A stretch of DNA of 64,000 nt, taken from Salinivenus iranica. GTDB taxonomy: Bacteria > Bacteroidota > Rhodothermia > Rhodothermales > Salinibacteraceae. Shown piece after piece: positions 1-64,000 of the stretch (position 1 is the stretch's first letter; the number at the start of each line of letters is the position of its first letter). The DNA is taken from contig NCRB01000006.1 of assembly GCA_002894665.1 (NCBI GenBank), positions 1-64,000 on the forward strand, given 5' to 3'. The notes under the pieces are model-generated. The model saw only the letters and a program-made list of their open reading frames with translations. It did not search any database and was not told where the DNA came from. The position numbers and the translations under genes were made by a program.

Positions 1-334
1 ACTCCACGAGCACTTCTTCGCTTACGCTCAGGGCGCTTCGCTCCCAGCACAGCCGAGAAGCCTCCCCGAAGGCGGCGGCTTCGACAGGAAGATGTCTCGC
101 CCGTGCTCGAAATGACGTGCTGGGGGTTCGGGATTTTGAGTTCGATTCGGCCCCCAAAGAATTAACTTGACGAAGTACTTAGCGCCGACCCAGTAAAGCG
201 GTGGGGGAAAAACGACAAGGGTCCGCGTGGCCCCTGTCGACCGGTCGCTCAGGGGACGGGCCTCGACCCAGCGGACGCGGGGCTTTTCCGCCCGCAGGAC
301 GCGCATGGATCTCAGGAACCGACGGCCGAACGGT
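1..334. other. Leading intergenic stretch, no gene recognised
   Basis: No convincing coding frame was found here; the open frames on both strands have no recognisable protein pattern. The part around 85-125 (ending CTCGAAATGACG) resembles the short dispersed intergenic repeats common in this type of genome, but no second copy is visible in the window, so this is only an impression. The region just before the carbonic-anhydrase-like gene presumably carries its promoter. Confidence 0.4.
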
Positions 335-895
335 ATGATTGACTCCTTTCTCGGGACCGAGCCGGTCTACGACGAGTCCAACTACATTGCCGAGACGGCG
401 GTCGTGGTGGGCGATGTGACCCTGGAGACGGACGCGAGCGTGTGGCATCACTGCACGCTCCGTGGCGATGTCAACTGGATTCACATTGGGGAAGAGACCA
501 ACGTGCAGGACCAGACCGTCGTCCACGTGACGCACGGCACCGCGCCGACCCGCATCGGGGCCCGTGTGACGATTGGTCACAGCGCCATTATTCATGGCTG
601 CACCATCGCCGATGAGGTGCTGGTGGGCATGGGCGCGACGATCCTCGATCATGCGGAGATCGGGCGGCACAGCATCGTGGGGGCGCGGGCGCTCGTCACC
701 AAGGACACTGAGATTCCGCCGCGGTCCCTGGTGCTGGGGCAGCCGGCCGAGGTGGTGCGGGAGCTGACGGATAAGGAGGTGGCGTCGATTCAGGAGGGGG
801 CCGCCAACTATGTCCAGTACAGCGCCGTGCACGATGGCCGGGCGCAGCCGGATGCGAATCCCTGGTACGACCCGTCGGACGCGCCCGCTCGGTGA
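335..895 (+). CDS. Gamma-carbonic anhydrase family protein (YrdA/PaaY-like)
   Basis: A 186-residue left-handed beta-helix (hexapeptide repeat) protein of the gamma-carbonic anhydrase superfamily, expected to be a trimeric cytosolic metalloenzyme. The family hallmark is clear: R43-G-D45 followed by N56-V-Q-D, and the three likely metal-ligand histidines H64, H82 and H87 (GH-x4-H spacing). Hexapeptide repeats run through about residue 150, followed by a C-terminal helix. ATG 335 was chosen because the family usually begins a few residues before the first repeat; ATG 305 in the same frame is possible, while 227 would add an implausible Arg-rich leader. CO2 hydration is likely, but many members have unproven or acyl-CoA-linked roles. 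It stands alone upstream of a hydrolase gene 95 bases away. Confidence 0.88.
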   Translation: MIDSFLGTEPVYDESNYIAETAVVVGDVTLETDASVWHHCTLRGDVNWIHIGEETNVQDQTVVHVTHGTAPTRIGARVTIGHSAIIHGCTIADEVLVGMGATILDHAEIGRHSIVGARALVTKDTEIPPRSLVLGQPAEVVRELTDKEVASIQEGAANYVQYSAVHDGRAQPDANPWYDPSDAPAR

Positions 896-990
896 GGGGC
901 ATTACGAGGGAATTGCACCGAACCGCCAACGTCGGGCGTCCGGGCGCGTCTGATTGACCTACGTGCACGTTCCGCAATTCGCACCCCCTC

Positions 991-1857
991 ATGCGCCTCC
1001 TCCTGAGCCTCCTCTGCGCCAGTGTCGTACTGGTGTCCTGCTCCTCCATCACGATTGGGGAGCAGGACGTTTTTTACCCGAAGCGGTCGGTGACGCCCGA
1101 GACGTTCGACCTCGACGATGTGGAGCTGCGCGACACGTCGGTGGCCGTGACCGACACGGTGGACGTGAACGCGTGGCATCTCACGCAGCCGGATGCGCGG
1201 GCGACGGTCCTCTTCTTTGGCGGCAATGGCTTTTACCTCGTCCAGTCCCGCGGCTATCTCCGCGCTCTAACCCGCCCGTCGGCAAACGCGCTCCTCTGGG
1301 ACTACCGGGGCTACGGGCGGAGCGAGGGGACGCCCAGTGTGGAGGCGTTTCGTGCGGACGCCCTTGCGATGTACGACCATCTCGTGGAGGCCCGCGGCGT
1401 GGACCCCGACCGACTGGTGGTGTGGGGCCACTCGCTCGGCAGTTTTCTGGCCACCCACGTGGCGGCGAACCGCTCGGTTGCGGGCGTTGTGCTCGAGAAT
1501 CCGGCCACCACCGTGGACGACTGGGTGGGCCACCTGATCCCGTGGTACGTTCGCCTGTTTCTGGGCGTCGACGTGGACCCGGTGCTCCGCAGCGAAAGCA
1601 ACCGCGAGCGCGTTCAGGCGCTTGAGGTCCCCTTGCTCACCATCGGGGGGGCGGAGGATAATGTGACGGATCCGGACATGGCCCGCGAGTTGCACGCGGC
1701 GGCCGGGTCGTCCGAGAAGGACCTCGTCATTGTGGAGGAGGGGACCCACAACGGCCTCTACGACGCCCCGGCCGTGCAGGAGGCCTACCGGACGCTTCTC
1801 AACCGGGCGGTGCCCTCGGCAAACGAACGCGGGGCGAGGGGCGGAAGCACTCGATGA
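991..1857 (+). CDS. Alpha/beta-hydrolase lipoprotein
   Basis: A 288-residue serine hydrolase of the alpha/beta fold, related to BEM46/FrsA-like hydrolases. The N-terminus is a lipoprotein signal peptide with lipobox LVSC and the lipidated Cys at residue 17, so the enzyme should be membrane-anchored and extracytoplasmic. The nucleophile elbow GHSLGS places the catalytic Ser at about 148. A likely Asp lies in GGAEDNVTDPD and the His in EEGTHNGLYD near the C-terminus, completing the triad. Substrate cannot be told from sequence; esterase or lipase-like activity on small esters is a guess. The following gene is on the opposite strand, so it is probably monocistronic. Confidence 0.85.
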   Translation: MRLLLSLLCASVVLVSCSSITIGEQDVFYPKRSVTPETFDLDDVELRDTSVAVTDTVDVNAWHLTQPDARATVLFFGGNGFYLVQSRGYLRALTRPSANALLWDYRGYGRSEGTPSVEAFRADALAMYDHLVEARGVDPDRLVVWGHSLGSFLATHVAANRSVAGVVLENPATTVDDWVGHLIPWYVRLFLGVDVDPVLRSESNRERVQALEVPLLTIGGAEDNVTDPDMARELHAAAGSSEKDLVIVEEGTHNGLYDAPAVQEAYRTLLNRAVPSANERGARGGSTR

Positions 1858-1896
1858 GAAGAGGGCGGCCGGGGCGAGCGGAACCCTCGGGAGGGG

Positions 1897-2253
1897 TTAC
1901 GCCGAGGAAGAATCCGTACGATCCGAATCGGGGGCATCCCGGCCCAGCAGGGCGCGGCGGTCGAGGCCGCTGAGGGCAAGGATGGCGCCCCCCACCGCCG
2001 TCCCGACAATCGGAAGCGGAATGCCCACCGCGATGCCGCCCAGGAGGCCCTTGCCCACGCTCATCCACGGGCCGTCGCCGCCGTACCGGGACTGCAGGAC
2101 GCTGGTGCCCAGGGTGCCGAGCACAAATCCGGCGAGGACCAGGGCCGGGGTGGAAAGGCCAAGAGACAGCACGTTTCCGGAGAAGAACAGCCAGTCGAGC
2201 CCCAGAATGGCGAGGCCGCTGGATGGGTGAAGGAACCGACGGGACGACGCCAT
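1897..2253 (-). CDS. Small integral membrane protein, unknown function
   Basis: A protein of 118 residues starting MASSRRFLHP. It has about three hydrophobic segments: one around the LAILGLDWLFFSGN motif, one in the glycine-rich stretch LVLAGFVLGTLG, and one in GLLGGIAVGIPLPIVGTAVGG. The tail is acidic and polar. The layout resembles small DUF4126/DUF456-type inner-membrane proteins, but no family signature is secure. ATG 2253 was preferred over the upstream ATG at 2325 because the extra residues are low-complexity and lack membrane character. It lies tail to tail with the preceding hydrolase gene, only 39 bases away. Confidence 0.55.
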   Translation of the reverse strand: MASSRRFLHPSSGLAILGLDWLFFSGNVLSLGLSTPALVLAGFVLGTLGTSVLQSRYGGDGPWMSVGKGLLGGIAVGIPLPIVGTAVGGAILALSGLDRRALLGRDAPDSDRTDSSSA

Positions 2254-2457
2254 AAATCGACAGGCTTGAGAAAAGAGCGGACGGGAGGGAGAGCCCGGGG
2301 GCGCTTCGGTGTTTCCCCCGGACATCCGTGGAGGTCAGGGACCACGTTGTACGGTGGGGGCCAAGGAAGCCGTTCCCGGGCGCGTTCGGCCGTGTAAACC
2401 CTCTCCCCGATGGTCCGTTGGTGGGGGCAAGATTATTTTCCATCACCCCCTTCCCGC

Positions 2458-2911
2458 ATGCTGGATCGTCTGCCGCAGAACTTTCTCTACCACATTGAGC
2501 TCTGGCTGAGCGGGGCGGCCCTGATTCTCATCTTCGGCATTCCGGAGCTTCTGGGCCCGTCGGGGGCGGAGTTTTGGCGGATCACAGCGATCATTGCCGT
2601 GGTGGTGGGGAGCCTTCACGGGGTGTTGTTCTGGGGGGCGCCGGCGCCAGCGGCAAGTGCAACGGCAGGCCATCCAGAACATCCAGGCCATGCTGGCGGA
2701 TGTCATCAAAAACCGCCTGACCGCCATCGACATGTACCTGCCGCAGGACGACGATCCGGAGCTCCTGCGACGGGAGGTGGAAGGCATTCGCACCTCGATC
2801 CGGGAGATTGCGAACGAAGTCGACACCCTGTCGGAGGAGAGCCTGGAGGCGTGGGAGGAGCGCTACGAGGAGGCCCTGCAGGGCACGCCCGTGCCGGAGG
2901 GCAGCTCGTAG
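2458..2911 (+). pseudogene. Frameshifted two-TM protein with HisKA-like helix
   Basis: Two overlapping frames make one sensible protein. From ATG 2458 the first frame encodes two transmembrane helices (around LSGAALILIFGIPELLG and ITAIIAVVVGSLHGVLFWG). At the run of six G at 2633-2638 the reading must move by one base, after which the second frame continues as a basic linker (RRRQRQVQRQ) and an acidic helical domain ending at 2911. The helical part carries ADVIKNRLTAID, which looks like a histidine-kinase dimerisation helix in which the phospho-acceptor His is replaced. The extra G could be a genuine mutation or a sequencing error; if the latter, the gene is intact at about 150 residues. Function unknown. 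Confidence 0.55.
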
Positions 2912-2912
2912 G

Positions 2913-3560
2913 TCAGAGGGCGTCGAAGGACCAGCCCCGCGGGGGCAGGGTCTCCAGAATGGTGCGTAGCGCCTGGGGGGTCACCTCCTCGCACGTCGGA
3001 TTGTCGTGCAGCACGATGACAGACCCCGGGCGGATGTGCCGGAGGATGAACCGCGAGACGCGGCGGGCGGTGGCCGTTTGGAGGTAGTCGCCGGGCATCA
3101 CGTCCCACATCACCATGCGCTGTCGATGCTCGGCACACCAGCGCCGCAGGGCGCCCGTGGGATGGCCGTACGGGGGGCGGAGGGCACGCACCGGACGGCC
3201 GGCAAGGTCTTCCAGGACCGACGTGGTTCGCTTCACCTCCCGGCGGAGGGAGTCACTGGAGACGCGCCAGGGGTCTGGATGGGTGAACGTGTGGTTCCCG
3301 ATTTGGTGGCCGGCCTCGACGATCGCCCGGACGAGGTCGGGGTGCTGGCGGGCGTGACTGCCGAGAAGGAAGTGGGTTGCGCGGGCCTCGTACGTCGCCA
3401 GGAGGTCGAGCAGGGTCCGCGTCATCTCCGTCGTGGGCCCGTCGTCGAATGTGAGGTAGGCGGTGCGGGACTGAGCCTCCACCCGCCACAGCAGGTCCGG
3501 GAAGAAACCCTGGAACGGGCGGAGGCCGTGCGTCGCAAGGTAGGGAACGAGGAGGCGCAT
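2913..3560 (-). CDS. Polysaccharide deacetylase family protein (NodB domain)
   Basis: A 215-residue carbohydrate esterase family 4 enzyme that would remove N-acetyl groups from an amino-sugar polymer. Motif 1 is TFDDGPT with D39 (catalytic base) and D40 (metal ligand). Motif 2 is NHTFTH with metal ligands H90 and H94. Motif 3 is present as RPPYGHP and the final motif as VIVLHDNP. The protein is nearly all catalytic domain, with no obvious cleavable signal peptide, so its location is uncertain. It lies 12 bases downstream of a glycosyltransferase-like gene on the same strand, giving a NodC/NodB or PgaC/PgaB-like pairing that points to exopolysaccharide or envelope glycan modification. Confidence 0.88.
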   Translation of the reverse strand: MRLLVPYLATHGLRPFQGFFPDLLWRVEAQSRTAYLTFDDGPTTEMTRTLLDLLATYEARATHFLLGSHARQHPDLVRAIVEAGHQIGNHTFTHPDPWRVSSDSLRREVKRTTSVLEDLAGRPVRALRPPYGHPTGALRRWCAEHRQRMVMWDVMPGDYLQTATARRVSRFILRHIRPGSVIVLHDNPTCEEVTPQALRTILETLPPRGWSFDAL

Positions 3561-3572
3561 GAACGGCGCGGG

Positions 3573-4652
3573 CTAGTCAGACCGAAAGGCGTCGCGGACG
3601 TGGGTCCAGGCACCAAGGAATCCGCTGGCGGGCACCGCCAGCACCAGGAACAGCTCGGCGGGTACGATGGATCGCAACAACCCGCGCTGTCCGAAGTGAC
3701 GGGCCGCCGGGACGGCCAACACCAGGTCGGCTCCCATCTTCGCCAGAAAGGCGAGGAGGACGGGCTGGCGCCAGGCCGGAAGGGCGACGGCCACTGTGCC
3801 CGTGACCAGGAAGAGGGCATGGGTCAGCCAGTAGAGAGAGACGGCGAAGGCGCCCCCGCGTCCGGACCGACGGATCGTGTGCCGGAAGCGCTGGGCCGTG
3901 GCCTCCACGTACGCCCCGAGGGACGCAGCCGGCGCGGGGCGTTGGACCTGTGCATCCGGGGCGGCCGTGGCGGAGACGGTCTCGGCGGGCGATGACGCCC
4001 CGGACGGGGGGGCGTCCCGGGTAGACCCGCCGAATCCGCGACGAACGCCGACCGCTGCGGCCGTGCGCCCAACCTGCTCGAGGGCCTGGAGGCGTGGCAG
4101 AAAGCGGTCGTTGTGCTCGTAGGTGACGGCGGTCGCCAGTCGACGGGTCTCGGGCCCGGCATGGGCGGCCACGGCGGAGAGCCACTCCGGAGAAAGCGTG
4201 GCGTGTGGGGGGAGGCGGACCAGGACGTCGCCCGACGCGTCGTCCGCAATGGATTCGGATGGGGCACCGGAGCCCGGAGAGGCGTCAGTCTCGATGACCC
4301 GAACGGACGGCTCCCGATCCGCGGCGAACGATGCCGTCGGCGGTGCAGAACGGCCCGTCTCGTCGGGGTGAGCGACGAGCACCTCGTATCGATCTGCGGG
4401 GTAGTCGCTCGTTCGGAGGGTGTCGAGAAGGTCGTCGAGGGACGCGTCGGAGGAGGCCGGGATCACGATGGAGAGGAACGGGGCCTCGGATGTGCTCGTC
4501 GAGGGGGCCGAGCGCTGGGCGCGGAAGAAGGCCACGGCGGTGCCGAACACAAACAGGATGTAGACGCCGACAACGGCGCTCAGCAAAAGAAGAACACTGG
4601 TCGGCACGGAATTGGCGGGACGCGTTGAGAAAACAACGAGAGATCCTTTCAC
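3573..4652 (-). CDS. Degenerate family-2 glycosyltransferase, membrane-bound
   Basis: A 359-residue protein with an N-terminal membrane helix (around LLLLSAVVGVYILFVFG), a GT2-like cytoplasmic domain, and three or so hydrophobic segments at the C-terminus. The GT-A start is recognisable (FLSIVIPASSD, then DYPADRYEVLVAHPD). However, the position where processive GT2 enzymes have the metal-binding DxD (DADT) reads RLPPHAT, before the conserved PEWL. The acceptor-binding ED and QxxRW motifs are also not evident; the middle is replaced by a Ser/Pro/Ala-rich low-complexity linker. Activity is therefore doubtful. It sits in an apparent operon, 24 bases after a beta-barrel gene and 12 bases before a NodB-type deacetylase. 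Start ATG 4652 gives a good N-terminal anchor. Confidence 0.72.
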   Translation of the reverse strand: MKGSLVVFSTRPANSVPTSVLLLLSAVVGVYILFVFGTAVAFFRAQRSAPSTSTSEAPFLSIVIPASSDASLDDLLDTLRTSDYPADRYEVLVAHPDETGRSAPPTASFAADREPSVRVIETDASPGSGAPSESIADDASGDVLVRLPPHATLSPEWLSAVAAHAGPETRRLATAVTYEHNDRFLPRLQALEQVGRTAAAVGVRRGFGGSTRDAPPSGASSPAETVSATAAPDAQVQRPAPAASLGAYVEATAQRFRHTIRRSGRGGAFAVSLYWLTHALFLVTGTVAVALPAWRQPVLLAFLAKMGADLVLAVPAARHFGQRGLLRSIVPAELFLVLAVPASGFLGAWTHVRDAFRSD

Positions 4653-4676
4653 CGACGAGGGGAATAAACAGATCCC

Positions 4677-5975
4677 CTACCGGAGTGACCGCGAGGTGTG
4701 GTGGGGGGGACGGATGAGGGAGAGGGGCTGATCGATGGTGAGGCGCATCGCCGAGAGCCCCTCGGGACTCACCCCAAGGGCCAGATCCACCGTGGCTCGG
4801 GGACGCATGGGCATGCGCACCGTGAGCCCGACGGACGCGGACGGACGGAGCGGGTACGTAGACGCCGCTGGCGACAGGGTCTCGTTGAAGGAGAGAACCG
4901 GCTCGAACTGAGCGGGGAGGTCGTCGTAAATGCCGGCGGCGTGCACCCCGAGGTGGCCGTCGAGGGCGAAGACGGGCGTCGTATCGATCAGGGGAAACTC
5001 GTACCGGGCCGTGGCGGTGAGGCGGTCATGCCCCACGAAGCGACTGCGCGCCCAGCCGGGCACGATCGAGCCGTCGAGCGTGGGGCGCTGGTAGAACGGA
5101 ATTGGCGCGGTGTCACGGGACCACGTGCGCACGAGGCTCGATCGCAGGAGGAGGCGGTGCCGGCCGGACAACGGAATGGAGCCGCGCACCTTCACGTCGA
5201 GCTGGTCGAAGCTGAGGGGAACCCCGCTGAGATCCACGTATCGGTCCCACTCCCCCTGCACCCGGGCCGACGGTCCCGTGCGCTCTCCGGCCGACTGGGT
5301 CTGGTACCGGATCCTCACGCCGGCCCGGACGCCCGTCTGCCGAGCTCCGGGGACCTCAGTGTCCCGCAGCCGCTCGGCGTGCCGCTGGCTCCGAGGGGGC
5401 AGCGCGGACGCGTCGCCCGTGCGGCCGGTGGTGTGAACGTGCTGCAGCGTGACGTGGGGCCGAATGTGCAGGCGCTGGCCCCACACCGCCTGCCCGACGC
5501 CAATTTGGACCCGGCCCGTGCGTTGTCGAAACGATAGACGGGCGTCGTGGGGGGCGGCCGGGCCGAGGCCGTAGAACCAACGTCGGTCTGTGTGGAGGGC
5601 CCGGGCGGTTGCGATCACGTATTGCCGGGCCGTGTCAGGGTGTGCGCTCGCAAACGAGAGGGTGGCGACCTGCTCGTGGAGGGCGGGGGCGGCCGTGAGG
5701 AGCCACTGCGCGTGGCGGCGGCCGAGGTTGTGCACGACGAGCCCGGCGCCGCTCCCGGGCCCAACGCGCGGCCCCCACACATCCAGCGGGTACACGCGGA
5801 CATTTGTGTTCAGCGTGGTGCCGCTGCCTGGAAACGAGCCCTGTGCCTGGACGGACGCGACGCTGCCCAGGAGGCCCACCAGGACCGCCAACAGGAAGAC
5901 GATCCGGAAGGGACTCCTTTTTTGGAGAGGAGCCGTGCCGTGAGAAATTGAAGGCCGGGACCAAGGTGTGTGCAT
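4677..5975 (-). CDS. Outer-membrane beta-barrel, Omp85/D15-like, no POTRA
   Basis: A 432-residue exported protein. A Sec signal precedes an AQG cleavage site at about residue 45 (a start at a later codon is possible, since the first 20 residues are unusual). The mature part is rich in alternating beta-strand patterns, and the last third contains a GWARSRFVGHDRLTATARYEFPL-like stretch matching the Omp85/D15 signature (Gly-x-x-x-x-RF-x-G then x-x-x-EYRxPL). No POTRA domains precede the barrel, unlike BamA or TamA. It is the first gene of a minus-strand cluster with a glycosyltransferase-like and a deacetylase gene, suggesting a role in polymer export or envelope assembly. Family assignment is moderate. 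Confidence 0.6.
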   Translation of the reverse strand: MHTPWSRPSISHGTAPLQKRSPFRIVFLLAVLVGLLGSVASVQAQGSFPGSGTTLNTNVRVYPLDVWGPRVGPGSGAGLVVHNLGRRHAQWLLTAAPALHEQVATLSFASAHPDTARQYVIATARALHTDRRWFYGLGPAAPHDARLSFRQRTGRVQIGVGQAVWGQRLHIRPHVTLQHVHTTGRTGDASALPPRSQRHAERLRDTEVPGARQTGVRAGVRIRYQTQSAGERTGPSARVQGEWDRYVDLSGVPLSFDQLDVKVRGSIPLSGRHRLLLRSSLVRTWSRDTAPIPFYQRPTLDGSIVPGWARSRFVGHDRLTATARYEFPLIDTTPVFALDGHLGVHAAGIYDDLPAQFEPVLSFNETLSPAASTYPLRPSASVGLTVRMPMRPRATVDLALGVSPEGLSAMRLTIDQPLSLIRPPHHTSRSLR

Positions 5976-6079
5976 CCGTGTCCGGTGTCGCCTATCATTT
6001 GGTAGCGTCGTCCGAAACGACTTCCTGGACGTCCGCTCACAGATTAACAGCCAACGAACGCTTCGTCAGCGAAAAGCCT

Positions 6080-7369
6080 ATGCGAATCCTTCTGGTCGGA
6101 AGTGGAGGGCGCGAGCACGCCCTCGCCCGGACCCTCGCCAAAAGCCGCCACACCGACACGCTCCTCATCGCCCCGGGCAATCCCGGGACGGCCCAGTGCG
6201 GCACGAATGTCGATGTCGCGGCCGACGACCTCGAAGGCCTCCTCGCCCTGGCCACGGAGCGGGACGTGGACCTGACAGTGGTTGGGCCGGAGCAGCCGCT
6301 GGTCGACGGGATCGTCGATCGCTTTGAGGCGGAGGGGCTGCGGATTGTGGGGCCGACGCAGGCGGCCGCCCGGTTGGAGGGGAGCAAGGCCTTCGCCAAC
6401 CAATTCATGAGCCGCCACGACATTCCGACGGCGTCGTTCCGCGTCTTTGAGGCGGATGAGGGAGAGGCGGCCGCCGCGTACATCGAGGACGTGGGGGCGC
6501 CCATCGTTGTGAAGGCCGATGGGTTGGCGGGCGGGAAGGGGGCCTTCGTGTGCTCGAGTGTGGAGGCGGCGCACGACGCGCTCCATCAGATCGTGGACGA
6601 CCGGGCCTTCGGGGCCGCCGGCGACCGGGTGGTGATTGAGGAGAAAATGGAGGGGGAGGAGGTGAGCGTGCTTGCCCTGACCGATGGCACGAACTACGTG
6701 CTTCTCCCGCCCTCGCAGGATCACAAGCCGATCGGCGAGGGCGGAACCGGGCCGAATACGGGGGGCATGGGGGCCTTCGCTCCGGCGCCCCTCCTGGATG
6801 CGACGGCGCTTACGGAGGTCTGCCGCCGCATCATCGAGCCGACCCTGCAGGGCATGCGGGCGGAGGGGGTACCCTACCGCGGCGTTCTGTACTGCGGCCT
6901 CATGATCACCGACGAGGGGCCGAAGGTCGTGGAGTACAACTGTCGCTTTGGGGACCCCGAAGCCCAGGTTATTCTTCCGCTCCTGGACACGGATTTGGTC
7001 GAGGTCCTGGACCGGCTGGTCCGCGGGAACTTCGAGCAGTTCTCCCTCCGCACGACCCCGGGCGCGGCGGCCTGTGTGGTGTTGGCCTCGGACGGCTACC
7101 CCATCGCCTACGACACGGGCAGGGAGATCACGGGCATTGACGACGCGGAAGCCCTCCCCGAGGTGTCTGTGATCCACGCGGGTACGCGCCGCCGCCCCGA
7201 CGGGGGGCTGGTAACGGACGGGGGGCGGGTGATGGGCGTCACGGCCCGGGGCGCCGACCTGCCGGCGGCCCTGGAGCGGGCGTACGAAGGGGCCGATCGA
7301 ATCCAGTTCCAGGGGAAGACCCTGCGCCGAGACATCGGCCAGAAGGGAATAGCTCACCTCGACACGTAA
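6080..7369 (+). CDS. purD: Phosphoribosylamine--glycine ligase (GARS)
   Basis: A 429-residue ATP-grasp enzyme that joins glycine to 5-phosphoribosylamine, forming GAR in step 2 of de novo purine synthesis (cytoplasm). The start MRILLVGSGGREHAL is diagnostic for PurD. Other landmarks are VGPEQPLVDG, the GSKAFANQFM segment, the ATP-grasp KADGLAGGKG loop, GPNTGGMGAF, and EYNCRFGDPEAQ near the active site. Length matches the family. ATG 6080 was chosen over the far-upstream in-frame ATG because the Rossmann-like N-terminus begins exactly there. The gene for the next-but-later step, purM, is about 24 kb away, so the pathway is dispersed. The beta-propeller gene follows after 25 bases and may be cotranscribed. 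Confidence 0.97.
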   Translation: MRILLVGSGGREHALARTLAKSRHTDTLLIAPGNPGTAQCGTNVDVAADDLEGLLALATERDVDLTVVGPEQPLVDGIVDRFEAEGLRIVGPTQAAARLEGSKAFANQFMSRHDIPTASFRVFEADEGEAAAAYIEDVGAPIVVKADGLAGGKGAFVCSSVEAAHDALHQIVDDRAFGAAGDRVVIEEKMEGEEVSVLALTDGTNYVLLPPSQDHKPIGEGGTGPNTGGMGAFAPAPLLDATALTEVCRRIIEPTLQGMRAEGVPYRGVLYCGLMITDEGPKVVEYNCRFGDPEAQVILPLLDTDLVEVLDRLVRGNFEQFSLRTTPGAAACVVLASDGYPIAYDTGREITGIDDAEALPEVSVIHAGTRRRPDGGLVTDGGRVMGVTARGADLPAALERAYEGADRIQFQGKTLRRDIGQKGIAHLDT

Positions 7370-7394
7370 CCCGTCACGGCCCTCTCTTTTCCCC

Positions 7395-8348
7395 GTGTGG
7401 TCCCGTACGCTTTTCTTCTTCCTGCTCGTTGGCGGTGCTGTGCCGGCCCTGTTCGGCACGGCTCCTCCTGCGGGGGAGCGCCCCGCTCCGTACCGCCGGG
7501 CCGGGGCCTCCCCGTCCGACACCCTCGAGCAGGTCCGCTTTCAGGAGGCAACGGACCTGGCCCGAGATCCGCGGGGGCGGCTGTACGTGGCGGATGCCGG
7601 CCGCGACGCGGTCGTCATCCTGTCGCCCCAAGGGCAGGAGCAGACGGTGCTGGGGGGCGCGGGCACGCGGGCCGGGCAGTTTCTGGACCCGATGGAGGTG
7701 GACCCGACGAATGGCCAGACTCTGCTTGTGGCGGACGCCGGGAACGGCCGGTTGCAGCGCTTTTCCGAGGAGCAACAGTACCTGGAGAGCCTTCCCGTGG
7801 GCCGCGACTTTGGGACGGAGCGGAACCGACGGGCCCTGGACGATGGGCGCGACGGAGCCGACGAGCGCGGGGACGGGCGGCCGATCGCGGTGGCGAGCAG
7901 CGTGGGGAACCATACGTTCGCGATTGACGAGGGCCCCGGGGTCGTCCTGAAGTGGGACGAGCAGCGGCGACCGGAGCGGATTATTGGACGGCAGATCCAG
8001 CGGAGGGGACGACTGGAACGGCCCGTGGCCCTGGCCCTGCAGGGCAGCCGCCGCTTGTACGTGGCCGATCGGGAACGCGAGGCGGTGCTTGCGTACGATC
8101 GATTTGGAACCTTCGAGCGACAGCTTCCCACCCCGCCCCTCCCCGACGTCCGGGCGCTCACGTTTCGGGCCGGGCAGCTCTGGATCGTGTGTGCGGACCG
8201 CGTGTTGGTCTGGCACGCCGCGGATCGCCGCCTGGCCGAGCGCCCCGTTGATCTGCCCGCCCCGCTCGTGGATGCCGTTCCGTTCGCCGACGGGGTGTAC
8301 CTGCTCACGAGGACGCGCCTCTGGGTGCGCGACGCGCTTCCGTCGTGA
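7395..8348 (+). CDS. Secreted NHL-type beta-propeller protein
   Basis: A 317-residue protein starting at GTG 7395, with a hydrophobic signal segment (FFFLLVGGAVPALFG) and then repeated NHL-like blades. Each has the typical D-x-x-G-x-L/l-YVADAG core (for example ARDPRGRLYVADAGRD, LLVADAGNGRLQRF and RRLYVADRERE). About five or six blades fit one closed propeller. Such proteins act as extracytoplasmic scaffolds. The stop codon overlaps the GTG start of the next gene (8345) by four bases, a classic translational coupling, so it probably works with that large outer-membrane protein. Ligand unknown. Confidence 0.75.
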   Translation: MWSRTLFFFLLVGGAVPALFGTAPPAGERPAPYRRAGASPSDTLEQVRFQEATDLARDPRGRLYVADAGRDAVVILSPQGQEQTVLGGAGTRAGQFLDPMEVDPTNGQTLLVADAGNGRLQRFSEEQQYLESLPVGRDFGTERNRRALDDGRDGADERGDGRPIAVASSVGNHTFAIDEGPGVVLKWDEQRRPERIIGRQIQRRGRLERPVALALQGSRRLYVADREREAVLAYDRFGTFERQLPTPPLPDVRALTFRAGQLWIVCADRVLVWHAADRRLAERPVDLPAPLVDAVPFADGVYLLTRTRLWVRDALPS

Positions 8349-11300
8349 GGGCCGGCCCGCTCGTCTGGTTTCTGCTGAGGTCCATCTCTGATCTGGTGTT
8401 CGTTCCGCTTCGCGTCGGTTCGAGGGAAGGGGGGCAGAGGCTTCTGTGGGTGTTGTGTGGACTCCTCTTGTTCGGGGCCGCGCCGGCGGTGGCGCAGGAT
8501 TCCACCCTCGTCCTCCACGACGTAGGGGAGCATCGGGATACGATCGACACGTTTCAGCCCCAACCCTATGCCCTGCGCCCGCTCATCGTCCCCGGCACCG
8601 AGCGCCTCCGGGTCGGGCAGACGCGTCTGGACACGACCGAGTATCGGCTCGATCCCCGCCGGGGCCGACTGTGGATTCACCGCGAGGCCCTCGTTGAGCG
8701 CCGGGACACCCTGTTCGCGACCTATCGCACCCTGCCCTTTGCGCTCGAGTCCGTCTACCGCCGCCGGGCCCCCGACTCCACGACGGCCGACACCGGGGCC
8801 GTGGCGGTGGTTGAACGCGACACGGCCGGCGCACGCGGATTCGACCCGTTCGAGGGCGTCCAGATTGAGCGCAGTGGCTCCCTCTCGCGCGGCGTGGTGG
8901 GCGGCTCCAATCGGGACGTGAATGTGGCGTCGGGGCTCCGGATGCAACTCGACGGGGAGGTGGCCGAGGACGTGACCGTTCGGGCGTTGCTGACCGACGA
9001 AAACACGCCGCTGCAGCCGGAGGGGACCACGCAGCGCCTCCGCGACTTCGACCGCGTCTTCCTGGAGGTCGGCGCTCCGCAGGGCACCGCGCGACTCGGG
9101 GATGTGGACGTGGAGATGGGGGGCAATACCTTCGGCGAGTTTTCCCGGAAAGTGCAGGGCGCCACCGTCGAGAGTGCGTCGATTGGGCCGGGGCTGGGGC
9201 TGGAGGAGGGACGAGTGCAGGCGGTGGGGGCGGTGAGCCGGGGCCAGTACCGGACGCAGGACCTTGCGCTGGACGACGGGGTGCAGGGGCCGTACCGGCT
9301 GACCGGAGAGAATGGCGAGACGCCGATCATTGTGGTGGCGGGCTCGGAGCGCGTGTATCTCGACGGGGAGCGCCTGGCCCGGGGGCGGACGAACGACTAC
9401 GTGATCGACTACGCACGGGGGGAGCTCACCTTCACCTCGAATCGCCTGATTACGGAGGACCGCCGGGTGACGGTCGAGTTTCAATACTCGGCGACGCCCT
9501 TCACGCGGACCTTTGTGGGCGGGGAGGCCCAGGTGGGGGCCTGGGCCGATGCCGAGGGCAGCCCCCGAGCGACCCTCGGGGCGACGGTGCTTCGCCAGGC
9601 GGACGGGCGCGACTTCCAGACGGCGTTCGATTTGTCTCGACAGGACTCGCTTCGCCTCACTCAGGCGGGCGACGCGGACGCAACCCGCAGTGGGGCCACA
9701 CGGGTCGAGTTTGACCCGGATGCCCCGTACGTGCAGTATCGCCGCACAACGGTGGGTACGCCGGGCGGCGAGGAGGATACCGTTTTCGTGCCGCTGGACC
9801 GGGCGCCGGCGGAGGGGACGTCGGTTTTTCGCGTCCGATTTACCCGTGTGGGGGCGGGGCAAGGGGCGTACCGGCGGGGCGGTCGGCAGGCCAACGGGGT
9901 GGTGTACGAGTACGTCGGCCCGGGAGAGGGGCCGTACGCGCCCGTCCAACCCCTCCCGGCCCCCACCCGACAGCGCCTGGTCGACGTGTCGGGGACGGTG
10001 GAGCCCGTCCGGGGCGTGGAGCTGTTTGGGGAATGGGCGCAGTCGCTGAACGACCAGAATCGGTTCTCGTCACTGGACGCGGACAACGACCGGGGGCAGG
10101 CCTACGAGGCCGGGCTCCGACTGGAGCCGCAGCCGATCGACATCGGCGAGGCGAAGGTGGGCGAGGTGTCCGGGCGCGTGCGGCGGCTGGTGCGCGGGCG
10201 CAACTTTGAGACCTTCGGCCAGACGCGCCCCATCGAGTTTGCGCGGACCTGGAACCTTGCGCGCAGCGGCTCGGGCCTGCCCCGCGGGCTTCGCGATCGG
10301 GGAGCGGAAGCGGTCGACCGGGCCCGGCTGCGCTTCGAGACCGACGGCGGGTCTCGGGTGGAGGGCGGGGTTGGGCGGTTTACCATCGGGTCGGCCTTCA
10401 CGGGGTGGCGCCAGGAGGGGGCGCTGCGGCTCCGGGCCACGGGATGGCCCCGGCTCCAGCTTCGCAGCGAGCACGTGCAGAGCACCAACCGGCCGGGGGC
10501 GGTACAGGGGACGTGGGTTCGTCAGCGGGCCTCGGCCCGTCAGCCTCTTCTCGATGGGGCCCTGACGCCCCGACTGACGCTCGACCGGGAGCGCCGTCGC
10601 CAGCGTGTGCTTGGAACCGACAGCCTCACCCGCGAGGCCTTCTCGTTTGTCGAGGTGCGGCCCGGGGTGCGGTATCGGCGTGGGGCCCTGGAGGCGGAGG
10701 CGAGTGTGGAGTATCGGACCGAGGAGGGGGGCGCGCAGGGGGGCTTCCGAGACGAGTCGACGAGCTGGACGGTGGAGTCGGACGTGGCCTACGACCCCGA
10801 CGCGCCGTATTCGGTGTCGGCCCGCGGCGGGTACCGGCGGCGACGGGTCACGGATTTCTTTCGGCTGCAGGAGGGGCGGGAGGACACCGAATCGGTGCTG
10901 TTGACGCTGGAGGGAAGCGCCCAGCCGCTGGATCGGGCCGTGCAGGTGGAGACGTTTTACGACGCCGCCACCTCACGGACGCCTGTGCTGCAGGAGGTCT
11001 ACATTCGGACGGGGCCGGAGCTGGGGCAGTACGTGTGGCGGGACCTGAATGGAGACGGCATTCAGCAGGTGGATGAGTTTGTGCCCGAGACCACCCCCAA
11101 CGAAGGGGCCTACGTTCGGAATTTTGTCCCGTCCGATTCCCTCGAGGCGGTCGTGGACCTACAGGCCCGAACGCGCCTCACGGTTCAGCCGGATCGGCTG
11201 TGGGAGGACGCCTCCGGGGGGTGGCGGCGCGCGCTCCAGGCGGTGCGGACGCAAACAACGGTGGAGGTGCAGGAGAAAACCCGAACGGACGCCGTGGCGC

Positions 11301-11998
11301 AGATCTACGGGCTGAATCTGCGTCGCTTTCGACAGGCGGGGGCCACGCTGGACGGCCGCCTGCGGATTGAGCAGGAGGTGGAGCTGTTTCGGGCGCAGAG
11401 CGCCTACGGGTTCGACCTCTCGTGGCGGCAGACCCGCGGCTACACCGAGCGGGCGGCCGGGACGGAGCGGACGTTTCGGAGCCGCTGGGAGGGCACGGCC
11501 CGGGCGCGCCCGGCGACGGGCTGGCTCTTGCGCCTACGGGCCGGCCGTGGGACCGAGCGGTCGCGGAGCGAAGCCTTTGCGGATACCCGTAGCTACGACA
11601 TCCGAAGCCTCGACGTGCGCCCGGAGGTCTCGTACCAGCCGGTGCCGTCCCTCACGGTCGGGCTGTCGGCGACGGCATCCCGCAAGCACGATCGCCTCCA
11701 GGACCGGCGGGCGCGGGGGGTGCGCGTGCCGCTGGAGGTGGAGTGGACGCGGGCGGGGCGGCTCCGGGTAAACGGAACGGTGGAGGGGGCGCGGGTCGAC
11801 CTGGAGGGGGATGCCCGGGGACTCGCGCAGTTTCGCCTGACGGATGGGCGCGGGCCCGGAACGTCGCTGCTGTGGGGGTTGCAGGGCCGCTACGTCATTA
11901 CGAACAACCTCGAGGCCAGCCTCACCTATGACGGACGGGCCCCCGCGAACGCCGATCCCATCCACACGGTGCGGGTCAAGCTCACTGCGTCCTTTTAG
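8345..11998 (+). CDS. Very large outer-membrane beta-barrel protein
   Basis: A 1,217-residue exported protein starting at GTG 8345 within the stop of the preceding propeller gene. The signal peptide (LLWVLCGLLLFGAAPAVAQ) ends near residue 53, after a long leader, so a later start is possible. The N-terminal third holds domains of the kind found in Rhodothermota surface proteins (VYLDGERLARG, then DYVIDYARGELTFT). Around residue 900 is a DLNGDGIQQVDEF motif resembling a calcium-binding DxNxDG loop. The C-terminal half shows long amphipathic strands rich in Arg, Thr and aromatic residues, ending in VRVKLTASF with the terminal Phe typical of barrel proteins. A role in export or surface attachment with the propeller partner is inferred. 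Confidence 0.7.
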   Translation: MRAGPLVWFLLRSISDLVFVPLRVGSREGGQRLLWVLCGLLLFGAAPAVAQDSTLVLHDVGEHRDTIDTFQPQPYALRPLIVPGTERLRVGQTRLDTTEYRLDPRRGRLWIHREALVERRDTLFATYRTLPFALESVYRRRAPDSTTADTGAVAVVERDTAGARGFDPFEGVQIERSGSLSRGVVGGSNRDVNVASGLRMQLDGEVAEDVTVRALLTDENTPLQPEGTTQRLRDFDRVFLEVGAPQGTARLGDVDVEMGGNTFGEFSRKVQGATVESASIGPGLGLEEGRVQAVGAVSRGQYRTQDLALDDGVQGPYRLTGENGETPIIVVAGSERVYLDGERLARGRTNDYVIDYARGELTFTSNRLITEDRRVTVEFQYSATPFTRTFVGGEAQVGAWADAEGSPRATLGATVLRQADGRDFQTAFDLSRQDSLRLTQAGDADATRSGATRVEFDPDAPYVQYRRTTVGTPGGEEDTVFVPLDRAPAEGTSVFRVRFTRVGAGQGAYRRGGRQANGVVYEYVGPGEGPYAPVQPLPAPTRQRLVDVSGTVEPVRGVELFGEWAQSLNDQNRFSSLDADNDRGQAYEAGLRLEPQPIDIGEAKVGEVSGRVRRLVRGRNFETFGQTRPIEFARTWNLARSGSGLPRGLRDRGAEAVDRARLRFETDGGSRVEGGVGRFTIGSAFTGWRQEGALRLRATGWPRLQLRSEHVQSTNRPGAVQGTWVRQRASARQPLLDGALTPRLTLDRERRRQRVLGTDSLTREAFSFVEVRPGVRYRRGALEAEASVEYRTEEGGAQGGFRDESTSWTVESDVAYDPDAPYSVSARGGYRRRRVTDFFRLQEGREDTESVLLTLEGSAQPLDRAVQVETFYDAATSRTPVLQEVYIRTGPELGQYVWRDLNGDGIQQVDEFVPETTPNEGAYVRNFVPSDSLEAVVDLQARTRLTVQPDRLWEDASGGWRRALQAVRTQTTVEVQEKTRTDAVAQIYGLNLRRFRQAGATLDGRLRIEQEVELFRAQSAYGFDLSWRQTRGYTERAAGTERTFRSRWEGTARARPATGWLLRLRAGRGTERSRSEAFADTRSYDIRSLDVRPEVSYQPVPSLTVGLSATASRKHDRLQDRRARGVRVPLEVEWTRAGRLRVNGTVEGARVDLEGDARGLAQFRLTDGRGPGTSLLWGLQGRYVITNNLEASLTYDGRAPANADPIHTVRVKLTASF

Positions 11999-12025
11999 CT
12001 CCCAGGGGGCAGCGAAAGCTCGGCG

Positions 12026-13348
12026 TTAGGCCGCTTCCCGCGCTTCCGTCTCGTCGCGGTCGCTCAGTTCTTCGTACTCGTCCCGCCAAATGTCGATGCC
12101 CGCTCGCCGGAGCTTGCCCTCCAGGTCCTCGTAGCCCCGATCCAGGTGGTACACACGAAGCACGTGGGTCGTGCCTTCAGCAATCATCCCTGCCATCACG
12201 AGAGACACACTGGCGCGGAGGTCGGTACTCATAACCTGCGCGCCTTTGATGGGAGGTCCGCCCTCAACGGTGGCCGTATTTCCGTTGACCGAAATATCGA
12301 CGCCAAGCCGCTGAAGCTCCGGGACGTGCTTGAAGCGGTCGTCGTAAATCGTATCGGTGACCGTGGCCGTGCCGTCTGTCGTGGCCAGCAGCACGGTCCA
12401 CTGGGCCTGCAGGTCGGTCGGAAATCCGGGGTAGGGGGCCGTCTCAATGGAGACCGGCGCAATGCGATCGGGGCGCGTAACGGTGACGCATTCGTCCTCG
12501 TACTCCACGTCGACCCCTGTCTCGGCCAGTCGATTCTTGAAGTCCTGCCCGAGGTGTTCGTGGGTCCCGCGGTTGATCTCAACGGGGTGCCCCGGCGCCC
12601 CCGCACTCGCGGCCATGAGCATGAACGTCCCCAGTTCGATTCGGTCCGGGGTGTTGCGGACGGAGATGGGGGAGAGGGTGTCGACGCCCTGAACCTCGAT
12701 CGTCCGCGTGCCGAGCCCGTCGATCTGGGCCCCCATGTCCTGCAGCGCCCGACCGAACGCAACCACGTCGGGCTCCATCGCGGCGTTTTCGATCCGGGAG
12801 GGGCCCGCGGCGCGCACCGCTCCCAGCAGCAGGTTGATGGTTGCGCCCACGCTGGAGGGGTCCAGCCGGAAGGAGCCCCCTGTGAGGCGACCGCCGGGGG
12901 CGGAGGCAATCACGTATCCCTCCTCCAACTCAATCTCGGCCCCGAACTCCTTCATCCCTTCGATGTGCAGGTCGACCGGCCGAGGGCCCCAGGCGCACCC
13001 GCCGGGAAGGGAGACCTTGGCCTCGCCCGTTCGCCCGATCAGGGCCCCGAGCATGTAAAACGACGCCCGCATTTTCTTCACGAGGTCGTACGGCGCCACG
13101 GGATGGTTCACCGTGGAGGCGTCAATCGTGAGCGTGTTGGCCTCGGCGTCAAAGGAGACCGCGGGGCCCGCCACCCGGATCACGTTCGAGAAGGTGCGGA
13201 CGTCGCGGAGATCGGGCACGTTTGTGATCCGCGACGGGCCGTCTGCGAGCAGGGTGGCGGCCATGAGGGGGAGGGCGGTGTTCTTGGATCCGCCAACGGT
13301 GAGCGGACCGGTGAGCGGCGAGCCGCCATTCACGACGAGCTTGTCCAT
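12026..13348 (-). CDS. murA: UDP-N-acetylglucosamine 1-carboxyvinyltransferase
   Basis: A 440-residue enzyme transferring enolpyruvate from PEP to UDP-GlcNAc, the first committed step of peptidoglycan synthesis in the cytoplasm. The start MDKLVVNGGSPLTGPLTVGG, with SKN at 21-23, is the family N-terminus. The catalytic Cys, target of fosfomycin in sensitive enzymes, is present at residue 118 in LPGGCAWGPRPVDLH, so fosfomycin insensitivity is not predicted from this residue. The C-terminal part keeps DLRASVSLVMAGM and YHLDRGYEDLEGKL. ATG 13348 was chosen over an upstream ATG at 13405 because the extra residues are not conserved. It ends 27 bases from the convergent barrel gene and diverges from the cysteine desulfurase gene. 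Confidence 0.96.
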   Translation of the reverse strand: MDKLVVNGGSPLTGPLTVGGSKNTALPLMAATLLADGPSRITNVPDLRDVRTFSNVIRVAGPAVSFDAEANTLTIDASTVNHPVAPYDLVKKMRASFYMLGALIGRTGEAKVSLPGGCAWGPRPVDLHIEGMKEFGAEIELEEGYVIASAPGGRLTGGSFRLDPSSVGATINLLLGAVRAAGPSRIENAAMEPDVVAFGRALQDMGAQIDGLGTRTIEVQGVDTLSPISVRNTPDRIELGTFMLMAASAGAPGHPVEINRGTHEHLGQDFKNRLAETGVDVEYEDECVTVTRPDRIAPVSIETAPYPGFPTDLQAQWTVLLATTDGTATVTDTIYDDRFKHVPELQRLGVDISVNGNTATVEGGPPIKGAQVMSTDLRASVSLVMAGMIAEGTTHVLRVYHLDRGYEDLEGKLRRAGIDIWRDEYEELSDRDETEAREAA

Positions 13349-13575
13349 GGACGCAGGGGGGAACGGATGGCACAACAGATGAGGGGTAACGGCCGCAACG
13401 ACCAATCAAATCTGCAGAATGAATGCAGGGGCCCGACTCATTGTTCGATAAGAAGGAACTCTCCGATGAGGATTTACAACGCGTCGGATGTCCTCAGGGG
13501 CGAGAGAATCAGGTCGGCGGTCCATGCGTACACTCTGCAACAATCGTTCCTCCATCCCAGCGACTGCCTAGCTCG

Positions 13576-14751
13576 ATGTCGCGAGTTTATCTCGACCATG
13601 CCGCGACGACGCCCACTCATCCGGCGGTTCTTGAGGAGATGACGCCGTACTTTACGTCGCAGTACGGCAATGCCTCTTCGGTCCATCAGCTCGGGCGACA
13701 GGCTCGAGTGGCCGTGGAAGAGGCCCGTGAGCGAGTGGCCACGTGCCTCGGGGCGGAGGCCAGCGAGATTGTGTTTACGAGCGGGGGGACCGAGGCCGAC
13801 AACCTGGCGCTGAAGGGGGTTCTGGCGGCGGCGTCGACGAAGGGGGGCGCGGCGGGACTCGTCACCTCGGCGGCCGAGCACGAGGCGATTTTGGAGCCGG
13901 CCCGCTACCTGAAGGCGCTGGGCCATCCGGTGACGATCCTGCCGCCCGCGGCGCACGGGGCCGTCACGCCGACGCAAGTGGAGGAGGCCATCGACGACGA
14001 TACGGCCCTGGTGTCGCTGATGCACACGAACAATGAGACCGGGGTGCGCACCGACGTGGCGGGGGTGGCTGAGGTCTGTTCGGCGCACGACGTGTTGCTG
14101 CATTGCGATGCCGTGCAGGCCGCGGGACTGTACGATCTCGATGTTGACGCGCTCGGGGTGGACCTGCTGTCTTTGTCGGGGCACAAATTTTACGGCCCCA
14201 AGGGCGTGGGCGTGCTCTTCGTTCGGGGGGGCGTAGACCTCGGACCGCTGGTAGAGGGAGGGTCGCAGGAACGGGAGCGGCGCGGGGGGACCGAGAACGT
14301 GCCGGGGGTGGTCGGCCTCGCGGAGGCCCTGGAACGAGCAACGACCGCGGCCGCGGATCAGCGCAACCGGCTGCGGGCCCTGCAACGCCGCCTCATCGAG
14401 GGACTTGATGCCGCCGTGCCGGGCGAGTACATTCTCAATACCCCTCTCGAGGAGCACCGGACGGCGCCGCACGTGGTGAACGTGGCCTTTCCGCCCCGGG
14501 ACGACGATCCGCTGGACGGCGAAATGCTGATCCTGAACCTCGACATGGAGGGCGTTTGTGCGTCCGCCGGGTCGGCGTGCCAGAGCGGTGCGCTGGAGCC
14601 GAGTCACGTGCTGCAGGCCCTGGACCTTGACCGTGAGACCGCCGCGGCGGCCCTCCGCTTCTCGCTTGGGACGGAGACGACCGAGGACGAGATTGATTTC
14701 GCGCTGGAGGCGCTCCAGACCACACTTCAACGGATGCAGGCGCTCGGGTAG
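13576..14751 (+). CDS. Cysteine desulfurase (NifS/IscS type)
   Basis: A 391-residue PLP-dependent class V aminotransferase-fold enzyme that releases sulfur from L-cysteine as a persulfide for Fe-S cluster or thio-cofactor synthesis. The N-terminus MSRVYLDHAATTP is typical. The PLP lysine is K204 in SLSGHKFYGPKG, with the cofactor-binding His and Asp in SAAEHEAI and LLHCDAVQA. The catalytic loop Cys is about C335 in SAGSACQSG, a group I (IscS/NifS) arrangement. ATG 13576 begins exactly at the conserved N-terminus; the upstream in-frame ATG at 13423 adds unrelated residues. It is followed after 55 bases by a DUF2064-type gene. Without iscU or other isc genes nearby the exact partner is unknown. 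Confidence 0.93.
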   Translation: MSRVYLDHAATTPTHPAVLEEMTPYFTSQYGNASSVHQLGRQARVAVEEARERVATCLGAEASEIVFTSGGTEADNLALKGVLAAASTKGGAAGLVTSAAEHEAILEPARYLKALGHPVTILPPAAHGAVTPTQVEEAIDDDTALVSLMHTNNETGVRTDVAGVAEVCSAHDVLLHCDAVQAAGLYDLDVDALGVDLLSLSGHKFYGPKGVGVLFVRGGVDLGPLVEGGSQERERRGGTENVPGVVGLAEALERATTAAADQRNRLRALQRRLIEGLDAAVPGEYILNTPLEEHRTAPHVVNVAFPPRDDDPLDGEMLILNLDMEGVCASAGSACQSGALEPSHVLQALDLDRETAAAALRFSLGTETTEDEIDFALEALQTTLQRMQALG

Positions 14752-14806
14752 GGGGCGGCCGCCAACGGATCCGTTCTGCCTTCGCAATGACCCCCTTCTT
14801 TTCCCA

Positions 14807-15493
14807 ATGACTCGGGCGCTGCTCGTCTTCGCAAAGGTTCCCCGGCCGGGCCAGGTCAAAACGCGGTTGACTCCACTGCTCAGCCCGGCAGAGGCCGCCC
14901 GCGTATACACTGCCTTCCTCCGCGACGCCCTCCGGCAGTACGCACGGCTCGACGCTGCGGTGCGGCTATACATTGCGCCGCCCCGCCCCGAAAACGGGCT
15001 CGTGGGGATGCCGTCGGACGTCAGCGTGCACGAGCAGGAAGGGGAGGGGCTCGGGGCCCGAATGCAGAACGCCCTGGCGGAAAGCTTCGACGCCGGCCAT
15101 GACCGTCTCGCCGTGGTCGGCACCGACCATCCCACGCTCCCTTCGGCCTTTGTTGAGAAGGGGTTCGACGCCCTGGCGGAGGAGCCGGCCCTCTGCATCG
15201 GGCCGAGTGCGGACGGGGGGTTCTATCTCCTGGGCATGAATGCGCCGTTCCCTTCGCTTTTTGACGGCATGCGCTACAGCCACGACCGGGTGTTTGCGGA
15301 TACGCTGACCCGAGCAAAATCCACGAGTGCGGCCGTCACTGTTCTGCCGGAGTGGTACGACGTCGATACCCCCGCGGCGCTCCGCCGCATGCTTCGCGAC
15401 TTGGAGCAGTCGTCCCTCGAGGCGCCCAACACCCGCCGGATCGTTGCCATGCTGAATCTGCAGGACCGCCTTGCGGAAGCATCTACGAAATAA
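14807..15493 (+). CDS. DUF2064/TIGR04282 GT-A-fold glycosyltransferase-like protein
   Basis: A 228-residue protein of the TIGR04282 (DUF2064) family, which has the nucleotide-sugar transferase GT-A fold related to MobA and CofC-like enzymes. Landmarks are the start ALLVFAKVPRPGQVKTRL, the QEGEGLGARM segment, VGTDHPTLP (equivalent of the metal-binding GTDxP), and GPSADGGFYLLG. The end has the conserved DVDTPAAL. The family is widespread but its substrate is not established; several members sit near secondary-metabolite or sugar genes. It lies between a cysteine desulfurase and a fructose-bisphosphatase gene on the same strand, which does not define a function. ATG 14807 fits the conserved N-terminus. 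Confidence 0.85.
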   Translation: MTRALLVFAKVPRPGQVKTRLTPLLSPAEAARVYTAFLRDALRQYARLDAAVRLYIAPPRPENGLVGMPSDVSVHEQEGEGLGARMQNALAESFDAGHDRLAVVGTDHPTLPSAFVEKGFDALAEEPALCIGPSADGGFYLLGMNAPFPSLFDGMRYSHDRVFADTLTRAKSTSAAVTVLPEWYDVDTPAALRRMLRDLEQSSLEAPNTRRIVAMLNLQDRLAEASTK

Positions 15494-15515
15494 GACGTCC
15501 CGGACCCCGAAGGTT

Positions 15516-15529
15516 TGGAAGCGGTTCCA
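15516..15529. promoter_or_regulatory. LacI/cre-like palindrome upstream of fbp (first copy)
   Basis: TGGAAGCGGTTCCA, with arms TGGAA/TTCCA around a central CG, fits the general LacI-family operator form TGnAAnCGnTTnCA. It lies about 73 bases before ATG 15602 and closely resembles the two GGAAGCGCTTT sites upstream of glpK, suggesting shared control. No LacI-family gene is in the window. Confidence 0.4.
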
Positions 15530-15601
15530 CTTCTTGCTTACCTTCCCCGGATGTCTTCGGACCCTCCGTTGGTTCTCGAATCCACTCAATTCCCCTACGT
15601 C

Positions 15602-16678
15602 ATGTCTACTTCTGACTCGCCCGTGTCTTCTCAGAGGGATGGGGCCATCGATTCCGAACTCGGCGACTTTGAGACGCTTGAACAGTTCATTCTTGAGCAG
15701 CAGGATCGATTTCCGCACTCTACGGGGGCCTTTTCGCGGCTGCTGCGCGACATCAGCCTCGCGGCAAAGATTGTCAACCGCGACATGCGAAAGGCGGGGC
15801 TCATCGACATCTACGGCAGCACGGGGGAGACGAACGTGCAGGGAGAAGTCCAGCAGAAAATGGATGCCCTGGCGCACCGCGAGTTTGTGCTGGCCCTGCG
15901 TCGAGGGGGGGAGTGCTGTTTGATTGGGTCGGAGGAGCACGCGGAAGCCATCCCGCTGAGCACCACCTCGGAAGGGGATGGCGAGTACATCGTGCTGCTC
16001 GACCCCCTGGACGGCTCCTCCAACATCGACGTCTGCGTATCGGTGGGCACCATCTTCAGCATCTACCGCCTCCCGGACGATTACGAAAAGGAGGAGCCGG
16101 AGCTCGACGCGGCCCTGCAGCCGGGGACCGAGCAGGTGGCGGCCGGCTATGTGGTGTACGGGTCCTCCACGATGCTCGTGTACACCACCGGCAACGGCGT
16201 GAACGGCTTTACGCTCGACCCGTCGATCGGGGAGTTCCTGTTGTCGCATCCCAATCTGAAGACGCCGGACCGCGGGCGCATCTTTTCGATTAATGCTGGA
16301 TACTATAATTCCTTCGACGGCGGGCTGCGCGACTATCTCGACTGGCTGCAGGAAACCGACGCTGAATCCAACCGGCCGGCCAAGACGCGGTATATCGGCT
16401 CGTTTGTCTCCGACTTCCACCGCAATCTGATCAAGGGGGGGATCTACATGTACCCGGCCACGCAGGGAAGCCCCTCCGGCAAGCTGCGACTCATGTACGA
16501 GGCAAACCCCATGGCCTTCATTGCGGAAGAGGCCGGGGGGCGGGCCACCGACGGGTACACGCGCATTCTGGAGAAACAGCCCGAGAAGCTTCACCAGCGA
16601 ACGCCCCTCTACATCGGAAGCGCCGACATGGTGCGTCGCGCGGAGGCCTTTTTGCAGGGAGAGCCGGAACGGGTCTGA
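15602..16678 (+). CDS. fbp: Fructose-1,6-bisphosphatase class I, first copy
   Basis: A 358-residue sugar phosphatase hydrolysing fructose-1,6-bisphosphate to fructose-6-phosphate, the committed gluconeogenic step. The metal-binding core LLDPLDGSSNID is intact, with the upstream GEEC-like element appearing as RRGGECCLIGSEE. Substrate-binding segments GSFVSDFHRNL, GGIYMYP, KLRLMYEANPMAF and EEAGGRATDG are all present. ATG 15602 is preferred because it matches the length of the second copy at 24,965 and leaves the operator-like palindrome outside the gene; ATGs at 15515 and 15551 are in frame. It lies convergent to the end of the glycerol operon, and the two copies flank the glycerol genes on both sides. 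Confidence 0.95.
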   Translation: MSTSDSPVSSQRDGAIDSELGDFETLEQFILEQQDRFPHSTGAFSRLLRDISLAAKIVNRDMRKAGLIDIYGSTGETNVQGEVQQKMDALAHREFVLALRRGGECCLIGSEEHAEAIPLSTTSEGDGEYIVLLDPLDGSSNIDVCVSVGTIFSIYRLPDDYEKEEPELDAALQPGTEQVAAGYVVYGSSTMLVYTTGNGVNGFTLDPSIGEFLLSHPNLKTPDRGRIFSINAGYYNSFDGGLRDYLDWLQETDAESNRPAKTRYIGSFVSDFHRNLIKGGIYMYPATQGSPSGKLRLMYEANPMAFIAEEAGGRATDGYTRILEKQPEKLHQRTPLYIGSADMVRRAEAFLQGEPERV

Positions 16679-16732
16679 GCCGGATTCGCGGGGGCGTCCC
16701 GCGTCGCTCTGCCTGGAGGAAAAAGAAAGCCT

Positions 16733-16781
16733 CAATTAAAAAAACCCGGGGGCGCCGCCGCGTGATGGGCGGGCCCCCGGG
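16733..16781 (-). terminator. Rho-independent terminator of the glycerol operon
   Basis: A perfect 9-bp stem, CCCGGGGGC (16745-16753) with GCCCCCGGG (16773-16781), is followed on the minus strand by a run of T (A-run at 16738-16744 on the plus strand). It lies 45 bases past the porin stop codon and should end the glpK-glpD-permease-porin transcript. Confidence 0.8.
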
Positions 16782-16825
16782 AGAGGACCTACTGTCGAGA
16801 CAGTGGGGGTTGAGGCGGAGAGCAT

Positions 16826-18064
16826 CTAGAAGTTGAGCGAAAGCTCGGACGTGACGCCCGACCAGTTGTTGCCCACCTGGCCGTACGAGTTAACGCCTTC
16901 CACCTGTCGAACGCCTTCGACCTTGAAGAGGGCCCGGTCGAACACCTCATACCCGAACCCGACCTGAATCCGACTCACGGACGTGTGATCGTCCGGGGCG
17001 TCCTCCGAGGTATTTCCCACGTAGGTGAAGCGGCCTGCAAGGTAGAAGTCCGGCGTCAGGTTGGCCTTTGCGCCGATGCCACCGAAGAACGCCGAGTTCC
17101 GGTCGTTTCCTACCTCGTCTTCGTCGTCGGTCGCGAAGCCGGCCCACACGTCAATGTCGGCGACGCCCGGCGTAAGTTTTGCGTCGGCCTGGACGATCGT
17201 TCCCGACGGCATGTTCACGTGGGTGTGCGTGGAGGAGGTGGCGCCGCCGCCGATCAGGTTGTAGTTTTCGCGGTCCCCGTTGGCGAAGACCAGTCCATTC
17301 TGCCCGTCCTGCACTTCCGGGGTGTTCGGGGGAACCCCCTCGCCGGTGTGGAAGGCGCCTCCCGCCCCCACCTTAAAGAGGGGAGAGCCAGTATAGCGGA
17401 CCTTCCCAATCACGTTGACGCCGGTGTAGTCGGTGGTCGTAAAGTCCTCGCCGAACGAGCGGTTGACGGTCACGTCGAACCCGAAGGTGTCGTAGGTTCC
17501 GATGAGCTTCACGCCGTGTGCGGCGGTAATCATGTCGGCGGGGGAGTTGCCGATGAGCGGATTCCCCTGCGTGACCGGTCCGTCCGAGAAGCCGCGGAAG
17601 TTGATGAGGCCGGTGACCGGGGTCCCCGTCCGGAACGTCAGCTGGTCGGTCAGGGCCAGGTCAATCGTCACAAAGTCCACAGCGGGAGCGAACCCATTTG
17701 TCCCGAAGTCATTCGGTTCGGCTTCGAGCATCAGGAGCCCGCTCACCCGCTCAGAGAACTGCACGCTGGCATTGAGGCCGGCGCGGACCTGATGAAAGCC
17801 CGAGTAGCTGCCAGAGGAGACCCCGGCCGAGGTGAGGGGCAGGTTTTCGTCGTCGACCGTGAGGGCCTGCGCCGACTGCATGAGGTTCACGGACAGGTCG
17901 ATGGAGGGGTAGGAATCCTCGTCGTCCTCGGACTGCGCATGCGACGCATGAGGAAGGAGCGCAACGCTGAGGGCCAGGGCCAGGAGCCCGACGCCGAGGG
18001 AGCGGAGGAGCGAGCCGACCCGTCCAGTCGAGGAGGAGACGAATGTAGTGTCTGAAGAGTGCAT
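16826..18064 (-). CDS. Outer-membrane porin-like protein, last gene of glycerol operon
   Basis: A 412-residue exported beta-barrel. The signal peptide (LGVGLLALALSVALLPHASHAQ) ends near residue 44, followed by an acidic mature N-terminus. The rest has alternating amphipathic strands with Gly-rich turns, and the last residues TSELSLNF end in Phe, the classical outer-membrane insertion signal. It is last in a minus-strand row glpK-glpD-permease-porin, 74 bases after the permease gene, and a strong terminator follows. By position it is a candidate outer-membrane channel for glycerol or glycerol-containing compounds, but no specificity motif is known to me. The strand pattern resembles DUF-type porins of Bacteroidota rather than OmpF. 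Confidence 0.75.
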   Translation of the reverse strand: MHSSDTTFVSSSTGRVGSLLRSLGVGLLALALSVALLPHASHAQSEDDEDSYPSIDLSVNLMQSAQALTVDDENLPLTSAGVSSGSYSGFHQVRAGLNASVQFSERVSGLLMLEAEPNDFGTNGFAPAVDFVTIDLALTDQLTFRTGTPVTGLINFRGFSDGPVTQGNPLIGNSPADMITAAHGVKLIGTYDTFGFDVTVNRSFGEDFTTTDYTGVNVIGKVRYTGSPLFKVGAGGAFHTGEGVPPNTPEVQDGQNGLVFANGDRENYNLIGGGATSSTHTHVNMPSGTIVQADAKLTPGVADIDVWAGFATDDEDEVGNDRNSAFFGGIGAKANLTPDFYLAGRFTYVGNTSEDAPDDHTSVSRIQVGFGYEVFDRALFKVEGVRQVEGVNSYGQVGNNWSGVTSELSLNF

Positions 18065-18138
18065 GGTAGTGCGCGGTTTCGGGAAGAGAATGTGACAAGG
18101 AGGAACAGCCGGTGAGGGGCGAAGCCCCCCTATGCGGA

Positions 18139-19179
18139 CTAGGGCGTCGGGACCCAGACGGTCGTGCCGAGTACGCCCCCGAAGTAGAGGAGGGCAATCA
18201 CGAACGTGCCGAAGACAATGGCGGCGGCGGGAGGGTCCCAGTGCGTGTCGCCGTGGGCGTAAAAGATGCGCTGGAAGGCCTCGCCAAACAGGGCGCAGAC
18301 CAGTCCAAACAAGGCACCGACAATGAGCCCGGTCGTATCCGAAGCGCCCGTGAGGAGTCCGGCCTCCACGCCGTCGCCGCTCGCCACAACCGCCAGGGCG
18401 ATGGTGCTCGCGGGAAGCGTCATGTGGTGCGTGACCGGGAATTTCTCAACCCCGAGGTTGAGGAACAGGAGGGAGGCGGCACTGATGCCGAAAGCCAGGA
18501 AGGGACTTCCCGTTTCGAGGGCGGCGTAGGCCCCGAGGAAGCCAGCGACGAGCCCCAGAAAGGCCACGTTGCTCCATTTGTACTGATGGGGGAGCCACGG
18601 CTCTACGGCGAACCGATCTGTGGCCGACTTGATGTGATCCGAGATGGTTCCCGCGTCGGAGCTCCGTGTTTCCTCTCGCTCGAACGGGCCCATGTCGAAA
18701 AAGCCGGCGCCGTGCACTTTGCCGATCAGGCTGTAGCCGAGGAAGAGGCGGTGGAACAGGGCGGACAGGACGACGCCCATGGCGATGGGGTCCCACGGCA
18801 TCCCGAACGACACGGACACCTGCCGAATGAGGACGCCGAGAATGCCAAACAGTCCCCCCACGACCAGCACGTCGACGTTGAGCCCGAGCGCGGCGGTGAT
18901 GTTTTTCGACTCGTGGAAGTCGAAGCCAGTTTGCATGTATCCCCTTTTGGCGGCGTAGGCGGCCGCGGCGGCCCCGCCGGCGAAGGAGACGTGCGGGCCG
19001 AAGAAGGCGCCGAAGGCGAGGGACCCGGTGACGCCGTCGAGTCCCCCGGCCTCACCGGCAATCACCATGATTCCGGTGAAAACAAAGGCGGGCAGGGCCC
19101 CAATGGCGGCTCCGAAGGCGCCCCCGGCGAAGGCGGCGAGGAGGAGGTACATCCAGTTGAGATCGAGAAGCGCTTCCAT
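18139..19179 (-). CDS. Multi-TM membrane protein, candidate glycerol permease
   Basis: A 346-residue integral membrane protein with roughly nine to ten hydrophobic segments split by an acidic cytoplasmic-looking loop (around residues 170-200). Gly/Ala-rich helices such as GAAIGALPAFVFTGIMVIAG and LIVGALFGLVCALFGEAF dominate. It lacks the two NPA boxes of aquaglyceroporins (GlpF) and shows no GlpT or ABC signature. Its gene lies 88 bases after glpD and 74 before the porin in the glycerol operon. As I recall, haloarchaeal glp operons also carry an uncharacterised membrane protein next to glpK, proposed as a facilitator. Glycerol uptake across the inner membrane is therefore the best inference, not a demonstrated function. 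ATG 19179 gives a short periplasmic lead before the first helix. Confidence 0.7.
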   Translation of the reverse strand: MEALLDLNWMYLLLAAFAGGAFGAAIGALPAFVFTGIMVIAGEAGGLDGVTGSLAFGAFFGPHVSFAGGAAAAAYAAKRGYMQTGFDFHESKNITAALGLNVDVLVVGGLFGILGVLIRQVSVSFGMPWDPIAMGVVLSALFHRLFLGYSLIGKVHGAGFFDMGPFEREETRSSDAGTISDHIKSATDRFAVEPWLPHQYKWSNVAFLGLVAGFLGAYAALETGSPFLAFGISAASLLFLNLGVEKFPVTHHMTLPASTIALAVVASGDGVEAGLLTGASDTTGLIVGALFGLVCALFGEAFQRIFYAHGDTHWDPPAAAIVFGTFVIALLYFGGVLGTTVWVPTP

Positions 19180-19267
19180 GGCGTGATAGAAATTCTAATG
19201 AGCGGTAGCTGGATGAGAACGTTGCGGTGACTCTGTTGAAACGTGCGCTGCACCCGCGCAGAGATGA

Positions 19268-20848
19268 TCAGTTGAGGATGTGTGAGAGCAAGTACCCCTC
19301 AGCGACCTCGGTAAAGTTCTCGACTTGTTTTGCTTCCCAATCGGCATCGTAGCCCTTCTCCTCGGCCATGAGCGCAGCCACGTCGGGGGCGATGTCAATC
19401 GACGCCTGTGCATTCAGCAGCAGGCAGCGTGTGCGACGGGAGAGGACATCTTCGACGGTCCGTGCCATTTCGTGGCGGGCGGCCCACACGACCTGGACGG
19501 CCCGGAGGGGAAGGCGCTCGTCAAGCGGCTCTCCGAGTTCGGGTCGTTCACGGACCAATTCAAGAAGGGCGGGGGCGTCTGAGCCGTAGTAGGAGAGATC
19601 CCCAAACTGCTCCGGATGCTGGTGCCAGCCGTGGATGGGAAGTTGTTTGGTGGCGGACGGGTGTTCTTCCAGGTTGGCCACTCGGGCCGCCTGATCGATC
19701 GTATCCTCCGCCATTTTGCGGTACGTTGTCCACTTGCCGCCCGAAATGGTCACCAGTCCGCTTTCGGAAACGTGTAGGACGTGCTCCCGGGAGATGTCTG
19801 AGGTGTCGCCGCTGTCGGAGTTGCTTGGATCCGTCACGAGGGGGCGGATGCCCGAGTACACCGACAACACGTCCTCGCGCTGTGGCACCTTGGAAAGGTA
19901 CCGCCCGGCATGATCGAGGAGATACTCCACTTCTTTTTTCATCGGGGCCGGCTCCAGGGCAGGCCCGTCGACTTCCTCGTCGGTTGTTCCCACCACGACG
20001 CGGTCGTGCCAGGGAATGGCGAACAGCACTCGGCCGTCGTCCGTCTTCGGAATCATAATGGCCGAGTCGCCCGGGAGGAAGGAGCGGTCGAGGACCAGGT
20101 GAATCCCCTGAGACGGGCGGAGAGTCGTGCCCGCCGAGGGGTCATCCATCTTCCGGATCGAATCCGTAAAGATGCCGGTAGCGTTAATAACCGTCTTTGC
20201 GTCGATGGTGTAGGTGTCGCCCGTTTCCTGGCATTCAGCCTTTACACCGTGCACCGCCCCGTATTTTTTCTTCAGGTCCGTGACCTTCATATAGTTGAGG
20301 GCGGTCCCGCCCTGTTCGATGAAGGTCTGGGCCATATTGACGGCCAGGCGGGCGTCGTCGAACTGGCCATCGTAATAGAGCACGCCGCCCCACAGCCCAT
20401 CAGACTTGGCGGTCGGAATGCGCTCCAGCGTTTCGTCGCGCCCGAGAGTCCTGGAACGCCCGAAGCTGTACCCTCGGGCCAGCTGGTCGTATACCTTCAT
20501 TCCGATGCCGTAGTACGGTTTTTCCCACCAGTTGTAGGTGGGGACGACGAAGGGCAACTTCGACACCAGATGCGGAGCGTTTTGCTGAAGCACGCCGCGC
20601 TCATGAAGGGCCTCGAAGACGAGGGAGACGTTGCCCTGCTCCAGGTACCGCACGCCGCCGTGCACCAGTTTGGTTGAGCGACTCGACGTGGCCTTCGCGA
20701 AGTCATGCATCTCAAGGAGGAGCGTATCGTAGCCCCGGGCGGCGGCTTCGATGCCGCACCCCAGTCCCGTGGCTCCGCCCCCGATGATGACGAAGTCCCA
20801 GGCCCCGTCGTGCTGCTGAAATGCGCTCAGTTGGGTTTCGCGTTGCAT
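19268..20848 (-). CDS. glpD: Aerobic glycerol-3-phosphate dehydrogenase (FAD)
   Basis: A 526-residue flavoprotein oxidising sn-glycerol-3-phosphate to DHAP and passing electrons to the quinone pool at the inner membrane. The FAD-binding GxGxxG is VIIGGGATGLGCGIEAAARG near the start, followed by EMHDFAKATSSRSTKLVHGGVRYLE-like residues typical of GlpD. Other landmarks are GIRPLVTDPS and ISGGKWTTYRKMAED. The C-terminal GlpD helical domain is present, so it is full length. ATG 20848 (MQRETQLSAF) was selected over one at 20995 because the extra residues are low-complexity. It follows glpK after 101 bases in the same operon. Confidence 0.96.
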   Translation of the reverse strand: MQRETQLSAFQQHDGAWDFVIIGGGATGLGCGIEAAARGYDTLLLEMHDFAKATSSRSTKLVHGGVRYLEQGNVSLVFEALHERGVLQQNAPHLVSKLPFVVPTYNWWEKPYYGIGMKVYDQLARGYSFGRSRTLGRDETLERIPTAKSDGLWGGVLYYDGQFDDARLAVNMAQTFIEQGGTALNYMKVTDLKKKYGAVHGVKAECQETGDTYTIDAKTVINATGIFTDSIRKMDDPSAGTTLRPSQGIHLVLDRSFLPGDSAIMIPKTDDGRVLFAIPWHDRVVVGTTDEEVDGPALEPAPMKKEVEYLLDHAGRYLSKVPQREDVLSVYSGIRPLVTDPSNSDSGDTSDISREHVLHVSESGLVTISGGKWTTYRKMAEDTIDQAARVANLEEHPSATKQLPIHGWHQHPEQFGDLSYYGSDAPALLELVRERPELGEPLDERLPLRAVQVVWAARHEMARTVEDVLSRRTRCLLLNAQASIDIAPDVAALMAEEKGYDADWEAKQVENFTEVAEGYLLSHILN

Positions 20849-20949
20849 AGATTGGAGTCGAAAGACAAGTGCGATCGGACGAGAGGCAGTACCGGGCGCG
20901 ACCCGCTCCGTCGGGTCGCGCCCAGAGAGGCATCTGCCAACTGTGGTCG

Positions 20950-22473
20950 TTAAGAGGCAACCTCCGCCTCCTCTTCCTTTTGGATCTTCGCCCACCCCTT
21001 AGACCGCTCCACGGCGCGGTTCCACTGCTTCCGTTTCCGCTCCACCTCGGAGGCGTCCATCTGGGGCTCGAAGCGAGAGTCGACCGACCATTGCTTCGAG
21101 ATCGACTCTACGCTGTCGTAGTACCCGACGGCAAGGCCGGCCAGGTAAGCGGCGCCCAGGGCCGTCGTTTCGCGGAGCTGGGGGCGGACCACAGGGGCCT
21201 CAAGCAGGTCCGCCTGCATCTGCATCAGCAGGTCATTCTGCGAGGCGCCCCCGTCGACGCGAAGCTCGTTGAAGTCAATGCCGGAGTCGGCCTCCGCGGC
21301 GCGAATGACGTCGACCGACTGAAAGGCGATGCTTTCCAGGGCGGCGCGGGCGATGTGGGACTCGTTCGTGCCCCGGGTCATGCCGACGATCGTTCCGCGG
21401 GCGTACTGGTCCCAGTGCGGTGCCCCCAGGCCCGTAAACGCTGGAACGAGGTATACCCCGTCCGTCGAGTCGACCTTGCTGGCGAGATACTCCACGTCCG
21501 CGGAGGAGCGGATCATGCGCAACTCGTCTCGGAGCCATTGCACCACGGCCCCCGTGACGAAGATGCTGCCTTCCAGGGCGTACTGCGTCGGCTCATCGCC
21601 CAGCTTCCAGGCAATGGTGGTGAGCAGGTCGTTCTCCGACTTGACGGGGGTTTCGCCGGTGTTCATCAGCACGAAGGAGCCGGTCCCGTACGTGTTTTTC
21701 CCCATGCCAACATCCGTGCACACCTGCCCGAAGAGGGCGGACTGCTGGTCGCCCGCAATGCCTGCGATGGGAACGGAGGCACTGAAGGCGTTGCTGCTCG
21801 TCTTTCCGTACACTTCGCTGGAGGGGCGGACCTCCGGAAGGACTGAGCGGGGGACATCGAGGATGTCCAGAAGCTCATCGTCCCATTTTTCCTCCCGGAT
21901 GTTGTACATAAGCGTCCGTGAGGCATTGGTGACATCGGTGATGTGCTCTTCGCCATCCGTCAGATTCCAAACCAGCCAGGAATCGACGGTGCCGAAGGCG
22001 AGTTCACCGCGTTCTGCTCGCTCACGCGCCCCGTCTACGTTTTCCAGAATCCAGCGGACCTTCGTGCCGGAGAAGTAGGAGTCAAGCACGAGCCCCGTCT
22101 TTTCCTGGAACAGGTCCACGAGGCCCTGATCCTTGAGGCGGTCGCAGAATTCAGCGGTGCGACGGTCCTGCCACACGATCGCGTTGTGGACCGGCTCCCC
22201 GGTCTCGCGATCCCACACAATCGTGGTTTCTCGCTGATTGGTGATGCCGATGGCGGCAATATCCTGGGGGCGCGCGCCGACTTTGCTCACCGCTTCTGCG
22301 GCGACCCCGGCCTGGGTGGACCAGATCTCCTTTGGGTCGTGTTCTACCCATCCCGGATTCGGGTAGAACTGCTGAAACTCATTCTGGGCGATCGTTTCGA
22401 TCTGCCCCTGCTTATTGAAGATGATGGCCCGCGAGCTCGTCGTGCCTTGGTCAAGGGAAAGAATGTACTGCAT
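20950..22473 (-). CDS. glpK: Glycerol kinase
   Basis: A 507-residue FGGY-family carbohydrate kinase that phosphorylates glycerol to sn-glycerol-3-phosphate, trapping it in the cell. The phosphate-1 motif [19 protein letters not shown] starts the protein. [35 protein letters not shown] and the C-terminal [18 protein letters not shown] segment are all intact, as is the length. It is the first gene of a minus-strand operon with glpD, a permease and a porin. The 337-base region before it is shared with the divergent AraC-type regulator and holds a plausible promoter with an operator in its spacer. Confidence 0.97.
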
Positions 22474-22561
22474 ATCGGAGGGCGGAAATGGGTGGGTGCA
22501 GTGCGAGGCGAAGAGTTATGAATTCACCTCCACGCGGGGAGCAATCCCGGCCTGCCGCGCG

Positions 22562-22641
22562 TGGTGGCATTTGAATGGAGATTTAGTATAGGAAGCGCTT
22601 TCAAAGGGTGAATAACACGATCCTCCAGAAAAATGCCACCA
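22562..22641. promoter_or_regulatory. Perfect 11-bp inverted repeat between glpK and araC-type gene
   Basis: TGGTGGCATTT (22562-22572) and AAATGCCACCA (22631-22641) are exact reverse complements 58 bases apart. They are interleaved with a second inverted pair (GGAAGCGCTTT and AAAGCGCTTCC). Half-sites of this length on a divergent promoter next to an AraC-family gene suggest binding by that regulator, possibly with looping. No protein-binding evidence exists here beyond symmetry. Confidence 0.45.
22585..22612 (-). promoter_or_regulatory. Candidate glpK promoter with operator in the spacer
   Basis: Read on the minus strand, TTCACC (22612-22607), a 16-base spacer and TATACT (22590-22585) form a plausible -35/-10 pair, 112 bases before glpK. 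The spacer is almost exactly the LacI/cre-like site GGAAGCGCTTTC (22591-22602, plus-strand reading), a typical place for repression. The -10 is sigma-70-like; Bacteroidota often use a different -7 box, so confidence is limited. Confidence 0.4.
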
Positions 22642-22648
22642 AGTTCCC

Positions 22649-22659
22649 AAAGCGCTTCC
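22649..22659. promoter_or_regulatory. Second LacI/cre-like operator half of glpK-araC region
   Basis: AAAGCGCTTCC is the exact reverse complement of GGAAGCGCTTT at 22591-22601, with 47 bases between them. Together with the palindrome before the first fbp gene it defines three similar sites, all with the AAGCG core, suggesting one regulator for glycerol use and gluconeogenesis. Confidence 0.42.
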
Positions 22660-22810
22660 ACGTTCGATTTTTCGTGCGCTGACCCTGACGCTATAAGATG
22701 AAGGGCAAGACGCCTTTGGATGACGAGCGATGAATCCCCAACGATGATCTTGGACCGGTCCCCTCATCGCTTGCTGGCTTCACTTTTCTCTAGCGGACGC
22801 ACTCACTCTT

Positions 22811-23734
22811 ATGGCCAACGAGCCAGCCATCGATCGATCGTCGGGGAGGCTCTTTATTCCGGAGGGAGAGGGGCAGCGTGGGGGGCGGAAGCATACGCTG
22901 GCGATGTTTCGCACAGGCCCGCCGTCTTCGTCGGTGTCTTTGCACGCGCCGTACCTCGTCTACTACGGTCTGCTGTCGGGGCAGGCGGCCGTGCGGGGGC
23001 CCGATGTGCGGGAGAGGCATTTGGAGGCGGGGCAGTCGATTCTCGTGCCGCCGTTGCGGTCTTTGCGTTTGCATTTGGGGGGAAGAGAGAAGAACCCAAC
23101 CCAGTGGGTTGCCGTGAAGGTGGATCGCGACCGCGTCCAGACCCTTCTGGAGGAGTTGGATCCGGCTCCGGGGGCAGCGGAGGGCGAGTGGGGGCTCCGA
23201 GAGCGGCCGTACTGTCCTATTGAGCGGACGGAGGGCATTCACCGCACCCTGCAGATGATTGCGTTTGTGTTTGAGAAGGAGCCTCCGCAGCGACACCCGC
23301 TCATCGACCTGAATGTGCAGCAGCTGTTCATCCACCTGCTCCAGACGCCGGCCCGCCCCCTGTTGACGACCGGCTATGCGCGCCATTCCGCCGACGGGGG
23401 CATTGCGGCCGCGGTGCAGTACATTCAGGAGCATCTCGACCGCCACATCTCCATCGATGAGTTGGTTGAGGAAGCGTGCATGAGCAAGTCGAGCTTCTAC
23501 CGCCACTTCAATGAGGAATTCGACATGTCCCCACTGGAGTACATCACAGAGCAACGGGTGGCACGGGCCCGGGAGCTGTTGACTGATCAGGCGACGACGG
23601 TGGCCGAGGTGAGCCACGCCCTGGGGTTCAGCAGCACCAGCTACTTTATCGACATGTTTAAAGAGCACGTCGGAAAGACCCCGAAGCAATACCAGCTGGA
23701 CGTGGCAGAGACGACTGTCCCGGCGTCCGGGTGA
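22811..23734 (+). CDS. AraC-family transcriptional regulator, likely of glycerol genes
   Basis: A 307-residue regulator with a cupin-like N-terminal sensing domain (about residues 20-170) and a C-terminal double helix-turn-helix (about 200-300). The first HTH reads ISIDELVEEACMSKSSFYRHF and the second TTVAEVSHALGFSSTSYFID, followed by the AraC signature MFKEHVGKTPKQY. It is divergent from glpK with shared inverted repeats between, so control of the glycerol operon is inferred; the DeoR-type GlpR found in many bacteria is not seen here. It is followed after 95 bases by gpsA. The inducer (glycerol, G3P or dihydroxyacetone) cannot be told from sequence. Confidence 0.88.
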   Translation: MANEPAIDRSSGRLFIPEGEGQRGGRKHTLAMFRTGPPSSSVSLHAPYLVYYGLLSGQAAVRGPDVRERHLEAGQSILVPPLRSLRLHLGGREKNPTQWVAVKVDRDRVQTLLEELDPAPGAAEGEWGLRERPYCPIERTEGIHRTLQMIAFVFEKEPPQRHPLIDLNVQQLFIHLLQTPARPLLTTGYARHSADGGIAAAVQYIQEHLDRHISIDELVEEACMSKSSFYRHFNEEFDMSPLEYITEQRVARARELLTDQATTVAEVSHALGFSSTSYFIDMFKEHVGKTPKQYQLDVAETTVPASG

Positions 23735-23829
23735 CGGCGCCGGCGGATCTACCGGGCCCACCCCGACGTGAAAGCACGCCCGGGCGCTCGCCCCGGATTT
23801 GAGTAACACGCAGAACGACGACACCGCTT

Positions 23830-24882
23830 ATGTCCGCAATCACGCTATTTGGTGCTGGGAGCTGGGGCACGGCCCTTTCGGTGCACCTCGCCTCCGCAGG
23901 GCGCGACATCACGCTCTGGGCGCGTCGGCAGGAGACGGTGGACGCGATTCGGAGCACCTCGCGCAATCCCCAATACCTTTCGTCGATTCCGATTCCGACC
24001 TCCGTCCACGTGACGGCCGACCTTCAGGAGGCCGCGGCGGCCTCGCAGGTGTGGGGCATGACGATGCCATCCCAGAAATTGCGTCCCCGGGCCCAATCCC
24101 TTGAGCCGTACGCGGATGAGACCACTCGGGTCGTCTCGCTCTCGAAGGGAATCGAGAACGAGACGCTCCGCCGGATGACCCAGGTGCTTGACGAGACGCT
24201 CCGGGCCGTGCCGACCGAACAAATCGGGGTTCTGTCCGGGCCGAGTCACGCAGAGGAGGTGGCGGAGGGCTGTCCCACGACCCTGGTGGCCGCCGCGCCC
24301 ACGGAACCGGAAGCCCGCCGCATCCAGAAGGCCTTCATGACGGAGCGGATGCGAATTTACCTGAGCACCGACGTGACGGGGGTGGAGATTGGGGGCTCGA
24401 CCAAAAATGTACTCGCCATCGCCGCGGGCATCGGCGACGGGGTCGGCTACGGGGACAATGCCAAGGCCGCCCTCGTGACGCGGGGCATCGCCGAGATGCG
24501 TCGGCTGGGGCAGGCGATCGGCGCGGACCCGAAAACGTTTTCGGGGCTGTCTGGCATCGGCGACCTCGTGGTGACGTGCATGAGCCAGCACAGCCGCAAT
24601 CGGCGCCTGGGGGAACGGATCGGGCGCGGGGAGCCGCTCGAGGACATCCTGCACGAGATGGACATGGTGGCGGAGGGGGTGCGCACCACGCAGTCGATCT
24701 ATGGCCTTGCGCAGCACCACGGCATCGAAATGCCCATTACGGAAGCCGTGTACTCCGTTCTTTTCCAAGGGCGTGAGCCCGCCGAAATGGTAAAGCGCTT
24801 GATGACCCGCTCGGCCAAGCGAGAGCACTGGCTCCCGGAGGCCTCTGGGAGCCCCGAACTCATGTCCCCGTCCACCGACTAG
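23830..24882 (+). CDS. gpsA: NAD(P)-dependent glycerol-3-phosphate dehydrogenase, copy 1
   Basis: A 350-residue cytosolic dehydrogenase interconverting DHAP and sn-glycerol-3-phosphate. The dinucleotide fold begins ITLFGAGSWGTALSVHLASAG. The catalytic Lys is in GSTKNVLAIAAGIGDGVGYG, with SLSKGIENE, SGPSHAEEVAEG and the C-terminal MDMVAEGVRTTQSI and EMPITEAVY. A second complete gpsA lies at 32,932 beside plsY. This copy lies between the glycerol regulator and a second fbp, so it may serve glycerol/DHAP balance rather than lipid synthesis; that split is inference from position only. The two proteins are very similar throughout. Confidence 0.95.
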   Translation: MSAITLFGAGSWGTALSVHLASAGRDITLWARRQETVDAIRSTSRNPQYLSSIPIPTSVHVTADLQEAAAASQVWGMTMPSQKLRPRAQSLEPYADETTRVVSLSKGIENETLRRMTQVLDETLRAVPTEQIGVLSGPSHAEEVAEGCPTTLVAAAPTEPEARRIQKAFMTERMRIYLSTDVTGVEIGGSTKNVLAIAAGIGDGVGYGDNAKAALVTRGIAEMRRLGQAIGADPKTFSGLSGIGDLVVTCMSQHSRNRRLGERIGRGEPLEDILHEMDMVAEGVRTTQSIYGLAQHHGIEMPITEAVYSVLFQGREPAEMVKRLMTRSAKREHWLPEASGSPELMSPSTD

Positions 24883-24964
24883 GGACGCCGCCGGGACCAC
24901 CGACGGGGCCGGCCGATACGGTGGGGACGGGTCTCATTGACCTTTCAGATTTTTTCTTCGCACC

Positions 24965-26041
24965 ATGTCGTCCGTCTCCTCTATCGAGTCGATCCCCGAG
25001 TCGTCGTCATCGGAGTCCCTGATGACCTTGGAGCAATTCATTATCGACCGCCACGAAAAGTTTTCGCACGCCACCGGATCGTTTGCCCGTCTCATCCGGG
25101 ACGTCAGCGTGGCGGCCAAGATCATCAACCACAACATTCGGCGGGCCGGCATTCTCGACGTGCGAGGCGAGACGGGCACGGTGAACGTGCAGGACGAGCG
25201 GCAAAAGAAGCTCGACTGGATCGCCGATCGCGAGCTGGAGCGGGCCCTCCGGAAGGGAGGCGAGTGTTGCCTTGTCGGATCTGAGGAGCAGCCGGAAACC
25301 ATTCCCCTCGACCCCAATCGGGAGGCCAAGGAGCGCTACGCCGTGTTTTTTGATCCGCTCGACGGGTCGTCGAACACGGACGTCAACGCTTCGGTCGGGA
25401 CGATCTTTAGCGTGTACACCCTGCCCGAGCACGTGCAACCGGACGATGCGATGGATGTGGTGCTCCGTCCGGGCCGCGAGCAGGTGGCCGCCGGCTATGT
25501 GGCCTACGGCTCCTCCACCATGTTCGTCTTCACGACGGGGGACGGCGTCAACGGCTTCACCCTCGACCCGTCGATTGGGGAGTTTATGCTGTCGCACCCC
25601 GACCTGAAGATTCCGGATGAGGGGCGCATGTATTCGATTAATGAGGCCGACATCGAGGACTTTTCCCCCGAGCTGCGGTCATTCCTGAGCTGGTTGAAAA
25701 AGAAGGATTCCGAGACGGGGGCCCGGATTCGGGCCCGCTACATTGGCTCGTTCGTCTCGGACTTTCACCGCAATTTGCTGACGGGCGGGCTGTACATGTA
25801 CCCGTCCACCGCCGACCATCCGCAGGGCAAGCTGCGGCTGATGTATGAGGCCAACCCGATGGCCTTTCTCGTTGAGCAGGCCGGCGGGCGCGCAACGAAT
25901 GGGCACCAGCGGATTCTCGACATTGACCCAACGGAGTTGCACGAGCGCACCCCGCTGTACATCGGCAGTCCGTCCCTGGTGGAGCGGGCCGGGGCCTTTC
26001 TTGAGGGCCGCGGGTCCGAGTCGTCGTCCGCGAACGCATAG
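24965..26041 (+). CDS. fbp: Fructose-1,6-bisphosphatase class I, second copy
   Basis: A 358-residue paralogue of the enzyme at 15,602, same length, with all catalytic segments: GGECCLVGSEEQ, FFDPLDGSSNTDVN (metal-binding DPLDGSS), GSFVSDFHRNLL, LYMYP, KLRLMYEANPMAF and EQAGGRATNG. Differences are concentrated in the N-terminal leader and in the loop after about residue 220. It lies 82 bases after gpsA on the same strand, downstream of the AraC-type regulator, linking glycerol-derived triose phosphate to gluconeogenesis. Both copies look functional, so differential regulation is the likely reason for keeping two. Confidence 0.95.
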   Translation: MSSVSSIESIPESSSSESLMTLEQFIIDRHEKFSHATGSFARLIRDVSVAAKIINHNIRRAGILDVRGETGTVNVQDERQKKLDWIADRELERALRKGGECCLVGSEEQPETIPLDPNREAKERYAVFFDPLDGSSNTDVNASVGTIFSVYTLPEHVQPDDAMDVVLRPGREQVAAGYVAYGSSTMFVFTTGDGVNGFTLDPSIGEFMLSHPDLKIPDEGRMYSINEADIEDFSPELRSFLSWLKKKDSETGARIRARYIGSFVSDFHRNLLTGGLYMYPSTADHPQGKLRLMYEANPMAFLVEQAGGRATNGHQRILDIDPTELHERTPLYIGSPSLVERAGAFLEGRGSESSSANA

Positions 26042-26099
26042 ACGCGGGGGCCATAAAACGCGGCCCGCCGCTGTGCCACAAGGTTTTCTCCCCGACGGA

Positions 26100-26852
26100 A
26101 TGCTCGACGACGCCCGCAACCCCGCTGAGGTCCCGGTGGAGGACCTCCACTGTCCTGAGGACATTGATCGCTCGTTCGGCGGATGGACGCCGGAGGTGTT
26201 TTCGATGCTCGACCGGCTGCGGGCGGAGCCCCACATCGACCAGTACAAGAAAGAAAAGCCGGGCGTCACGGAGCACCTCAAAGATCCCTTCCGCCGCTAC
26301 CGGGACGATCTGGTGGTGAACTGGGTGTTGCCGAATCGGCTGGGCGTTGAGACAGAGAAGCACGTCTTCAGTCGGCTCCTCAAGAACGACTTCGGGGCAG
26401 GCGGCTGCCACGACCACCTCTGGATGTCGTTCTACCGGCCCGAGACGCGTCGCCTGGAGGACGTGCAGATCACGCATCGGGTGTCTCCGGATGGGTTTGC
26501 CGTGGGAGTGTACGTCGGGGCCCACGCCACCGACCTCCTGCAGCAGGCCAAGCGCCGCATGGCCGACGCCCCCGCCACGTACCTCGACCTCGTCAATCCC
26601 CTCCTGGAGCACGAACGCTGGCAGTTCTACACGCATCGCGGCTCGGGCTCAAACGAAACCCAGGACGTACACCCGGATCCGCTCGACGCGGTGCCCGCAA
26701 GCGTGGACGCCGCGGACGGAATCTACGTGCGGCACTACATTGGACGCGAAGAGACCCTGGCCCTCGGCCCCGAACTCGTCGATCGGGCGCTGTCCCTCGT
26801 CTTCGACGTGTGGCCGATTTATCGGTTCTATCTGGGGGGACGGGGAGGGTAG
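26100..26852 (+). CDS. Conserved-looking protein of unknown function
   Basis: A 250-residue protein with no family I can name. The ATG at 26100 is preferred over the long upstream open frame overlapping fbp. The sequence looks like a soluble mixed alpha/beta protein: a helical N-terminus (EVFSMLDRLRAEPHIDQYKK), then strands such as HDHLWMSFYRPE, DVQITHRVSPDGFAVGVYVG, HERWQFYTHRG and GIYVRHYIGRE, ending LSLVFDVWPIYRFYLGG. The pattern of a strand-rich core after a basic helix faintly recalls DUF2461 or McrB-N-like domains, but without a shared motif. It is 58 bases after fbp and may be cotranscribed with it. A repeat-containing gap follows. Confidence 0.6.
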   Translation: MLDDARNPAEVPVEDLHCPEDIDRSFGGWTPEVFSMLDRLRAEPHIDQYKKEKPGVTEHLKDPFRRYRDDLVVNWVLPNRLGVETEKHVFSRLLKNDFGAGGCHDHLWMSFYRPETRRLEDVQITHRVSPDGFAVGVYVGAHATDLLQQAKRRMADAPATYLDLVNPLLEHERWQFYTHRGSGSNETQDVHPDPLDAVPASVDAADGIYVRHYIGREETLALGPELVDRALSLVFDVWPIYRFYLGGRGG

Positions 26853-26899
26853 TGTTTGGAGGTTTTGCTTGGGGGCAGGCCCTCTCGCCTCGTTCTGTT

Positions 26900-27035
26900 G
26901 CGTATTTCGTATTGCGTATCTCGTATCCACATGTTTTTCTGAGGACAAACATTCATCGATCCTTGTGGAAAGCCTCGGACGTGATTTGATGAGCAGTGCC
27001 GGAAGACAAGGCCCCTTCCGCAATACGAAATACGC
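26900..27035. repeat. 17-bp exact inverted repeat, MITE-like spacer element
   Basis: GCGTATTTCGTATTGCG (26900-26916) and CGCAATACGAAATACGC (27019-27035) are perfect reverse complements flanking about 102 bases with no gene. The arms are built of CGTATT-type hexamers, a low-complexity pattern seen in intergenic repeats of several phyla. The unit may be a small non-autonomous element or a large hairpin; no target duplication was recognised. Confidence 0.6.
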
Positions 27036-27122
27036 ACTACTCCATTAGAAAGCCCGGCCCGCTTTGGTAGATTCACGGGCAGCGCTTGCGTTCGTCTCTT
27101 CACCTGATGCCATCCCGCATTC

Positions 27123-27923
27123 ATGTCCGACCTCGTCGAAACGAGCACCGAGTCCCAGGTCCGAACGATCCGTCTCAACCGCCCCGACAAGCGCAACGCC
27201 CTGAACGCTGATCTGGTGACCGCACTGAAGGACGCGCTCAGACAGGCGGCGGACGACGCCCCCCGCGTCCTTGTGCTCACCGGAGCGGGGACGGCCTTTT
27301 CCGCGGGAGCGGACCTGGCCGACCTGCGGGCCATGCGGGACGCCTCTCCCCGCGAGAACGAGCGGGACTCGCGCCACTTGGCAGAACTCTTTCGCCTCGT
27401 GTACCAGCACCCGAAGCCCATCATCGCAAAAGTCAACGGGCACGCCATCGGTGGGGGATGCGGGCTGGCCGCGGTGTGCGATTTTTCGGTGGTGAGCACG
27501 GAGGCAAAGCTGGGCTTCAGCGAGGTGCGCATCGGCTTCGTTCCGGCCATCGTGATGGTGTTCGTCCGGCGCAACCTGGGGGAGACCGCGGCGCGGGACC
27601 TGCTGCTGCGTGGGCGACTGGTGGGGGCGGAGGAGGCCGTCGACCAGGGGCTCTTTACGGAGGCGGTGCCGCCCGAGGACCTGGAGGCCCGTGTGGCCGA
27701 GCGCGCCGAGGAGTTGGCGACGGAGACCAGCGGCTCGGCCGTGGCCCTCACCAAGCGCATGCTCGCGCAGGTGCCCGGGATGGGCTTTGAGGAGGCGCTC
27801 GACTACGCAGTGCAGATGAACGCCTTCGCCCGCGGGACGGAGGACTGCCAGGCAGGGATTGACGCGTTCCTCCAGGACGAGGCGCCGCCGTGGGCGCGGT
27901 CCGGCACGGCGGATCAAGGCTGA
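27123..27923 (+). CDS. Enoyl-CoA hydratase/isomerase (crotonase) family protein
   Basis: A 266-residue crotonase-fold enzyme acting on an acyl-CoA thioester, with the oxyanion-hole segments GAGTAFSAGADLADL and KVNGHAIGGGCGLAAVCDF. A candidate catalytic Glu is in LGFSEVRIGFVPA, the place of the first hydratase Glu. The second hydratase Glu position reads as Ala/Ile in this stretch, which leaves open whether it is a hydratase, isomerase or another member; a methylglutaconyl-CoA hydratase-like enzyme is one option. It stands alone, with the repeat element upstream and aconitase 179 bases downstream. ATG 27123 fits the family N-terminus. Confidence 0.85.
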   Translation: MSDLVETSTESQVRTIRLNRPDKRNALNADLVTALKDALRQAADDAPRVLVLTGAGTAFSAGADLADLRAMRDASPRENERDSRHLAELFRLVYQHPKPIIAKVNGHAIGGGCGLAAVCDFSVVSTEAKLGFSEVRIGFVPAIVMVFVRRNLGETAARDLLLRGRLVGAEEAVDQGLFTEAVPPEDLEARVAERAEELATETSGSAVALTKRMLAQVPGMGFEEALDYAVQMNAFARGTEDCQAGIDAFLQDEAPPWARSGTADQG

Positions 27924-28102
27924 CGGGAGGGGGGCCTGCGCGGTACGGGGCCCGATTCGTGCGTGCGGTTGGGCCGTGCTCGGCCCGTCCGGCACGAAAT
28001 CTTTACGCGTGCCACTACCATCTTCGATCCATGGCTGTTACATTTTATCAACGGCAATGGGCCACGATTGCATTTTGCTGATTAACACCACGCTTCTACA
28101 CT

Positions 28103-30064
28103 ATGGGACAGAATGTTGCTGAAAAGCTGATCGACAGCCACCTCGTCGGGGGCTCTATGGAGACGGGGGAGGAAATCGAGCTGGAGATGGATCAGACCCT
28201 CACTCAGGACGCCACCGGCACGATGGTGATGCTGGAGTTTGAGGCGATGGGAATCCCCCGCGTCCAGACTGAGCTGTCGGCTCAGTACGTTGACCACAAC
28301 CTCATCCAGTCCGACTTCAAAAATCCGGACGACCACCTCTTCCTGCGCAGCGCCTGCAAAAAGTTTGGCGTGTGGTACAGCCGCCCGGGCAACGGCGTGA
28401 GCCACCCGGTCCACCAAGAGCGGTTCGGGAAGCCGGGCAAGACCCTCATCGGGTCGGACAGCCACTCGCCGGCGGCGGGGGCGATCGGCATGCTCGCCAT
28501 TGGCGCCGGGGGCCTCGACGTCGCGATGGCCATGGCCGGCAAGCCGTACACCATTAACATGCCCGAGGTATGGGGCGTGAAGCTGACGGGCGAGCTGCCG
28601 GACTGGGTGAGCGCCAAGGACGTGATTCTCACGATGCTGGAGCGCCACGACGTGGACGGCGGCGTGGGCCAGATCATCGAGTACTACGGTCCGGGCCTCG
28701 ACAGCCTGAGCTGCATGGACCGCCACGTGATCGCCAACATGGGCACGGAGTTGGGCGCCACCAGCACCGTCTTCCCGGCGGACGAGGAGGTTCGCGACTT
28801 CCTTCGTCGTCAGGGCCGCGAGGACGCCTTCCGCGAGATCAAGGCCGACGCCGATGCCACCTACGACGAGCACGAGGAGATCGACCTTTCCTCGCTCGAG
28901 CCCAAGATTGCGAAGCCGAGCAGCCCGGGCAACGTCGTTCCGGTGCGCGAGGTGGAAGGCCAGGAGATCTACCAGAGCTACGTAGGCTCCTCCGCCAACC
29001 CCGGCTTCCGCGACTTTGCCAGCGCCGCCGAGATTGTGGACGGTCACCAGGTGCACGACCGCGTGTCGTTCGACGTGAACCCGACGTCGCGGCAGATTCT
29101 GGAGAACCTGATGAACTCGGGCCACCTGCAGATGCTCACCCGCGCCGGCGCTCGCATCCACCAGGCCGGCTGCAACGGTTGCATTGGGATGGGGCAGGCG
29201 CCCGCCACGGGGCAAATTTCGGTCCGCACGGTGCCGCGCAACTTCCCGGGCCGTTCGGGGACGAAGGAGGATGCGGTGTATCTCGTCAGTCCCGAGACCG
29301 CCGCGGCGTCCGCCCTCACCGGCGAGATTACCGACCCGCGCGACCTAGCGGATCTCTACGACATGGAGTACCCGAACGCCCAGGAGCCGGAGACCATCAG
29401 CATCAATACCGATCAGCTGGTCGAGCCGGTGTCCGAGGAAGAGGCGAAGGGCATGGAGCTGGAGAAGGGCCCGAACGTCGTGTCGCTCCCCGAATTTGAG
29501 GAGCTGCAGGACTCGTTTGACCTTCCCGTGCTCCTGAAGGTGGGCGACGACATCTCCACCGACGAAATTATGCCGGCCGGCTCGCGCATTCTGCCGTACC
29601 GCTCCAACATTCCGAAGATTTCGGAATTTGTCTTTGAGCAGGTCGACGAGAGCTTCTTCGACCGCGCCATGGAGCATCAGGACAACGGCTTTGCCGTGGT
29701 CGGAGGCACGAACTACGGACAGGGCTCCAGTCGCGAGCACGCCGCCATCGCCCCGCGCTGGCTCGGCACGCGCGTCAAGATCGCCAAGAGCTACGCCCGG
29801 ATTCACCGGCAGAACCTGGCGAACTTCGGCATCCTGCCGCTCCTGTTCAAGGAGGAGGAGTCCTACGACAGCATCGAGCAGGGCGACACGCTCCAGTTCC
29901 GCAACCTGCGCGAACAGGTGAAGTCGGGGACGGATGTGGAGGTGACCAATGCCGAGAAGGAGGAGACCTACGTCGTGGAGCACGACCTGTCGGAACGAGA
30001 GCTCCAGATGATTCTCGAAGGGAGCCAAATCAGCGTGGTCAAGCAGGAGTTTGCTCAGGCGTAG
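28103..30064 (+). CDS. Aconitate hydratase, Aquifex-type
   Basis: A 653-residue 4Fe-4S enzyme isomerising citrate to isocitrate in the TCA cycle. The three cluster Cys are C204 (SLSCMDRH), C357 and C360 (AGCNGCIGMGQ). Other aconitase landmarks are GSDSHSPAAGAIGMLAIGAGG, TVPRNFPGRSG and NYGQGSSREHAA in the C-terminal swivel domain. At about 650 residues it is shorter than E. coli AcnA or AcnB and matches the Aquifex/Bacteroidota-type short aconitases (TIGR01342-like), which some relatives use for homoaconitate-like reactions too. It is followed by its own strong hairpin. ATG 28103 is supported by the typical MGQNVAEKL start. Confidence 0.93.
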   Translation: MGQNVAEKLIDSHLVGGSMETGEEIELEMDQTLTQDATGTMVMLEFEAMGIPRVQTELSAQYVDHNLIQSDFKNPDDHLFLRSACKKFGVWYSRPGNGVSHPVHQERFGKPGKTLIGSDSHSPAAGAIGMLAIGAGGLDVAMAMAGKPYTINMPEVWGVKLTGELPDWVSAKDVILTMLERHDVDGGVGQIIEYYGPGLDSLSCMDRHVIANMGTELGATSTVFPADEEVRDFLRRQGREDAFREIKADADATYDEHEEIDLSSLEPKIAKPSSPGNVVPVREVEGQEIYQSYVGSSANPGFRDFASAAEIVDGHQVHDRVSFDVNPTSRQILENLMNSGHLQMLTRAGARIHQAGCNGCIGMGQAPATGQISVRTVPRNFPGRSGTKEDAVYLVSPETAAASALTGEITDPRDLADLYDMEYPNAQEPETISINTDQLVEPVSEEEAKGMELEKGPNVVSLPEFEELQDSFDLPVLLKVGDDISTDEIMPAGSRILPYRSNIPKISEFVFEQVDESFFDRAMEHQDNGFAVVGGTNYGQGSSREHAAIAPRWLGTRVKIAKSYARIHRQNLANFGILPLLFKEEESYDSIEQGDTLQFRNLREQVKSGTDVEVTNAEKEETYVVEHDLSERELQMILEGSQISVVKQEFAQA

Positions 30065-30093
30065 TTCCGCCTCCATTGCCGATACGATTTGAG

Positions 30094-30119
30094 CGGGGAA
30101 GCCTTGGCGGGCTTCCCCG
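30094..30119 (+). terminator. Hairpin terminator after aconitase gene
   Basis: A perfect 10-bp stem, CGGGGAAGCC (30094-30103) and GGCTTCCCCG (30110-30119), has a six-base loop, lies 30 bases past the aconitase stop and is followed by TTCGTGTTTGG. The T-tract is weak, so termination may be partial. Confidence 0.65.
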
Positions 30120-30159
30120 TTCGTGTTTGGCCCCAGGTTTTCTGTTTTTAGCTGCGATT

Positions 30160-30990
30160 ATGCCTACGTTCGAGGTTCCGCGATCGCACCGTCCCTTCTA
30201 CGACAATTGGTGGGGGGAGCGTCGGGCGGCGGCCGATGCCCTTTGGGCGTTCCATTCGGCCCTCGTGCAGCCCACCGTTCCGGTGCCGGCGGACGACGCC
30301 GCGGCCGTAGACACGTTCTTTGACGGCGAGCGGACGCGGGCGGAGGCGGGCGAGCCCCTGCACGTCGTGTCCGAATCTGTCTGGACGGCGGCGTACGAGG
30401 CGTGTGCGGCGCAGGGACTGGATCGCACCCTCCTGGGGGCCCAGGTGGAGGCCGCACGCACCTTTGTCGGCCCCATCCGGTTTGCGACGGCGGCGCGGCT
30501 CGATACGTTCGTCCGGCTGTGGGCCGTTCCGCACGCCCGCCTGCTGGCCGGGCTGGCGGGCCTCCAGTCGTCGGCCCAGCGCCGCCAGGTCGACGAGCTG
30601 GCCCGGGGCTTCTTCCTGTTGGGGCGGCTGAGGACCCTGCCGAGAGATGCGCGGGCGAATCGGGTGTTCATCCCGACAGAGGATCTGGAGTGGGCCGGCG
30701 TGTCGGTCGAGCAGCTTCGAGAGGGAACGCAGGCCGACGAAATGCAGCGCCTGCTCTGGAAGCAAACGGTCCGCATACGGGACGCGCTTGCCCAGGGCGG
30801 GGCGCTGATGTCCGTCCTGTCGTTTCGACGATCCTACATTCTAAAATACTACTGGATGGGAGCGCTGGCCCTCCTAAACGAACTGGAGCGGCGGGATTTT
30901 GACCTGTGGTCGGCCCCGTTGTCCCTCTCCTGGTTCCGCCGCCTGCAGGTGTACCTCCAGGTGATGTTCGGGCGCACCGCTCCCGGGTAA
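30160..30990 (+). CDS. Squalene/phytoene synthase-like protein lacking Asp motifs
   Basis: A 276-residue protein with the all-helical squalene/phytoene synthase pattern. The N-terminus (FYDNWWGERRAAADALWAF) matches the FYRG..LP.ERR..LYAF region, and RDARANRVFIPTEDLEWAGV matches the second catalytic region (RD..ED..RGRVYLP.EDL..GV). However, the first DDxxD site reads HSALVQPTV and the second keeps only one Asp of its DxxxD. A head-to-head prenyl transferase should not work without these Mg-diphosphate ligands, so it is probably a non-catalytic family member or an altered enzyme. Start ATG 30160 matches the family; an in-frame ATG at 30076 would overlap the aconitase terminator hairpin. Its 3' end is 39 bases before purM. 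Confidence 0.68.
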   Translation: MPTFEVPRSHRPFYDNWWGERRAAADALWAFHSALVQPTVPVPADDAAAVDTFFDGERTRAEAGEPLHVVSESVWTAAYEACAAQGLDRTLLGAQVEAARTFVGPIRFATAARLDTFVRLWAVPHARLLAGLAGLQSSAQRRQVDELARGFFLLGRLRTLPRDARANRVFIPTEDLEWAGVSVEQLREGTQADEMQRLLWKQTVRIRDALAQGGALMSVLSFRRSYILKYYWMGALALLNELERRDFDLWSAPLSLSWFRRLQVYLQVMFGRTAPG

Positions 30991-31029
30991 GGTGAAGCCC
31001 AATCCGTTACCGAATTCAATCTTGATCCC

Positions 31030-32064
31030 ATGACGACCTATAAGGAAGCGGGCGTGGATGTAGAGGCCGGGGACGCGGCTGTCGATCGCATCCGGCCCCT
31101 CGTTCGCGACACCCACACCCCCGGCGTGCTGGCCGATATTGGCTCGTTTGGGTCGTTTTTTGAGTTGGACCTGGAGGGCCTGGATCGGCCAGTCCTCGTC
31201 TCGTCGGTGGACGGGGTGGGCACGAAAGTGAAGGTGGCCCGTCGGATGGGCCGCTACGAGACAATCGGACAGGACCTCGTGAACCACTGCGTAAACGACA
31301 TTGCCGTCTGCGGGGCCCGGCCGCTGTACTTCCTGGATTACGTGGGCGTGGGCGACCTGGACCCCGACGTGGCTGAGGCCTTCGTGCGCGGCTTTGCGAC
31401 TGCCTGCAAGGAAAATGGCTGTGCGCTGGTGGGCGGCGAGATGGCCGAAATGCCGGATGTGTACGGCGACGACAATTTTGACCTGGTCGGGGCCATCACG
31501 GGGGTCGTCGACAAAGAGCAGATCCTGGACGGGGCGGCGGTCGCCCCGGGCGATGTGCTCCTTGGGGTGCCCTCGACGGGCATCCACACGAACGGCTACA
31601 CGCTCGCCCGTTCGGTGCTCCTGGACCGCTATTCGGTGGACGACCGACCGGCGGCCCTTGACGGCGAGACCGTCGGGGAGGCGCTCCTCCGCGTCCACCG
31701 GTCGTATCTCGCGACGATTCGAGCGCTCATAGAGAACTCTCTCGTGCACGGATGCGCCCACATCACGGGCGGGGGCCTGCCCGGAAATCTCCGACGCATT
31801 CTGCCGGACGGGTGTGCCGCCGAGGTGGATTATGCGGCGTGGGAGCGGCCGCCCGTGTTTGACTTGATTCAGCGGGAGGGCACCGTGCCCGAGGACGACA
31901 TGCGCCGAACGTTTAACCTGGGCATCGGCCTCGTCGCGGCGGTGTCCCCGCAACAGGCGGAGGTCGCCCGTCGGGTCTGCCGGGAACAGGGAGACGAAGT
32001 GATTGAGATTGGTCGAGTGGTGTCGACGGACGCCTCCGCGGCGCCGTCCCCCGACGCGGGATGA
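31030..32064 (+). CDS. purM: Phosphoribosylformylglycinamidine cyclo-ligase (AIRS)
   Basis: A 344-residue ATP-dependent enzyme converting FGAM to AIR, step 5 of purine synthesis. The start MTTYKEAGVDVEAGD, the SSVDGVGTKVKVA loop, VNHCVNDIAVCGARPLYFLDY and the ATP-binding VGGEMAEMP are all diagnostic, and the C-terminal HITGGGLPGNLRRILPDG domain is complete. Length matches the family. It is on the same strand as the phytoene-synthase-like gene 39 bases upstream, and 128 bases before plsY. No other pur genes except purD are in the window. Confidence 0.97.
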   Translation: MTTYKEAGVDVEAGDAAVDRIRPLVRDTHTPGVLADIGSFGSFFELDLEGLDRPVLVSSVDGVGTKVKVARRMGRYETIGQDLVNHCVNDIAVCGARPLYFLDYVGVGDLDPDVAEAFVRGFATACKENGCALVGGEMAEMPDVYGDDNFDLVGAITGVVDKEQILDGAAVAPGDVLLGVPSTGIHTNGYTLARSVLLDRYSVDDRPAALDGETVGEALLRVHRSYLATIRALIENSLVHGCAHITGGGLPGNLRRILPDGCAAEVDYAAWERPPVFDLIQREGTVPEDDMRRTFNLGIGLVAAVSPQQAEVARRVCREQGDEVIEIGRVVSTDASAAPSPDAG

Positions 32065-32191
32065 GCCATCCCCAGAACCGGAACATCTGGCGCCGGGGGA
32101 AGGGTAGGAGAGTGCAGTCCTCCAGTAGTCACTGTGGAAAAACGCCCCGCATGACTGTCGTTCTCTTTGCTCAAGACGCGCCAGTGCCGCC

Positions 32192-32878
32192 ATGTTGTCG
32201 CTCCTGGTGATCCTCCTGATCAGCTACTTCCTGGGCTCCATTCCGGGCGCCCTCTGGTCGAGCAAGGCCCTGTACGGGGTCGACATTCGCCAGTATGGAA
32301 GTCACAACGCCGGGGCCACGAATGCCTTTCGGGTGGTGGGGTGGCCCGCCGGGGTGCTCGCCACGATTGTCGACATGGGGAAGGGATACTTGTCTGCGGG
32401 GATCGTTGCCTCCTACGTCCGCATCGATCCCCTGCCGGCCCTCAGCGTCTTCGGGTGGGAGGCGCCGGTGCTCGTCGGGTTGCTCGCGGGGCTGGCGGCC
32501 ATCGTGGGCCACATGTATCCGATCTTCGCCCGGTTTGAAGGGGGGAAAGGAGTGAATACGGCGGCGGGCATCCTGCTGGCGCTCACGCCGCTGACCATGC
32601 TGTACACGATGGCAGTGTTTGCGGCCGTTCTCCTGTCCTCGCGCTACGTCTCACTCGCCTCCATCACGTCGGCGATCGCGTTTCCGACGCTCGTCGCGAT
32701 TCGCAAGTACGGGATGGGGGCCGACCTCGACGGAAGCCTTCTGGTCATTGGGCTTCTCATTGGGACCGCCATCATTGTGGCGCACCGGTCCAACATTCGT
32801 CGCCTACTCCGGGGCAACGAGAACCGAGTAAGTTCTTTTCGGCCCGCACAGGGAATGCTGGGCCGGGGAGAGATCTGA
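32192..32878 (+). CDS. plsY: Acyl-phosphate:glycerol-3-phosphate acyltransferase PlsY
   Basis: A 228-residue inner-membrane enzyme transferring an acyl group from acyl phosphate to sn-glycerol-3-phosphate, the first step of phosphatidic acid synthesis. The three PlsY loops are visible: GSIPGALWSSKALYG then DIRQYGSHNAGATNAFR (first), the GHMYPIFARFEGGKGVNTAAG segment with GKGVxTxxG (second), and HRSNIRRLLRGNENR near the C-terminus (third). Hydrophobic segments between them fit five membrane helices. It is 53 bases before the second gpsA, so substrate and enzyme genes are together, a common arrangement. Confidence 0.96.
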   Translation: MLSLLVILLISYFLGSIPGALWSSKALYGVDIRQYGSHNAGATNAFRVVGWPAGVLATIVDMGKGYLSAGIVASYVRIDPLPALSVFGWEAPVLVGLLAGLAAIVGHMYPIFARFEGGKGVNTAAGILLALTPLTMLYTMAVFAAVLLSSRYVSLASITSAIAFPTLVAIRKYGMGADLDGSLLVIGLLIGTAIIVAHRSNIRRLLRGNENRVSSFRPAQGMLGRGEI

Positions 32879-32931
32879 GACCTGTCAGGGCGTAGGGGCC
32901 TCCACTGTCGTGTGACTGTATCACTCTGCTC

Positions 32932-33966
32932 ATGTCGTCGCTCACCCTTTTTGGTGCGGGCAGTTGGGGGACTGCGCTGGCCGTACACCTGGCGTCCGCC
33001 GGTCGGGAGGTGACCCTGTGGGCGCGCCGTCCGGAGGCCGCCCAGCAGTTGCGTCGCACGCGCCGCAATCCGTCCTACCTTCCGGAGATCGACCTTCCCT
33101 CGTCCGTCCGCGTGACGTCGGACTTGGAAGCGGCCGCGGGGGCCTCCGACGTCTGGGCGCTCGCCGTGCCGTCACAGAACCTGCGATCGGTGGCGGAGCG
33201 CCTGCGTCCCTTTACGCACTCCGAGGTTGCGGTCGTCTCCCTGGCGAAGGGCATCGAAAACGACACCCTCTGCACGATGTCGCAGGTGCTTGACGAGGTG
33301 CTGGCGTCGGTGCCCCCCGCCCAGATCGGCGTCCTGTACGGGCCCAGCCACGCGGAGGAGGTCGCCGAGGGGCGCCCCACCACCGTTGTGGCCGCGGCCC
33401 CCGACGACGCCGTGGCCCAGCGTATCCAGCGGGTCTTCATGACCGAACGGCTCCGTGTGTACGTCAACACCGACGTGATTGGGGTGGAGATTGGCGGGTC
33501 GGCGAAAAATGTGCTCGCCATCGCCGCGGGCATTGGCGACGGGGTGGGCTACGGGGACAACGCCAAGGCGGCTCTCATTACGCGTGGCATTACGGAAATC
33601 CGCCGGCTGGGGCGCGCCCTGGGGGCCCGGTCGGAGACGTTTGCCGGGCTGGCCGGAATGGGGGACCTCATCGTGACCTGCATGAGTGCCCATAGCCGGA
33701 ACCGCTACCTCGGCGAACAGATTGGGCAGGGGCGCTCGCTCCCGGACGTGGTCGACAGCATGGACATGGTGGCGGAGGGCGTGCGCACCACGCAGTCGAT
33801 CCACGATTTGGCCCAACGACACGACATCGAGATGCCCATTACGGAGGCCGTCTACTCCGTTCTCTTCCAGGGCCGTCGGCCCCAGGCCATGGTGGAAGAG
33901 CTCATGACGCGGTCCGCGAAGCGAGAGCACTGGCTGCCCGAGGGGCTGGGGGAACAGACGAGGTAG
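32932..33966 (+). CDS. gpsA: NAD(P)-dependent glycerol-3-phosphate dehydrogenase, copy 2
   Basis: A 344-residue paralogue of the enzyme at 23,830, beginning LTLFGAGSWGTALAVHLASAG and keeping SLAKGIENDTL, GPSHAEEVAEGRPTT and GSAKNVLAIAAGIGDGVGYG with the catalytic Lys. Placed directly after plsY, it is the likely source of sn-glycerol-3-phosphate for phospholipid synthesis. Sequence agreement with copy 1 is very high, including the C-terminal MTRSAKREHWLPE, which points to duplication within this lineage rather than separate origins. Confidence 0.95.
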   Translation: MSSLTLFGAGSWGTALAVHLASAGREVTLWARRPEAAQQLRRTRRNPSYLPEIDLPSSVRVTSDLEAAAGASDVWALAVPSQNLRSVAERLRPFTHSEVAVVSLAKGIENDTLCTMSQVLDEVLASVPPAQIGVLYGPSHAEEVAEGRPTTVVAAAPDDAVAQRIQRVFMTERLRVYVNTDVIGVEIGGSAKNVLAIAAGIGDGVGYGDNAKAALITRGITEIRRLGRALGARSETFAGLAGMGDLIVTCMSAHSRNRYLGEQIGQGRSLPDVVDSMDMVAEGVRTTQSIHDLAQRHDIEMPITEAVYSVLFQGRRPQAMVEELMTRSAKREHWLPEGLGEQTR

Positions 33967-34019
33967 CGTGTGCCGGACGGGTGGGACCGTGTCCTCGTTC
34001 TCCGCGTTTGCCGAACACT

Positions 34020-34667
34020 ATGACTCTGCGAGAACTGGAACAACTTGTGGGGCTGGGCGAAGGACTGAGTCTCGAGTTCAAGCGACAGGTGCCCCGGCCC
34101 AAGCGTATCGCGAAGGAGGTGGTCGCACTGGCCAATACCCACGGGGGGCGCATCGTGCTCGGCGTGGACGACGACGGGACGATCACGGGCGTCAACGACG
34201 CCTCGGAAGAGAAATTTCTTTTGCGCCAGGCCACCCAGAGCCACTGCGATCCCGCGGTAGAATATCGGACCGAGCGCGTGGTGGTGGGCGACCGGCGCGA
34301 CGTGCTGGTCGTCGTCGTTCCGGAAAGCGCGTCGAAGCCGCACTTTGTGATTGCCGAGTCGACAACAAACGGGGAGGGCCCGGCCTACGTGCGGGTCGAA
34401 GAGCGCAGTGTCGTGGCGAGTGACGAGACGGTTCAGCAACTCCGCAACCAGACCCCCTCCGGCGGAGTCACCTTCGAGTTCGGGGAGACGGAATCGCTGC
34501 TGATGCGCTACCTCGACGACTACGGGCGGATCACGGTCCCCCAACTAGCGCAACTCGCCGACATCTCGTCCGAGCGGGCCTCGCAGACGCTCCTCCGGCT
34601 CACCCGGGCGGACCTCCTGCACCTGCACGCGGATGGGGACGGCGATTACTTTACGCTGAGGTACTGA
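34020..34667 (+). CDS. AlbA_2 (Schlafen-AAA_4) domain protein with C-terminal winged helix
   Basis: A 215-residue protein. Residues about 10-130 form an AlbA_2/divergent AAA_4 domain, recognised by EGLSLEFKRQVPRPKRIAKEVVALANTHGGRIVLGVDDDGTITGV-type residues (the E-F-K and GG-x-I-x-x-GVDDDG signature). Residues about 150-215 resemble a winged helix (LLMRYLDDYGRITVPQLAQL, then ERASQTLLRL). Such proteins are usually putative transcriptional regulators or nucleic-acid-binding proteins; the activity of the domain in bacteria is not settled. ATG 34020 precedes TLRELEQL. It is followed by a 242-base gap before the topoisomerase genes. Confidence 0.82.
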   Translation: MTLRELEQLVGLGEGLSLEFKRQVPRPKRIAKEVVALANTHGGRIVLGVDDDGTITGVNDASEEKFLLRQATQSHCDPAVEYRTERVVVGDRRDVLVVVVPESASKPHFVIAESTTNGEGPAYVRVEERSVVASDETVQQLRNQTPSGGVTFEFGETESLLMRYLDDYGRITVPQLAQLADISSERASQTLLRLTRADLLHLHADGDGDYFTLRY

Positions 34668-34909
34668 CCGAGGAGGGGCGGGCGCGATCTCTGTTATTGC
34701 AAAGAAAAAAACCCGCCCGGAAATGACACCTGTACGGGGCGAGAAGGGGGCGCTCCCGGGACCAACGTCCCTCCTGGGTTCCCGGAAATTCGCAGCGTCT
34801 TGCGTCACCACCCCGGTGAGGTTCCCCGGAGGCGTCGTCTGGTTGTATCTCCGACCCCGTGTGAGTAAACTATGTGTGCTCTTTTAAGCTCTGTTATTGA
34901 TTCCCACCA

Positions 34910-37249
34910 ATGCCCGTAACCGATACCATCTCGCTACAGGAGACCGCCCGCAAGCGGTACCTGAACTATGCGCTTTCGGTCATCACCAGCCGGGCCCTTC
35001 CCGACATTCGGGATGGCCTGAAGCCGGTGCAGCGTCGCATCCTGTTTGCGATGTTCAATAACCTCAATCTCTATCCGGACAAGCGGCACCGGAAAAGCGC
35101 GACGGTCGTAGGGGACACGATGGGAAAGTACCATCCCCACGGGGACAAGGCGATTTATGACGCCATGGTGCGGATGGCCCAGCCCTTTTCTCTTCGGGCG
35201 CCGTTGGTGGACGGACACGGCAACTTTGGGTCGATTGATGGCGACAACGCCGCCGCCATGCGGTACACGGAGGCGAAGCTCCAGCCCCTGGCGATGGAGA
35301 TGCTGGAGGAGCTGCGGCGGGACACGGTGGACTACCGCGACAACTTCGACGGGACGACGCAGGAGCCGGTCGTGCTTCCGGCGCGGGTGCCGAATCTCCT
35401 GGTGAACGGCGCGAGCGGGATCGCGGTGGGCATGGCCACGAACATCCCGCCGCACAACCTGGGAGAGGTGGTGGACGCGGCCCTCCACATGGTCGACGAG
35501 CCCGAGGTGTCGACGGAAACCCTCGTGCGGGAGCACATTCAGGGACCCGACTTTCCGACGGGGGGGCGGCTCTTGAATACCGAAGAGGAACTCGTGGAGA
35601 TGTACGAGTCGGGCAAGGGGACGACCGAGATGCGAGGGGCGTACCGCGAGAAGGGCAAGACGCGGGTCATTATCGAGTCGGTGCCTTACGGCGTCGACAA
35701 GAGCAAGATTGTCGAAGAGATCGCCGACCACATTGCGGAGGAAAATGTGCCGCAGCTCTCAAACGTGCGGGACGAGTCCACCGACGACGTTCGGATTGTG
35801 CTGGAGCTCAAGCGGGGGTCGGACACTGAGGCGGCCATGGCCTACCTCTACAAGCACACGAAGCTGCAGCAGCGCTTCCACGTGAACCTCACGTGCCTGG
35901 TCCCCACGGACGATGCCGAGGTGGGGGCGCCGCGACGGGTCGACCTGCGCACCATCCTGCGTCACTTCCTGGATTTTCGGATGGAGGTTGTGACGCGACG
36001 CCTGCAGCACGAGCTGGACAAGCTGGAGGCGCGGATCCACATTCTGGAAGGGTTCGAGACCATCTTCGACGCGCTCGACGAGGCCATCAAGATCATCCGG
36101 GCCTCGAAGAACAAGGACGACGCCGCGCAGCGCCTGATGCACCGTTTTCAGCTCGACCGGACCCAGGCCGACGCCATCCTCGAAACGCAGCTCTACAAGC
36201 TGTCGCAGATGGAGGTGGACGCCGTGCGCGAGGAGCTCGCCGAAAAGCGGGAGCGGGCGGAGGAGATTCGGGCCCTCCTCGATGATGCGTCTGCTCGTTG
36301 GGAGGTGGTCAAAGATGAGCTCCGGGACGTGCGCGAGTCGTACGCCGACGAGCGCCGCAGCGTGCTGGTGGGGCCGGAGGCCCGCATGGAGTACACGGAA
36401 GAGGACTACATCGTCGACGAGGACGTGCACGTGATCGTGACGCGTGACGGGTGGGTGAAGCGGCAAGGAACGTATTCCGACATCGACTCCATCCGGGTGC
36501 GGGATGGGGACGAGGTGGGATGGGTGCTGCCGGGCTCCACGCGCGCAACGGTCGGGTTCTTTACCAACTACGGGACGTGCTATACGACCCGGATTGCGGA
36601 CATTCCCAGCACGACCGGCTACGGGGACCCCGTCCAGAAGCTTTTCAAGTTTGATGACGGGGAGTACGTGGTGGGGGCCATCTCCTTCGACGACCGGGTG
36701 CTCCCGGACCCAGTGCCACCGGAGCCGGCCGATCAGGGGCAACTCTTCGACCTGGAGGGGGAGGCAGAGGACGCCCCGGACGAGCCCTACGTCGTGGCGA
36801 TCTCGAAGGGGGGACAGGCGACGCGCTTCACGCTGGATGGGTTTACGGACCCCTCCACCCGAACGGGACGCATGTACATGCGCTTCGATGAAGGGGACGA
36901 GGCCGTGGGGGCGCGACTGGCCCGCGGTCACGAAAATGTGTGTCTGGCCTCCCACGACGGTCGGGCGCTCATTTTTCCGGCACATCAGGTGTCCGTCTAC
37001 AAGGGGGCGGCGAAGGGCGTGCGTGCGATTAAGCTGGAGACCGACGACCGCGTGCTTGGCTTCACCCTGAGCGACCGGGCGCGCGAGGGCTTCTCGGTGG
37101 CGACGAACAACGGCCGGGAAGAGACGGTGCGGACCACAAAATTCGATGTGACAAACCGTGGGGCAAAGGGCACGCTGGTGATCAAGCGTGGCTACTTTGC
37201 CGAGGCGTTTCCGACCCCTGTAGTGCAGTCTGGCGGCGAGGACGGATAA
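34910..37249 (+). CDS. parC: Type IIA topoisomerase subunit A, topoisomerase IV-like
   Basis: A 779-residue DNA cleavage/rejoining subunit. The N-terminal breakage domain carries [26 protein letters not shown] and the active-site Tyr at Y119 ([11 protein letters not shown]). A coiled-coil tower (about 330-460) and C-terminal beta-pinwheel (about 500-770) follow. Gln in GLKPVQRR favours ParC, whereas [18 protein letters not shown] and a late NRGAKG resembling a GyrA box favour gyrase, so the assignment to topoisomerase IV rests on adjacency to the B-subunit gene and is not firm. Position K80 is where quinolone-sensitive enzymes have Ser (Ser83 in E. coli GyrA). The partner gene follows 51 bases downstream. 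Confidence 0.87.
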
Positions 37250-37300
37250 CGGGCCGCCCTCGTTTTCGATGGACCCCCACACGAACGACGCAGCAACTTA

Positions 37301-39232
37301 ATGGCGACGACGTACACCGGAAAAGACATTGATGTCCTCGAAGGGCTGGAGCCTGTGCGCAAGCGGCCCGGCATGTACATTGGCGGCACCGGGCGGCCCG
37401 GCCTGCACCACATCCTCTGGGAGGTGGTCGACAACGCCGTCGACGAGGCCACGAACGGCTACGCCTCGAAGATTGAGGTCACCCTGCACGAGGATGGATC
37501 GAGCGTGACGGTCACTGACAATGGGCGGGGCATTCCCGTCGACGAGCATCCGGAGAAGGGCGTGCCGACCGTCGAGCTCATCCTGACGACGCTCCACTCG
37601 GGTGGGAAGTTTGACTCCAGCAACTACATCACCTCCGGCGGGCTGCACGGGGTGGGCGTGTCGGTGGTGAATGCGCTGTCGGAGGAGATGACGGCGACCG
37701 TGAAGCGGGACGGGAAGGCGTTCCAGCAGCAATTCCGGCGCGGGACGCCGGTCACGGAGCTCGAGACGACAAAGGAAAGCACGCGCGGCACCGGGACGTC
37801 CATTTTCTTCCGCCCCGACCCTGAGATTTTTGAGTCGGTGACGTTCGACGCGGAGTGGATTCGTGAGCAGTTGGAGGTCAAAACGTACCTCAACCGCGAC
37901 CTCAGGATCGTTTTTGTCGACGAGACGAGCGGGAACCGGCACGAGCTTCACCACGAGGGGGGCATCGAGGAATACCTGACCCACATGGTGGACGATCTGC
38001 AGGTCAGTGCCATCCACGACGACGTGTTTATGATGGCCGAGGACGACCTGGAGGGAGAGGGCCGACTCGAAATTGCCCTCCAGTGGACCGACGCGCCCAA
38101 GGAGCAGGTGCACACGTTCGTCAACGGGATTCCCACGCAGGATGGAGGGACCCACGAGCAGGGGCTGCGTGGGGGCATTCGCACCGTGGTCCGGTCGTAC
38201 ATGGACACGCACGATCTCGTGCCCCACCGGCTCGACATCACGGCCGACGACACGCGGGAGGGGCTCGTGGCCATCGTCAATCTGTTCATTGTCGACCCCC
38301 AGTTTCAGGGGCAGACCAAAGACAAGCTGAACAACCCGTCGGCCCGCTCGCTCGTCTCCGGCGCCCTGAAGACGGAACTGGAGCAGTATCTCAACGACCA
38401 CCCCTCCACGGGAGAGGCCATTGCCTCCCGCGTGGTGCAGGCAGCGAAGGCACGACGCGCCCGGCGCTCCAGCAGCAGCGGGTCGAGCGGCCGCTCCGGG
38501 TCAAAGAGCCGCCTCAATCTCCCTGGCAAGCTGGCGGACTGCTCCTCCAGCACGCCGAGCGAGTGTGAGCTCTTTATTGTGGAGGGGGACTCGGCGGGTG
38601 GCTCCGCCAAGCAGGCCCGCGATCGGAGCACCCAGGCCGTGCTGCCCCTGCGCGGAAAGGTGCTGAACGCCGAGCAGGCCACCCTCGACCGCGTGCAGAG
38701 CAACAAGGAGCTCTCCAATATCGTGCAGGCGCTCGGGTGTGGGCTGGGCGATGCCCTCGACCTGTCCGACCTTCGCTACCAGAAGGTGATCCTCCTCATG
38801 GACGCGGATTCGGATGGGCACCACATCGCCACGCTCCTCCTCACCTTCTTCTTCCGCTACATGCGGCCCTTGCTTGAGGGGGGGCATGTTTATATTGCCC
38901 AGCCGCCCCTCTACCGCATCGACGCCGGGAAAGAGACGCACTGGGCGCTCGACGACGCCGACCGCGATGAGATCCTCCACGAGATTGAGCAGGACGGGCG
39001 CAATCTGAGTACCGACATTCAGCGGTTCAAGGGCCTCGGCGAAATGATGCCCGATACGCTCAAAGAGACGACGCTGGCCCCCGATTCCCGGCGTCTGCTG
39101 AAGGTCGCCATTCCCGATGCGGAGCGCATGGTCACCGAGCGTACGATCACGGACCTGATGGGCCGCGACAGCTCCGCCCGGTTCGACTTCATCATGCAGC
39201 ACGCCGGGGAGGCCGACGAACTGGACGTATAG
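37301..39232 (+). CDS. parE: Type IIA topoisomerase subunit B, topoisomerase IV-like
   Basis: A 643-residue ATPase subunit. The N-terminal GHKL domain contains GLEPVRKRPGMYIG, EVVDNAVDEATNG (ATP-Mg Asn/Asp), VTDNGRGIPVDEHP and GGLHGVGVSVVNALS. The transducer domain follows. The TOPRIM domain has LFIVEGDSAGGSAKQARDR and LMDADSDGHHI with its catalytic Glu/Asp residues. There is no large insertion like that of E. coli GyrB. It lies 51 bases after the A-subunit gene, giving an A-B order typical of a topoisomerase IV-like pair in several phyla; a second gyrase pair would be expected elsewhere in the genome. Basic Ser/Arg-rich spacer lies near residue 390. Confidence 0.88.
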   Translation: MATTYTGKDIDVLEGLEPVRKRPGMYIGGTGRPGLHHILWEVVDNAVDEATNGYASKIEVTLHEDGSSVTVTDNGRGIPVDEHPEKGVPTVELILTTLHSGGKFDSSNYITSGGLHGVGVSVVNALSEEMTATVKRDGKAFQQQFRRGTPVTELETTKESTRGTGTSIFFRPDPEIFESVTFDAEWIREQLEVKTYLNRDLRIVFVDETSGNRHELHHEGGIEEYLTHMVDDLQVSAIHDDVFMMAEDDLEGEGRLEIALQWTDAPKEQVHTFVNGIPTQDGGTHEQGLRGGIRTVVRSYMDTHDLVPHRLDITADDTREGLVAIVNLFIVDPQFQGQTKDKLNNPSARSLVSGALKTELEQYLNDHPSTGEAIASRVVQAAKARRARRSSSSGSSGRSGSKSRLNLPGKLADCSSSTPSECELFIVEGDSAGGSAKQARDRSTQAVLPLRGKVLNAEQATLDRVQSNKELSNIVQALGCGLGDALDLSDLRYQKVILLMDADSDGHHIATLLLTFFFRYMRPLLEGGHVYIAQPPLYRIDAGKETHWALDDADRDEILHEIEQDGRNLSTDIQRFKGLGEMMPDTLKETTLAPDSRRLLKVAIPDAERMVTERTITDLMGRDSSARFDFIMQHAGEADELDV

Positions 39233-39258
39233 GCGCAGCCTTGTCCGTTTTGTTCCGG

Positions 39259-39286
39259 AAAAAGCCCCCCGGGAATCCGTCCCGGG
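39259..39286 (-). terminator. Terminator of the PrcB-like lipoprotein gene
   Basis: CCCGGGA (39268-39274) and TCCCGGG (39280-39286) form a 7-bp stem. On the minus strand it is followed by a short T-run (AAAAAG at 39259-39264 on plus). It lies 28 bases beyond the stop of the minus-strand lipoprotein gene and between the converging genes. Confidence 0.65.
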
Positions 39287-39313
39287 CCGGCCTGAGTCGA
39301 AGCGGCGAGGCTC

Positions 39314-39898
39314 CTACTCAGACGGGGGGCAGGAGCGGACCTCGGACGTTCCGGAAAAGGAGGCGTCTTCCACGCGGGGGTCGAAGGAGGCGATCACGTA
39401 CGGGGACGTGGTGGCCATCGTCACGCTGCAGTTGTCGCCGGGAGACACCTCGGCGTACCGGATCTGCGCCGCGTTTTCGTCTTCATTCAACCGCACCTCG
39501 TCAACGTGGACACTATAGCCCCCAGTTGGCTGTGCGCCCATGATGATGGCGACCACGGTTTTCTGACTGAAATCCACGTCCGGCAGGGTCGGAGCCGTCT
39601 CCTGATGCGAGTGGAGCTGCTCCCAGAGAGTTGCAAATTCCTCCTGATTCCGAATGACCAGCGACGCCCCCTCTTGGAGGTCTCCGTACTGCCCTTCAGC
39701 GACGGCCTCGGTTTTCGGGGCGTCCGCACTGAGGCTCTCATGGGCGACTTCCTTTGAGAACGAGGGGTCCTCGTCGTCATTGAGTCCGGAAACCCCATCG
39801 CACCCCGTCATGAAGAGGAGGGAGAGCACGACGAGGCTTGAGAGCCAATGCAATGAGAGGGAGCGGATCTCCGAAGGACGATCAACGGTATTGAACAT
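39314..39898 (-). CDS. Lipoprotein with PrcB C-terminal-like domain
   Basis: A 194-residue protein with a type II signal (SLVVLSLLFMTGC) and lipidated Cys at about residue 33, followed by an acidic linker. The C-terminal half (about 85-180) contains VVAIIMGAQPTGGYSVHVDEVRL, matching the PrcB_C motif (VVAVFMGxKPTGGYSIxI), a domain known from protease-complex regulatory lipoproteins of Treponema and many uncharacterised proteins. A binding role at the membrane surface is likely; no catalytic residues are expected. It is convergent with parE and ends in a hairpin. The upstream region before it holds the tRNA-Lys gene in the other direction. Confidence 0.78.
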   Translation of the reverse strand: MFNTVDRPSEIRSLSLHWLSSLVVLSLLFMTGCDGVSGLNDDEDPSFSKEVAHESLSADAPKTEAVAEGQYGDLQEGASLVIRNQEEFATLWEQLHSHQETAPTLPDVDFSQKTVVAIIMGAQPTGGYSVHVDEVRLNEDENAAQIRYAEVSPGDNCSVTMATTSPYVIASFDPRVEDASFSGTSEVRSCPPSE

Positions 39899-40137
39899 GG
39901 TCGTGTGTGGATCTGATTAGATGTGCATTGTGAGTGACCCACTGGATTGAGTTGACGATTTTCCCAAGAAATGGTCACACGGCTTCCTCGCCTTTCATCG
40001 AAACTATACATCGATCGGGGTCGACCGTGAGATGCGTGAATCCCCAATGGAATACGTGGAGAATCCCCCAGTCCTCGCCCGTCCCGCTGAACCTCGGCGC
40101 GCTCCGTAGGTAACTGGTGTGTGGAATTTCAACTCAT

Positions 40138-40211
40138 AGGCTCGTAGCTCAACCTGGTAGAGCAACGGACTCTTAATCCGTGAGTTGGGGGTTCGAATCC
40201 CCCCGGGCCTA
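40138..40211 (+). tRNA. tRNA-Lys (CTT)
   Basis: A 74-base cloverleaf. The acceptor stem is AGGCTCG (40138-40144) pairing with CGGGCCT (40204-40210), with one G-T pair, then discriminator A40211. The D stem is GCTC/GAGC and the anticodon stem ACGGA/TCCGT. The loop CTCTTAA carries anticodon CTT (reads AAG, Lys). The T-arm GGGGG-TTCGAAT-CCCCC is perfect. The 3' CCA is not encoded. It begins the accessory block. Confidence 0.95.
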
Positions 40212-40223
40212 CTTCTCTCTTTT

Positions 40224-40264
40224 CCCGCAATCTCCTGTCGTGCACAGGGGTGCGGGATTTTTAT
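40224..40264 (+). terminator. Rho-independent terminator after tRNA-Lys
   Basis: The stem is CCCGCA (40224-40229) with TGCGGG (40251-40256), extended internally by CTCCTGT pairing with ACAGGGG (one G-T pair), then ATTTTTATTT. It directly follows the tRNA 3' end. Confidence 0.85.
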
Positions 40265-40475
40265 TTGTGGCGGGTGTCGTGCCGGGCACAATTTTTTGCG
40301 GAAATGTTTCGACGCCCCTCTCCGATCCCCTTGCGGGCCGGTGCTCCGAAGAATCGACGATCGGTCGTTCGCATCTCTCAGTCGGGCCCCTGTGATCCCC
40401 ATTCTCTATTGATCATTGACCGCCCCGCGTCCGCGGCACGAGCTCCTCTGAAGCCGACCCGGGATCTCCCCTTGC

Positions 40476-40505
40476 TTGAATACGGAGTAGGTCGTGTGGT
40501 ATCCT
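40476..40505 (+). promoter_or_regulatory. Candidate promoter of the nuclease-ATPase-helicase genes
   Basis: TTGAAT (40476-40481), an 18-base spacer and TATCCT (40500-40505) lie 62 bases before ATG 40568. The spacing is good but the match to either the sigma-70 or the Bacteroidota TAnnTTTG box is imperfect. Confidence 0.3.
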
Positions 40506-40567
40506 GTGTTGGAGTGCAGGTCGATCCGGCCTGAATCCCGTGCACAGTCTCTCGTGAGGTCCTCACC

Positions 40568-41860
40568 ATGTCAGCTGATTTCTGTCAGATCCTATGCACG
40601 GGGGATGTGCATCTCGGCCGCCGGCCCTCCCGTGTGCCGGTCGAGGACGACGAGCTCTCGGTTCGGCACGTCTGGGAGCGCTTCGTGAAGACGGCGATCA
40701 ACCGGGAAGTAGACGTGGTCGCGCTGACGGGGGACATCGTCGACTCCGAGAACCAGATGTACGAAGCGCTCGGTCCCCTCGAGCGTGGCGTCCAGCGTCT
40801 CCTCGACGATGGGATCGAGATCGTGGCGGTGGCCGGCAACCACGATCACAGCGCGTTTCCCCGCCTCGCCCGTGCCCTCGACGCCGAGGGATTTCACCTG
40901 CTCGGCCCGGGTGGTGCTTGGGAGGAAGTCCAGATAGCCCCTGAAAGTGGCGAGACGGTTCGATTTGTGGGCTGGTCCTTTCCACAGCCCACCGTGCTCA
41001 CGTCTCCCCTCGCCGACGTGGAGATTGCGGAGACCGACGAGCCGACGATCGGCGTTCTCCACTGCGAAGCGGGATCGGGCGAAGGGCAGTACGCCCCCGT
41101 TCAGCGGGATGCACTCGCCCGGACGCCAGTCGACGCATGGCTCTTGGGGCACATCCATGCGCCCACTGATTACCGAGAAGCGGGACAGCTGCAGCTGTAC
41201 CCGGGCTCGCTTCAGCCCCTCGACCCGGGCGAGCCGGGCCCGCATGGCGCATGGCTGGTGGAGGTCGCCGACCAGGATGTGACCGCCGAGCAGATTCCAC
41301 TCGCCACGCTTCGGTACCAGGAGACGGCGGTGGACGTCTCCGACTGCGAGACGAGGGACGACGTGGAGGAAACGGTCCTCAACACGCTGCGGGACGGGGC
41401 GGCGGAGGTGGGCGAGCAGTATCCCAACCTGCGTCACGTTGCGCATCGGCTCCGGGTTGAAGGGCGCACGCACCTGCACCGGGAGATCGAAGAGACGCTC
41501 CGTGAAATGGTGGGGGCGGTCCGCCGGGAGGTGGATGAGGTCGCCGCAACCATCGAGAGGTTCAGGCTCGAGACCCGCCCGGACCACGACCTTGACGAGC
41601 TGGCCCGCACCGACGACCCGCCCGGCGTGCTCGCAGAGCTGCTTCTGACGCTGGAGCGCGAGGACGCAGCGGACGAGCGGGCCCGGCGCGTTCTCCGCGA
41701 GGCCTCCAAGGCCACACGGCAGGTCCATGAATCGAGCCGATACGAGCCCCTGCGGCGCGACTCGGAGACGCGGGATCCCCCCGGCCGAGAAGACCTTCGG
41801 TCGATGCTCTATCAACAGGGCCTGCTCTTGTTGGACGAGCTCCTAGCGGGGCGCGACTGA
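40568..41860 (+). CDS. YhaO/SbcD-like DNA repair exonuclease (metallophosphoesterase)
   Basis: A 430-residue protein of the Mre11/SbcD calcineurin-like group. Phosphoesterase motifs run in order: D13-V-H15 (TGDVHLGRR), LTGDIVDSE at about 54, AGNHDHS at about 90, GVLHCEAG, and LLGHIHAP at about 195, so the dimetal centre is complete. The C-terminal third (about 250-430) is acidic and helical with coiled-coil character. It resembles Bacillus YhaO and Rad50-partner nucleases. It is 54 bases before the YhaN/SbcC-like ATPase, which strongly suggests a nuclease-ATPase complex acting on DNA ends. ATG 40568 lies directly before the first motif. First gene of the accessory module. Confidence 0.88.
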   Translation: MSADFCQILCTGDVHLGRRPSRVPVEDDELSVRHVWERFVKTAINREVDVVALTGDIVDSENQMYEALGPLERGVQRLLDDGIEIVAVAGNHDHSAFPRLARALDAEGFHLLGPGGAWEEVQIAPESGETVRFVGWSFPQPTVLTSPLADVEIAETDEPTIGVLHCEAGSGEGQYAPVQRDALARTPVDAWLLGHIHAPTDYREAGQLQLYPGSLQPLDPGEPGPHGAWLVEVADQDVTAEQIPLATLRYQETAVDVSDCETRDDVEETVLNTLRDGAAEVGEQYPNLRHVAHRLRVEGRTHLHREIEETLREMVGAVRREVDEVAATIERFRLETRPDHDLDELARTDDPPGVLAELLLTLEREDAADERARRVLREASKATRQVHESSRYEPLRRDSETRDPPGREDLRSMLYQQGLLLLDELLAGRD

Positions 41861-41914
41861 GGCTGGAGGTCCGCCACATCTGCATCCTGATTCGTCGAGC
41901 CATTTTCTGCCCCC

Positions 41915-44900
41915 ATGTCCTCTTCAGACGAGCCGTCCGACGCAACACCGTCCTCGGATGTTCTCCGATTCCATCAGCTTCGCGTCAACCGGTTCAATGG
42001 CATCGAGCACGGGCTAGAGGTGGAGCTCTGTGACGGCGTCAATGTGATTCATGGGTCCAATGCCGCCGGGAAAACGACCCTCGCCCACGCGATCCGCGGA
42101 TTGCTCTGGCCCGAGCACGTCGATGAACAGCTCCCCATCGTGGAGGGCCGATTTCTTCTCGACGGGTCGACCTGGCGGGTGGGGCTGGAGGGGACAGGGT
42201 GCGTCTACACCAGAGACCAACGTCCGGCGAGCCGCCCAACCCTGCCGCCCGCCTCTCATGGGCCGCGCTACCACCTCTACCTGCACGATCTGTTGGGACG
42301 CGAGGAGGGGGAGGCGACGTTTGCGCAGCACATTTTGCGGGAGGCGCAGGGCGGCATTGACGTGGAGGGCGCCGCCAACGAGCTGGGGTTTGAGGTGCCG
42401 AACCGCCGGACCGCGCAGATCACCACCACAGTCGAAGACCTGCGCGAGAAGCGGGATGAGACGAAAGAGAACCAGGAAGCCCTCCGCCGCCGCGAGCAAA
42501 CGCTCGACGACCTTCGCGAGAAGAAGGCGGAGGCCGAGCAGGCGTCACGACGAGCCTCGGCGCTTGGGCAGGCGATAGAGGTGGCATCTGCCCGCCAGGC
42601 GCGCGACGAGGCGGAGGCGGCGCTCGACCCGTTCCCCGACGAGATGGATGCGGTCCAGGGCACCGAAGAGGAGCAGCTCGAGTCGCTGCGGGAGGCGGTG
42701 AGCGAGGCGGAGAGCAAACTCCAGGAGGCGGAGGCGCAGATGGAGGCGGCTCGGGAGACGATTGGGCAGAGCCGGATTCCAGAGGACGGTCTTCCAGAGG
42801 GGCGGGTCGAGGAGCTTCGAGGGGTGGTTTCCACCATCCGAGAACAAGAACGAGAGGTCCGAGAGTACCGATCGGAGGTGAAGGAGGCGGAGGAGAAAGA
42901 AGAAAGCGCGTGGGATCGCTTGCCGGCCGGCGTAGACAAGGACGCTGCCGCCGGCATCGATCTCCCCGATCTGCAGAAGATCGAGACGCACGTCAAAGCC
43001 GTTGAGGACGTTCAGGGACAACGGAAGGCCTTCGAGACAGCCAAGGATCTCTTTGAAGCAGCTGACCCCAATCCAGCGATCGATACGCTGAGAGACGGTC
43101 TGAAGCATCTCCATCGTTGGCTCCAGTTCTCGGGCGTGCCGGCCCGGTCTGATCTGGGATGGCTTCACTGGACCATTCTCATCGGAGGACTTCTCGTTGC
43201 CGCCGGGGGAGCTCTCTTGGGACTGCTGGGCACAGGATTGGCGACGGGAGTTGGCATTGGCCTCGCTGTTCTGGGAGTGCTGATTGCGGCAGCGGAAGGG
43301 TGGCGACGCATGCAGGCCGGAGAGAAAGGTAGCGGTCAGCGGGCCCTCCACGAAAGAGAGTACGAGCGCTTGGGGCTCGACGAACCGATCGACTGGTCGC
43401 GGAACGCCGTCGAGGAGCACGCAGACGCCCTTCTCGACCGGCTTCGGAAAGCGCACGTGGCCGTCGAGAAACAGGACACCTGGGCCCAATTGCAGTCGGA
43501 GTATGAGGACCTTGATGCAACAGAAGAGAAATTAGAAGAGGAGCGACAGCGGTTGGCTGAAGAGTTGGGGTTCGACCCGGATGCGGGGTCCCTTTCGTTG
43601 CCTGTGCTCCTGGAGCGGCTCTCTCGGTGGCAAGCTGCCTACGACGAAGTCGATTCCAAGCAGGCGGCTCTGGAAACTGCAAAGGACGAAGCTGAGAGGT
43701 GTCACGAACGCCTCAACGACGCGCTTGAAGAATACGAGCTGGGCCCGATCGACGACGCTAGCGAGGCAGAGGGAGCTGTACGCACGCTGAAGACGTCGCG
43801 GAATGAGTTCCAGGAGGCGGAACGGGACCTCGAGCAAGCCGAGAATCAGAAAGAGGACGCAATTCAAGATCGGGATAGTGCTGAGTCTGATATTGAGGAC
43901 CTGTACGACCGCCTGAATCTGGAGCAGGGTGCCGAGGACGAGCTACGAAACCTCGCCGGTCAGCACGAAGCCTACCAGGAAGCCATAGAAAAGGAGAGGG
44001 ACGCGGAGGCGACCTTGGAGGCAGAGCTCCGCCAGCTTCGTCGCATGGAGGCTCACGAGGAGCAAATGGAGGAGGCGACGAAGGAGGAGTTGCAGCGACA
44101 GCATGACACTGCCGAAGAGACGGCGGAGAAAGAGGAGGAATACGTCGATCAGATCAAAAGCATCGAACACGAGATCGAAAGCGCTCGGGAGGGAGGAACG
44201 CTGGAGGAGCGCCAGGCAAAATATCGCGAGCGTCGGGACGAGCTGGCAGACGAGCGCGAGCAGGACTACGAAAAGGCGGTCGGGAAGGCGCTCGCCGACT
44301 ACATTCAGGAGGAAACGCAAGATCAGGGTCTCCCACCGGTCTTCCATCGCGCCCGAGAGCTCTTTGGAGAGATCACGGACTACCGTTATGAGCTGTCGCT
44401 TGATCGGGGGAGCGCGTCTTTCAGGGCCTTCGACCGCGTCTATGAGAGGTCATTTGCCCTGGACGAGCTATCAAGCGGTACGAAGGTCCAGCTCATGCTG
44501 TCGGTCCGAATGGCCTTCCTCGAAACGCAAGAGCAGGCCTGCCGGGCGCCCTTGGTTCTCGACGAAACCCTCGCCAACAGCGACGCGGACCGGGCCCGCG
44601 CCATCATCGACGCCGTGAACACCATCTGTGAGGAGGGGCGGCAGGTGTTTTACCTGACCGCTCAGGCCGACGAGGTCCAGAAGTGGAACGCGCGGCTTGA
44701 GGGGACGGACGGTCCGAGCCACACCATCATCTCACTGGAAGAGCTCAACGCCCGCGATCTTGTGGAGACGGGCGGGGAGGGGGCCGTGGTGCCGGCTCGC
44801 CGGACGCCGGAGACGCTCCCGGATCCGGACGCAACGACGCACGAGGAGCTTCGGGCGACGCTGGATGTCCCGCGCTGGTCGCCCCGGCAACCGGTGGGGC

Positions 44901-45448
44901 GGCTGCATCTCTGGTACCTGATCGAGTCGCCCGGTCCCCTTCTCGATCTTATCGACAGCGGAACCCGGACGTGGGGACAGCTTGAGAATCGCCACCAGAT
45001 CGGCGGGATCGCGGCGACGACCTTCGACGCGCAGGGATTTCGGCGCATCCAGGCCCGGGCCCGCGCCGCGGCGGCCTGGAAAGAGGCCTGGCAGGTCGGG
45101 CGCGGGCGCCCGGTGGACCGCCCGGCCCTTGAGCAGACCGACGCGGTGACCGACACCTATATCGAGGGCGTGGCCGAGATTGCGAGCGAGCTCGAGGGAG
45201 ACGCCGAGGCTCTGCTTCGGATTGTCCGAGAGCGGGACGACGAGCGGGTGAGTGGCTTCCGGTCCAACAAGGCCGACGATCTGGAGGAGTACCTCCTGGA
45301 TCAGGGCCACCTCACCGAAAAAGACCCCCTCTCCGCGGAAGAGATGTGGCAGCGGGTCCTTGCCGACCTGACCGACGAGCGGGCGAAGGGGGGCCTCTCG
45401 GAAGACGATCTGGAACGGCTCTATGCTCGCCTGCAGTCCACTACGTAG
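41915..45448 (+). CDS. YhaN/SbcC-like SMC ATPase with TM hairpin and extra C-terminal domain
   Basis: An 1,177-residue Rad50/SbcC-type ATPase. Walker A is at 47-55 (GSNAAGKTT). Long acidic coiled coils span about 160-400 and 480-810. Between them, near 415-460, lies a strongly hydrophobic segment (WTILIGGLLVAAGGALLGLLG onwards), as in YhaN, so the hinge may be membrane-anchored. The signature ELSSGTKVQ is near 850 and Walker B LVLDETLAN near 880. After the ATPase end, about residues 950-1177 form an additional helical, acidic domain without a recognisable family. The gene follows the YhaO-like nuclease by 54 bases. Codon use in the coils (more AAA, GAA) looks less GC-rich than elsewhere. Function in repair or anti-phage defence is inferred. 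Confidence 0.82.
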   Translation: MSSSDEPSDATPSSDVLRFHQLRVNRFNGIEHGLEVELCDGVNVIHGSNAAGKTTLAHAIRGLLWPEHVDEQLPIVEGRFLLDGSTWRVGLEGTGCVYTRDQRPASRPTLPPASHGPRYHLYLHDLLGREEGEATFAQHILREAQGGIDVEGAANELGFEVPNRRTAQITTTVEDLREKRDETKENQEALRRREQTLDDLREKKAEAEQASRRASALGQAIEVASARQARDEAEAALDPFPDEMDAVQGTEEEQLESLREAVSEAESKLQEAEAQMEAARETIGQSRIPEDGLPEGRVEELRGVVSTIREQEREVREYRSEVKEAEEKEESAWDRLPAGVDKDAAAGIDLPDLQKIETHVKAVEDVQGQRKAFETAKDLFEAADPNPAIDTLRDGLKHLHRWLQFSGVPARSDLGWLHWTILIGGLLVAAGGALLGLLGTGLATGVGIGLAVLGVLIAAAEGWRRMQAGEKGSGQRALHEREYERLGLDEPIDWSRNAVEEHADALLDRLRKAHVAVEKQDTWAQLQSEYEDLDATEEKLEEERQRLAEELGFDPDAGSLSLPVLLERLSRWQAAYDEVDSKQAALETAKDEAERCHERLNDALEEYELGPIDDASEAEGAVRTLKTSRNEFQEAERDLEQAENQKEDAIQDRDSAESDIEDLYDRLNLEQGAEDELRNLAGQHEAYQEAIEKERDAEATLEAELRQLRRMEAHEEQMEEATKEELQRQHDTAEETAEKEEEYVDQIKSIEHEIESAREGGTLEERQAKYRERRDELADEREQDYEKAVGKALADYIQEETQDQGLPPVFHRARELFGEITDYRYELSLDRGSASFRAFDRVYERSFALDELSSGTKVQLMLSVRMAFLETQEQACRAPLVLDETLANSDADRARAIIDAVNTICEEGRQVFYLTAQADEVQKWNARLEGTDGPSHTIISLEELNARDLVETGGEGAVVPARRTPETLPDPDATTHEELRATLDVPRWSPRQPVGRLHLWYLIESPGPLLDLIDSGTRTWGQLENRHQIGGIAATTFDAQGFRRIQARARAAAAWKEAWQVGRGRPVDRPALEQTDAVTDTYIEGVAEIASELEGDAEALLRIVRERDDERVSGFRSNKADDLEEYLLDQGHLTEKDPLSAEEMWQRVLADLTDERAKGGLSEDDLERLYARLQSTT

Positions 45449-45629
45449 CCCCCTGACGAGCCGTCATCGTATTCAGGACCGCAGCCCAGAGGCCTAGCGG
45501 ACGCAGACGGAGGATCGAGGCGCGCTCCTCTGGCATCCTGCGACGTCGGAATTTTGTAATAGGGGGCGGAAGGTCCTTTCTTGGGGGTGCCTCTCTGCTG
45601 TAGTTCTTCCCATCCGCCTCTTCGCCTCC

Positions 45630-48482
45630 ATGGCACCAGACACCATCGCCCCCGGCCCCCGCGTCCGCATCCGCGACGCCGAGTGGCTCGTGAAGCGCAC
45701 CGATCGCACGTCCGACGGCGGGCAAGTGCTCGACGTCGTCGGTCTCTCCGAACTCGTAGAGGACCAGGAGGCGCGGTTTCTCCGCGAACTGGAGGAGGAT
45801 ACCCTCGAAGTCATCGATCCGGCCGAGACGGAGCTGCGGCAAGACACCTCCCCCGGCTTCCGCCAGTCGCGGCTCTACATGGAAAGCAGGCTCCGGAATC
45901 GGGCCCCGACGGACGAAAAGCTGCACGTCGGCCACCAGGCCGCGATTGACCAGATGTCGTACCAGTGGACGCCGGCCCTTCAGGCCCTGGAGCAGCCTCG
46001 CCAGCGCATCCTCATTGCCGACGCGACGGGACTCGGGAAGACGATGGAGGCGGGGATCCTAATGAGCGAACTGATTGAGCGGGGTCGCGGGAAGCGCATC
46101 CTTGTGGTTGCGCTTAAGAGCATGATGACCCAGCTCCAGAAGGAGTGGTGGAGCCGCTTCACGATTCCGCTCGTGCGGCTCGACTCCCGCGGCATCCAGC
46201 GCGTCCGCCAGCGCATCCCGGCCAACCAGAATCCCTTCTACTACTACGACAAGACGATCATCTCGATCGATACGCTCAAGCGGGGGGCGGAGTACCGGAC
46301 GTACATCGAGGACGCGAACTGGGACATCGTCGTCGTGGACGAGGCGCAAAACGCGGCCAAGCGGGGGAGCACGGAGTCGCAGCGGCACCGCCTGGCCGAC
46401 CAGCTGTCCCGCCGGTGTGACACGATGATTATGCTCTCGGCCACCCCGCACGACGGAAGCCCGGAAAGCTTCGCAAGCCTCATGAACATGCTCGATCCGA
46501 CGGCCATCGCCAACCCGTCGGACTACACGCGGGCGGACATCGACGGCCTTTTCGTTCGGCGCTTCAAGGGCGACATCAAGAACCAGGTGGATAGCGCCTT
46601 TCAGGACCGGGACATGGGGATCTGTAAGGCCGAGTCGACCGAGGCGGAAGAAGCGGTCTACGATACGCTCGCCAACCTGGAGTTTACGGCCATCGACGAG
46701 GAGGGAGGCGGCGATATGCTCTTCCGCACGACACTGGAGAAGGCAATGTTTTCCAGCCCGGCCGCGTGTCTCGAAACGGTCGAGAACCGCATCGAGCGCC
46801 TGGAGGCGGAAGGAGATCCGGCGTACGAGCACGATCTCCGGGAATTGCGGGATCTGGCCGCCCAACTCCGCACCATCGGTCCCGGCCAGTTCAGCAAGTA
46901 CCAGCGACTGCTCCGGCTCCTTCGCGGGGAATCCGGAATCGACTGGGATGGGACCGACCCCCAGGACCGCCTCGTCCTCTTCAGCGAACGGCTCGAAACG
47001 CTCCGCTTCCTGGAGACGCACCTGCAGGCGGAGCTCGACCTGCCGGCGGGCGCCATTCAAAAGCTGCACGGCGGGCTTTCGGATGTGGATCAGCAAGAGG
47101 TGGTGGAGGCCTTCGGGAAAGACGAGGCGGACGTGCGCCTGCTGCTGGCGTCCGACATCGCCGCGGAGGGCATCAACCTGCACTACCTCTGTCACCGGCT
47201 CATCCACTTCGACATCCCGTGGTCGCTGATGCTGTTTCAGCAGCGGAACGGCCGCATTGACCGCTACGGGCAGACCGAGGCGCCCCAAATCCGCTACATG
47301 GTCACCACGCCGAAGAACGAGGACATCCACGGAGACCAGCGCATCCTGGAGGTGCTAATCGAGAAGGAGCAGCAGGCGGAGGCCAACATCGACGATCCGG
47401 CCTCCCTGATGGGGGTCTACGACGTCGAGGAGGAGCAGAAGAGGACCGCCGACGCCATGGAGTCCGGCCAGTCGCCCGAGGAGTTCGACGACGATCTGGA
47501 ACCCGAGGAGACGGATGTAATGGAACTGCTCCTCGGAGACGATGCGGACGACGAGCAGGAGGACCCGGCTGAGAATGTGGTGGCGCCGACGTCCCTCTAC
47601 GACAGCGAGTTTGCGTACATGAGCGCTGCACTCCGGCACCTCAACGAACATCGGGGGGCAGGCCTCGACTTCGACCTGTACGACGAGGACGATACGATCC
47701 GCCTTACCGCCTCCGACGAGATCGAAGAGCGCTTCGACCGACTCCCCGATGAAGCCTGGCCGGAGGACGACGTATTTTTTCTGTCGGCGGACCCGGACGA
47801 GGTCCAGCAGTCGATCGCCGACGCCCGCAAAGAGGAGCGCGCCTGGCCGCAGGTCCAGTACCTCTGGCGGCTGCACCCCCTCTCGCAGTGGGCGGGCGAT
47901 AAGGTGGTGGCCAACTTCCAGCGGAACGAGGCGCCGGTGCTTCCGCTGCCGACGCTCGGGGCGGAGGAAACGATCGTCCTCTGTTCGGGAAACGTCCCCA
48001 ACCGAAAGGGGCAGCCCGTGGTCAACGACTGGGTGGGCGTGCACTTCTGGAAGGAGATGGGCCCGGAGACGCTATCGCTCGAAGATGTATTGGACGAGAC
48101 GAAGCTGCGCCGGCAACGGATTCCGAATCCGGCCCCGGACCTCGACCTTGACGCCCTGCAGGAGCGGGTTCCCTCGGCGGTGCAGGCCGCCCGCGACTGG
48201 ATGGACGCCCGCCGCGACGAGACGAACGAGCGCCTCAACGAGAAGCTCAATGAGACGCTCCAGGCCCTGGAAGAGCTACAGGATGAGCACGAGCGCCAGT
48301 TGGAAATGAAGTACGCGGACAGCGACCGGCCGGCGTCCATCATTGAGCCCAAAAAGAAAAAGGAGCGGCGGGAGATCGAGCGCATCTTCGACGACTTCTT
48401 CGAGTGGGCCGAGAATACGATGACGATCGAAGAGAGGGCGTACATCCAAGTCATCGCGGTGCTCACGGGCACCGAGAACTGA
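45630..48482 (+). CDS. SNF2/RapA-like helicase, DEAD/DEAH superfamily 2
   Basis: A 950-residue superfamily-2 ATPase. An N-terminal domain (residues 1-110) precedes motif I ADATGLGKTMEAG at about 130-142. Motif II is DEAQ at about 235 (VVVDEAQNAA) and motif III LSATPHDGSP at about 270. The second RecA lobe (about 445-580) has FSERLETLRFLETHL, LLASDIAAEGINL and motif VI QQRNGRIDRYGQ. Residues 600-950 form a long acidic C-terminal region ending in helical coils. The layout resembles RapA and the DrmD helicases of DISARM. It follows the ATPase gene by 181 bases on the same strand, and is probably the third component of the module. Substrate unknown. Confidence 0.85.
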   Translation: MAPDTIAPGPRVRIRDAEWLVKRTDRTSDGGQVLDVVGLSELVEDQEARFLRELEEDTLEVIDPAETELRQDTSPGFRQSRLYMESRLRNRAPTDEKLHVGHQAAIDQMSYQWTPALQALEQPRQRILIADATGLGKTMEAGILMSELIERGRGKRILVVALKSMMTQLQKEWWSRFTIPLVRLDSRGIQRVRQRIPANQNPFYYYDKTIISIDTLKRGAEYRTYIEDANWDIVVVDEAQNAAKRGSTESQRHRLADQLSRRCDTMIMLSATPHDGSPESFASLMNMLDPTAIANPSDYTRADIDGLFVRRFKGDIKNQVDSAFQDRDMGICKAESTEAEEAVYDTLANLEFTAIDEEGGGDMLFRTTLEKAMFSSPAACLETVENRIERLEAEGDPAYEHDLRELRDLAAQLRTIGPGQFSKYQRLLRLLRGESGIDWDGTDPQDRLVLFSERLETLRFLETHLQAELDLPAGAIQKLHGGLSDVDQQEVVEAFGKDEADVRLLLASDIAAEGINLHYLCHRLIHFDIPWSLMLFQQRNGRIDRYGQTEAPQIRYMVTTPKNEDIHGDQRILEVLIEKEQQAEANIDDPASLMGVYDVEEEQKRTADAMESGQSPEEFDDDLEPEETDVMELLLGDDADDEQEDPAENVVAPTSLYDSEFAYMSAALRHLNEHRGAGLDFDLYDEDDTIRLTASDEIEERFDRLPDEAWPEDDVFFLSADPDEVQQSIADARKEERAWPQVQYLWRLHPLSQWAGDKVVANFQRNEAPVLPLPTLGAEETIVLCSGNVPNRKGQPVVNDWVGVHFWKEMGPETLSLEDVLDETKLRRQRIPNPAPDLDLDALQERVPSAVQAARDWMDARRDETNERLNEKLNETLQALEELQDEHERQLEMKYADSDRPASIIEPKKKKERREIERIFDDFFEWAENTMTIEERAYIQVIAVLTGTEN

Positions 48483-48576
48483 TTCTTGGGGTAGCAGGCA
48501 CCGGTTAGAAACGGCCCCGGGGCCGCGGCAGTTATACGTCACCAACGCAACCAGACCGACACCAGACTGGATTCCC

Positions 48577-48813
48577 ATGCCAACCCTCACGATCAAAGGC
48601 GTGCCGCCGGAGCTCCACGAGAAGCTGAAAGAGCGCGCGGAGCGCCACCGCCGCAGCATGAACAACGAGCTGCTCACGATTCTGGAGCGCACGCTGACGC
48701 CGTCCCGAAAGTCCGCCGAAGAGGCCATCGCCGAGGCCGAAGCGCTTAACGACCGGATTGGAAAAACCTTTCCGGACATCGTCAACGAAGCCAAACGGAA
48801 GGGCCGCGCATGA
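48577..48813 (+). CDS. FitA/VapB-type ribbon-helix-helix antitoxin
   Basis: A 78-residue antitoxin of the FitA-like Arc family. The N-terminal strand and helices read TLTIKGVPPELHEKLKERAERHRRS, then MNNELLTILERTL, typical for ribbon-helix-helix DNA-binding dimers. The C-terminal residues would wrap a PIN toxin. The stop (48811-48813) overlaps the start of the PIN-domain gene (ATG 48810) by four bases, the usual antitoxin-toxin arrangement. The toxin gene is truncated, so this is probably an orphan antitoxin now, though it could still repress its own promoter or neutralise toxins made elsewhere. Confidence 0.85.
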   Translation: MPTLTIKGVPPELHEKLKERAERHRRSMNNELLTILERTLTPSRKSAEEAIAEAEALNDRIGKTFPDIVNEAKRKGRA

Positions 48814-49022
48814 TCGTCGTCGACAACGATGTGATCAGCTACTTTTGGATTCGGATGGACACCGAGCGGGCGTCTCTGGCCCAAGACGTTCGGGAGCGCG
48901 ATCCGGACTGGGTCGCGCCTCGGGTGTGGCGCTCGGAGTTTCGGAACGTCCTGCGAGGCTACATGTCTGGAGGCTACATGACCCTGGCCGAGGCCATCGA
49001 CCATGGCTCTCGCGGTTTCTGA
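48810..49022 (+). pseudogene. Truncated PIN-domain (VapC/FitB) toxin
   Basis: A 70-residue open frame with a PIN-domain N-terminal half: VVDNDVISYFWI holds the first catalytic Asp, and RVWRSEFRNVL holds the conserved acidic Glu after APxxWxxE. PIN toxins are about 130-140 residues; here the reading stops at TGA 49020-49022 (residues SRGF), soon after ARG-type helix LAEAIDHG, so the third and fourth acidic residues are missing. The sequence past this point is a helicase in another frame, showing a deletion or recombination junction near 49005-49020. It is presumably not active. Confidence 0.8.
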
Positions 49023-50146
49023 AGCGGCACGAGTACGAATACACAATCGACTACGGCGGGCAGGCCGACGATCTTTGGGAAAAGGCTCTGATGGTTGGAC
49101 CGGACGGACGCGATCCGACCTTTCTTCGCAATGAGTGGGAGCAGGTGATCCAGCCGAACGGAATTCGGTCGGAAGCGGAATACATGCGCGTGAGCCGAAT
49201 CGGGCGGGGCACGCCACTGCACCGCTCAGAGCGGGCGGACATCTGGCCTGTCTTCGACGAGTACCAGTCCCTACTCGACGAGAAGAAGCTCCGAGAGCGG
49301 CCCGGCGCCCTGCGCGACGCTCGCCACATCCTGGACGAGAAGGGCGACATCCTGCCCTACCAATCCATTCTCGTCGACGAGGCACAGGACATGGGGAAGC
49401 AGGCCTTCAAGCTCATCCGGCAGATGATTCCGGGGGGCGACCAGGAACACGATCTCTTCATCGTCGGGGACGCGCATCAGCGCATATACGACCGCCAGGT
49501 GGTGCTTGGCCATTGCGGCATCAACATTGTCGGCCGCGGCTACAAGCTGCGCGTCAACTACCGCACGACTGAGGAGAATCGGCAGTGGGCCGTTGGCCTC
49601 CTTCAGGGCGTCGAATATGACGATCTGGACGGCGGAGTGGACGACCAGGAGGTGTACAAGTCTCTGATGCGAGGGGAGGAGCCCCGGGTTGAGGCCTTTG
49701 AGACGTTCCAGGCCGAGGCGGATGCAATTGCCGAGTACCTGGAGAAAAGAAACGAAGACGACGAATCTTTACGTGACACGTGCATCATTGCCCGCACGAA
49801 GTCGCTTCTCGACAATTACAGCGGGGCTCTCCGCGCTGCCGATCTCGACACGTATCCCATCCGGAATGATCGGGCCGAGGACCGGTCGGCGCCGGGCGTC
49901 CGACTGGCGACGATGCACCGGGCGAAGGGCCTGGAGTTCGAGCGCGTGATCATCCCCGGGGTGAGTGAAGGAATCATGCCCTTCGACCCCGCCCTCTCGA
50001 GGGCGGAGGATGAGGCGACCCGCGCAGAGGTCCAGAAGCGTGAGCGGTCTCTGCTGTACGTGTCCGTTACCCGTGCGAGGCGAGACGTGATCGTGACCTG
50101 CCACGATGCCCCCAGTCTGTTTTTGGAGTTAGGCTCCCAAGATTAG
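49013..50146 (+). pseudogene. N-terminally deleted UvrD-like helicase
   Basis: From about 49013 the second frame encodes a UvrD/Rep superfamily-1 helicase: RFLKRHEYEYTIDYGG, then ILVDEAQDMGKQAFKL (motif II) at about 49373, IVGDAHQRIYD (motif III), LRVNYRTTEENR (motif IV), LATMHRAKGLEFERVI (motif V) and RERSLLYVSVTRARRDV (motif VI). The N-terminal part with Walker A (motif Ia/I), roughly the first 200-plus residues, is absent; upstream in this frame there is only the antitoxin/toxin pair. It cannot hydrolyse ATP as it stands. Any expression would need an internal start such as ATG 49091. It marks the right side of the accessory block. Confidence 0.85.
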
Positions 50147-50433
50147 CAGTTGGCTCAGCGCCTTGATGCGCGGCGACGTGGGTCCAAAGAGTGGGGCGGT
50201 CGCCCTGGGGAGAGCGCCGGCGACCTAAGATCCTGATTTGCTAAGATGGAAAAAGTGCACGTGATGTCTAGCGGAGAAGCAGACAGCAGGTGCGTGCCGC
50301 TGCTTCTGCTGTTACGGTCTGGGCGCCGCTCCGAGTGAACTGAGGATCAGTAGGAATTGACCGGAGGGCTGTTTCCCGAGTAGACGATGGGGTCGGCCTC
50401 GTCAAAGCGATCGGTTCGTCTAGAATGGGGCTC

Positions 50434-51831
50434 CTACCCCGCCGAGGCCAGCGCCTCCACGGCATCGGGCGCCTTGGGAATGTTTGGTCCAAGTACGCGG
50501 GCGCCGGTCTCCGTGACGAGGACATCGTCCTCAATCCGCACGCCGCCGAGCCCCACGAAGTCCTCCACCGTGTCGTAGTTGATGAAGCGGGCGTGCCGTT
50601 GGTCGGCCCTCCACTGGTCGATCAGGGCGGGGATGAAGTAGCAGCCGGGCTCAACGGTCACGACAAAGCCGGGAGCCAGCGGGCGGGCGAGGCGCAGGGC
50701 ATGCAGGCCAAACTGATCGCTTCGGGTCTGATCCGGCGCGTAGCCCACGAGGTCCTCTCCGAGGTTCTCCATGTCGTGCGCATCAAGGCCGAGCATGTGC
50801 CCGAGGCCGTGGGGGAGAAAAAGCGCGTGGGCGCCGGCCTCCACCGCGGCCGACGCCTCGCCTTTCATGAGCCCGATGTCGATGAGGTGCTCGGTCAGGA
50901 CGGTGCAGGCGTGGAGGTGGATGTCGCGAAACGTACGCCCGGCCTCAATCGCGTCGATGGCGGACACCTGGGCCTCCAGGACGGCCTCGTACACGGCCCG
51001 CTGCCGGGAGGAGAAGCGACCCCCCACCGGCGCCACACGCGTAATGTCGCCGGCGTAATGGTGGGGAGATGTGGCCCCGGCATCCACGAGCAGCAGGTTG
51101 CCCGTGTCCAGCGTATTGTTGTATTCGTGGTTGTGGAGCACCTCGCCGTGAACGGAGCAGGTGGGGCGAAACGACAGACCGGCGCCGTGGGCGTCGGCCA
51201 GACCAGCCAACGTCCCGGCCAGTTCCCGTTCGGTCGTGCCCGGGCGTGCGTGCCGGAGGGCGTACCGATGCATGCGCGCCGTCGTCTCTACGGCGTCCTC
51301 CAACTGATCGATCTCGACGGATTCTTTTTGTGACCGATGCGCGATAATGGTTCGGCACAGGGAAGAGGAGGCGCGATCCGCCACCTGGGCGGGGGTCAGA
51401 TCCAGATGGTCGGCCAGCCGCAGCTTGTGGCCCGGACGATAGGGCGGCAAAAAGTGAACGGGACGCCCGGACGCCCGGGCGTCCGCGAGGTCCGCGGCCA
51501 GGGAGGAGCGGTCTGCGGTCGTCGAAACGCCCGCGGCGTCGGCGTAGTCGTCCCGCGTGGGATGCTCGCCCCTCCAGATCACATCGTCGAGGGACGGGTT
51601 GGCACCATACAGGCAGGTGGATCCCGTCTCGAGGTCGAGCAGGGCGGCGAGTCCGGGGGCATCGACCCCAAGATAGTACAGAAACGTGCTGTCTTGACGG
51701 AAGGGGTACGGGTTGTCCGCGTAGTTCATGGCGCTCAGCTCATTGCCGAGCAGGAGCACCAACCCGCGGGCGGGCTCGTCTGCTTCGAAGAGGCGACGGC
51801 GCCGATCAACGTACGTAGACGGGGAAAACAT
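50434..51831 (-). CDS. pepP: Xaa-Pro aminopeptidase (M24B family)
   Basis: A 465-residue dimetal peptidase releasing an N-terminal residue before proline. The N-terminal domain (about 1-170) starts with MFSPSTYVDRRRRLFE. The catalytic pita-bread domain carries the metal ligands D in LLLVDAGATSPHHYAGDITRV, H in LPHGLGHMLGLD, and two Glu in VVTVEPGCYF and GGVRIEDDVLVTE. Length and order match bacterial PepP. ATG 51831 was chosen over an in-frame upstream ATG at 52353 because only the former leads into the family N-terminus. It lies 89 bases after the gene for a small membrane protein on the same strand. Confidence 0.95.
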   Translation of the reverse strand: MFSPSTYVDRRRRLFEADEPARGLVLLLGNELSAMNYADNPYPFRQDSTFLYYLGVDAPGLAALLDLETGSTCLYGANPSLDDVIWRGEHPTRDDYADAAGVSTTADRSSLAADLADARASGRPVHFLPPYRPGHKLRLADHLDLTPAQVADRASSSLCRTIIAHRSQKESVEIDQLEDAVETTARMHRYALRHARPGTTERELAGTLAGLADAHGAGLSFRPTCSVHGEVLHNHEYNNTLDTGNLLLVDAGATSPHHYAGDITRVAPVGGRFSSRQRAVYEAVLEAQVSAIDAIEAGRTFRDIHLHACTVLTEHLIDIGLMKGEASAAVEAGAHALFLPHGLGHMLGLDAHDMENLGEDLVGYAPDQTRSDQFGLHALRLARPLAPGFVVTVEPGCYFIPALIDQWRADQRHARFINYDTVEDFVGLGGVRIEDDVLVTETGARVLGPNIPKAPDAVEALASAG

Positions 51832-51920
51832 CGGTGGAAGTTGGGGATGAGACGGGGACGGAGGGGCACGAGCGTCGACCGATCCATCCGTCCGAAGATG
51901 AGAACAAGTGCGCCGAGGGC

Positions 51921-52319
51921 TTACTCCGACGATGCGGACCGTTCGGTCAGAACCTGGAGGAGAGACCGGGCCTCGGACAGATGGTGGATTTCCCGGAGGG
52001 TCTGGTGGGCGGCATACACGGCATACAGCGTCACCAGGCCCACGGGCGTCACCCACAGAAGCACCTCCTGCCACGAGTCGCCCCCGACGAGCCACGTCCC
52101 CACGAGCACGCCGAAGTAAATGCCCGCGACGAGCATCGAGACCAGAGAATAGTGTGCGGTCGACAACCGGTCGTCTACGGATTCCGCCACCTGCCTGTAC
52201 TCTCTGTTCTCCAGTGCGTCCAGGTCCACGACGCTCGCCAGGTGGGTTCGCAGGTCTGTGCTGCCGTGGGGGGACAGCCGATCGTGGACGAGGGTGTGGA
52301 GTCTGTTGGGGGACGACAT
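51921..52319 (-). CDS. Small two-TM membrane protein, unknown function
   Basis: A 132-residue protein. The soluble acidic N-terminus (about 1-50) is followed by two strongly hydrophobic segments, SLVSMLVAGIYFGVLVGTW and VLLWVTPVGLVTLYAVYA, and a basic/helical tail. No family signature is recognised. It lies upstream of pepP on the same strand, and ATG 52319 is the first reasonable start. Function unknown. Confidence 0.55.
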   Translation of the reverse strand: MSSPNRLHTLVHDRLSPHGSTDLRTHLASVVDLDALENREYRQVAESVDDRLSTAHYSLVSMLVAGIYFGVLVGTWLVGGDSWQEVLLWVTPVGLVTLYAVYAAHQTLREIHHLSEARSLLQVLTERSASSE

Positions 52320-52579
52320 GAAAGCACGGAAATCTGGGCGAAGCGCATCCCATCGATCATCGATGGGCCCTCAGAAGACATGAACCGAAGAGCGTCCGAA
52401 GATTGCAAGTACGAATTCCGGGGACGGATGGAGATGGGGACCAGGAGGGAGGCGGCGCCTTCCCGGGAATTGTGTGATCTTCGGAGGAGAGCGGCCCCGT
52501 CCGTTGCGTTTCGGCGGTTCGGTTCTGTATAATGGCAGCGCACATGCACTCCCTACTGTACGCTTCGCCCCGGATTGTC

Positions 52580-53383
52580 ATGCCCTCCTCAGACGACTGG
52601 AGCATTTCGCACAACCTTGCCCTTATCTATCTGGCCCTTGCCTACGGGACCGACCATGACTTGGGGAACGATGAGATGAAGGCCCTCACCGATGCGCTGG
52701 GCCGCTGGGCGGCGGTCCCCGACGACGTGAAGGTGCAGGAGGTGGTCCTGGAAGCGGCAACCGCCTTTCTGGAAGGCGATCCCCAGACGGAGGTGCGTCG
52801 CTCCATTGATCGCCTTCGCGAGGACCTTTCCTTTGGCGAGCGCCGGCGCGCCCTCCGGGACGTGATGCGAATCGCAGAGGCGGATGGCGTCCTGCTCGAA
52901 CGAGAGCAGGGCCTCATCCACCGGCTCGCGGATGCATGGTCGCTGAAGCAGATGAGCGAGGACCTTCTGGAGGACACGTCGGCCGTCGTGCAGCGCCAGG
53001 GCGAGGACTGGAGCCTCGTGCATGAGCTGGCGTTCATCTTTATCGCTGTTTCACACAGCTCGACGAACGACCTGTCGGACGCTGAAATTGATGCGGCGCT
53101 GGATCGGCTTCAGGAATGGCGCCCGGATCTGGGGGAGGAAGAGGTGCGCGAGGTCTTTCGGCGCGCCCTGCAGGTGTACGCGGAGTGTCCCGAGCAGTCA
53201 CTCATTGAGGACTCGCTGGACGCGCTCAAGGAGGCTCTGCCGCCGATTCAGCGTCTGGCCGTGCTCGACGATCTGTGCTCGGTCGTCCGGGCCGATGGCG
53301 ACTTAACGGAGACGGAGCGGGAGCTCCTCATGCGGCTCGCGCAGGCCTGGGACGTGAGTGTGCGGCTCAACGGAACGGCGTAA
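52580..53383 (+). CDS. Tandem TerB-like domain protein
   Basis: A 267-residue all-helical protein. Two similar acidic halves (about 1-130 and 135-265) each contain the TerB pattern of D/E-rich helices, for example RRALRDVMRIAEADGVLLEREQGLI and RLAVLDDLCSVVRADGDLTETERELL, with the conserved D-G-x-L-x-x-x-E segment. TerB domains occur in tellurite-resistance and phage-defence-associated proteins and in DjlA-type chaperones; the metal-binding Asp set is plausible. No ter operon is visible nearby. ATG 52580 (MPSSDDW) is preferred to the earlier ATG 52532. Role unknown. Confidence 0.7.
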   Translation: MPSSDDWSISHNLALIYLALAYGTDHDLGNDEMKALTDALGRWAAVPDDVKVQEVVLEAATAFLEGDPQTEVRRSIDRLREDLSFGERRRALRDVMRIAEADGVLLEREQGLIHRLADAWSLKQMSEDLLEDTSAVVQRQGEDWSLVHELAFIFIAVSHSSTNDLSDAEIDAALDRLQEWRPDLGEEEVREVFRRALQVYAECPEQSLIEDSLDALKEALPPIQRLAVLDDLCSVVRADGDLTETERELLMRLAQAWDVSVRLNGTA

Positions 53384-53415
53384 AAGGGGCCAGTTTGCGT
53401 CCGTTCTCAACGGCG

Positions 53416-53994
53416 TCACTCCGAAGAGGGCGCGTCACTCTCCTCCGACGGGGAGGACGACGACCCATTGGAGGGAGAGTTGCGGTGATCGGGCACCTGG
53501 CGGGCCGTTCCGTTCCAGCTGGTCGACGGTTGGTCGTCCGAGGAACTGGGGTCGAACGAGCCGGGCGAGGGGGGGTCCGAAGACGAGGTAGCGCCTCCAA
53601 AGACGCCGAATTGAACCTCCATCGATCCGTCGTCAATCTTCGACTGGAGGCGTTTCATCAGGGCCTTTCGGATGAGGGCTCGGCTGGGCGGCAGAAGGCC
53701 CAGAAACCCGAGGATGTCCGTGAGGACGCCCGGCGTAATGAGTAGCGCCCCGGCCACGAGGATGATGACCCCGTCCGCCAACTCTTTTCCGGGCAGCTCG
53801 CCGGCGCCCAGCCGTTTGTTGAGGCGGCGCCAGGTGGTCAGGCCCTCGCGTCGGGCCAGGTAGCTGCCCGCAACGCCCGTCGCGATGATGAGTGCGATGG
53901 TGGGGCCAAAGCCGATGAACCGATCGACCTGGATGAGCAGACCAAGTTCTACGGCCGGCGTGATGAGAAAAAGAAGAACGAGACGGCCGAGCAT
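53416..53994 (-). CDS. FxsA family membrane protein
   Basis: A 192-residue inner-membrane protein. The start MLGRLVLLFLITPAVELGLL and the GPTIALIIATGVAGSYLARREG region match FxsA, whose E. coli member affects sensitivity to phage T7 exclusion by F plasmid. Then GKELADGVIILVAGALLITPGVLTDILGFLGLLPPSRALIR-like residues complete the four TM helices. The last 70 residues are a Ser/Pro/acidic tail with low complexity, longer than in E. coli. ATG 53994 begins exactly at the first helix; an upstream in-frame ATG at 54261 would add a basic, unrelated leader. Confidence 0.85.
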   Translation of the reverse strand: MLGRLVLLFLITPAVELGLLIQVDRFIGFGPTIALIIATGVAGSYLARREGLTTWRRLNKRLGAGELPGKELADGVIILVAGALLITPGVLTDILGFLGLLPPSRALIRKALMKRLQSKIDDGSMEVQFGVFGGATSSSDPPSPGSFDPSSSDDQPSTSWNGTARQVPDHRNSPSNGSSSSPSEESDAPSSE

Positions 53995-54311
53995 AGGCGG
54001 AGAATTGTTTTCGGAGGGAGCCACATGTGCCGTGGCCGGGGTACATGTGGCGTATGTTGGAGGGCGGGAATGGTTCGACGTGCGGGTCGATGTGTCCCTC
54101 TCAGGGCCCGTTGGGTCGCGACGCCGTGCAGGCCATCGGTTTTTCCTTGACCTCCGTCTTCGGCGAGACCGTTCGTCTCTCACTCTTGCAGAAGGCATTA
54201 GAGTGGAGGCGCCTCGTCCCAGTTGGGAGAGTGCAGCGTGAGGCGTGAAGCGACGACGCACGGGGGGACACCATTCGTTTCTTTGTTTCTGAAGAGTCTT
54301 CGGTGCTTTCT

Positions 54312-55358
54312 ATGACGAAAATCGGCATTGTCGGGGCCGGCCCGGCGGGCCTGGCGACGGCGTATGGGCTGCGATCTGCGTCGGTTGATGTGACGGTATT
54401 CGAAAAAAGCCGAGGCTTTGGGGGGCGGGCGGCCACCCGCGGGCGGGACGGCCATCGGTACGACCACGGAGCCACGTCCTTTACCGCACCCACCCCGCGG
54501 GTGCATCGCCTCATTACGGGTCACCTCCCCACCGCGGGGCTCGTCGACATTGGGGCGCTTTCTGTGTGGGAGTTTGAGACCGACGGCACGGTCGTGCGGA
54601 CCGAGGACCCGGACGCATCGCCCCGGTGGACCTATCGGTCGGGGATCAGCACGCTCGGAAAGCTCCTGTCCCGACAGAGCGACGCGACAATCCGCCGAGA
54701 GACCCGAATCACGAGGATCCGCCCTCAGGAGGAGGGATGGGGGCTGTGGACGGAAAAGGGGGCCGTGGCCGAGGCCTGCGACGCCCTGGTGCTCACCCCG
54801 CCGGCCCCACAGACGGCGACCCTCCTGAGGACAGCCCGGACAGAGGAGGCGCCCGACGCAGTCCACACGTTGAGCGAGGCCGTGCGGGCCGTTCGGTATG
54901 CGTCGCAGTTTGCCTACATCTTTGCCTATGATCACCCCGTCGACCGGCCCGATCATCTCTACGGCCTCCGCGCCGCCGACCCGGAGCACCCGCTGGCCTG
55001 GATTGGGTTTGAAGAGGCGAAGCCGGGACACGTGCGGGAGGGGCACAGCGTAATGGTCGTTCATACGTCCCCGTCCTGGACGGCGGACCGGGTGGATACG
55101 GACCCCCTCTCGTTTGTGTCCGAGGTGCAGGGCCGGGTGGCGGACCTCCTGGGCCAAGACCTACCGGATCCCGCGTGGGAAGACACGCAGCGGTGGCGAT
55201 ACTCGGTGCCGCAGGACCCGATCGCGTCGGCGGGGCGCGCCGCGGGGCGAGAGATTGGGCTCTTTCTGGCGGGCGACGCGGTGACGGGCCGGGGAGGCGT
55301 GGGGGCGGCCCTCGCCAGCGGCCTCGCCACCGCGGATCGGCTGCGGCGGGGGGCGTAG
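54312..55358 (+). CDS. Renalase-like FAD-dependent oxidoreductase
   Basis: A 348-residue flavoprotein of the amine-oxidase/renalase superfamily. The dinucleotide fold is TKIGIVGAGPAGLATAYGLRS with ESxR-like VFEKSRGFGGRAATRG. The C-terminal FAD segment is LFLAGDAVTGRGGVGAALASGLATAD. Bacterial renalase-like proteins oxidise aberrant forms of dihydronicotinamide or other small amines; the substrate here is unknown. Length fits the short members of the family. ATG 54312 was chosen over ATG 54303 because the family starts at the Rossmann strand. It is 22 bases from the convergent FNR gene. Confidence 0.85.
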   Translation: MTKIGIVGAGPAGLATAYGLRSASVDVTVFEKSRGFGGRAATRGRDGHRYDHGATSFTAPTPRVHRLITGHLPTAGLVDIGALSVWEFETDGTVVRTEDPDASPRWTYRSGISTLGKLLSRQSDATIRRETRITRIRPQEEGWGLWTEKGAVAEACDALVLTPPAPQTATLLRTARTEEAPDAVHTLSEAVRAVRYASQFAYIFAYDHPVDRPDHLYGLRAADPEHPLAWIGFEEAKPGHVREGHSVMVVHTSPSWTADRVDTDPLSFVSEVQGRVADLLGQDLPDPAWEDTQRWRYSVPQDPIASAGRAAGREIGLFLAGDAVTGRGGVGAALASGLATADRLRRGA

Positions 55359-55380
55359 GGCCGTCGCATTGCGGCCAACA

Positions 55381-56160
55381 CTACGCAGACGCCTCGGAGC
55401 GCTCCACAAAGTATTTTTCCTCGTGGATCGACTCTTCGGGAAGCCCCACCCGCTGAAAGATGCCCTGGGCCTTGTCGATCATCTTCGGATGGCCGCAGGT
55501 GTAGGCGGCGGTGTCGTCGAGCGGAAACCCGGCGTCGTCAAGATGCTTGCGAATCACGTCTTCCACGCGGCCCCGCTCGCCGGCCCAGTCTGAGTCCTCC
55601 CAGGGACGACTCACGGTGGGGATATAGTCGAGCCAGTCGACTGTCTGCGAGAAGGAGGTGAGTCGTTCGCGATACGTCCCCAGCTCCCACGAGCGGCTGG
55701 CGCCGTGGAGGATGAGGAAGCGGTGCGGGGTGGACCGACGACCGGCCGCCAGCGCCTGCTGCTGGGCGCGAGCGATGCTGAGGTACGGCCCCACGCCGGT
55801 CACCGTCGCCACCATCACGTGGTGGCGACGGTCCTGATCCAGGACGAACCGCCCGACGATCCGTTCACGCATCCACAGCGTGGCCCCCGAGTCGAGCGAC
55901 CAGAGGTGGGACGTGAGCGCCCCGTCCTCAACGCGTTCGATGAAGAACTCCAGGTCGCGGGTGCCGGGCGCCGAGGCCACCGAGTAGGGGCGGAGCAGCG
56001 GTCGGTCCTGCTCCGCCGTGCGCACCCCAAGCGTTGCGTACTGGCCAGGGGTGAAGTCGACCGGTTGTTCGGCACGGACCCGAAAGACGGCCAAATCATC
56101 CGAAAAGTCGACCCGCTCTACAAGCGTCAGTTCCAGATATTGAGAGGGATCGAAACCCAT
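55381..56160 (-). CDS. Ferredoxin--NADP reductase-like protein
   Basis: A 259-residue flavoprotein of the plant-type/bacterial FNR (Fpr) group, moving electrons between NADPH and ferredoxin or flavodoxin. The FAD-binding RPYSVAS is at about 79-85. The nucleotide segment is VATVTGVGPYLSIARAQ (place of the GTGxAP motif). The NADPH-binding TCGHPKMID follows, and EEKYFVERSEASA closes the protein. Length matches E. coli Fpr. It is convergent with the renalase-like gene and on the same strand as the preceding moxR-like gene cluster but separated by about 120 bases. Confidence 0.92.
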   Translation of the reverse strand: MGFDPSQYLELTLVERVDFSDDLAVFRVRAEQPVDFTPGQYATLGVRTAEQDRPLLRPYSVASAPGTRDLEFFIERVEDGALTSHLWSLDSGATLWMRERIVGRFVLDQDRRHHVMVATVTGVGPYLSIARAQQQALAAGRRSTPHRFLILHGASRSWELGTYRERLTSFSQTVDWLDYIPTVSRPWEDSDWAGERGRVEDVIRKHLDDAGFPLDDTAAYTCGHPKMIDKAQGIFQRVGLPEESIHEEKYFVERSEASA

Positions 56161-56282
56161 AGCGGCGGGACATACATGAAAGAAAGAATACGAGCAAAGC
56201 CCACAGTCTCGAACACGATTCCATGCCGCAGGGTTTGGACGTCAGGGAAAGATCACGGGGGCGTCACTCCCGGGGCGCGGCG

Positions 56283-57284
56283 TCAGGATCGGTCCTGTTC
56301 CAGGAGGCGTTCAATCAGGTGAATCGAAGAGATGTCTTCAGCCTCCGCATTGAAGCTCGGCACGATGCGGTGGCGCAGGACGGGAATGGCCATGCGGCGG
56401 ACGTCGGCCTCCACGGGCGTCATGCGTCCGTCCAGCGCAGCAAGCGTTTTGGCCCCAAGCACCAGATACTGCGACGCCCGCGGGCCGGCGCCGTAGCTCA
56501 GGTAGTCCGAAATGAAGTCCGGTGCCGCGTCGGCCTCCGGGCGCGTGCGGGCGACGAGCTCAACGGCGTACTGAATGACGTTGTCGGCCACCGGAATTTG
56601 CCGGATAAAGTCCTGATAGCGGCGGAGCTCGTCGGCGGACATGACGGGTTCGGGCTCTGCCTGCGGCCCGGCGGTGGTACTGCGGACGACCTCCACCTCC
56701 TCGTCGAACGTGGGGTAGTCGAGCCACACGTTCAGCATGAAGCGGTCGAGCTGGGCCTCGGGGAGGGGGTACGTGCCTTCCTGCTCAATCGGGTTTTGCG
56801 TCGCAAGCACAAAGAACGGGTCGTCGAGGGAGTGCGTGTCGCCGCCCGCGGTCACGTGTTGCTCCTGCATGGCCTCCAGAAGGGCCGCCTGTGTCTTCGG
56901 AGGCGTCCGATTGATTTCGTCCGCCAGAATGACGTTGGCGAAGATGGGGCCTTCCGTGAACTCGAAGTGGCGCGTCCCCTGCGTGGTCTCCTGAATGATC
57001 TCCGTCCCCGTGATGTCGCTCGGCATCAGGTCGGGCGTAAACTGAATCCGGCTGAAGTCGAGGTCCAGGGCCCGGGCCAGGGTGCGGACGAGGAGGGTTT
57101 TGGCCAGTCCGGGGACGCCAATCAGCAAGGCATGGCCCTGCGCCATCAGGCAGACCACCACCATCTCGATAATGTCTTCCTGCCCGACGATGACTTTGCC
57201 AATCTCGCCTCGGAGGCGGCCGTAGGCGTCGCTCAGGTCGTCGAGGGTGTCGGGGTCCTGCGGGGACGACGGAGAAGAAGGCAT
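56283..57284 (-). CDS. MoxR family AAA ATPase
   Basis: A 333-residue AAA+ ATPase of the MoxR group. Walker A is GVPGLAKTLLVRTLA; Walker B with sensor is NVILADEINRTPPKTQAALLEAMQE. Sensor I and II regions (VLATQNPIEQEGTYPLPEAQLDRF, RASQYLVLGAKTLA) complete the core. MoxR proteins work with VWA-domain partners as chaperones in maturation of enzyme complexes. No VWA or DUF58 gene follows directly; the next gene is on the minus strand after FNR, so its partner lies outside the window or elsewhere. It is 54 bases after the SurA-like gene on the same strand. Confidence 0.93.
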   Translation of the reverse strand: MPSSPSSPQDPDTLDDLSDAYGRLRGEIGKVIVGQEDIIEMVVVCLMAQGHALLIGVPGLAKTLLVRTLARALDLDFSRIQFTPDLMPSDITGTEIIQETTQGTRHFEFTEGPIFANVILADEINRTPPKTQAALLEAMQEQHVTAGGDTHSLDDPFFVLATQNPIEQEGTYPLPEAQLDRFMLNVWLDYPTFDEEVEVVRSTTAGPQAEPEPVMSADELRRYQDFIRQIPVADNVIQYAVELVARTRPEADAAPDFISDYLSYGAGPRASQYLVLGAKTLAALDGRMTPVEADVRRMAIPVLRHRIVPSFNAEAEDISSIHLIERLLEQDRS

Positions 57285-57338
57285 GCGCGTGGGGGCGGAG
57301 CGAGAAAGCAGCGGACACTCAGCAGATAGGCGGAGACG

Positions 57339-58727
57339 TTATCGGAATCCGCGCATGGCGGTGAGGTCCCGTTCGGTGATCCGAATGTCGACGTAGACCT
57401 CGTCCCGCAACTGGTCGATCCACTCCTGCATTTTGCGGTTCTGCTTCTCCTGCAGGGCCAGTTGGCGAATCCGCTCGTAGTCCATGTCCAGGTTCGCCCG
57501 GTGGGCCGGGGTGCGCCGGTCGAGGCGAACGATGTGGAACGCATCTTCGCCATTGAGGAGCTGCACGCTGGTCGGCTCACTAATCTCACCCACCTCTAGC
57601 TGTTCGATGGTTTGTCGCCAGGAGGGATTGAGGCGATCGAGGACAAGGTCGCGTGTTCCGCTCTGCGGGTCGGTGACCCGGCCCCCATTCTGCGCCGATC
57701 GATCTTCCTCGGAGTGGCGGCGCGCCATTCGTTCAAAGGTGACCGTGTCGTCGTTCAGCAGGGTGTCGCGTACGGCTCGGAGGCGCGCCTTGGCTGCCTC
57801 GGCATCGGTTCCGCCCACGCGAATCAGAATGTGGTTCAGGTTGACCGTGTCCCCCGACCGCGAGTTGACCCGGAGAATGTGGAATCCGTTTTGGCTTTCG
57901 TTGTAGAACACCTGGGAGACGGTGCCGACCGGGATTCGAGACGCGACGGCGGCAAATTCGGGCACCAGGTCGTTGAGGGTGACCCCGCTCAGTCGTCCCC
58001 CGGAGGGAGCGGTCGGGTGGTCCGAGAACTCACGGGCGATCGCCTCGAAGGAGGCGCCCTCGTTCACGATGGAGTCGCGGAGAGAGGTGATGGTGTTGCG
58101 GGCGTCCTGACGGGCTTCCCGCGTCGGTTTGGGAAAGCGGACGATGTGGGAAAGGCGCACCGTCGGGGGAATGTCGGGGAGGGAGTCGGCCGGAATCCGC
58201 TCGAACCACTGCCGCACCTCGCTCGGGGTAATGTTGATGTTTTGCATACGGCGCTGGCGCAGGCGCTGGGCGAGGAGCTGGTCGCGCAGGTCCGGACGAA
58301 ACGTCTCTTTGATCTCCAGGATGCTTTTGCCGTAGATCTGCTCCAGTTGCTCACGCCCCCCGGCCCGCTCCTGCAGCCGCTGGATTTGACGGTCGAGCTG
58401 GTTTGAGACCTGCTGGTCTGAGATTTCCAGGGTGGTGTCCCGTCTCGCCTTCTCCGACAGAAGCTTCTGGTCGACCAGGGACTGGAGCGATTCCATCCAG
58501 AGGTCGTCGCTGTAGGAAGTGTTTTGCTGTTGGGCGCGCCGACGGACCATCTGATCAACCTCCGACTTCAGGATGATGTCGTCGCCCACAACGGCGGCGA
58601 TGCGGTCGACCACCTGCGCCTGCTGGGCGTGTGCTCCGGGGGAGAACGCCGAGGCGAGAAGGACCGCCAACAGAGCGGACACGGCCGCGGGGAAAAGGGA
58701 GTGCGCGTCCAGGGAAAACGTACGCAT
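57339..58727 (-). CDS. surA: SurA-like peptidylprolyl isomerase
   Basis: A 462-residue periplasmic chaperone/PPIase. The signal peptide ends around VLLASAFSPGAHAQ, then the SurA N-domain begins QVVDRIAAVVGDDIILKSEVD. Two parvulin domains follow: residues about 190-290 (LSHIVRFPKPTRE, SGGRLSGVTLNDLVPEF) and about 300-400 (LNHILIRVGGTDAEA, QNGGRVTDPQSGTRDLVLD). A final helix matches the C-terminal SurA segment. It would assist folding of the many outer-membrane barrels coded here. ATG 58727 gives a proper Sec signal. A remnant of another parvulin gene lies just upstream. Confidence 0.9.
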   Translation of the reverse strand: MRTFSLDAHSLFPAAVSALLAVLLASAFSPGAHAQQAQVVDRIAAVVGDDIILKSEVDQMVRRRAQQQNTSYSDDLWMESLQSLVDQKLLSEKARRDTTLEISDQQVSNQLDRQIQRLQERAGGREQLEQIYGKSILEIKETFRPDLRDQLLAQRLRQRRMQNINITPSEVRQWFERIPADSLPDIPPTVRLSHIVRFPKPTREARQDARNTITSLRDSIVNEGASFEAIAREFSDHPTAPSGGRLSGVTLNDLVPEFAAVASRIPVGTVSQVFYNESQNGFHILRVNSRSGDTVNLNHILIRVGGTDAEAAKARLRAVRDTLLNDDTVTFERMARRHSEEDRSAQNGGRVTDPQSGTRDLVLDRLNPSWRQTIEQLEVGEISEPTSVQLLNGEDAFHIVRLDRRTPAHRANLDMDYERIRQLALQEKQNRKMQEWIDQLRDEVYVDIRITERDLTAMRGFR

Positions 58728-59297
58728 GCGAAGAAGCCCTATTCAGTAGAAAGAGCGCCGACGCGACCCCGGGAGGGACGGTTGGTCGGGAGTCACAAGA
58801 AGATTCTCCACCCGGGCTCGATTGCGAAGGCGTTGAACCTCACGTGCATACATCTGTTTCCGATGGTCGATTTTCAAATGCTCTCGGATCTCGTCGTGCA
58901 CGCCCACACGGCGCGGGGGGGCCTTGGTTAGGGCCGCCCACAATCAATTCGATAAGGCGGTAGCGCTCACGCGCCTCCAGGATCGGGGCGAGGGGGCTCT
59001 TTTGTCGGGGCGCGCCCTGCTCGGCAGAACAACGGGCACGAGTTGGAAGGGGGGCGGCAGTCGTGAATTTTTCCGATAGGGGGCTCGTTCGGTCGGACGC
59101 ACCCGCAAAACGACAACGAGGCGGGCCGGGGCAGACCGGGGAACGGCCTTCGCAAAGCCCCCGCCAATTTGCAGTTGGAACGGAACTGACCCTCTCCATC
59201 ATTTTTCAACCGCCGGACTGACGTCTTGCGTCATTGCGACTCCCTGGCGCAGAGCCTCTTTTTTCGCCTGTCACTTCGTTAATCCATCCCGTCTCCC
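58728..59297. other. Intergenic region between surA-like gene and gltX
   Basis: A 570-base divergent region. Apart from the parvulin remnant at 58743-59000, I see no gene. Open frames reading 58967-59209 on the minus strand have no family resemblance. Promoters for the two flanking genes must lie here, but no convincing -35/-10 pair was found. Confidence 0.5.
58743..59000 (-). pseudogene. Probable remnant of a second parvulin-type PPIase gene
   Basis: Two minus-strand frames together read like the end of a SurA/parvulin protein: ILEARERYRLIELIVGG in one frame (58,930-59,000), then DEIREHLKIDHRKQMYAREVQ-type residues in a frame offset by one (58,743-58,920), similar to the C-terminal helix of the intact gene below it. 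The frames meet at a run of seven G (58915-58921), again suggesting a homopolymer indel. No parvulin domain is recognisable further upstream, so it is a fragment. Tandem parvulin genes are common in related genomes. The frameshift could be a sequencing error, but the missing front part could not. Confidence 0.4.
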
Positions 59298-60770
59298 ATG
59301 GCCTCCTCCGATCGCGTTCGTGTGCGATTCGCTCCAAGCCCGACCGGACATTTGCACATTGGGGGCCTCCGTACGGCCCTCTACAACTACCTTTTTGCGA
59401 GAAAGCACGGCGGGGACTTCTTGCTCCGGATCGAGGATACCGATCAGAGCCGGTACGTGGAAACGGCCGAGGACGATATCATGGACGCGCTCCAGTGGAC
59501 CGGGCTGACGTACGATGAAGGGCCCGACGTGGGGGGCGAACACGCGCCGTATCGTCAATCCAAGCGGGCCGACCTGTACCGGTCGTACGCCGAGAAGCTC
59601 GTGGAGGCCGGTGCGGCCTACTATGCATTCGATACGGAGGAAGACCTGGCGGCGCTGCGGGACGAAGGCGTCACGTACGACCTGCACACCCGCCATCAGA
59701 TGCGGAACTCGATCACGATGTCGGACGACCAGGTCCAGGACCGACTGGACGCCGGGGCCGACTACGTGATTCGGCTGAAGGTGCCGGAGCGGGAGACCGT
59801 GCGATTCGAAGATGAGATCCGTGGGGCCGTCAGCTTCGATTCCGACGAAATCGATGATCAGGTGCTCTTGAAGTCGGACGGGCTCCCGACCTATCACCTC
59901 GCCAATATTGTTGACGACCACCTGATGGAGATCTCCCACGTGATTCGCGGGGAGGAGTGGTTGTCCTCGACGCCGAAGCACGTGTTGATGTATGAGGCGC
60001 TCGGGTGGACGCCGCCGACCTTTGCTCATCTGCCGCTCATCATGAGTCCGAACGGCGGCAAGCTGTCGAAGCGCGACGCCAATACGCTCGGGATTCCGGT
60101 CTACGTAACGGACTATCAAGAGGAGGGGTACGAGCCCGAGGGCCTCGTAAACTATCTCGCCCTCCTGGGCTGGAATCCGGGCACGGAGGAGGAGCTGTTT
60201 GCGCTCGACGACATGGTCGAGGCCTTTTCGCTGGAGCGGGTGGGGGCGAGCGGCGTACAGTTCGACCTCGACAAGCTCCGCTGGGTGAACGAGCACTACG
60301 TACGGGCGCTCTCAGTCGAGGCGCTGGTCGATCGGGTGCGCCCCTACGTTGAGGACGCGGGCTATTCGGCCTCCGACGATCGCCTGCACGAGATCTGCGA
60401 GCTGGTGCAGGAACGGGTGCAGGTGGTTCCGGAAATCGTGACGGACAACCGCTACTTCTTCGAGGACCCGGACGAGTACGAGGAGGCCGGCGTGGAGAAA
60501 CGCTGGAAAGACGCGTCCGCCGACCTGCTAAGCACGTACGCTGACCGTCTGGAGTCGGTGGAGGAGGAGGACTTTGACGCGGATACCGTGGAGACGGAAC
60601 TGCGCAACCTCGCCGATGAGGAGGACGTGGGGGCGGGGGCCATCATTCACCCGGCGCGGCTTGCGGTGAGCGGACGCTCGTACGGGCCGGGAGTGTTCGG
60701 ACTTCTGGCAACCGTGGGGAAGCAGGCCTGTATTCGTCGGATGCGGCGCGCAGTGGAAACGCTAGGATAG
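59298..60770 (+). CDS. gltX: Glutamyl-tRNA synthetase
   Basis: A 490-residue class I aminoacyl-tRNA synthetase charging tRNA-Glu. The ATP-binding HIGH motif appears as [21 protein letters not shown] (HIGG) at the start, and the KMSKS loop as [13 protein letters not shown] at about 250. Segments [25 protein letters not shown] and the C-terminal anticodon-binding helices complete the protein. A related GlnRS gene is convergent 144 bases downstream, so both Glu- and Gln-charging enzymes are coded side by side. Having a separate GlnRS implies the genome may not need GatCAB for Gln-tRNA, though that cannot be excluded. Confidence 0.97.
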
Positions 60771-60914
60771 GCTGCCTGGGACGTAAGGGGCGGTGGCCCC
60801 TGAACGCCGGGGGCTGCTGCACCGGCCGACCACTGCGGGCCCGTCCATCGATTCCGGATGCGGGGCAAGGACCGGCGGGGGATCGGGGATCCCTCTGGAG
60901 ACAGCGGACGGGGA

Positions 60915-63284
60915 TTACGCGTCGCTCAGCCGCTTCTGCAGAAGCTCGCGGGCCAGCTCGGGCTTGGCGGAGCCGTTGGTGGCCTGCATGACCTGTCCCA
61001 TGAAGAACCCAATGAGGTTCTTCTTTCCGTCGCGGTACCGGGCGACCTCGTCGGGGTGTTCCTGGATGACCTCCTCGATCACGTCCGCGAGGGTCTCGGT
61101 GTCGTCCACCTGACGAAGGTTGCGCTGGTCCACGATCGCCTGCGGGTCGCCGCCGCCGTCCATCATCTCGTTGAGGACGGTATCGGCGCCCCGGTTGGTG
61201 ATTGCGTCGGTCTCGATGAGACGCACCAACTCCCCGACGGCCGCGGGGCCGAAGGGGAGAGCGCCGACGGATCGCTCCTCGAGCTTGCCGAGCAACTCGT
61301 TGACAATCCAGTTGGCAAGGGGCTGCGGGGCGTCGTACGTCTGCTGGGCCGCGTCGAAGAAGTCGGCCAGGTCGTTGTCGCCGGCGAGGGTCGCCGCGTC
61401 CTCACGGTCGAGGCCCAGTTCCTCGTGGTACCGAGCAAACCGCTCGCGCTGGGCGTCGGAGAGCAGCTCCACAGGGTCGGTTTTGCCCTCCTGCGAGCGT
61501 TTCCGCTGCGCCTCCTTCTGTCGCTGCTTCTCTTTGCGCCGGCGCTCGAGCTCCTCGGGCGTGAGGCGGGTCTCGTCCTCGTCCCAGGTGTCGCGGAGGG
61601 ACACAATTTGGTTGTAGACGGGGGCCTCGGGGGACGACTCTTCGGGGTCGGGCCAGAAGTAGCCCTGGCGCTCGAACTGGACGCGCGCCTGCTCGGGCTG
61701 ATCGGCGAGGGCGGGCTCGGCCACGGCGTGCTTCACGACCAGAGAGTCGGGGTTCAGGTGGTCGGTAAAGGGGGCGTCGCCGTCGTCGGGGGCGGGCACG
61801 TCGAAGAGCCGGTCATAGACACGGGCCTGAATTGGCCGGCCCTCGCTCGCGGAGACCCAATGGAGGGTGCCCTCGGGCGAGCGGCCATCCGGGGCCGTGC
61901 CGTCCCGCGTCTCCGGATCGATCCGCCCGCGCAGCTCCACAATCTCGCCGTCGTCGTTTTCGACCACGTCCTCGCAGGTGAAAAAGTACCCGTGCCGCAG
62001 CCGGACTTCCCGGCCCGGAGCGAGGCGAATGAAGTCGTCCGGCGGGTCCTCGCGGAAGTCGCTCCGCTCGATGTAAAACGTGCGGGTGAACGGAATCTCC
62101 CGCGTCTCGTCCTTTTCGATGTCGCGGGGCCAGTAGTCGCCCTCCAGTTGCTCTACGGTTCCTTCCTCCACGTTCGTCGCCACCACCTTGAGCGGGTCGA
62201 GCACAGCCATGAGGCGGCGCGACGTGGGGTTCAGGTCCTCGCGCAGGGCGTGTTCGAACTGGCGCATCTCCACGCGACTCTCCGACCGGGTGACGCCCAC
62301 CTCGCGACAGAACGATCGTACGGCGCTCGGGGGGACGCCGCGCCGTTCCAGGCCGGCGAGGGTGGGGAGGCGCGGGTCGTCCCAGCCGTCTACGTATCCC
62401 TCGTCCACGAGGTGCCGGAGCTTCCGCTTGCTCATGATCGTGTACCCCAGGTTCAGCCGCGAGAACTCGTACTGTCGGGGCCGTGAGGGAAGCTCGTCCT
62501 CGTCCAGGCAGTGCTCCAGCACCCAGTCATACACGCGCCGATTGTTGTCGAACTCGAGCGTGCAGAGCGAGTGGGTGATGCCTTCGATTGCATCCTCTAA
62601 GGGGTGGGCGTAGTCGTACATTGGATAGATGCACCACTCGTCGCCCTGCCGGTAGTGATCGGCGTGCTTGATGCGGTAGAGAAGGGGATCCCGCAGAATC
62701 ATGTGCGGCGAGCTCATGTCAATTTTCGCCCGAAGCACGTGCTCGCCGTCCGCGAACTCCCCGGCCCGCATCCGACGGAAGAGGTCCAGGTTGTCCTCGA
62801 CGGAGCGGTCCCGGTAGGGCGACGGGGTGCCCGGCTCCGTGACCGTGCCCCGATACTCGCGGATTTTTTCCTCCGGGAGGCTGTCGACGTACGCGTCGCC
62901 CTGTCGAATGAGCTTGAGGGCGTACTCGTAAAACTGCTCGAAGTAGTCGGAGGCGAAGTAGAGGTGGTCCTCCCAGTCGTAGCCCAGCCACCGCACCGAC
63001 TCCTTGATGGAGTCCACGTACTCCGGGTTTTCCGTGTCCGGGTTCGTGTCGTCGAAGCGGAGGTGGCACTGGGTGTCGGCCCGGTCGGCGTAGTCGTGTT
63101 TGATCCCGAAGTTGAGGACGATCGATTTTGCGTGGCCGATGTGCAGATAGCCGTTGGGCTCTGGGGGAAATCGGGTCGCTACGCGGTCGCCGTACGTCCC
63201 CTCGGCGAGGTCCTCGTCGATGATGTCGTAGACGAAGTTATTGCGGTCGGTGGAGGCCACGTTGGTTGGGACGAACATGATCAA
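60915..63284 (-). CDS. glnS: Glutaminyl-tRNA synthetase with C-terminal YqeY/GatB-like tail
   Basis: A 789-residue enzyme charging tRNA-Gln. Residues 1 to about 560 are GlnRS: FPPEPNGYLHIGHAKSIVLNFG (HIGH), LRFDDTNPD, DYAHPLEDAIEGITHSLCTLEF and the MSKRKL motif (KMSKS), then the anticodon-binding beta barrels. After an Arg/Lys/Glu linker (LTPEELERRRKEKQRQKEAQ), residues about 640-789 resemble the tail domain of GatB/YqeY (ETLADVIEEVIQEHPDEVARYRDGKKNLIGFFMGQVMQAT). This fusion is known from Deinococcus GlnRS, where the tail helps tRNA binding. The start is ATG 63284 or the next Met two codons later (63278). Confidence 0.96.
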   Translation of the reverse strand: MIMFVPTNVASTDRNNFVYDIIDEDLAEGTYGDRVATRFPPEPNGYLHIGHAKSIVLNFGIKHDYADRADTQCHLRFDDTNPDTENPEYVDSIKESVRWLGYDWEDHLYFASDYFEQFYEYALKLIRQGDAYVDSLPEEKIREYRGTVTEPGTPSPYRDRSVEDNLDLFRRMRAGEFADGEHVLRAKIDMSSPHMILRDPLLYRIKHADHYRQGDEWCIYPMYDYAHPLEDAIEGITHSLCTLEFDNNRRVYDWVLEHCLDEDELPSRPRQYEFSRLNLGYTIMSKRKLRHLVDEGYVDGWDDPRLPTLAGLERRGVPPSAVRSFCREVGVTRSESRVEMRQFEHALREDLNPTSRRLMAVLDPLKVVATNVEEGTVEQLEGDYWPRDIEKDETREIPFTRTFYIERSDFREDPPDDFIRLAPGREVRLRHGYFFTCEDVVENDDGEIVELRGRIDPETRDGTAPDGRSPEGTLHWVSASEGRPIQARVYDRLFDVPAPDDGDAPFTDHLNPDSLVVKHAVAEPALADQPEQARVQFERQGYFWPDPEESSPEAPVYNQIVSLRDTWDEDETRLTPEELERRRKEKQRQKEAQRKRSQEGKTDPVELLSDAQRERFARYHEELGLDREDAATLAGDNDLADFFDAAQQTYDAPQPLANWIVNELLGKLEERSVGALPFGPAAVGELVRLIETDAITNRGADTVLNEMMDGGGDPQAIVDQRNLRQVDDTETLADVIEEVIQEHPDEVARYRDGKKNLIGFFMGQVMQATNGSAKPELARELLQKRLSDA

Positions 63285-63389
63285 AAAAGCACACGGACAC
63301 CACCAGATTCGGGCTTCCGGAGGGGAAAGTTCCTGTACGCCGCGTCCGAGTCGAGCGGCTGGGGGCCGGCCCGGGCGGGGCGCGTTGGG

Positions 63390-63914
63390 CTACGGGGCGA
63401 GGGGCGAGCAGACGTACGAGGATTCGCGGAGGAGGGGGCGACACCGCTCGCCGGTGGAGACGTCGCGGCCACGGGCATGCTGGCGCTGGGCGACCAGGGT
63501 GCCGCGGGCCCGGCGGGCCGATCGGGAGGATGGGGAAACGGAACGTCCACTCCGGATGTCCCAGGTCGCCCATTCGACCGTGGCCCGAAACCGGTTGTCC
63601 TCTAGGCGGCCCGACACCACAACCTGATCCAGCCGGAGCTCCATGCGGCCCTCCCGAACCCTCACGCGGGCCCGCTGGGGGCCCCGACGCGTATCGCGAA
63701 GCATGGCATACAGGCGGTCGCCGTCGCGTTTGATTTCAATCGTGCCGCGGTCCAGAAGGGGCGACCCCGTGACCTGGTACTGCCAGGTCCCGAGGGCCTG
63801 AGCCTGTACGGCCCGTCGGTCTTCCGGGGGGCGGGACGAGGTGCACGCCGAAAGCACCAAGAGGCCCCCAAGGACGAGCGTCCCGGTCCACAGGAGAGAG
63901 AAGAGACGGGGCAC
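63390..63914 (-). CDS. Lipoprotein of unknown function
   Basis: A 174-residue protein. Reading from GTG 63914 gives a compact lipoprotein signal, RLFSLLWTGTLVLGGLLVLSAC, with lipidated Cys at about 24; ATG 63974 in the same frame is an alternative that would put 20 extra residues before the signal. The mature part has a small beta-rich region (LGTWQYQVTGSPLLDRGTIEIKRDGDRLYAMLRD, then RMELRLDQVVVSGRLEDNRFRATVEW) resembling lipocalin-like or DUF-type small barrels, followed by a basic low-complexity tail. The family is not recognised. It lies upstream of glnS on the same strand, 105 bases away. Confidence 0.55.
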   Translation of the reverse strand: MPRLFSLLWTGTLVLGGLLVLSACTSSRPPEDRRAVQAQALGTWQYQVTGSPLLDRGTIEIKRDGDRLYAMLRDTRRGPQRARVRVREGRMELRLDQVVVSGRLEDNRFRATVEWATWDIRSGRSVSPSSRSARRARGTLVAQRQHARGRDVSTGERCRPLLRESSYVCSPLAP

Positions 63915-64000
63915 CGTGAGTTCGGGAGTCGATGAAGGGATGGGAATGATGGCCCCCCAACTTGCAGGGGACAAGAGGACTGCCTCAATGGCGGCGGACC

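Follow-up and report, generated by a model that had tools for sequence, protein, structure and literature searches.

A predicted membrane protein of 346 amino acids, encoded in a glycerol catabolic operon of Salinivenus iranica (in a stretch of 64,000 nucleotides of contig NCRB01000006.1, here called the window), is, in what we regard as the probable reading of sequence comparisons and structure models, an inner-membrane glycerol facilitator, probably a channel of the urea transporter type. Glycerol is quite likely its substrate; given transport, a channel is modestly favoured over a coupled carrier, and a urea-transporter-like pore is about an even call. By homology, the protein is a new bacterial member of the haloarchaeal glpK-adjacent family of Anderson et al. 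(2011), which that paper predicts to be glycerol transporters (PMC3102087). The Natrinema J7-2 paper repeats this prediction (PMC3402447), a transcriptome study of Haloquadratum grown on glycerol and pyruvate reports that HQ1732A and glpK are cotranscribed and proposes a role in the uptake of glycerol (PMC5496347), and a further paper describes GlpF as rarer than glycerol kinase in Archaea, other transporters being suggested (PMC11962113). A literature search, with most subscription papers outside its reach, found no transport assay of the family and no such fold proposal; new here, relative to the print found, are the replacement of transporters in one gene slot, the direction of transfer of the transporter gene alone and a lead on the fold. 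An earlier note, made from the DNA letters of the window, had raised the possibility of a new glycerol transport family; no Pfam or NCBIfam family covers the protein, and the glycerol-transporter prediction is already published (PMC3102087).

The minus-strand order of the cluster is glpK, glpD, the gene of the 346-aa protein and a porin-like gene (Table 1). The earlier note had described an open reading frame of 346 residues between glpD and a porin, with a product of about ten Gly/Ala-rich helices that lacked NPA boxes and MFS or ABC features. All of this was borne out: the coordinates were exact, with the gene on the minus strand, the AlphaFold model has ten helices, Gly and Ala make up 29% of the protein, the NPA motif is absent from its sequence, and no MFS or ABC transporter match to Pfam was found for the protein or among the 25 of 31 families listed for 79 members. 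The gene is real as judged by its conservation in its own family and in haloarchaea. The start of glpD was picked as an ATG inside a longer mechanical ORF (19268-20995), and GlpD is, unremarkably, 64 to 75% identical in other Salinibacteraceae (99% in the near-identical genome G001). The AraC-type gene likely encodes the regulator of the glycerol cluster, which is flanked by two class I fructose-1,6-bisphosphatase genes. Promoter and terminator scans gave matches near chance level, and the hairpin 3' of the 346-aa gene folded no better than shuffled sequences.

Table 1. Features of the glycerol cluster and its flanks in the window
Feature	Position	Strand	Basis
Fructose-1,6-bisphosphatase, first copy, other flank of cluster	15515..16678	+	Pfam
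Porin-like outer-membrane beta-barrel gene	16826..18064	-	PF13505 (OMP_b-brl) below cut-off; synteny
Candidate glycerol facilitator, 346-aa membrane protein	18139..19179	-	ORF with ATG start and stop; homologs; helix model
glpD, FAD-dependent glycerol-3-phosphate dehydrogenase	19268..20848 (about)	-	Pfam DAO and DAO_C; start and homologs checked
glpK, glycerol kinase	20950..22473	-	Pfam FGGY_N/FGGY_C; TIGR01311 over cut-off
AraC-type regulator, divergent from glpK	22811..23734	+	Pfam HTH_18/HTH_AraC; same place in ABC-type clusters
gpsA, NAD-dependent glycerol-3-phosphate dehydrogenase	23830..24882	+	Pfam
Fructose-1,6-bisphosphatase, second copy	24965..26041	+	Pfam

Searches with the 346-aa protein against Pfam (at cut-off), NCBIfam and the PDB sequences gave nothing relevant; Amt/Rh families of Pfam were likewise matched neither by the protein nor among the 25 of 31 families listed for 79 members. 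Membership of DUF5518 (E 0.033, below cut-off, in 1 of 79 members) was disregarded. Among 41 related genomes the family was present in 12, all from the window's own family (12 of 25 genomes) and none from the 16 others of the order, with identities of 67 to 99% in the 11 further genomes. A scan of genome contigs gave, as the best 80 of 215 relatives, 10 loci of Salinibacteraceae, 9 of Balneolaceae type and 61 of haloarchaea, with Salinivenus lutea (99% identity) and Longimonas halophila among the named relatives; a scan of viral contigs gave no relatives. The haloarchaeal loci match most of the protein, with 51 to 65% identity in the best segment, and mostly adjoin glpK, including those of Haloarcula and Haloquadratum. 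The glpK-adjacent protein known in print as rrnAC0550, HQ1732A or NJ7G_1712 belongs, to judge by comparison with haloarchaeal loci, to the same sequence family, as the earlier note had suggested. In contrast to the haloarchaeal protein, that of the window is encoded in a bacterial operon after glpD, together with a porin, and its GlpK partner is bacterial. Nine plasmid records matched the family, and in the five inspected (Microbacterium, Rhodococcus, Rubrobacter and two haloarchaea) all four annotated copies were labelled hypothetical protein. On the Microbacterium plasmid the homolog is followed by glpK and then a glycerol-3-phosphate dehydrogenase gene. The Rhodococcus homolog lies with genes for NDMA-dependent alcohol dehydrogenase, aldehyde dehydrogenase and acryloyl-CoA reductase, and the Rubrobacter homolog with transketolase and FGGY kinase genes.

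Linkage to glpK was assessed in 116 genomes of the haloarchaeal class, 81 of which carried the family and 92 a TIGR01311 match over cut-off. A link to glp genes in other genomes, as the earlier note's idea implied, was found: 81 of 93 family genes followed glpK on the same strand at a distance of no more than 300 bp, and none of the 81 preceded it. This count includes manual corrections for contig-end fragments of glpK (G047, G129, G159), added or joined by hand, and for a copy in G082 that was split into two pieces; a weak kinase match in G127 was left out. Both genes occurred in 80 genomes, the family only in 1, glpK only in 13 and neither in 22, with one genome counted in on a fragmentary glpK (Fisher P of about 1e-13, shared ancestry not being corrected for). 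A genome can have glpK without the 346-aa protein, since 13 of the 93 glpK-bearing haloarchaeal genomes lacked the family and, upon inspection of all 13, a MIP gene was directly beside glpK in 2 and no recognised transporter in 11, recognition being by BLAST against the probe set only. MIP matches over cut-off were present in 6 of the 116 genomes; exclusion is not absolute in haloarchaea, because G064 and G119 carry both a family gene and, on another contig, a MIP gene. The family may also carry other solutes, because 12 of the 93 haloarchaeal copies and all 9 of Balneolaceae type are without adjacent glpK (some contigs being short).

The gene slot beside glpK was compared across 25 genomes of the window's family. 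The 346-aa protein was present in 12, a DUF2160-type ABC importer in 8 (7 over cut-off and 1 cut by a contig end), a MIP/GlpF protein in 1 and none of the three in 4, all of which are 83% complete or less. No genome carried two of the three transporter types; for 8 and 12 genomes among 25, zero overlap would have a chance of 0.0012 under an assumption of independence that does not hold for these genomes. MIP was over cut-off in that 1 genome of the 25, and a further genome, G002, had a MIP match below cut-off. In 7 of the 8 ABC-bearing genomes glpK heads a row of genes for two ATPases, two permeases and the DUF2160 protein, with a binding protein and a porin homolog next where the stretch reaches that far, and on the other side AraC and usually gpsA and fbp, as in the window; domains were assigned by Pfam in one such cluster (L117), to which the remaining ones were matched by BLAST. 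Gene order in G015 is glpK-MIP-porin. Three transporters that are unrelated to each other thus occupy much the same setting of regulator and porin genes.

In seven Salinibacter-type loci of the same genus (L115-L121, from G003, G011, G004, G007, G005, G009 and G002), the DUF2160-type ABC importer follows glpK, and these loci are a clean transporter swap within one genus. We take DUF2160-type ABC systems to carry glycerol, as in Rhizobium. ABC-bearing genomes nest inside family-bearing ones in the GlpK tree, which suggests that the ABC system replaced the 346-aa protein. These importers (GlpSTPQUV-like) occupy the same slot and differ from the 346-aa protein in being multisubunit, ATP driven and unrelated to it. 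The aquaglyceroporins (GlpF/MIP; PF00230) share the slot beside glpK and probably the function, whereas the 346-aa protein is without a PF00230 match, NPA boxes or profile similarity to them and has a different helix plan. Slot sharing and linkage provide good indirect evidence for glycerol uptake by the 346-aa protein, and the role of candidate glycerol transporter proposed in the earlier note is supported, as a predicted function, by this replacement in the same slot. Homologs of the porin of the window were also observed beside the glycerol transporters of ABC-type and MIP-type clusters; as these homologs adjoin glycerol transporters, the porin may serve specifically as the pore for glycerol in the outer membrane.

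The AlphaFold2 model of the 346-aa protein, built with 79 sequences, had a pLDDT of 93.6 and a pTM of 0.93, with helices at residues 9-26, 28-45, 62-79, 102-124 and 131-147 and then at 202-223, 228-241 (broken), 251-265, 281-307 and 316-333. A second model, of the Haloferax mucosum member (49 sequences; pLDDT 87.7), had its main helices in the same order and is a partial replicate only, many sequences being common to both. In VIA-align searches, urea transporters took ranks 1 to 10 for the first model (Z 8.3 to 7.7, 175 to 193 aligned, rmsd 4.3 to 4.9) and ranks 1 to 13 for the second (Z 7.9 to 7.1); over both models, these matches had 175 to 203 aligned and rmsd 4.3 to 5.9, and such Z scores lie short of what is safe for helical proteins, which can reach them by common arrangement. 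After the urea transporters came mostly Amt/Rh proteins (Z 6.2 to 4.8), with unrelated rows from about 5, and no Foldseek match reached an E below 0.001. The best structural neighbours of both predicted models are thus urea transporters (PF03253) and Amt/Rh proteins, at a modest Z of about 8 for the former, yet the 346-aa protein has neither a Pfam match nor detectable sequence similarity to urea transporters. Profile similarity of the family to urea transporters or MIP was not found, hhalign against 30 urea transporter sequences giving a P of 0.19 with a higher-scoring reversed control. We regard a urea-transporter-like fold as a lead from the models.

The two halves of the protein are homologous, and the family has an internal repeat: the N half against the C half scored 36.7 in hhalign, whereas none of 60 column shuffles exceeded 22.4 and reversed halves scored 13.8 to 16.0, and PWDPIA in one half aligned with HWDPPA in the other. 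A full-length profile self-comparison showed no repeat, which appeared with split halves only. An inverted orientation of the halves would follow from the model, in which each half has five helices. Residues Y75, D130, W195, T250, H251, H252, E300, R304, H313 and D315, among others, are conserved in 97% or more of the 118 rows, the three actinobacterial ones all included, and may have a role in the pore.

The trees support the transfer between halophiles that the earlier note had considered possible. For the family tree, a quick tree with long actinobacterial branches, 136 rows were thinned to 118 at 95% identity, and L033 was left out of alignment and tree for an internal stop in the computed ORF. 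In this tree, the Salinibacteraceae copies formed one clade (99) inside the haloarchaea, where they grouped with a second archaeon and Halostella pelagica (98 SH-aLRT), and the Balneolaceae copies formed a separate clade (100) elsewhere among the haloarchaea. In the AU test, trees that united the two bacterial groups (P = 0.032) or the core haloarchaea (P = 0.014) in one clade were disfavoured; these P values are moderate and the groups were named after the tree had been seen. In the GlpK tree, also a quick tree, haloarchaeal GlpK formed one clade (100), and the GlpK of the window was nearest to those of other Salinibacteraceae and Rhodothermales. Arrival of glpK with the transporter gene from archaea was rejected, a grouping of family-bearing Salinibacteraceae with haloarchaeal GlpK being disfavoured (P = 0.005). 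Since GlpK stays bacterial and the transporter nests in haloarchaea, the transporter gene appears to have crossed domains alone, from haloarchaea to Salinibacteraceae, with the kinase gene left behind. Vertical inheritance, with a family ancestral to both groups, widely lost and never transferred from archaea, is unlikely: distant actinobacterial homologs exist, and Balneolaceae and Salinibacteraceae are of the same broad bacterial group, which we counted in its favour, but the family is present in only 3 of 296 genomes of a phylum sample, and the nesting and AU results above speak against it.

In the pathway that we propose, the porin would let glycerol across the outer membrane, and the 346-aa protein, presumably in the inner membrane, would let it across in place of GlpF. 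GlpK would trap it as glycerol 3-phosphate, which GlpD would oxidise to dihydroxyacetone phosphate for gluconeogenesis, in keeping with the two flanking fbp genes. The protein would act as a passive channel, similar to urea transporters and Amt, each subunit having its own pore enclosed by two repeats of five helices, and its gene would have come from haloarchaea without the haloarchaeal kinase. An ion-coupled glycerol carrier in place of a channel has a smaller, still appreciable probability, as the invariant R144, H251, H252, E300, R304 and D315 in or near helices could couple to H+ or Na+ and the fold match is weak; the best structural neighbours, however, are channels, and the exclusive alternatives in the slot include a MIP channel.

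It is rather improbable that the protein carries another substrate (dihydroxyacetone, or a different diol or polyol of small size), or exports overflow dihydroxyacetone, with glycerol entering by diffusion. Such a role would agree with the reported release of dihydroxyacetone by Salinibacter ruber (PMC3863723, PMC3102087). Homologs in Rhodococcus and Rubrobacter beside alcohol dehydrogenase or transketolase/FGGY kinase genes, and two haloarchaeal copies beside a different FGGY kinase (26 to 27% to GlpK), point the same way. Against another substrate counts the slot shared with a GlpF-type MIP channel and with an ABC system of a kind known for glycerol in Rhizobium. Very unlikely is a protein that is no transporter at all and instead anchors GlpD/GlpA or GlpK to the membrane or partners them there, or that serves as a water or osmotic channel: its constant closeness to glpK and the 11 glpK-bearing haloarchaea without a transporter beside glpK would fit, but some genomes carry the family gene at loci without glpK, and relatives have bona fide transporters in the same slot.

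Returning to the glycerol facilitator, a wider reading that joins all parts is tentative and falls somewhat short of an even chance. The family would comprise a further structural kind of glycerol facilitator, channels of a urea transporter/Amt-like type with no relationship to aquaglyceroporins. Haloarchaea would be where they arose or became widespread; from there the gene would have passed, without companions, to two or more lineages of halophilic bacteria, and in a single slot these channels would have taken the place of ABC and MIP importers or given way to them, the wider family in Actinobacteria carrying other short diols or polyols. Halophilic algal glycerol is an important carbon source in brines (PMC3102087). 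If the family is the uptake route, it would explain how dominant brine organisms take up a main food, most haloarchaea being without GlpF; it would also provide a case of transporter exchange across domains, and a textbook step of transport would have gained another structural solution. The pattern of one slot and three transporters makes the published prediction directly testable.

Copies without glpK were also observed. No consistent partner gene was found among the neighbours of such copies in Balneolaceae or of the side copies in Haloarcula, Halonotius and Natrialbaceae, and none of the nine copies of the Balneolaceae-type clade (L054, L060, L065, L069, L082, L089, L091, L097, L099) adjoined glpK, some contigs being short. 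The divergent FGGY kinases beside haloarchaeal copies are located at 4348-5925 in L073 and 4332-5921 in L095, and these copies perhaps carry another polyol. On the Rhodococcus qingshengii plasmid, the distant homolog (L140 6539-7438) lies between the NDMA-dependent alcohol dehydrogenase gene and acyl-CoA/acryloyl-CoA genes, which suggests a diol or C3-alcohol as the substrate of this branch. Three glpK-adjacent haloarchaeal copies (G122:C3:435522, G156:C1:1255916 and G097:C26:23605) have one in-frame stop each, possibly a sign of decay, and G156 carries a second family copy about 8 kb from the one with the stop.

Follow-up and report, generated by a model that had tools for sequence, protein, structure and literature searches.

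The stretch of Salinivenus iranica DNA analyzed here (64,000 nucleotides, called the window) contains three genes that follow a tRNA-Lys gene on the same strand and encode a nuclease, a coiled-coil ATPase and a helicase, and the question raised by this arrangement is whether they form a single undescribed system, as the original prediction held. The three open reading frames are intact (430, 1177 and 950 codons, respectively), as had been claimed; nonetheless, the analysis makes it quite probable that the block consists of two modules within one tRNA-Lys genomic island, namely a nuclease-ATPase operon and a decayed ARMADA Type II system. The genome from which the window comes measures 3.4 Mb and is 98.8% complete, and its nearest relative found is the sister species Salinivenus lutea DBO (G013).

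The tRNA-Lys (CTT) gene lies at 40138..40212 on the plus strand (ARAGORN), the strand of all genes discussed below. In S. lutea the 3' part of this gene, from position 40164 on, is present as a second copy 47 kb away, directly upstream of the nuclease gene (L026:14624-14528; 95% identity over 97 bp), and this copy constitutes an att site. A Phage_integrase gene follows the S. lutea tRNA-Lys gene, and about 47 kb of extra DNA extends from there to the second tRNA-Lys 3' end. This element is absent from the window, and other members of the genus have different genes after tRNA-Lys. The tRNA-Lys gene is an integration hotspot, and its predicted role as an integration site is borne out by the integrase and the insertion in S. 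lutea. By blastn, the variable region ends on the right at 50147..50433, beyond which the chromosome again matches S. lutea (contig C57, 96%); a search for a repeat of the tRNA-Lys/att sequence at this border of the window island found none.

Comparison of the window with S. lutea gives dS values of 0.075–0.086 for core genes, and of 0.22 for the nuclease gene, 0.45 for the ATPase gene, 0.66 for the helicase gene and 0.67 for a helicase fragment farther downstream, while identity along the block varies from 68% to 98%. This high dS and the mosaic identity point to exchange with divergent copies, as is expected of an island. The nuclease, ATPase and helicase genes are all intact, with dN/dS values of 0.16–0.22 relative to S. 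lutea.

The helicase gene (45630..48482, plus strand) encodes an SNF2/RapA-like protein of 950 amino acids. The original prediction called it RapA/DrmD-like; the models nearest to it are indeed those of DrmD, but at 341.7 of 610 bits the score falls below the cut-off. Its best full-length relatives, plasmid proteins of E. coli, Klebsiella and cyanobacteria, are 45–48% identical to it, and end-to-end identity to the helicases that occupy the ArmA position in E. coli and on cyanobacterial plasmids is 46–49%. There ArmA opens an operon that encodes a helicase (∼950 amino acids), a type IIG/PglX-like methyltransferase (∼1640), a giant YprA-like DEAD helicase (∼2110) and a UvrD helicase (∼700), and the order ArmA, ArmB, ArmC, ArmD is found on plasmids of E. 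coli, Nostoc, Pseudanabaena, Microvirga, Martelella, Tsukamurella and Streptomyces. These four genes make up ARMADA Type II (Bell et al. 2025, PMC12458937), which guards E. coli against phages and needs all four Arm genes to do so (PMC12458937). By its end-to-end sequence identity, the window helicase is classified as the ArmA of an ARMADA Type II system, one that has been orphaned. No match to the PglX-like methyltransferase ArmB was found in the window or elsewhere in its 98.8% complete genome, and the same genome contains no match to the YprA-like helicase ArmC; both genes are present in all three other ArmA-bearing members of the genus (G013, G020 and G022). Full-length ArmD, in which a RelE-like domain is fused to a UvrD helicase, is represented in the window by its C-terminal part only (49004..50146, plus strand). 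This remnant, recognized by its identity to full ArmD, is 87% identical to residues 335–648 of S. lutea ArmD and 44% identical to residues 326–701 of the E. coli ArmD-position protein, and it lacks the N-terminal domain and the first helicase motifs.

The DNA between ArmA and the ArmD remnant bears the mark of a deletion. A FitA-like ribbon-helix-helix antitoxin gene (48577..48813, plus strand; FitA-like_RHH, 9.6e-14) follows ArmA here as it does in S. lutea (69% identical, L026:5978-6217), and its stop codon is overlapped, within an ATGA, by a FitB-like gene that occupies the toxin position and is truncated (48810..49022, plus strand). A deletion junction at about 48997–49004 cuts the FitB-like gene and joins ArmD to this toxin-antitoxin gene. 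DNA homology between the window and S. lutea stops at 48952 and resumes at 48998. In S. lutea 37.1 kb separate these two points, and the order there is ArmA, FitA-like antitoxin, ArmB, about 24 kb of other DNA, ArmC and ArmD; that 24 kb includes genes for secreted proteins, an AAA_21 ATPase and a pPIWI-RE module. Because part of one gene is fused to part of another at the junction, the window has the derived state there. The stretch of about 37 kb that is missing relative to S. lutea carries ArmB and ArmC in that species. The toxin-antitoxin remnant and broken helicase had been read from the start as signs of a defense island; such debris does mark one here, but the helicase fragment is the ArmD of ArmA's own operon. 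Since ArmB and ArmC are gone, ArmD is cut and all four genes are needed in E. coli, ARMADA is predicted to be non-functional in the window and to give no protection against phages. ArmA itself is intact, and its dN/dS of about 0.16 means that it may keep some use or may have been orphaned recently. The window thus offers a concrete case of an ARMADA island decaying at a tRNA hotspot.

The other module begins with the nuclease gene (40568..41860, plus strand), whose product matches Pfam Metallophos at 5.8e-11 and, as had been recognized at the outset, is a YhaO/SbcD-like metallophosphoesterase with complete catalytic motifs. The Mre11-type motifs D13/H15, G55-D56, N91-H92-D93, H165 and H195/H197 are all present and are invariant in a 10-member alignment, and the closest solved structures in a profile comparison are those of Mre11/SbcD. 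With its motifs complete, the protein is predicted to carry out metal-dependent cleavage of DNA ends or hairpins. The gene that follows (41915..45448, plus strand; AAA_23, 1.4e-7) encodes a Rad50/YhaN-like coiled-coil ATPase with Walker A (GSNAAGKT), signature (LSSGT) and Walker B (LVLDETLAN) motifs, and the profile of its family finds Rad50 among solved structures at 1.8e-8. Its AlphaFold2 (AF2) model, in which the domain arrangement is unreliable (pLDDT 79, pTM 0.39), matches SMC/Rad50 structures and shows both ATPase lobes, the long arms of the coiled coil and two hydrophobic helices at residues 415–438 and 442–468. The match to the YhaN model AAA_27 straddles the cut-off of 22 bits: the protein scores 16.9, and in a genome search it reaches 21.9, or 22.8 when its neighbors are included. 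Two classical YhaN proteins of the family, used as comparators (L149 and L151), score 61 and 46 bits, over the cut-off.

Two features of this ATPase deserve separate discussion. The first is the hydrophobic insert in its coiled coil, which homologs and the AF2 model delimit as a helical hairpin between the two arms (residues ∼415–468; 43157..43318, plus strand). The insert had been noticed in the initial reading, and the hydrophobic stretch is kept in 81 of 81 homologs, none of which (0/81) has a zinc hook (CxxC) within the coiled coil. From hydropathy and the modeled structure, the hairpin is taken to be a putative membrane anchor. It is also present in the classical YhaN comparators L149 (G003) and L151 (G016), and so is likely an ancestral YhaN trait. 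The second feature is an all-helical C-terminal domain of about 200 residues (∼976–1174; 44840..45436, plus strand), which is conserved in a 50-member alignment and, when modeled alone by AF2, reaches a pLDDT of 93.9. Searches with this domain gave no significant match among PDB and BFVD folds and no match in Pfam. The classical comparators end at 925–971 amino acids without it, in accord with the initial view that the large tail lies outside classical YhaN, and judging from these sequences it is the C-terminal domain, not the hairpin, that sets this ATPase branch apart.

Relatives of the ATPase were sought in the genus and family, among plasmids and across genomes taken one per species (145 relatives, of which 80 were kept). 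The resulting neighbor maps are approximate, since some frames, such as that of the L051 nuclease, escape the simple ORF caller. The nuclease gene lies directly upstream of the ATPase gene in 63 of the 66 testable loci by ORF calling, or 64 of 66 when L051 is added by tblastn; of the two exceptions, L052 keeps only the C-terminal end of the nuclease and L108 is a remnant. The two genes share a 4-base overlap in 31 of 63 loci, and all other neighbors vary among the mapped loci. The pair occurs in Rhodothermota, Bacteroidota, Planctomycetota, haloarchaea (among them a relative in Haloferax larsenii, L074), Thermomicrobiota, Myxococcota and other groups; its spread is patchy, and the plasmid search found it on haloarchaeal plasmids. 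Its tree groups mostly by phylum, with several exceptions. Relatives are absent from IMG/VR and from the phage collection searched, and carriage of the pair by phages or viruses is rejected on these grounds. Compared with the ATPase profile, the classical YhaO-YhaN pairs L149 and L151 give matches of 7e-18 and 8e-21, respectively, and with the nuclease profile 1e-42 and 8e-36; the clade of extended pairs stands well apart from them in the tree. By sequence, then, the pair is assigned to a C-terminally extended branch of the YhaO/YhaN (SbcEF) kind that forms a strict two-gene operon. Such pairs form an Mre11-Rad50-like branch that is widespread and almost unstudied; its ATPase carries a conserved domain for which the fold searches gave no counterpart, and a predicted membrane anchor takes the place of the zinc hook.

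The pair most likely acts like Mre11-Rad50/SbcCD, in which case the two ATPase heads would clamp DNA upon ATP binding and the metallophosphoesterase would then resect or cleave DNA ends or hairpins. The hydrophobic hairpin would tether the nuclease-ATPase complex to the membrane in the zinc hook's stead, and the extra helical C-terminal domain probably binds a partner. The everyday role of the pair would be DNA-end processing, whether for repair, for destruction of foreign DNA or for both. DNA-end processing is favored by AddA-like genes found upstream of the pair, by the small number of BREX or ARMADA neighbors and by the lack of a clear excess of defense genes near it.

A rival reading of the pair's biology, which falls short of an even chance, is that it is a plain chromosomal repair paralog of SbcEF whose place in a defense island is accidental. 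An AddA-like helicase-nuclease gene lies just upstream of the pair in Fuchsiella (L069; 4e-58 to AddA) and in a verrucomicrobial bin (L098; 3e-17), the pair tree is largely phylum-wise, and defense enrichment is weak. The literature on YhaN/SbcEF function is thin; SbcEF is listed by one study as implicated in double-strand-break repair (PMC6452273), and it was dispensable in a nickase assay (PMC12748557). However, plain repair does not explain why the pair directly adjoins BrxHII-type helicases at unlinked loci, nor does it explain the high divergence and mosaic pattern relative to core genes or the presence on plasmids, and a pure repair role does not account for BREX or ARMADA beside the pair in several Salinibacteraceae loci.

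These same loci bear on a less probable proposal, which we regard as rather doubtful, that the pair is itself an anti-phage module, either by itself or as a nuclease that can be added to, and exchanged among, methylase systems with BrxHII/ArmA helicases (BREX and ARMADA). In a genome of another genus (G023) the pair closes a PglX-PglZ-BrxHII-nuclease-ATPase run with gaps of 59, 59, 27 and 59 bases; in the second BREX locus of S. lutea (L047) a nuclease fragment lies shortly after BrxHII; and in both the window and S. lutea the pair directly precedes ArmA. The latter is also a BrxHII-like helicase, and so a functional link of the pair to such helicases is conceivable. The patchy distribution and the haloarchaeal plasmids would fit as well, and a Cas2/3-like gene is nearby in L104. 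PglX and PglZ adjoin the pair only in G023. Against the proposal, ARMADA- or BREX-type genes are close to the pair in few of the approximately 80 loci, and island clustering alone could bring the pair and defense genes together. PADLOC matches near the pair compared with those more than 5.5 kb away (100 genes in each set) show no clear excess, in what is a weak test that uses family tallies only; by these family tallies UvrD/GajB accounts for 4 of 100 genes near the pair, and no family exceeds 2 of 100 far from it. A general association of the pair with defense islands is thus unsupported by these near/far tallies, weak as that test is, and a link of the pair to helicase-methylase defense is rated as possible. 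A more specific idea is improbable as it stands: that pairs of the extended YhaO/YhaN type are portable nucleases, tethered to the membrane, which would use the C-terminal domain to dock onto helicases of the BrxHII/ArmA type and serve as interchangeable effectors in methylation-based defense (BREX and ARMADA, for example). That the pair repeatedly adjoins BrxHII-type helicases within one family makes a link between a DNA-end nuclease and BREX/ARMADA directly testable.

The undescribed three-gene system of the original prediction does not hold up. Outside the two sister genomes, all ARMADA loci examined (on plasmids of E. coli, cyanobacteria, alphaproteobacteria and actinobacteria and in two genus mates) have ArmB next to ArmA and lack the pair, and the pair lacks an ArmA-type helicase in nearly all of the approximately 80 loci. 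Among 27 genomes of the family, nine have the full pair and four have ArmA; two have both, compared to 1.3 expected by chance. The expected conserved co-occurrence is therefore missing, as the trio is confined to the two sister genomes at the same tRNA-Lys site, and the system is rejected because the helicase's fixed partners are ArmB through ArmD and the pair is found without the helicase. That the nuclease, ATPase and ArmA nevertheless form a working three-component complex is very unlikely: in both sister species the three genes lie in the same order on one strand, with a conserved gap of 181–182 bases before ArmA, and all are intact with dN/dS of 0.16–0.22, which speaks for it, but ArmA has other fixed partners elsewhere, S. 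lutea also has the other Arm genes downstream, and the two modules are not associated across the family. A false lead is thereby removed.

Among known defense systems, Lamassu LmuB, Wadjet JetC and DISARM DrmD give weak SMC-like or helicase-like profile matches in the window, but these scores are partial or below the cut-off and the partner genes are lacking. DISARM is rejected on the DrmD score given above and the absence of any Drm partner among the neighboring proteins scanned, Lamassu on a partial LmuB match (8e-20) with no LmuA among the neighbors scanned, and membership in Wadjet or Druantia on scores or missing partners. BREX membership is rejected as well, since the window block has no match to PglZ, PglX or BrxC, although a pair of the same type ends the BrxHII-containing BREX run in G023. 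With ARMADA Type II the window shares ArmA, the UvrD fragment of ArmD and a tRNA-associated island; it differs in the loss of ArmB, ArmC and the N-terminal half of ArmD, and ARMADA as described does not include the nuclease-ATPase pair. With SbcCD/Mre11-Rad50 the pair has in common the nuclease motifs and the architecture of the ATPase head, whereas its ATPase has the hydrophobic hairpin and the extra C-terminal domain and no CxxC hook. With the Bacillus-type YhaO-YhaN (SbcEF) the pair shares a two-gene operon of metallophosphoesterase and coiled-coil ATPase and, as seen in L149 and L151, the hairpin in mid-coil; relative to that system, the window ATPase has a divergent N-terminal ATPase lobe and adds a helical C-terminal domain of about 200 residues.

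Copies, nearly identical to one another, of the pair formed by the YhaO/SbcD-like nuclease gene and the extended YhaN-like ATPase gene lie on plasmids of different haloarchaeal genera (loci L021, L022, and L023), which suggests that the pair spreads via plasmids; genes near these plasmid copies encode a ∼1300 amino acid protein and another whose domain resembles NrS-1 polymerase. Many of the loci found with the ATPase come from hypersaline or soda-lake organisms, which may in part reflect the bias of a halophile query. Another genome of the genus, G022, has at the S. ruber-type location a decayed ATPase copy (L034:5540-7042) that comprises the C-terminal half and has one internal stop; thus, loss of the pair is also under way in the genus.

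The S. lutea tRNA-Lys gene carries an inserted ∼47 kb element with an integrase, flanked by the duplicated 3′ end of the tRNA (L134, L135, and L136; C2, ∼54–101 kb). The S. lutea island also contains, immediately 5′ of ArmC-ArmD, a pPIWI-RE module made up of pPIWI_RE together with its REase (L137:7260-18086 and L138:1391-2521), a neighborhood that is not described in the consulted portions of the ARMADA and pPIWI-RE papers. The reading frame of S. lutea ArmD ends at 649 amino acids (L137:7260-9209), and DNA homology to the longer ArmD fragment in the window runs on beyond this stop; either ARMADA is perhaps compromised in S. lutea as well, or this stop reflects an assembly error.

In more distant lineages the pair has other neighbors. 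In a Desulfohalobiaceae bin (L104:2465-13453), the genes that precede it on the same strand are a type I-F-like Cas2/3 gene and one of 777 amino acids. In Fuchsiella alkaliacetigena (L069:2184-15670) it is flanked, within one co-directional run, by an AddA-like gene on one side and on the other by a gene for an ArmD-like UvrD helicase, which matches the ArmD profile with 485 bits.
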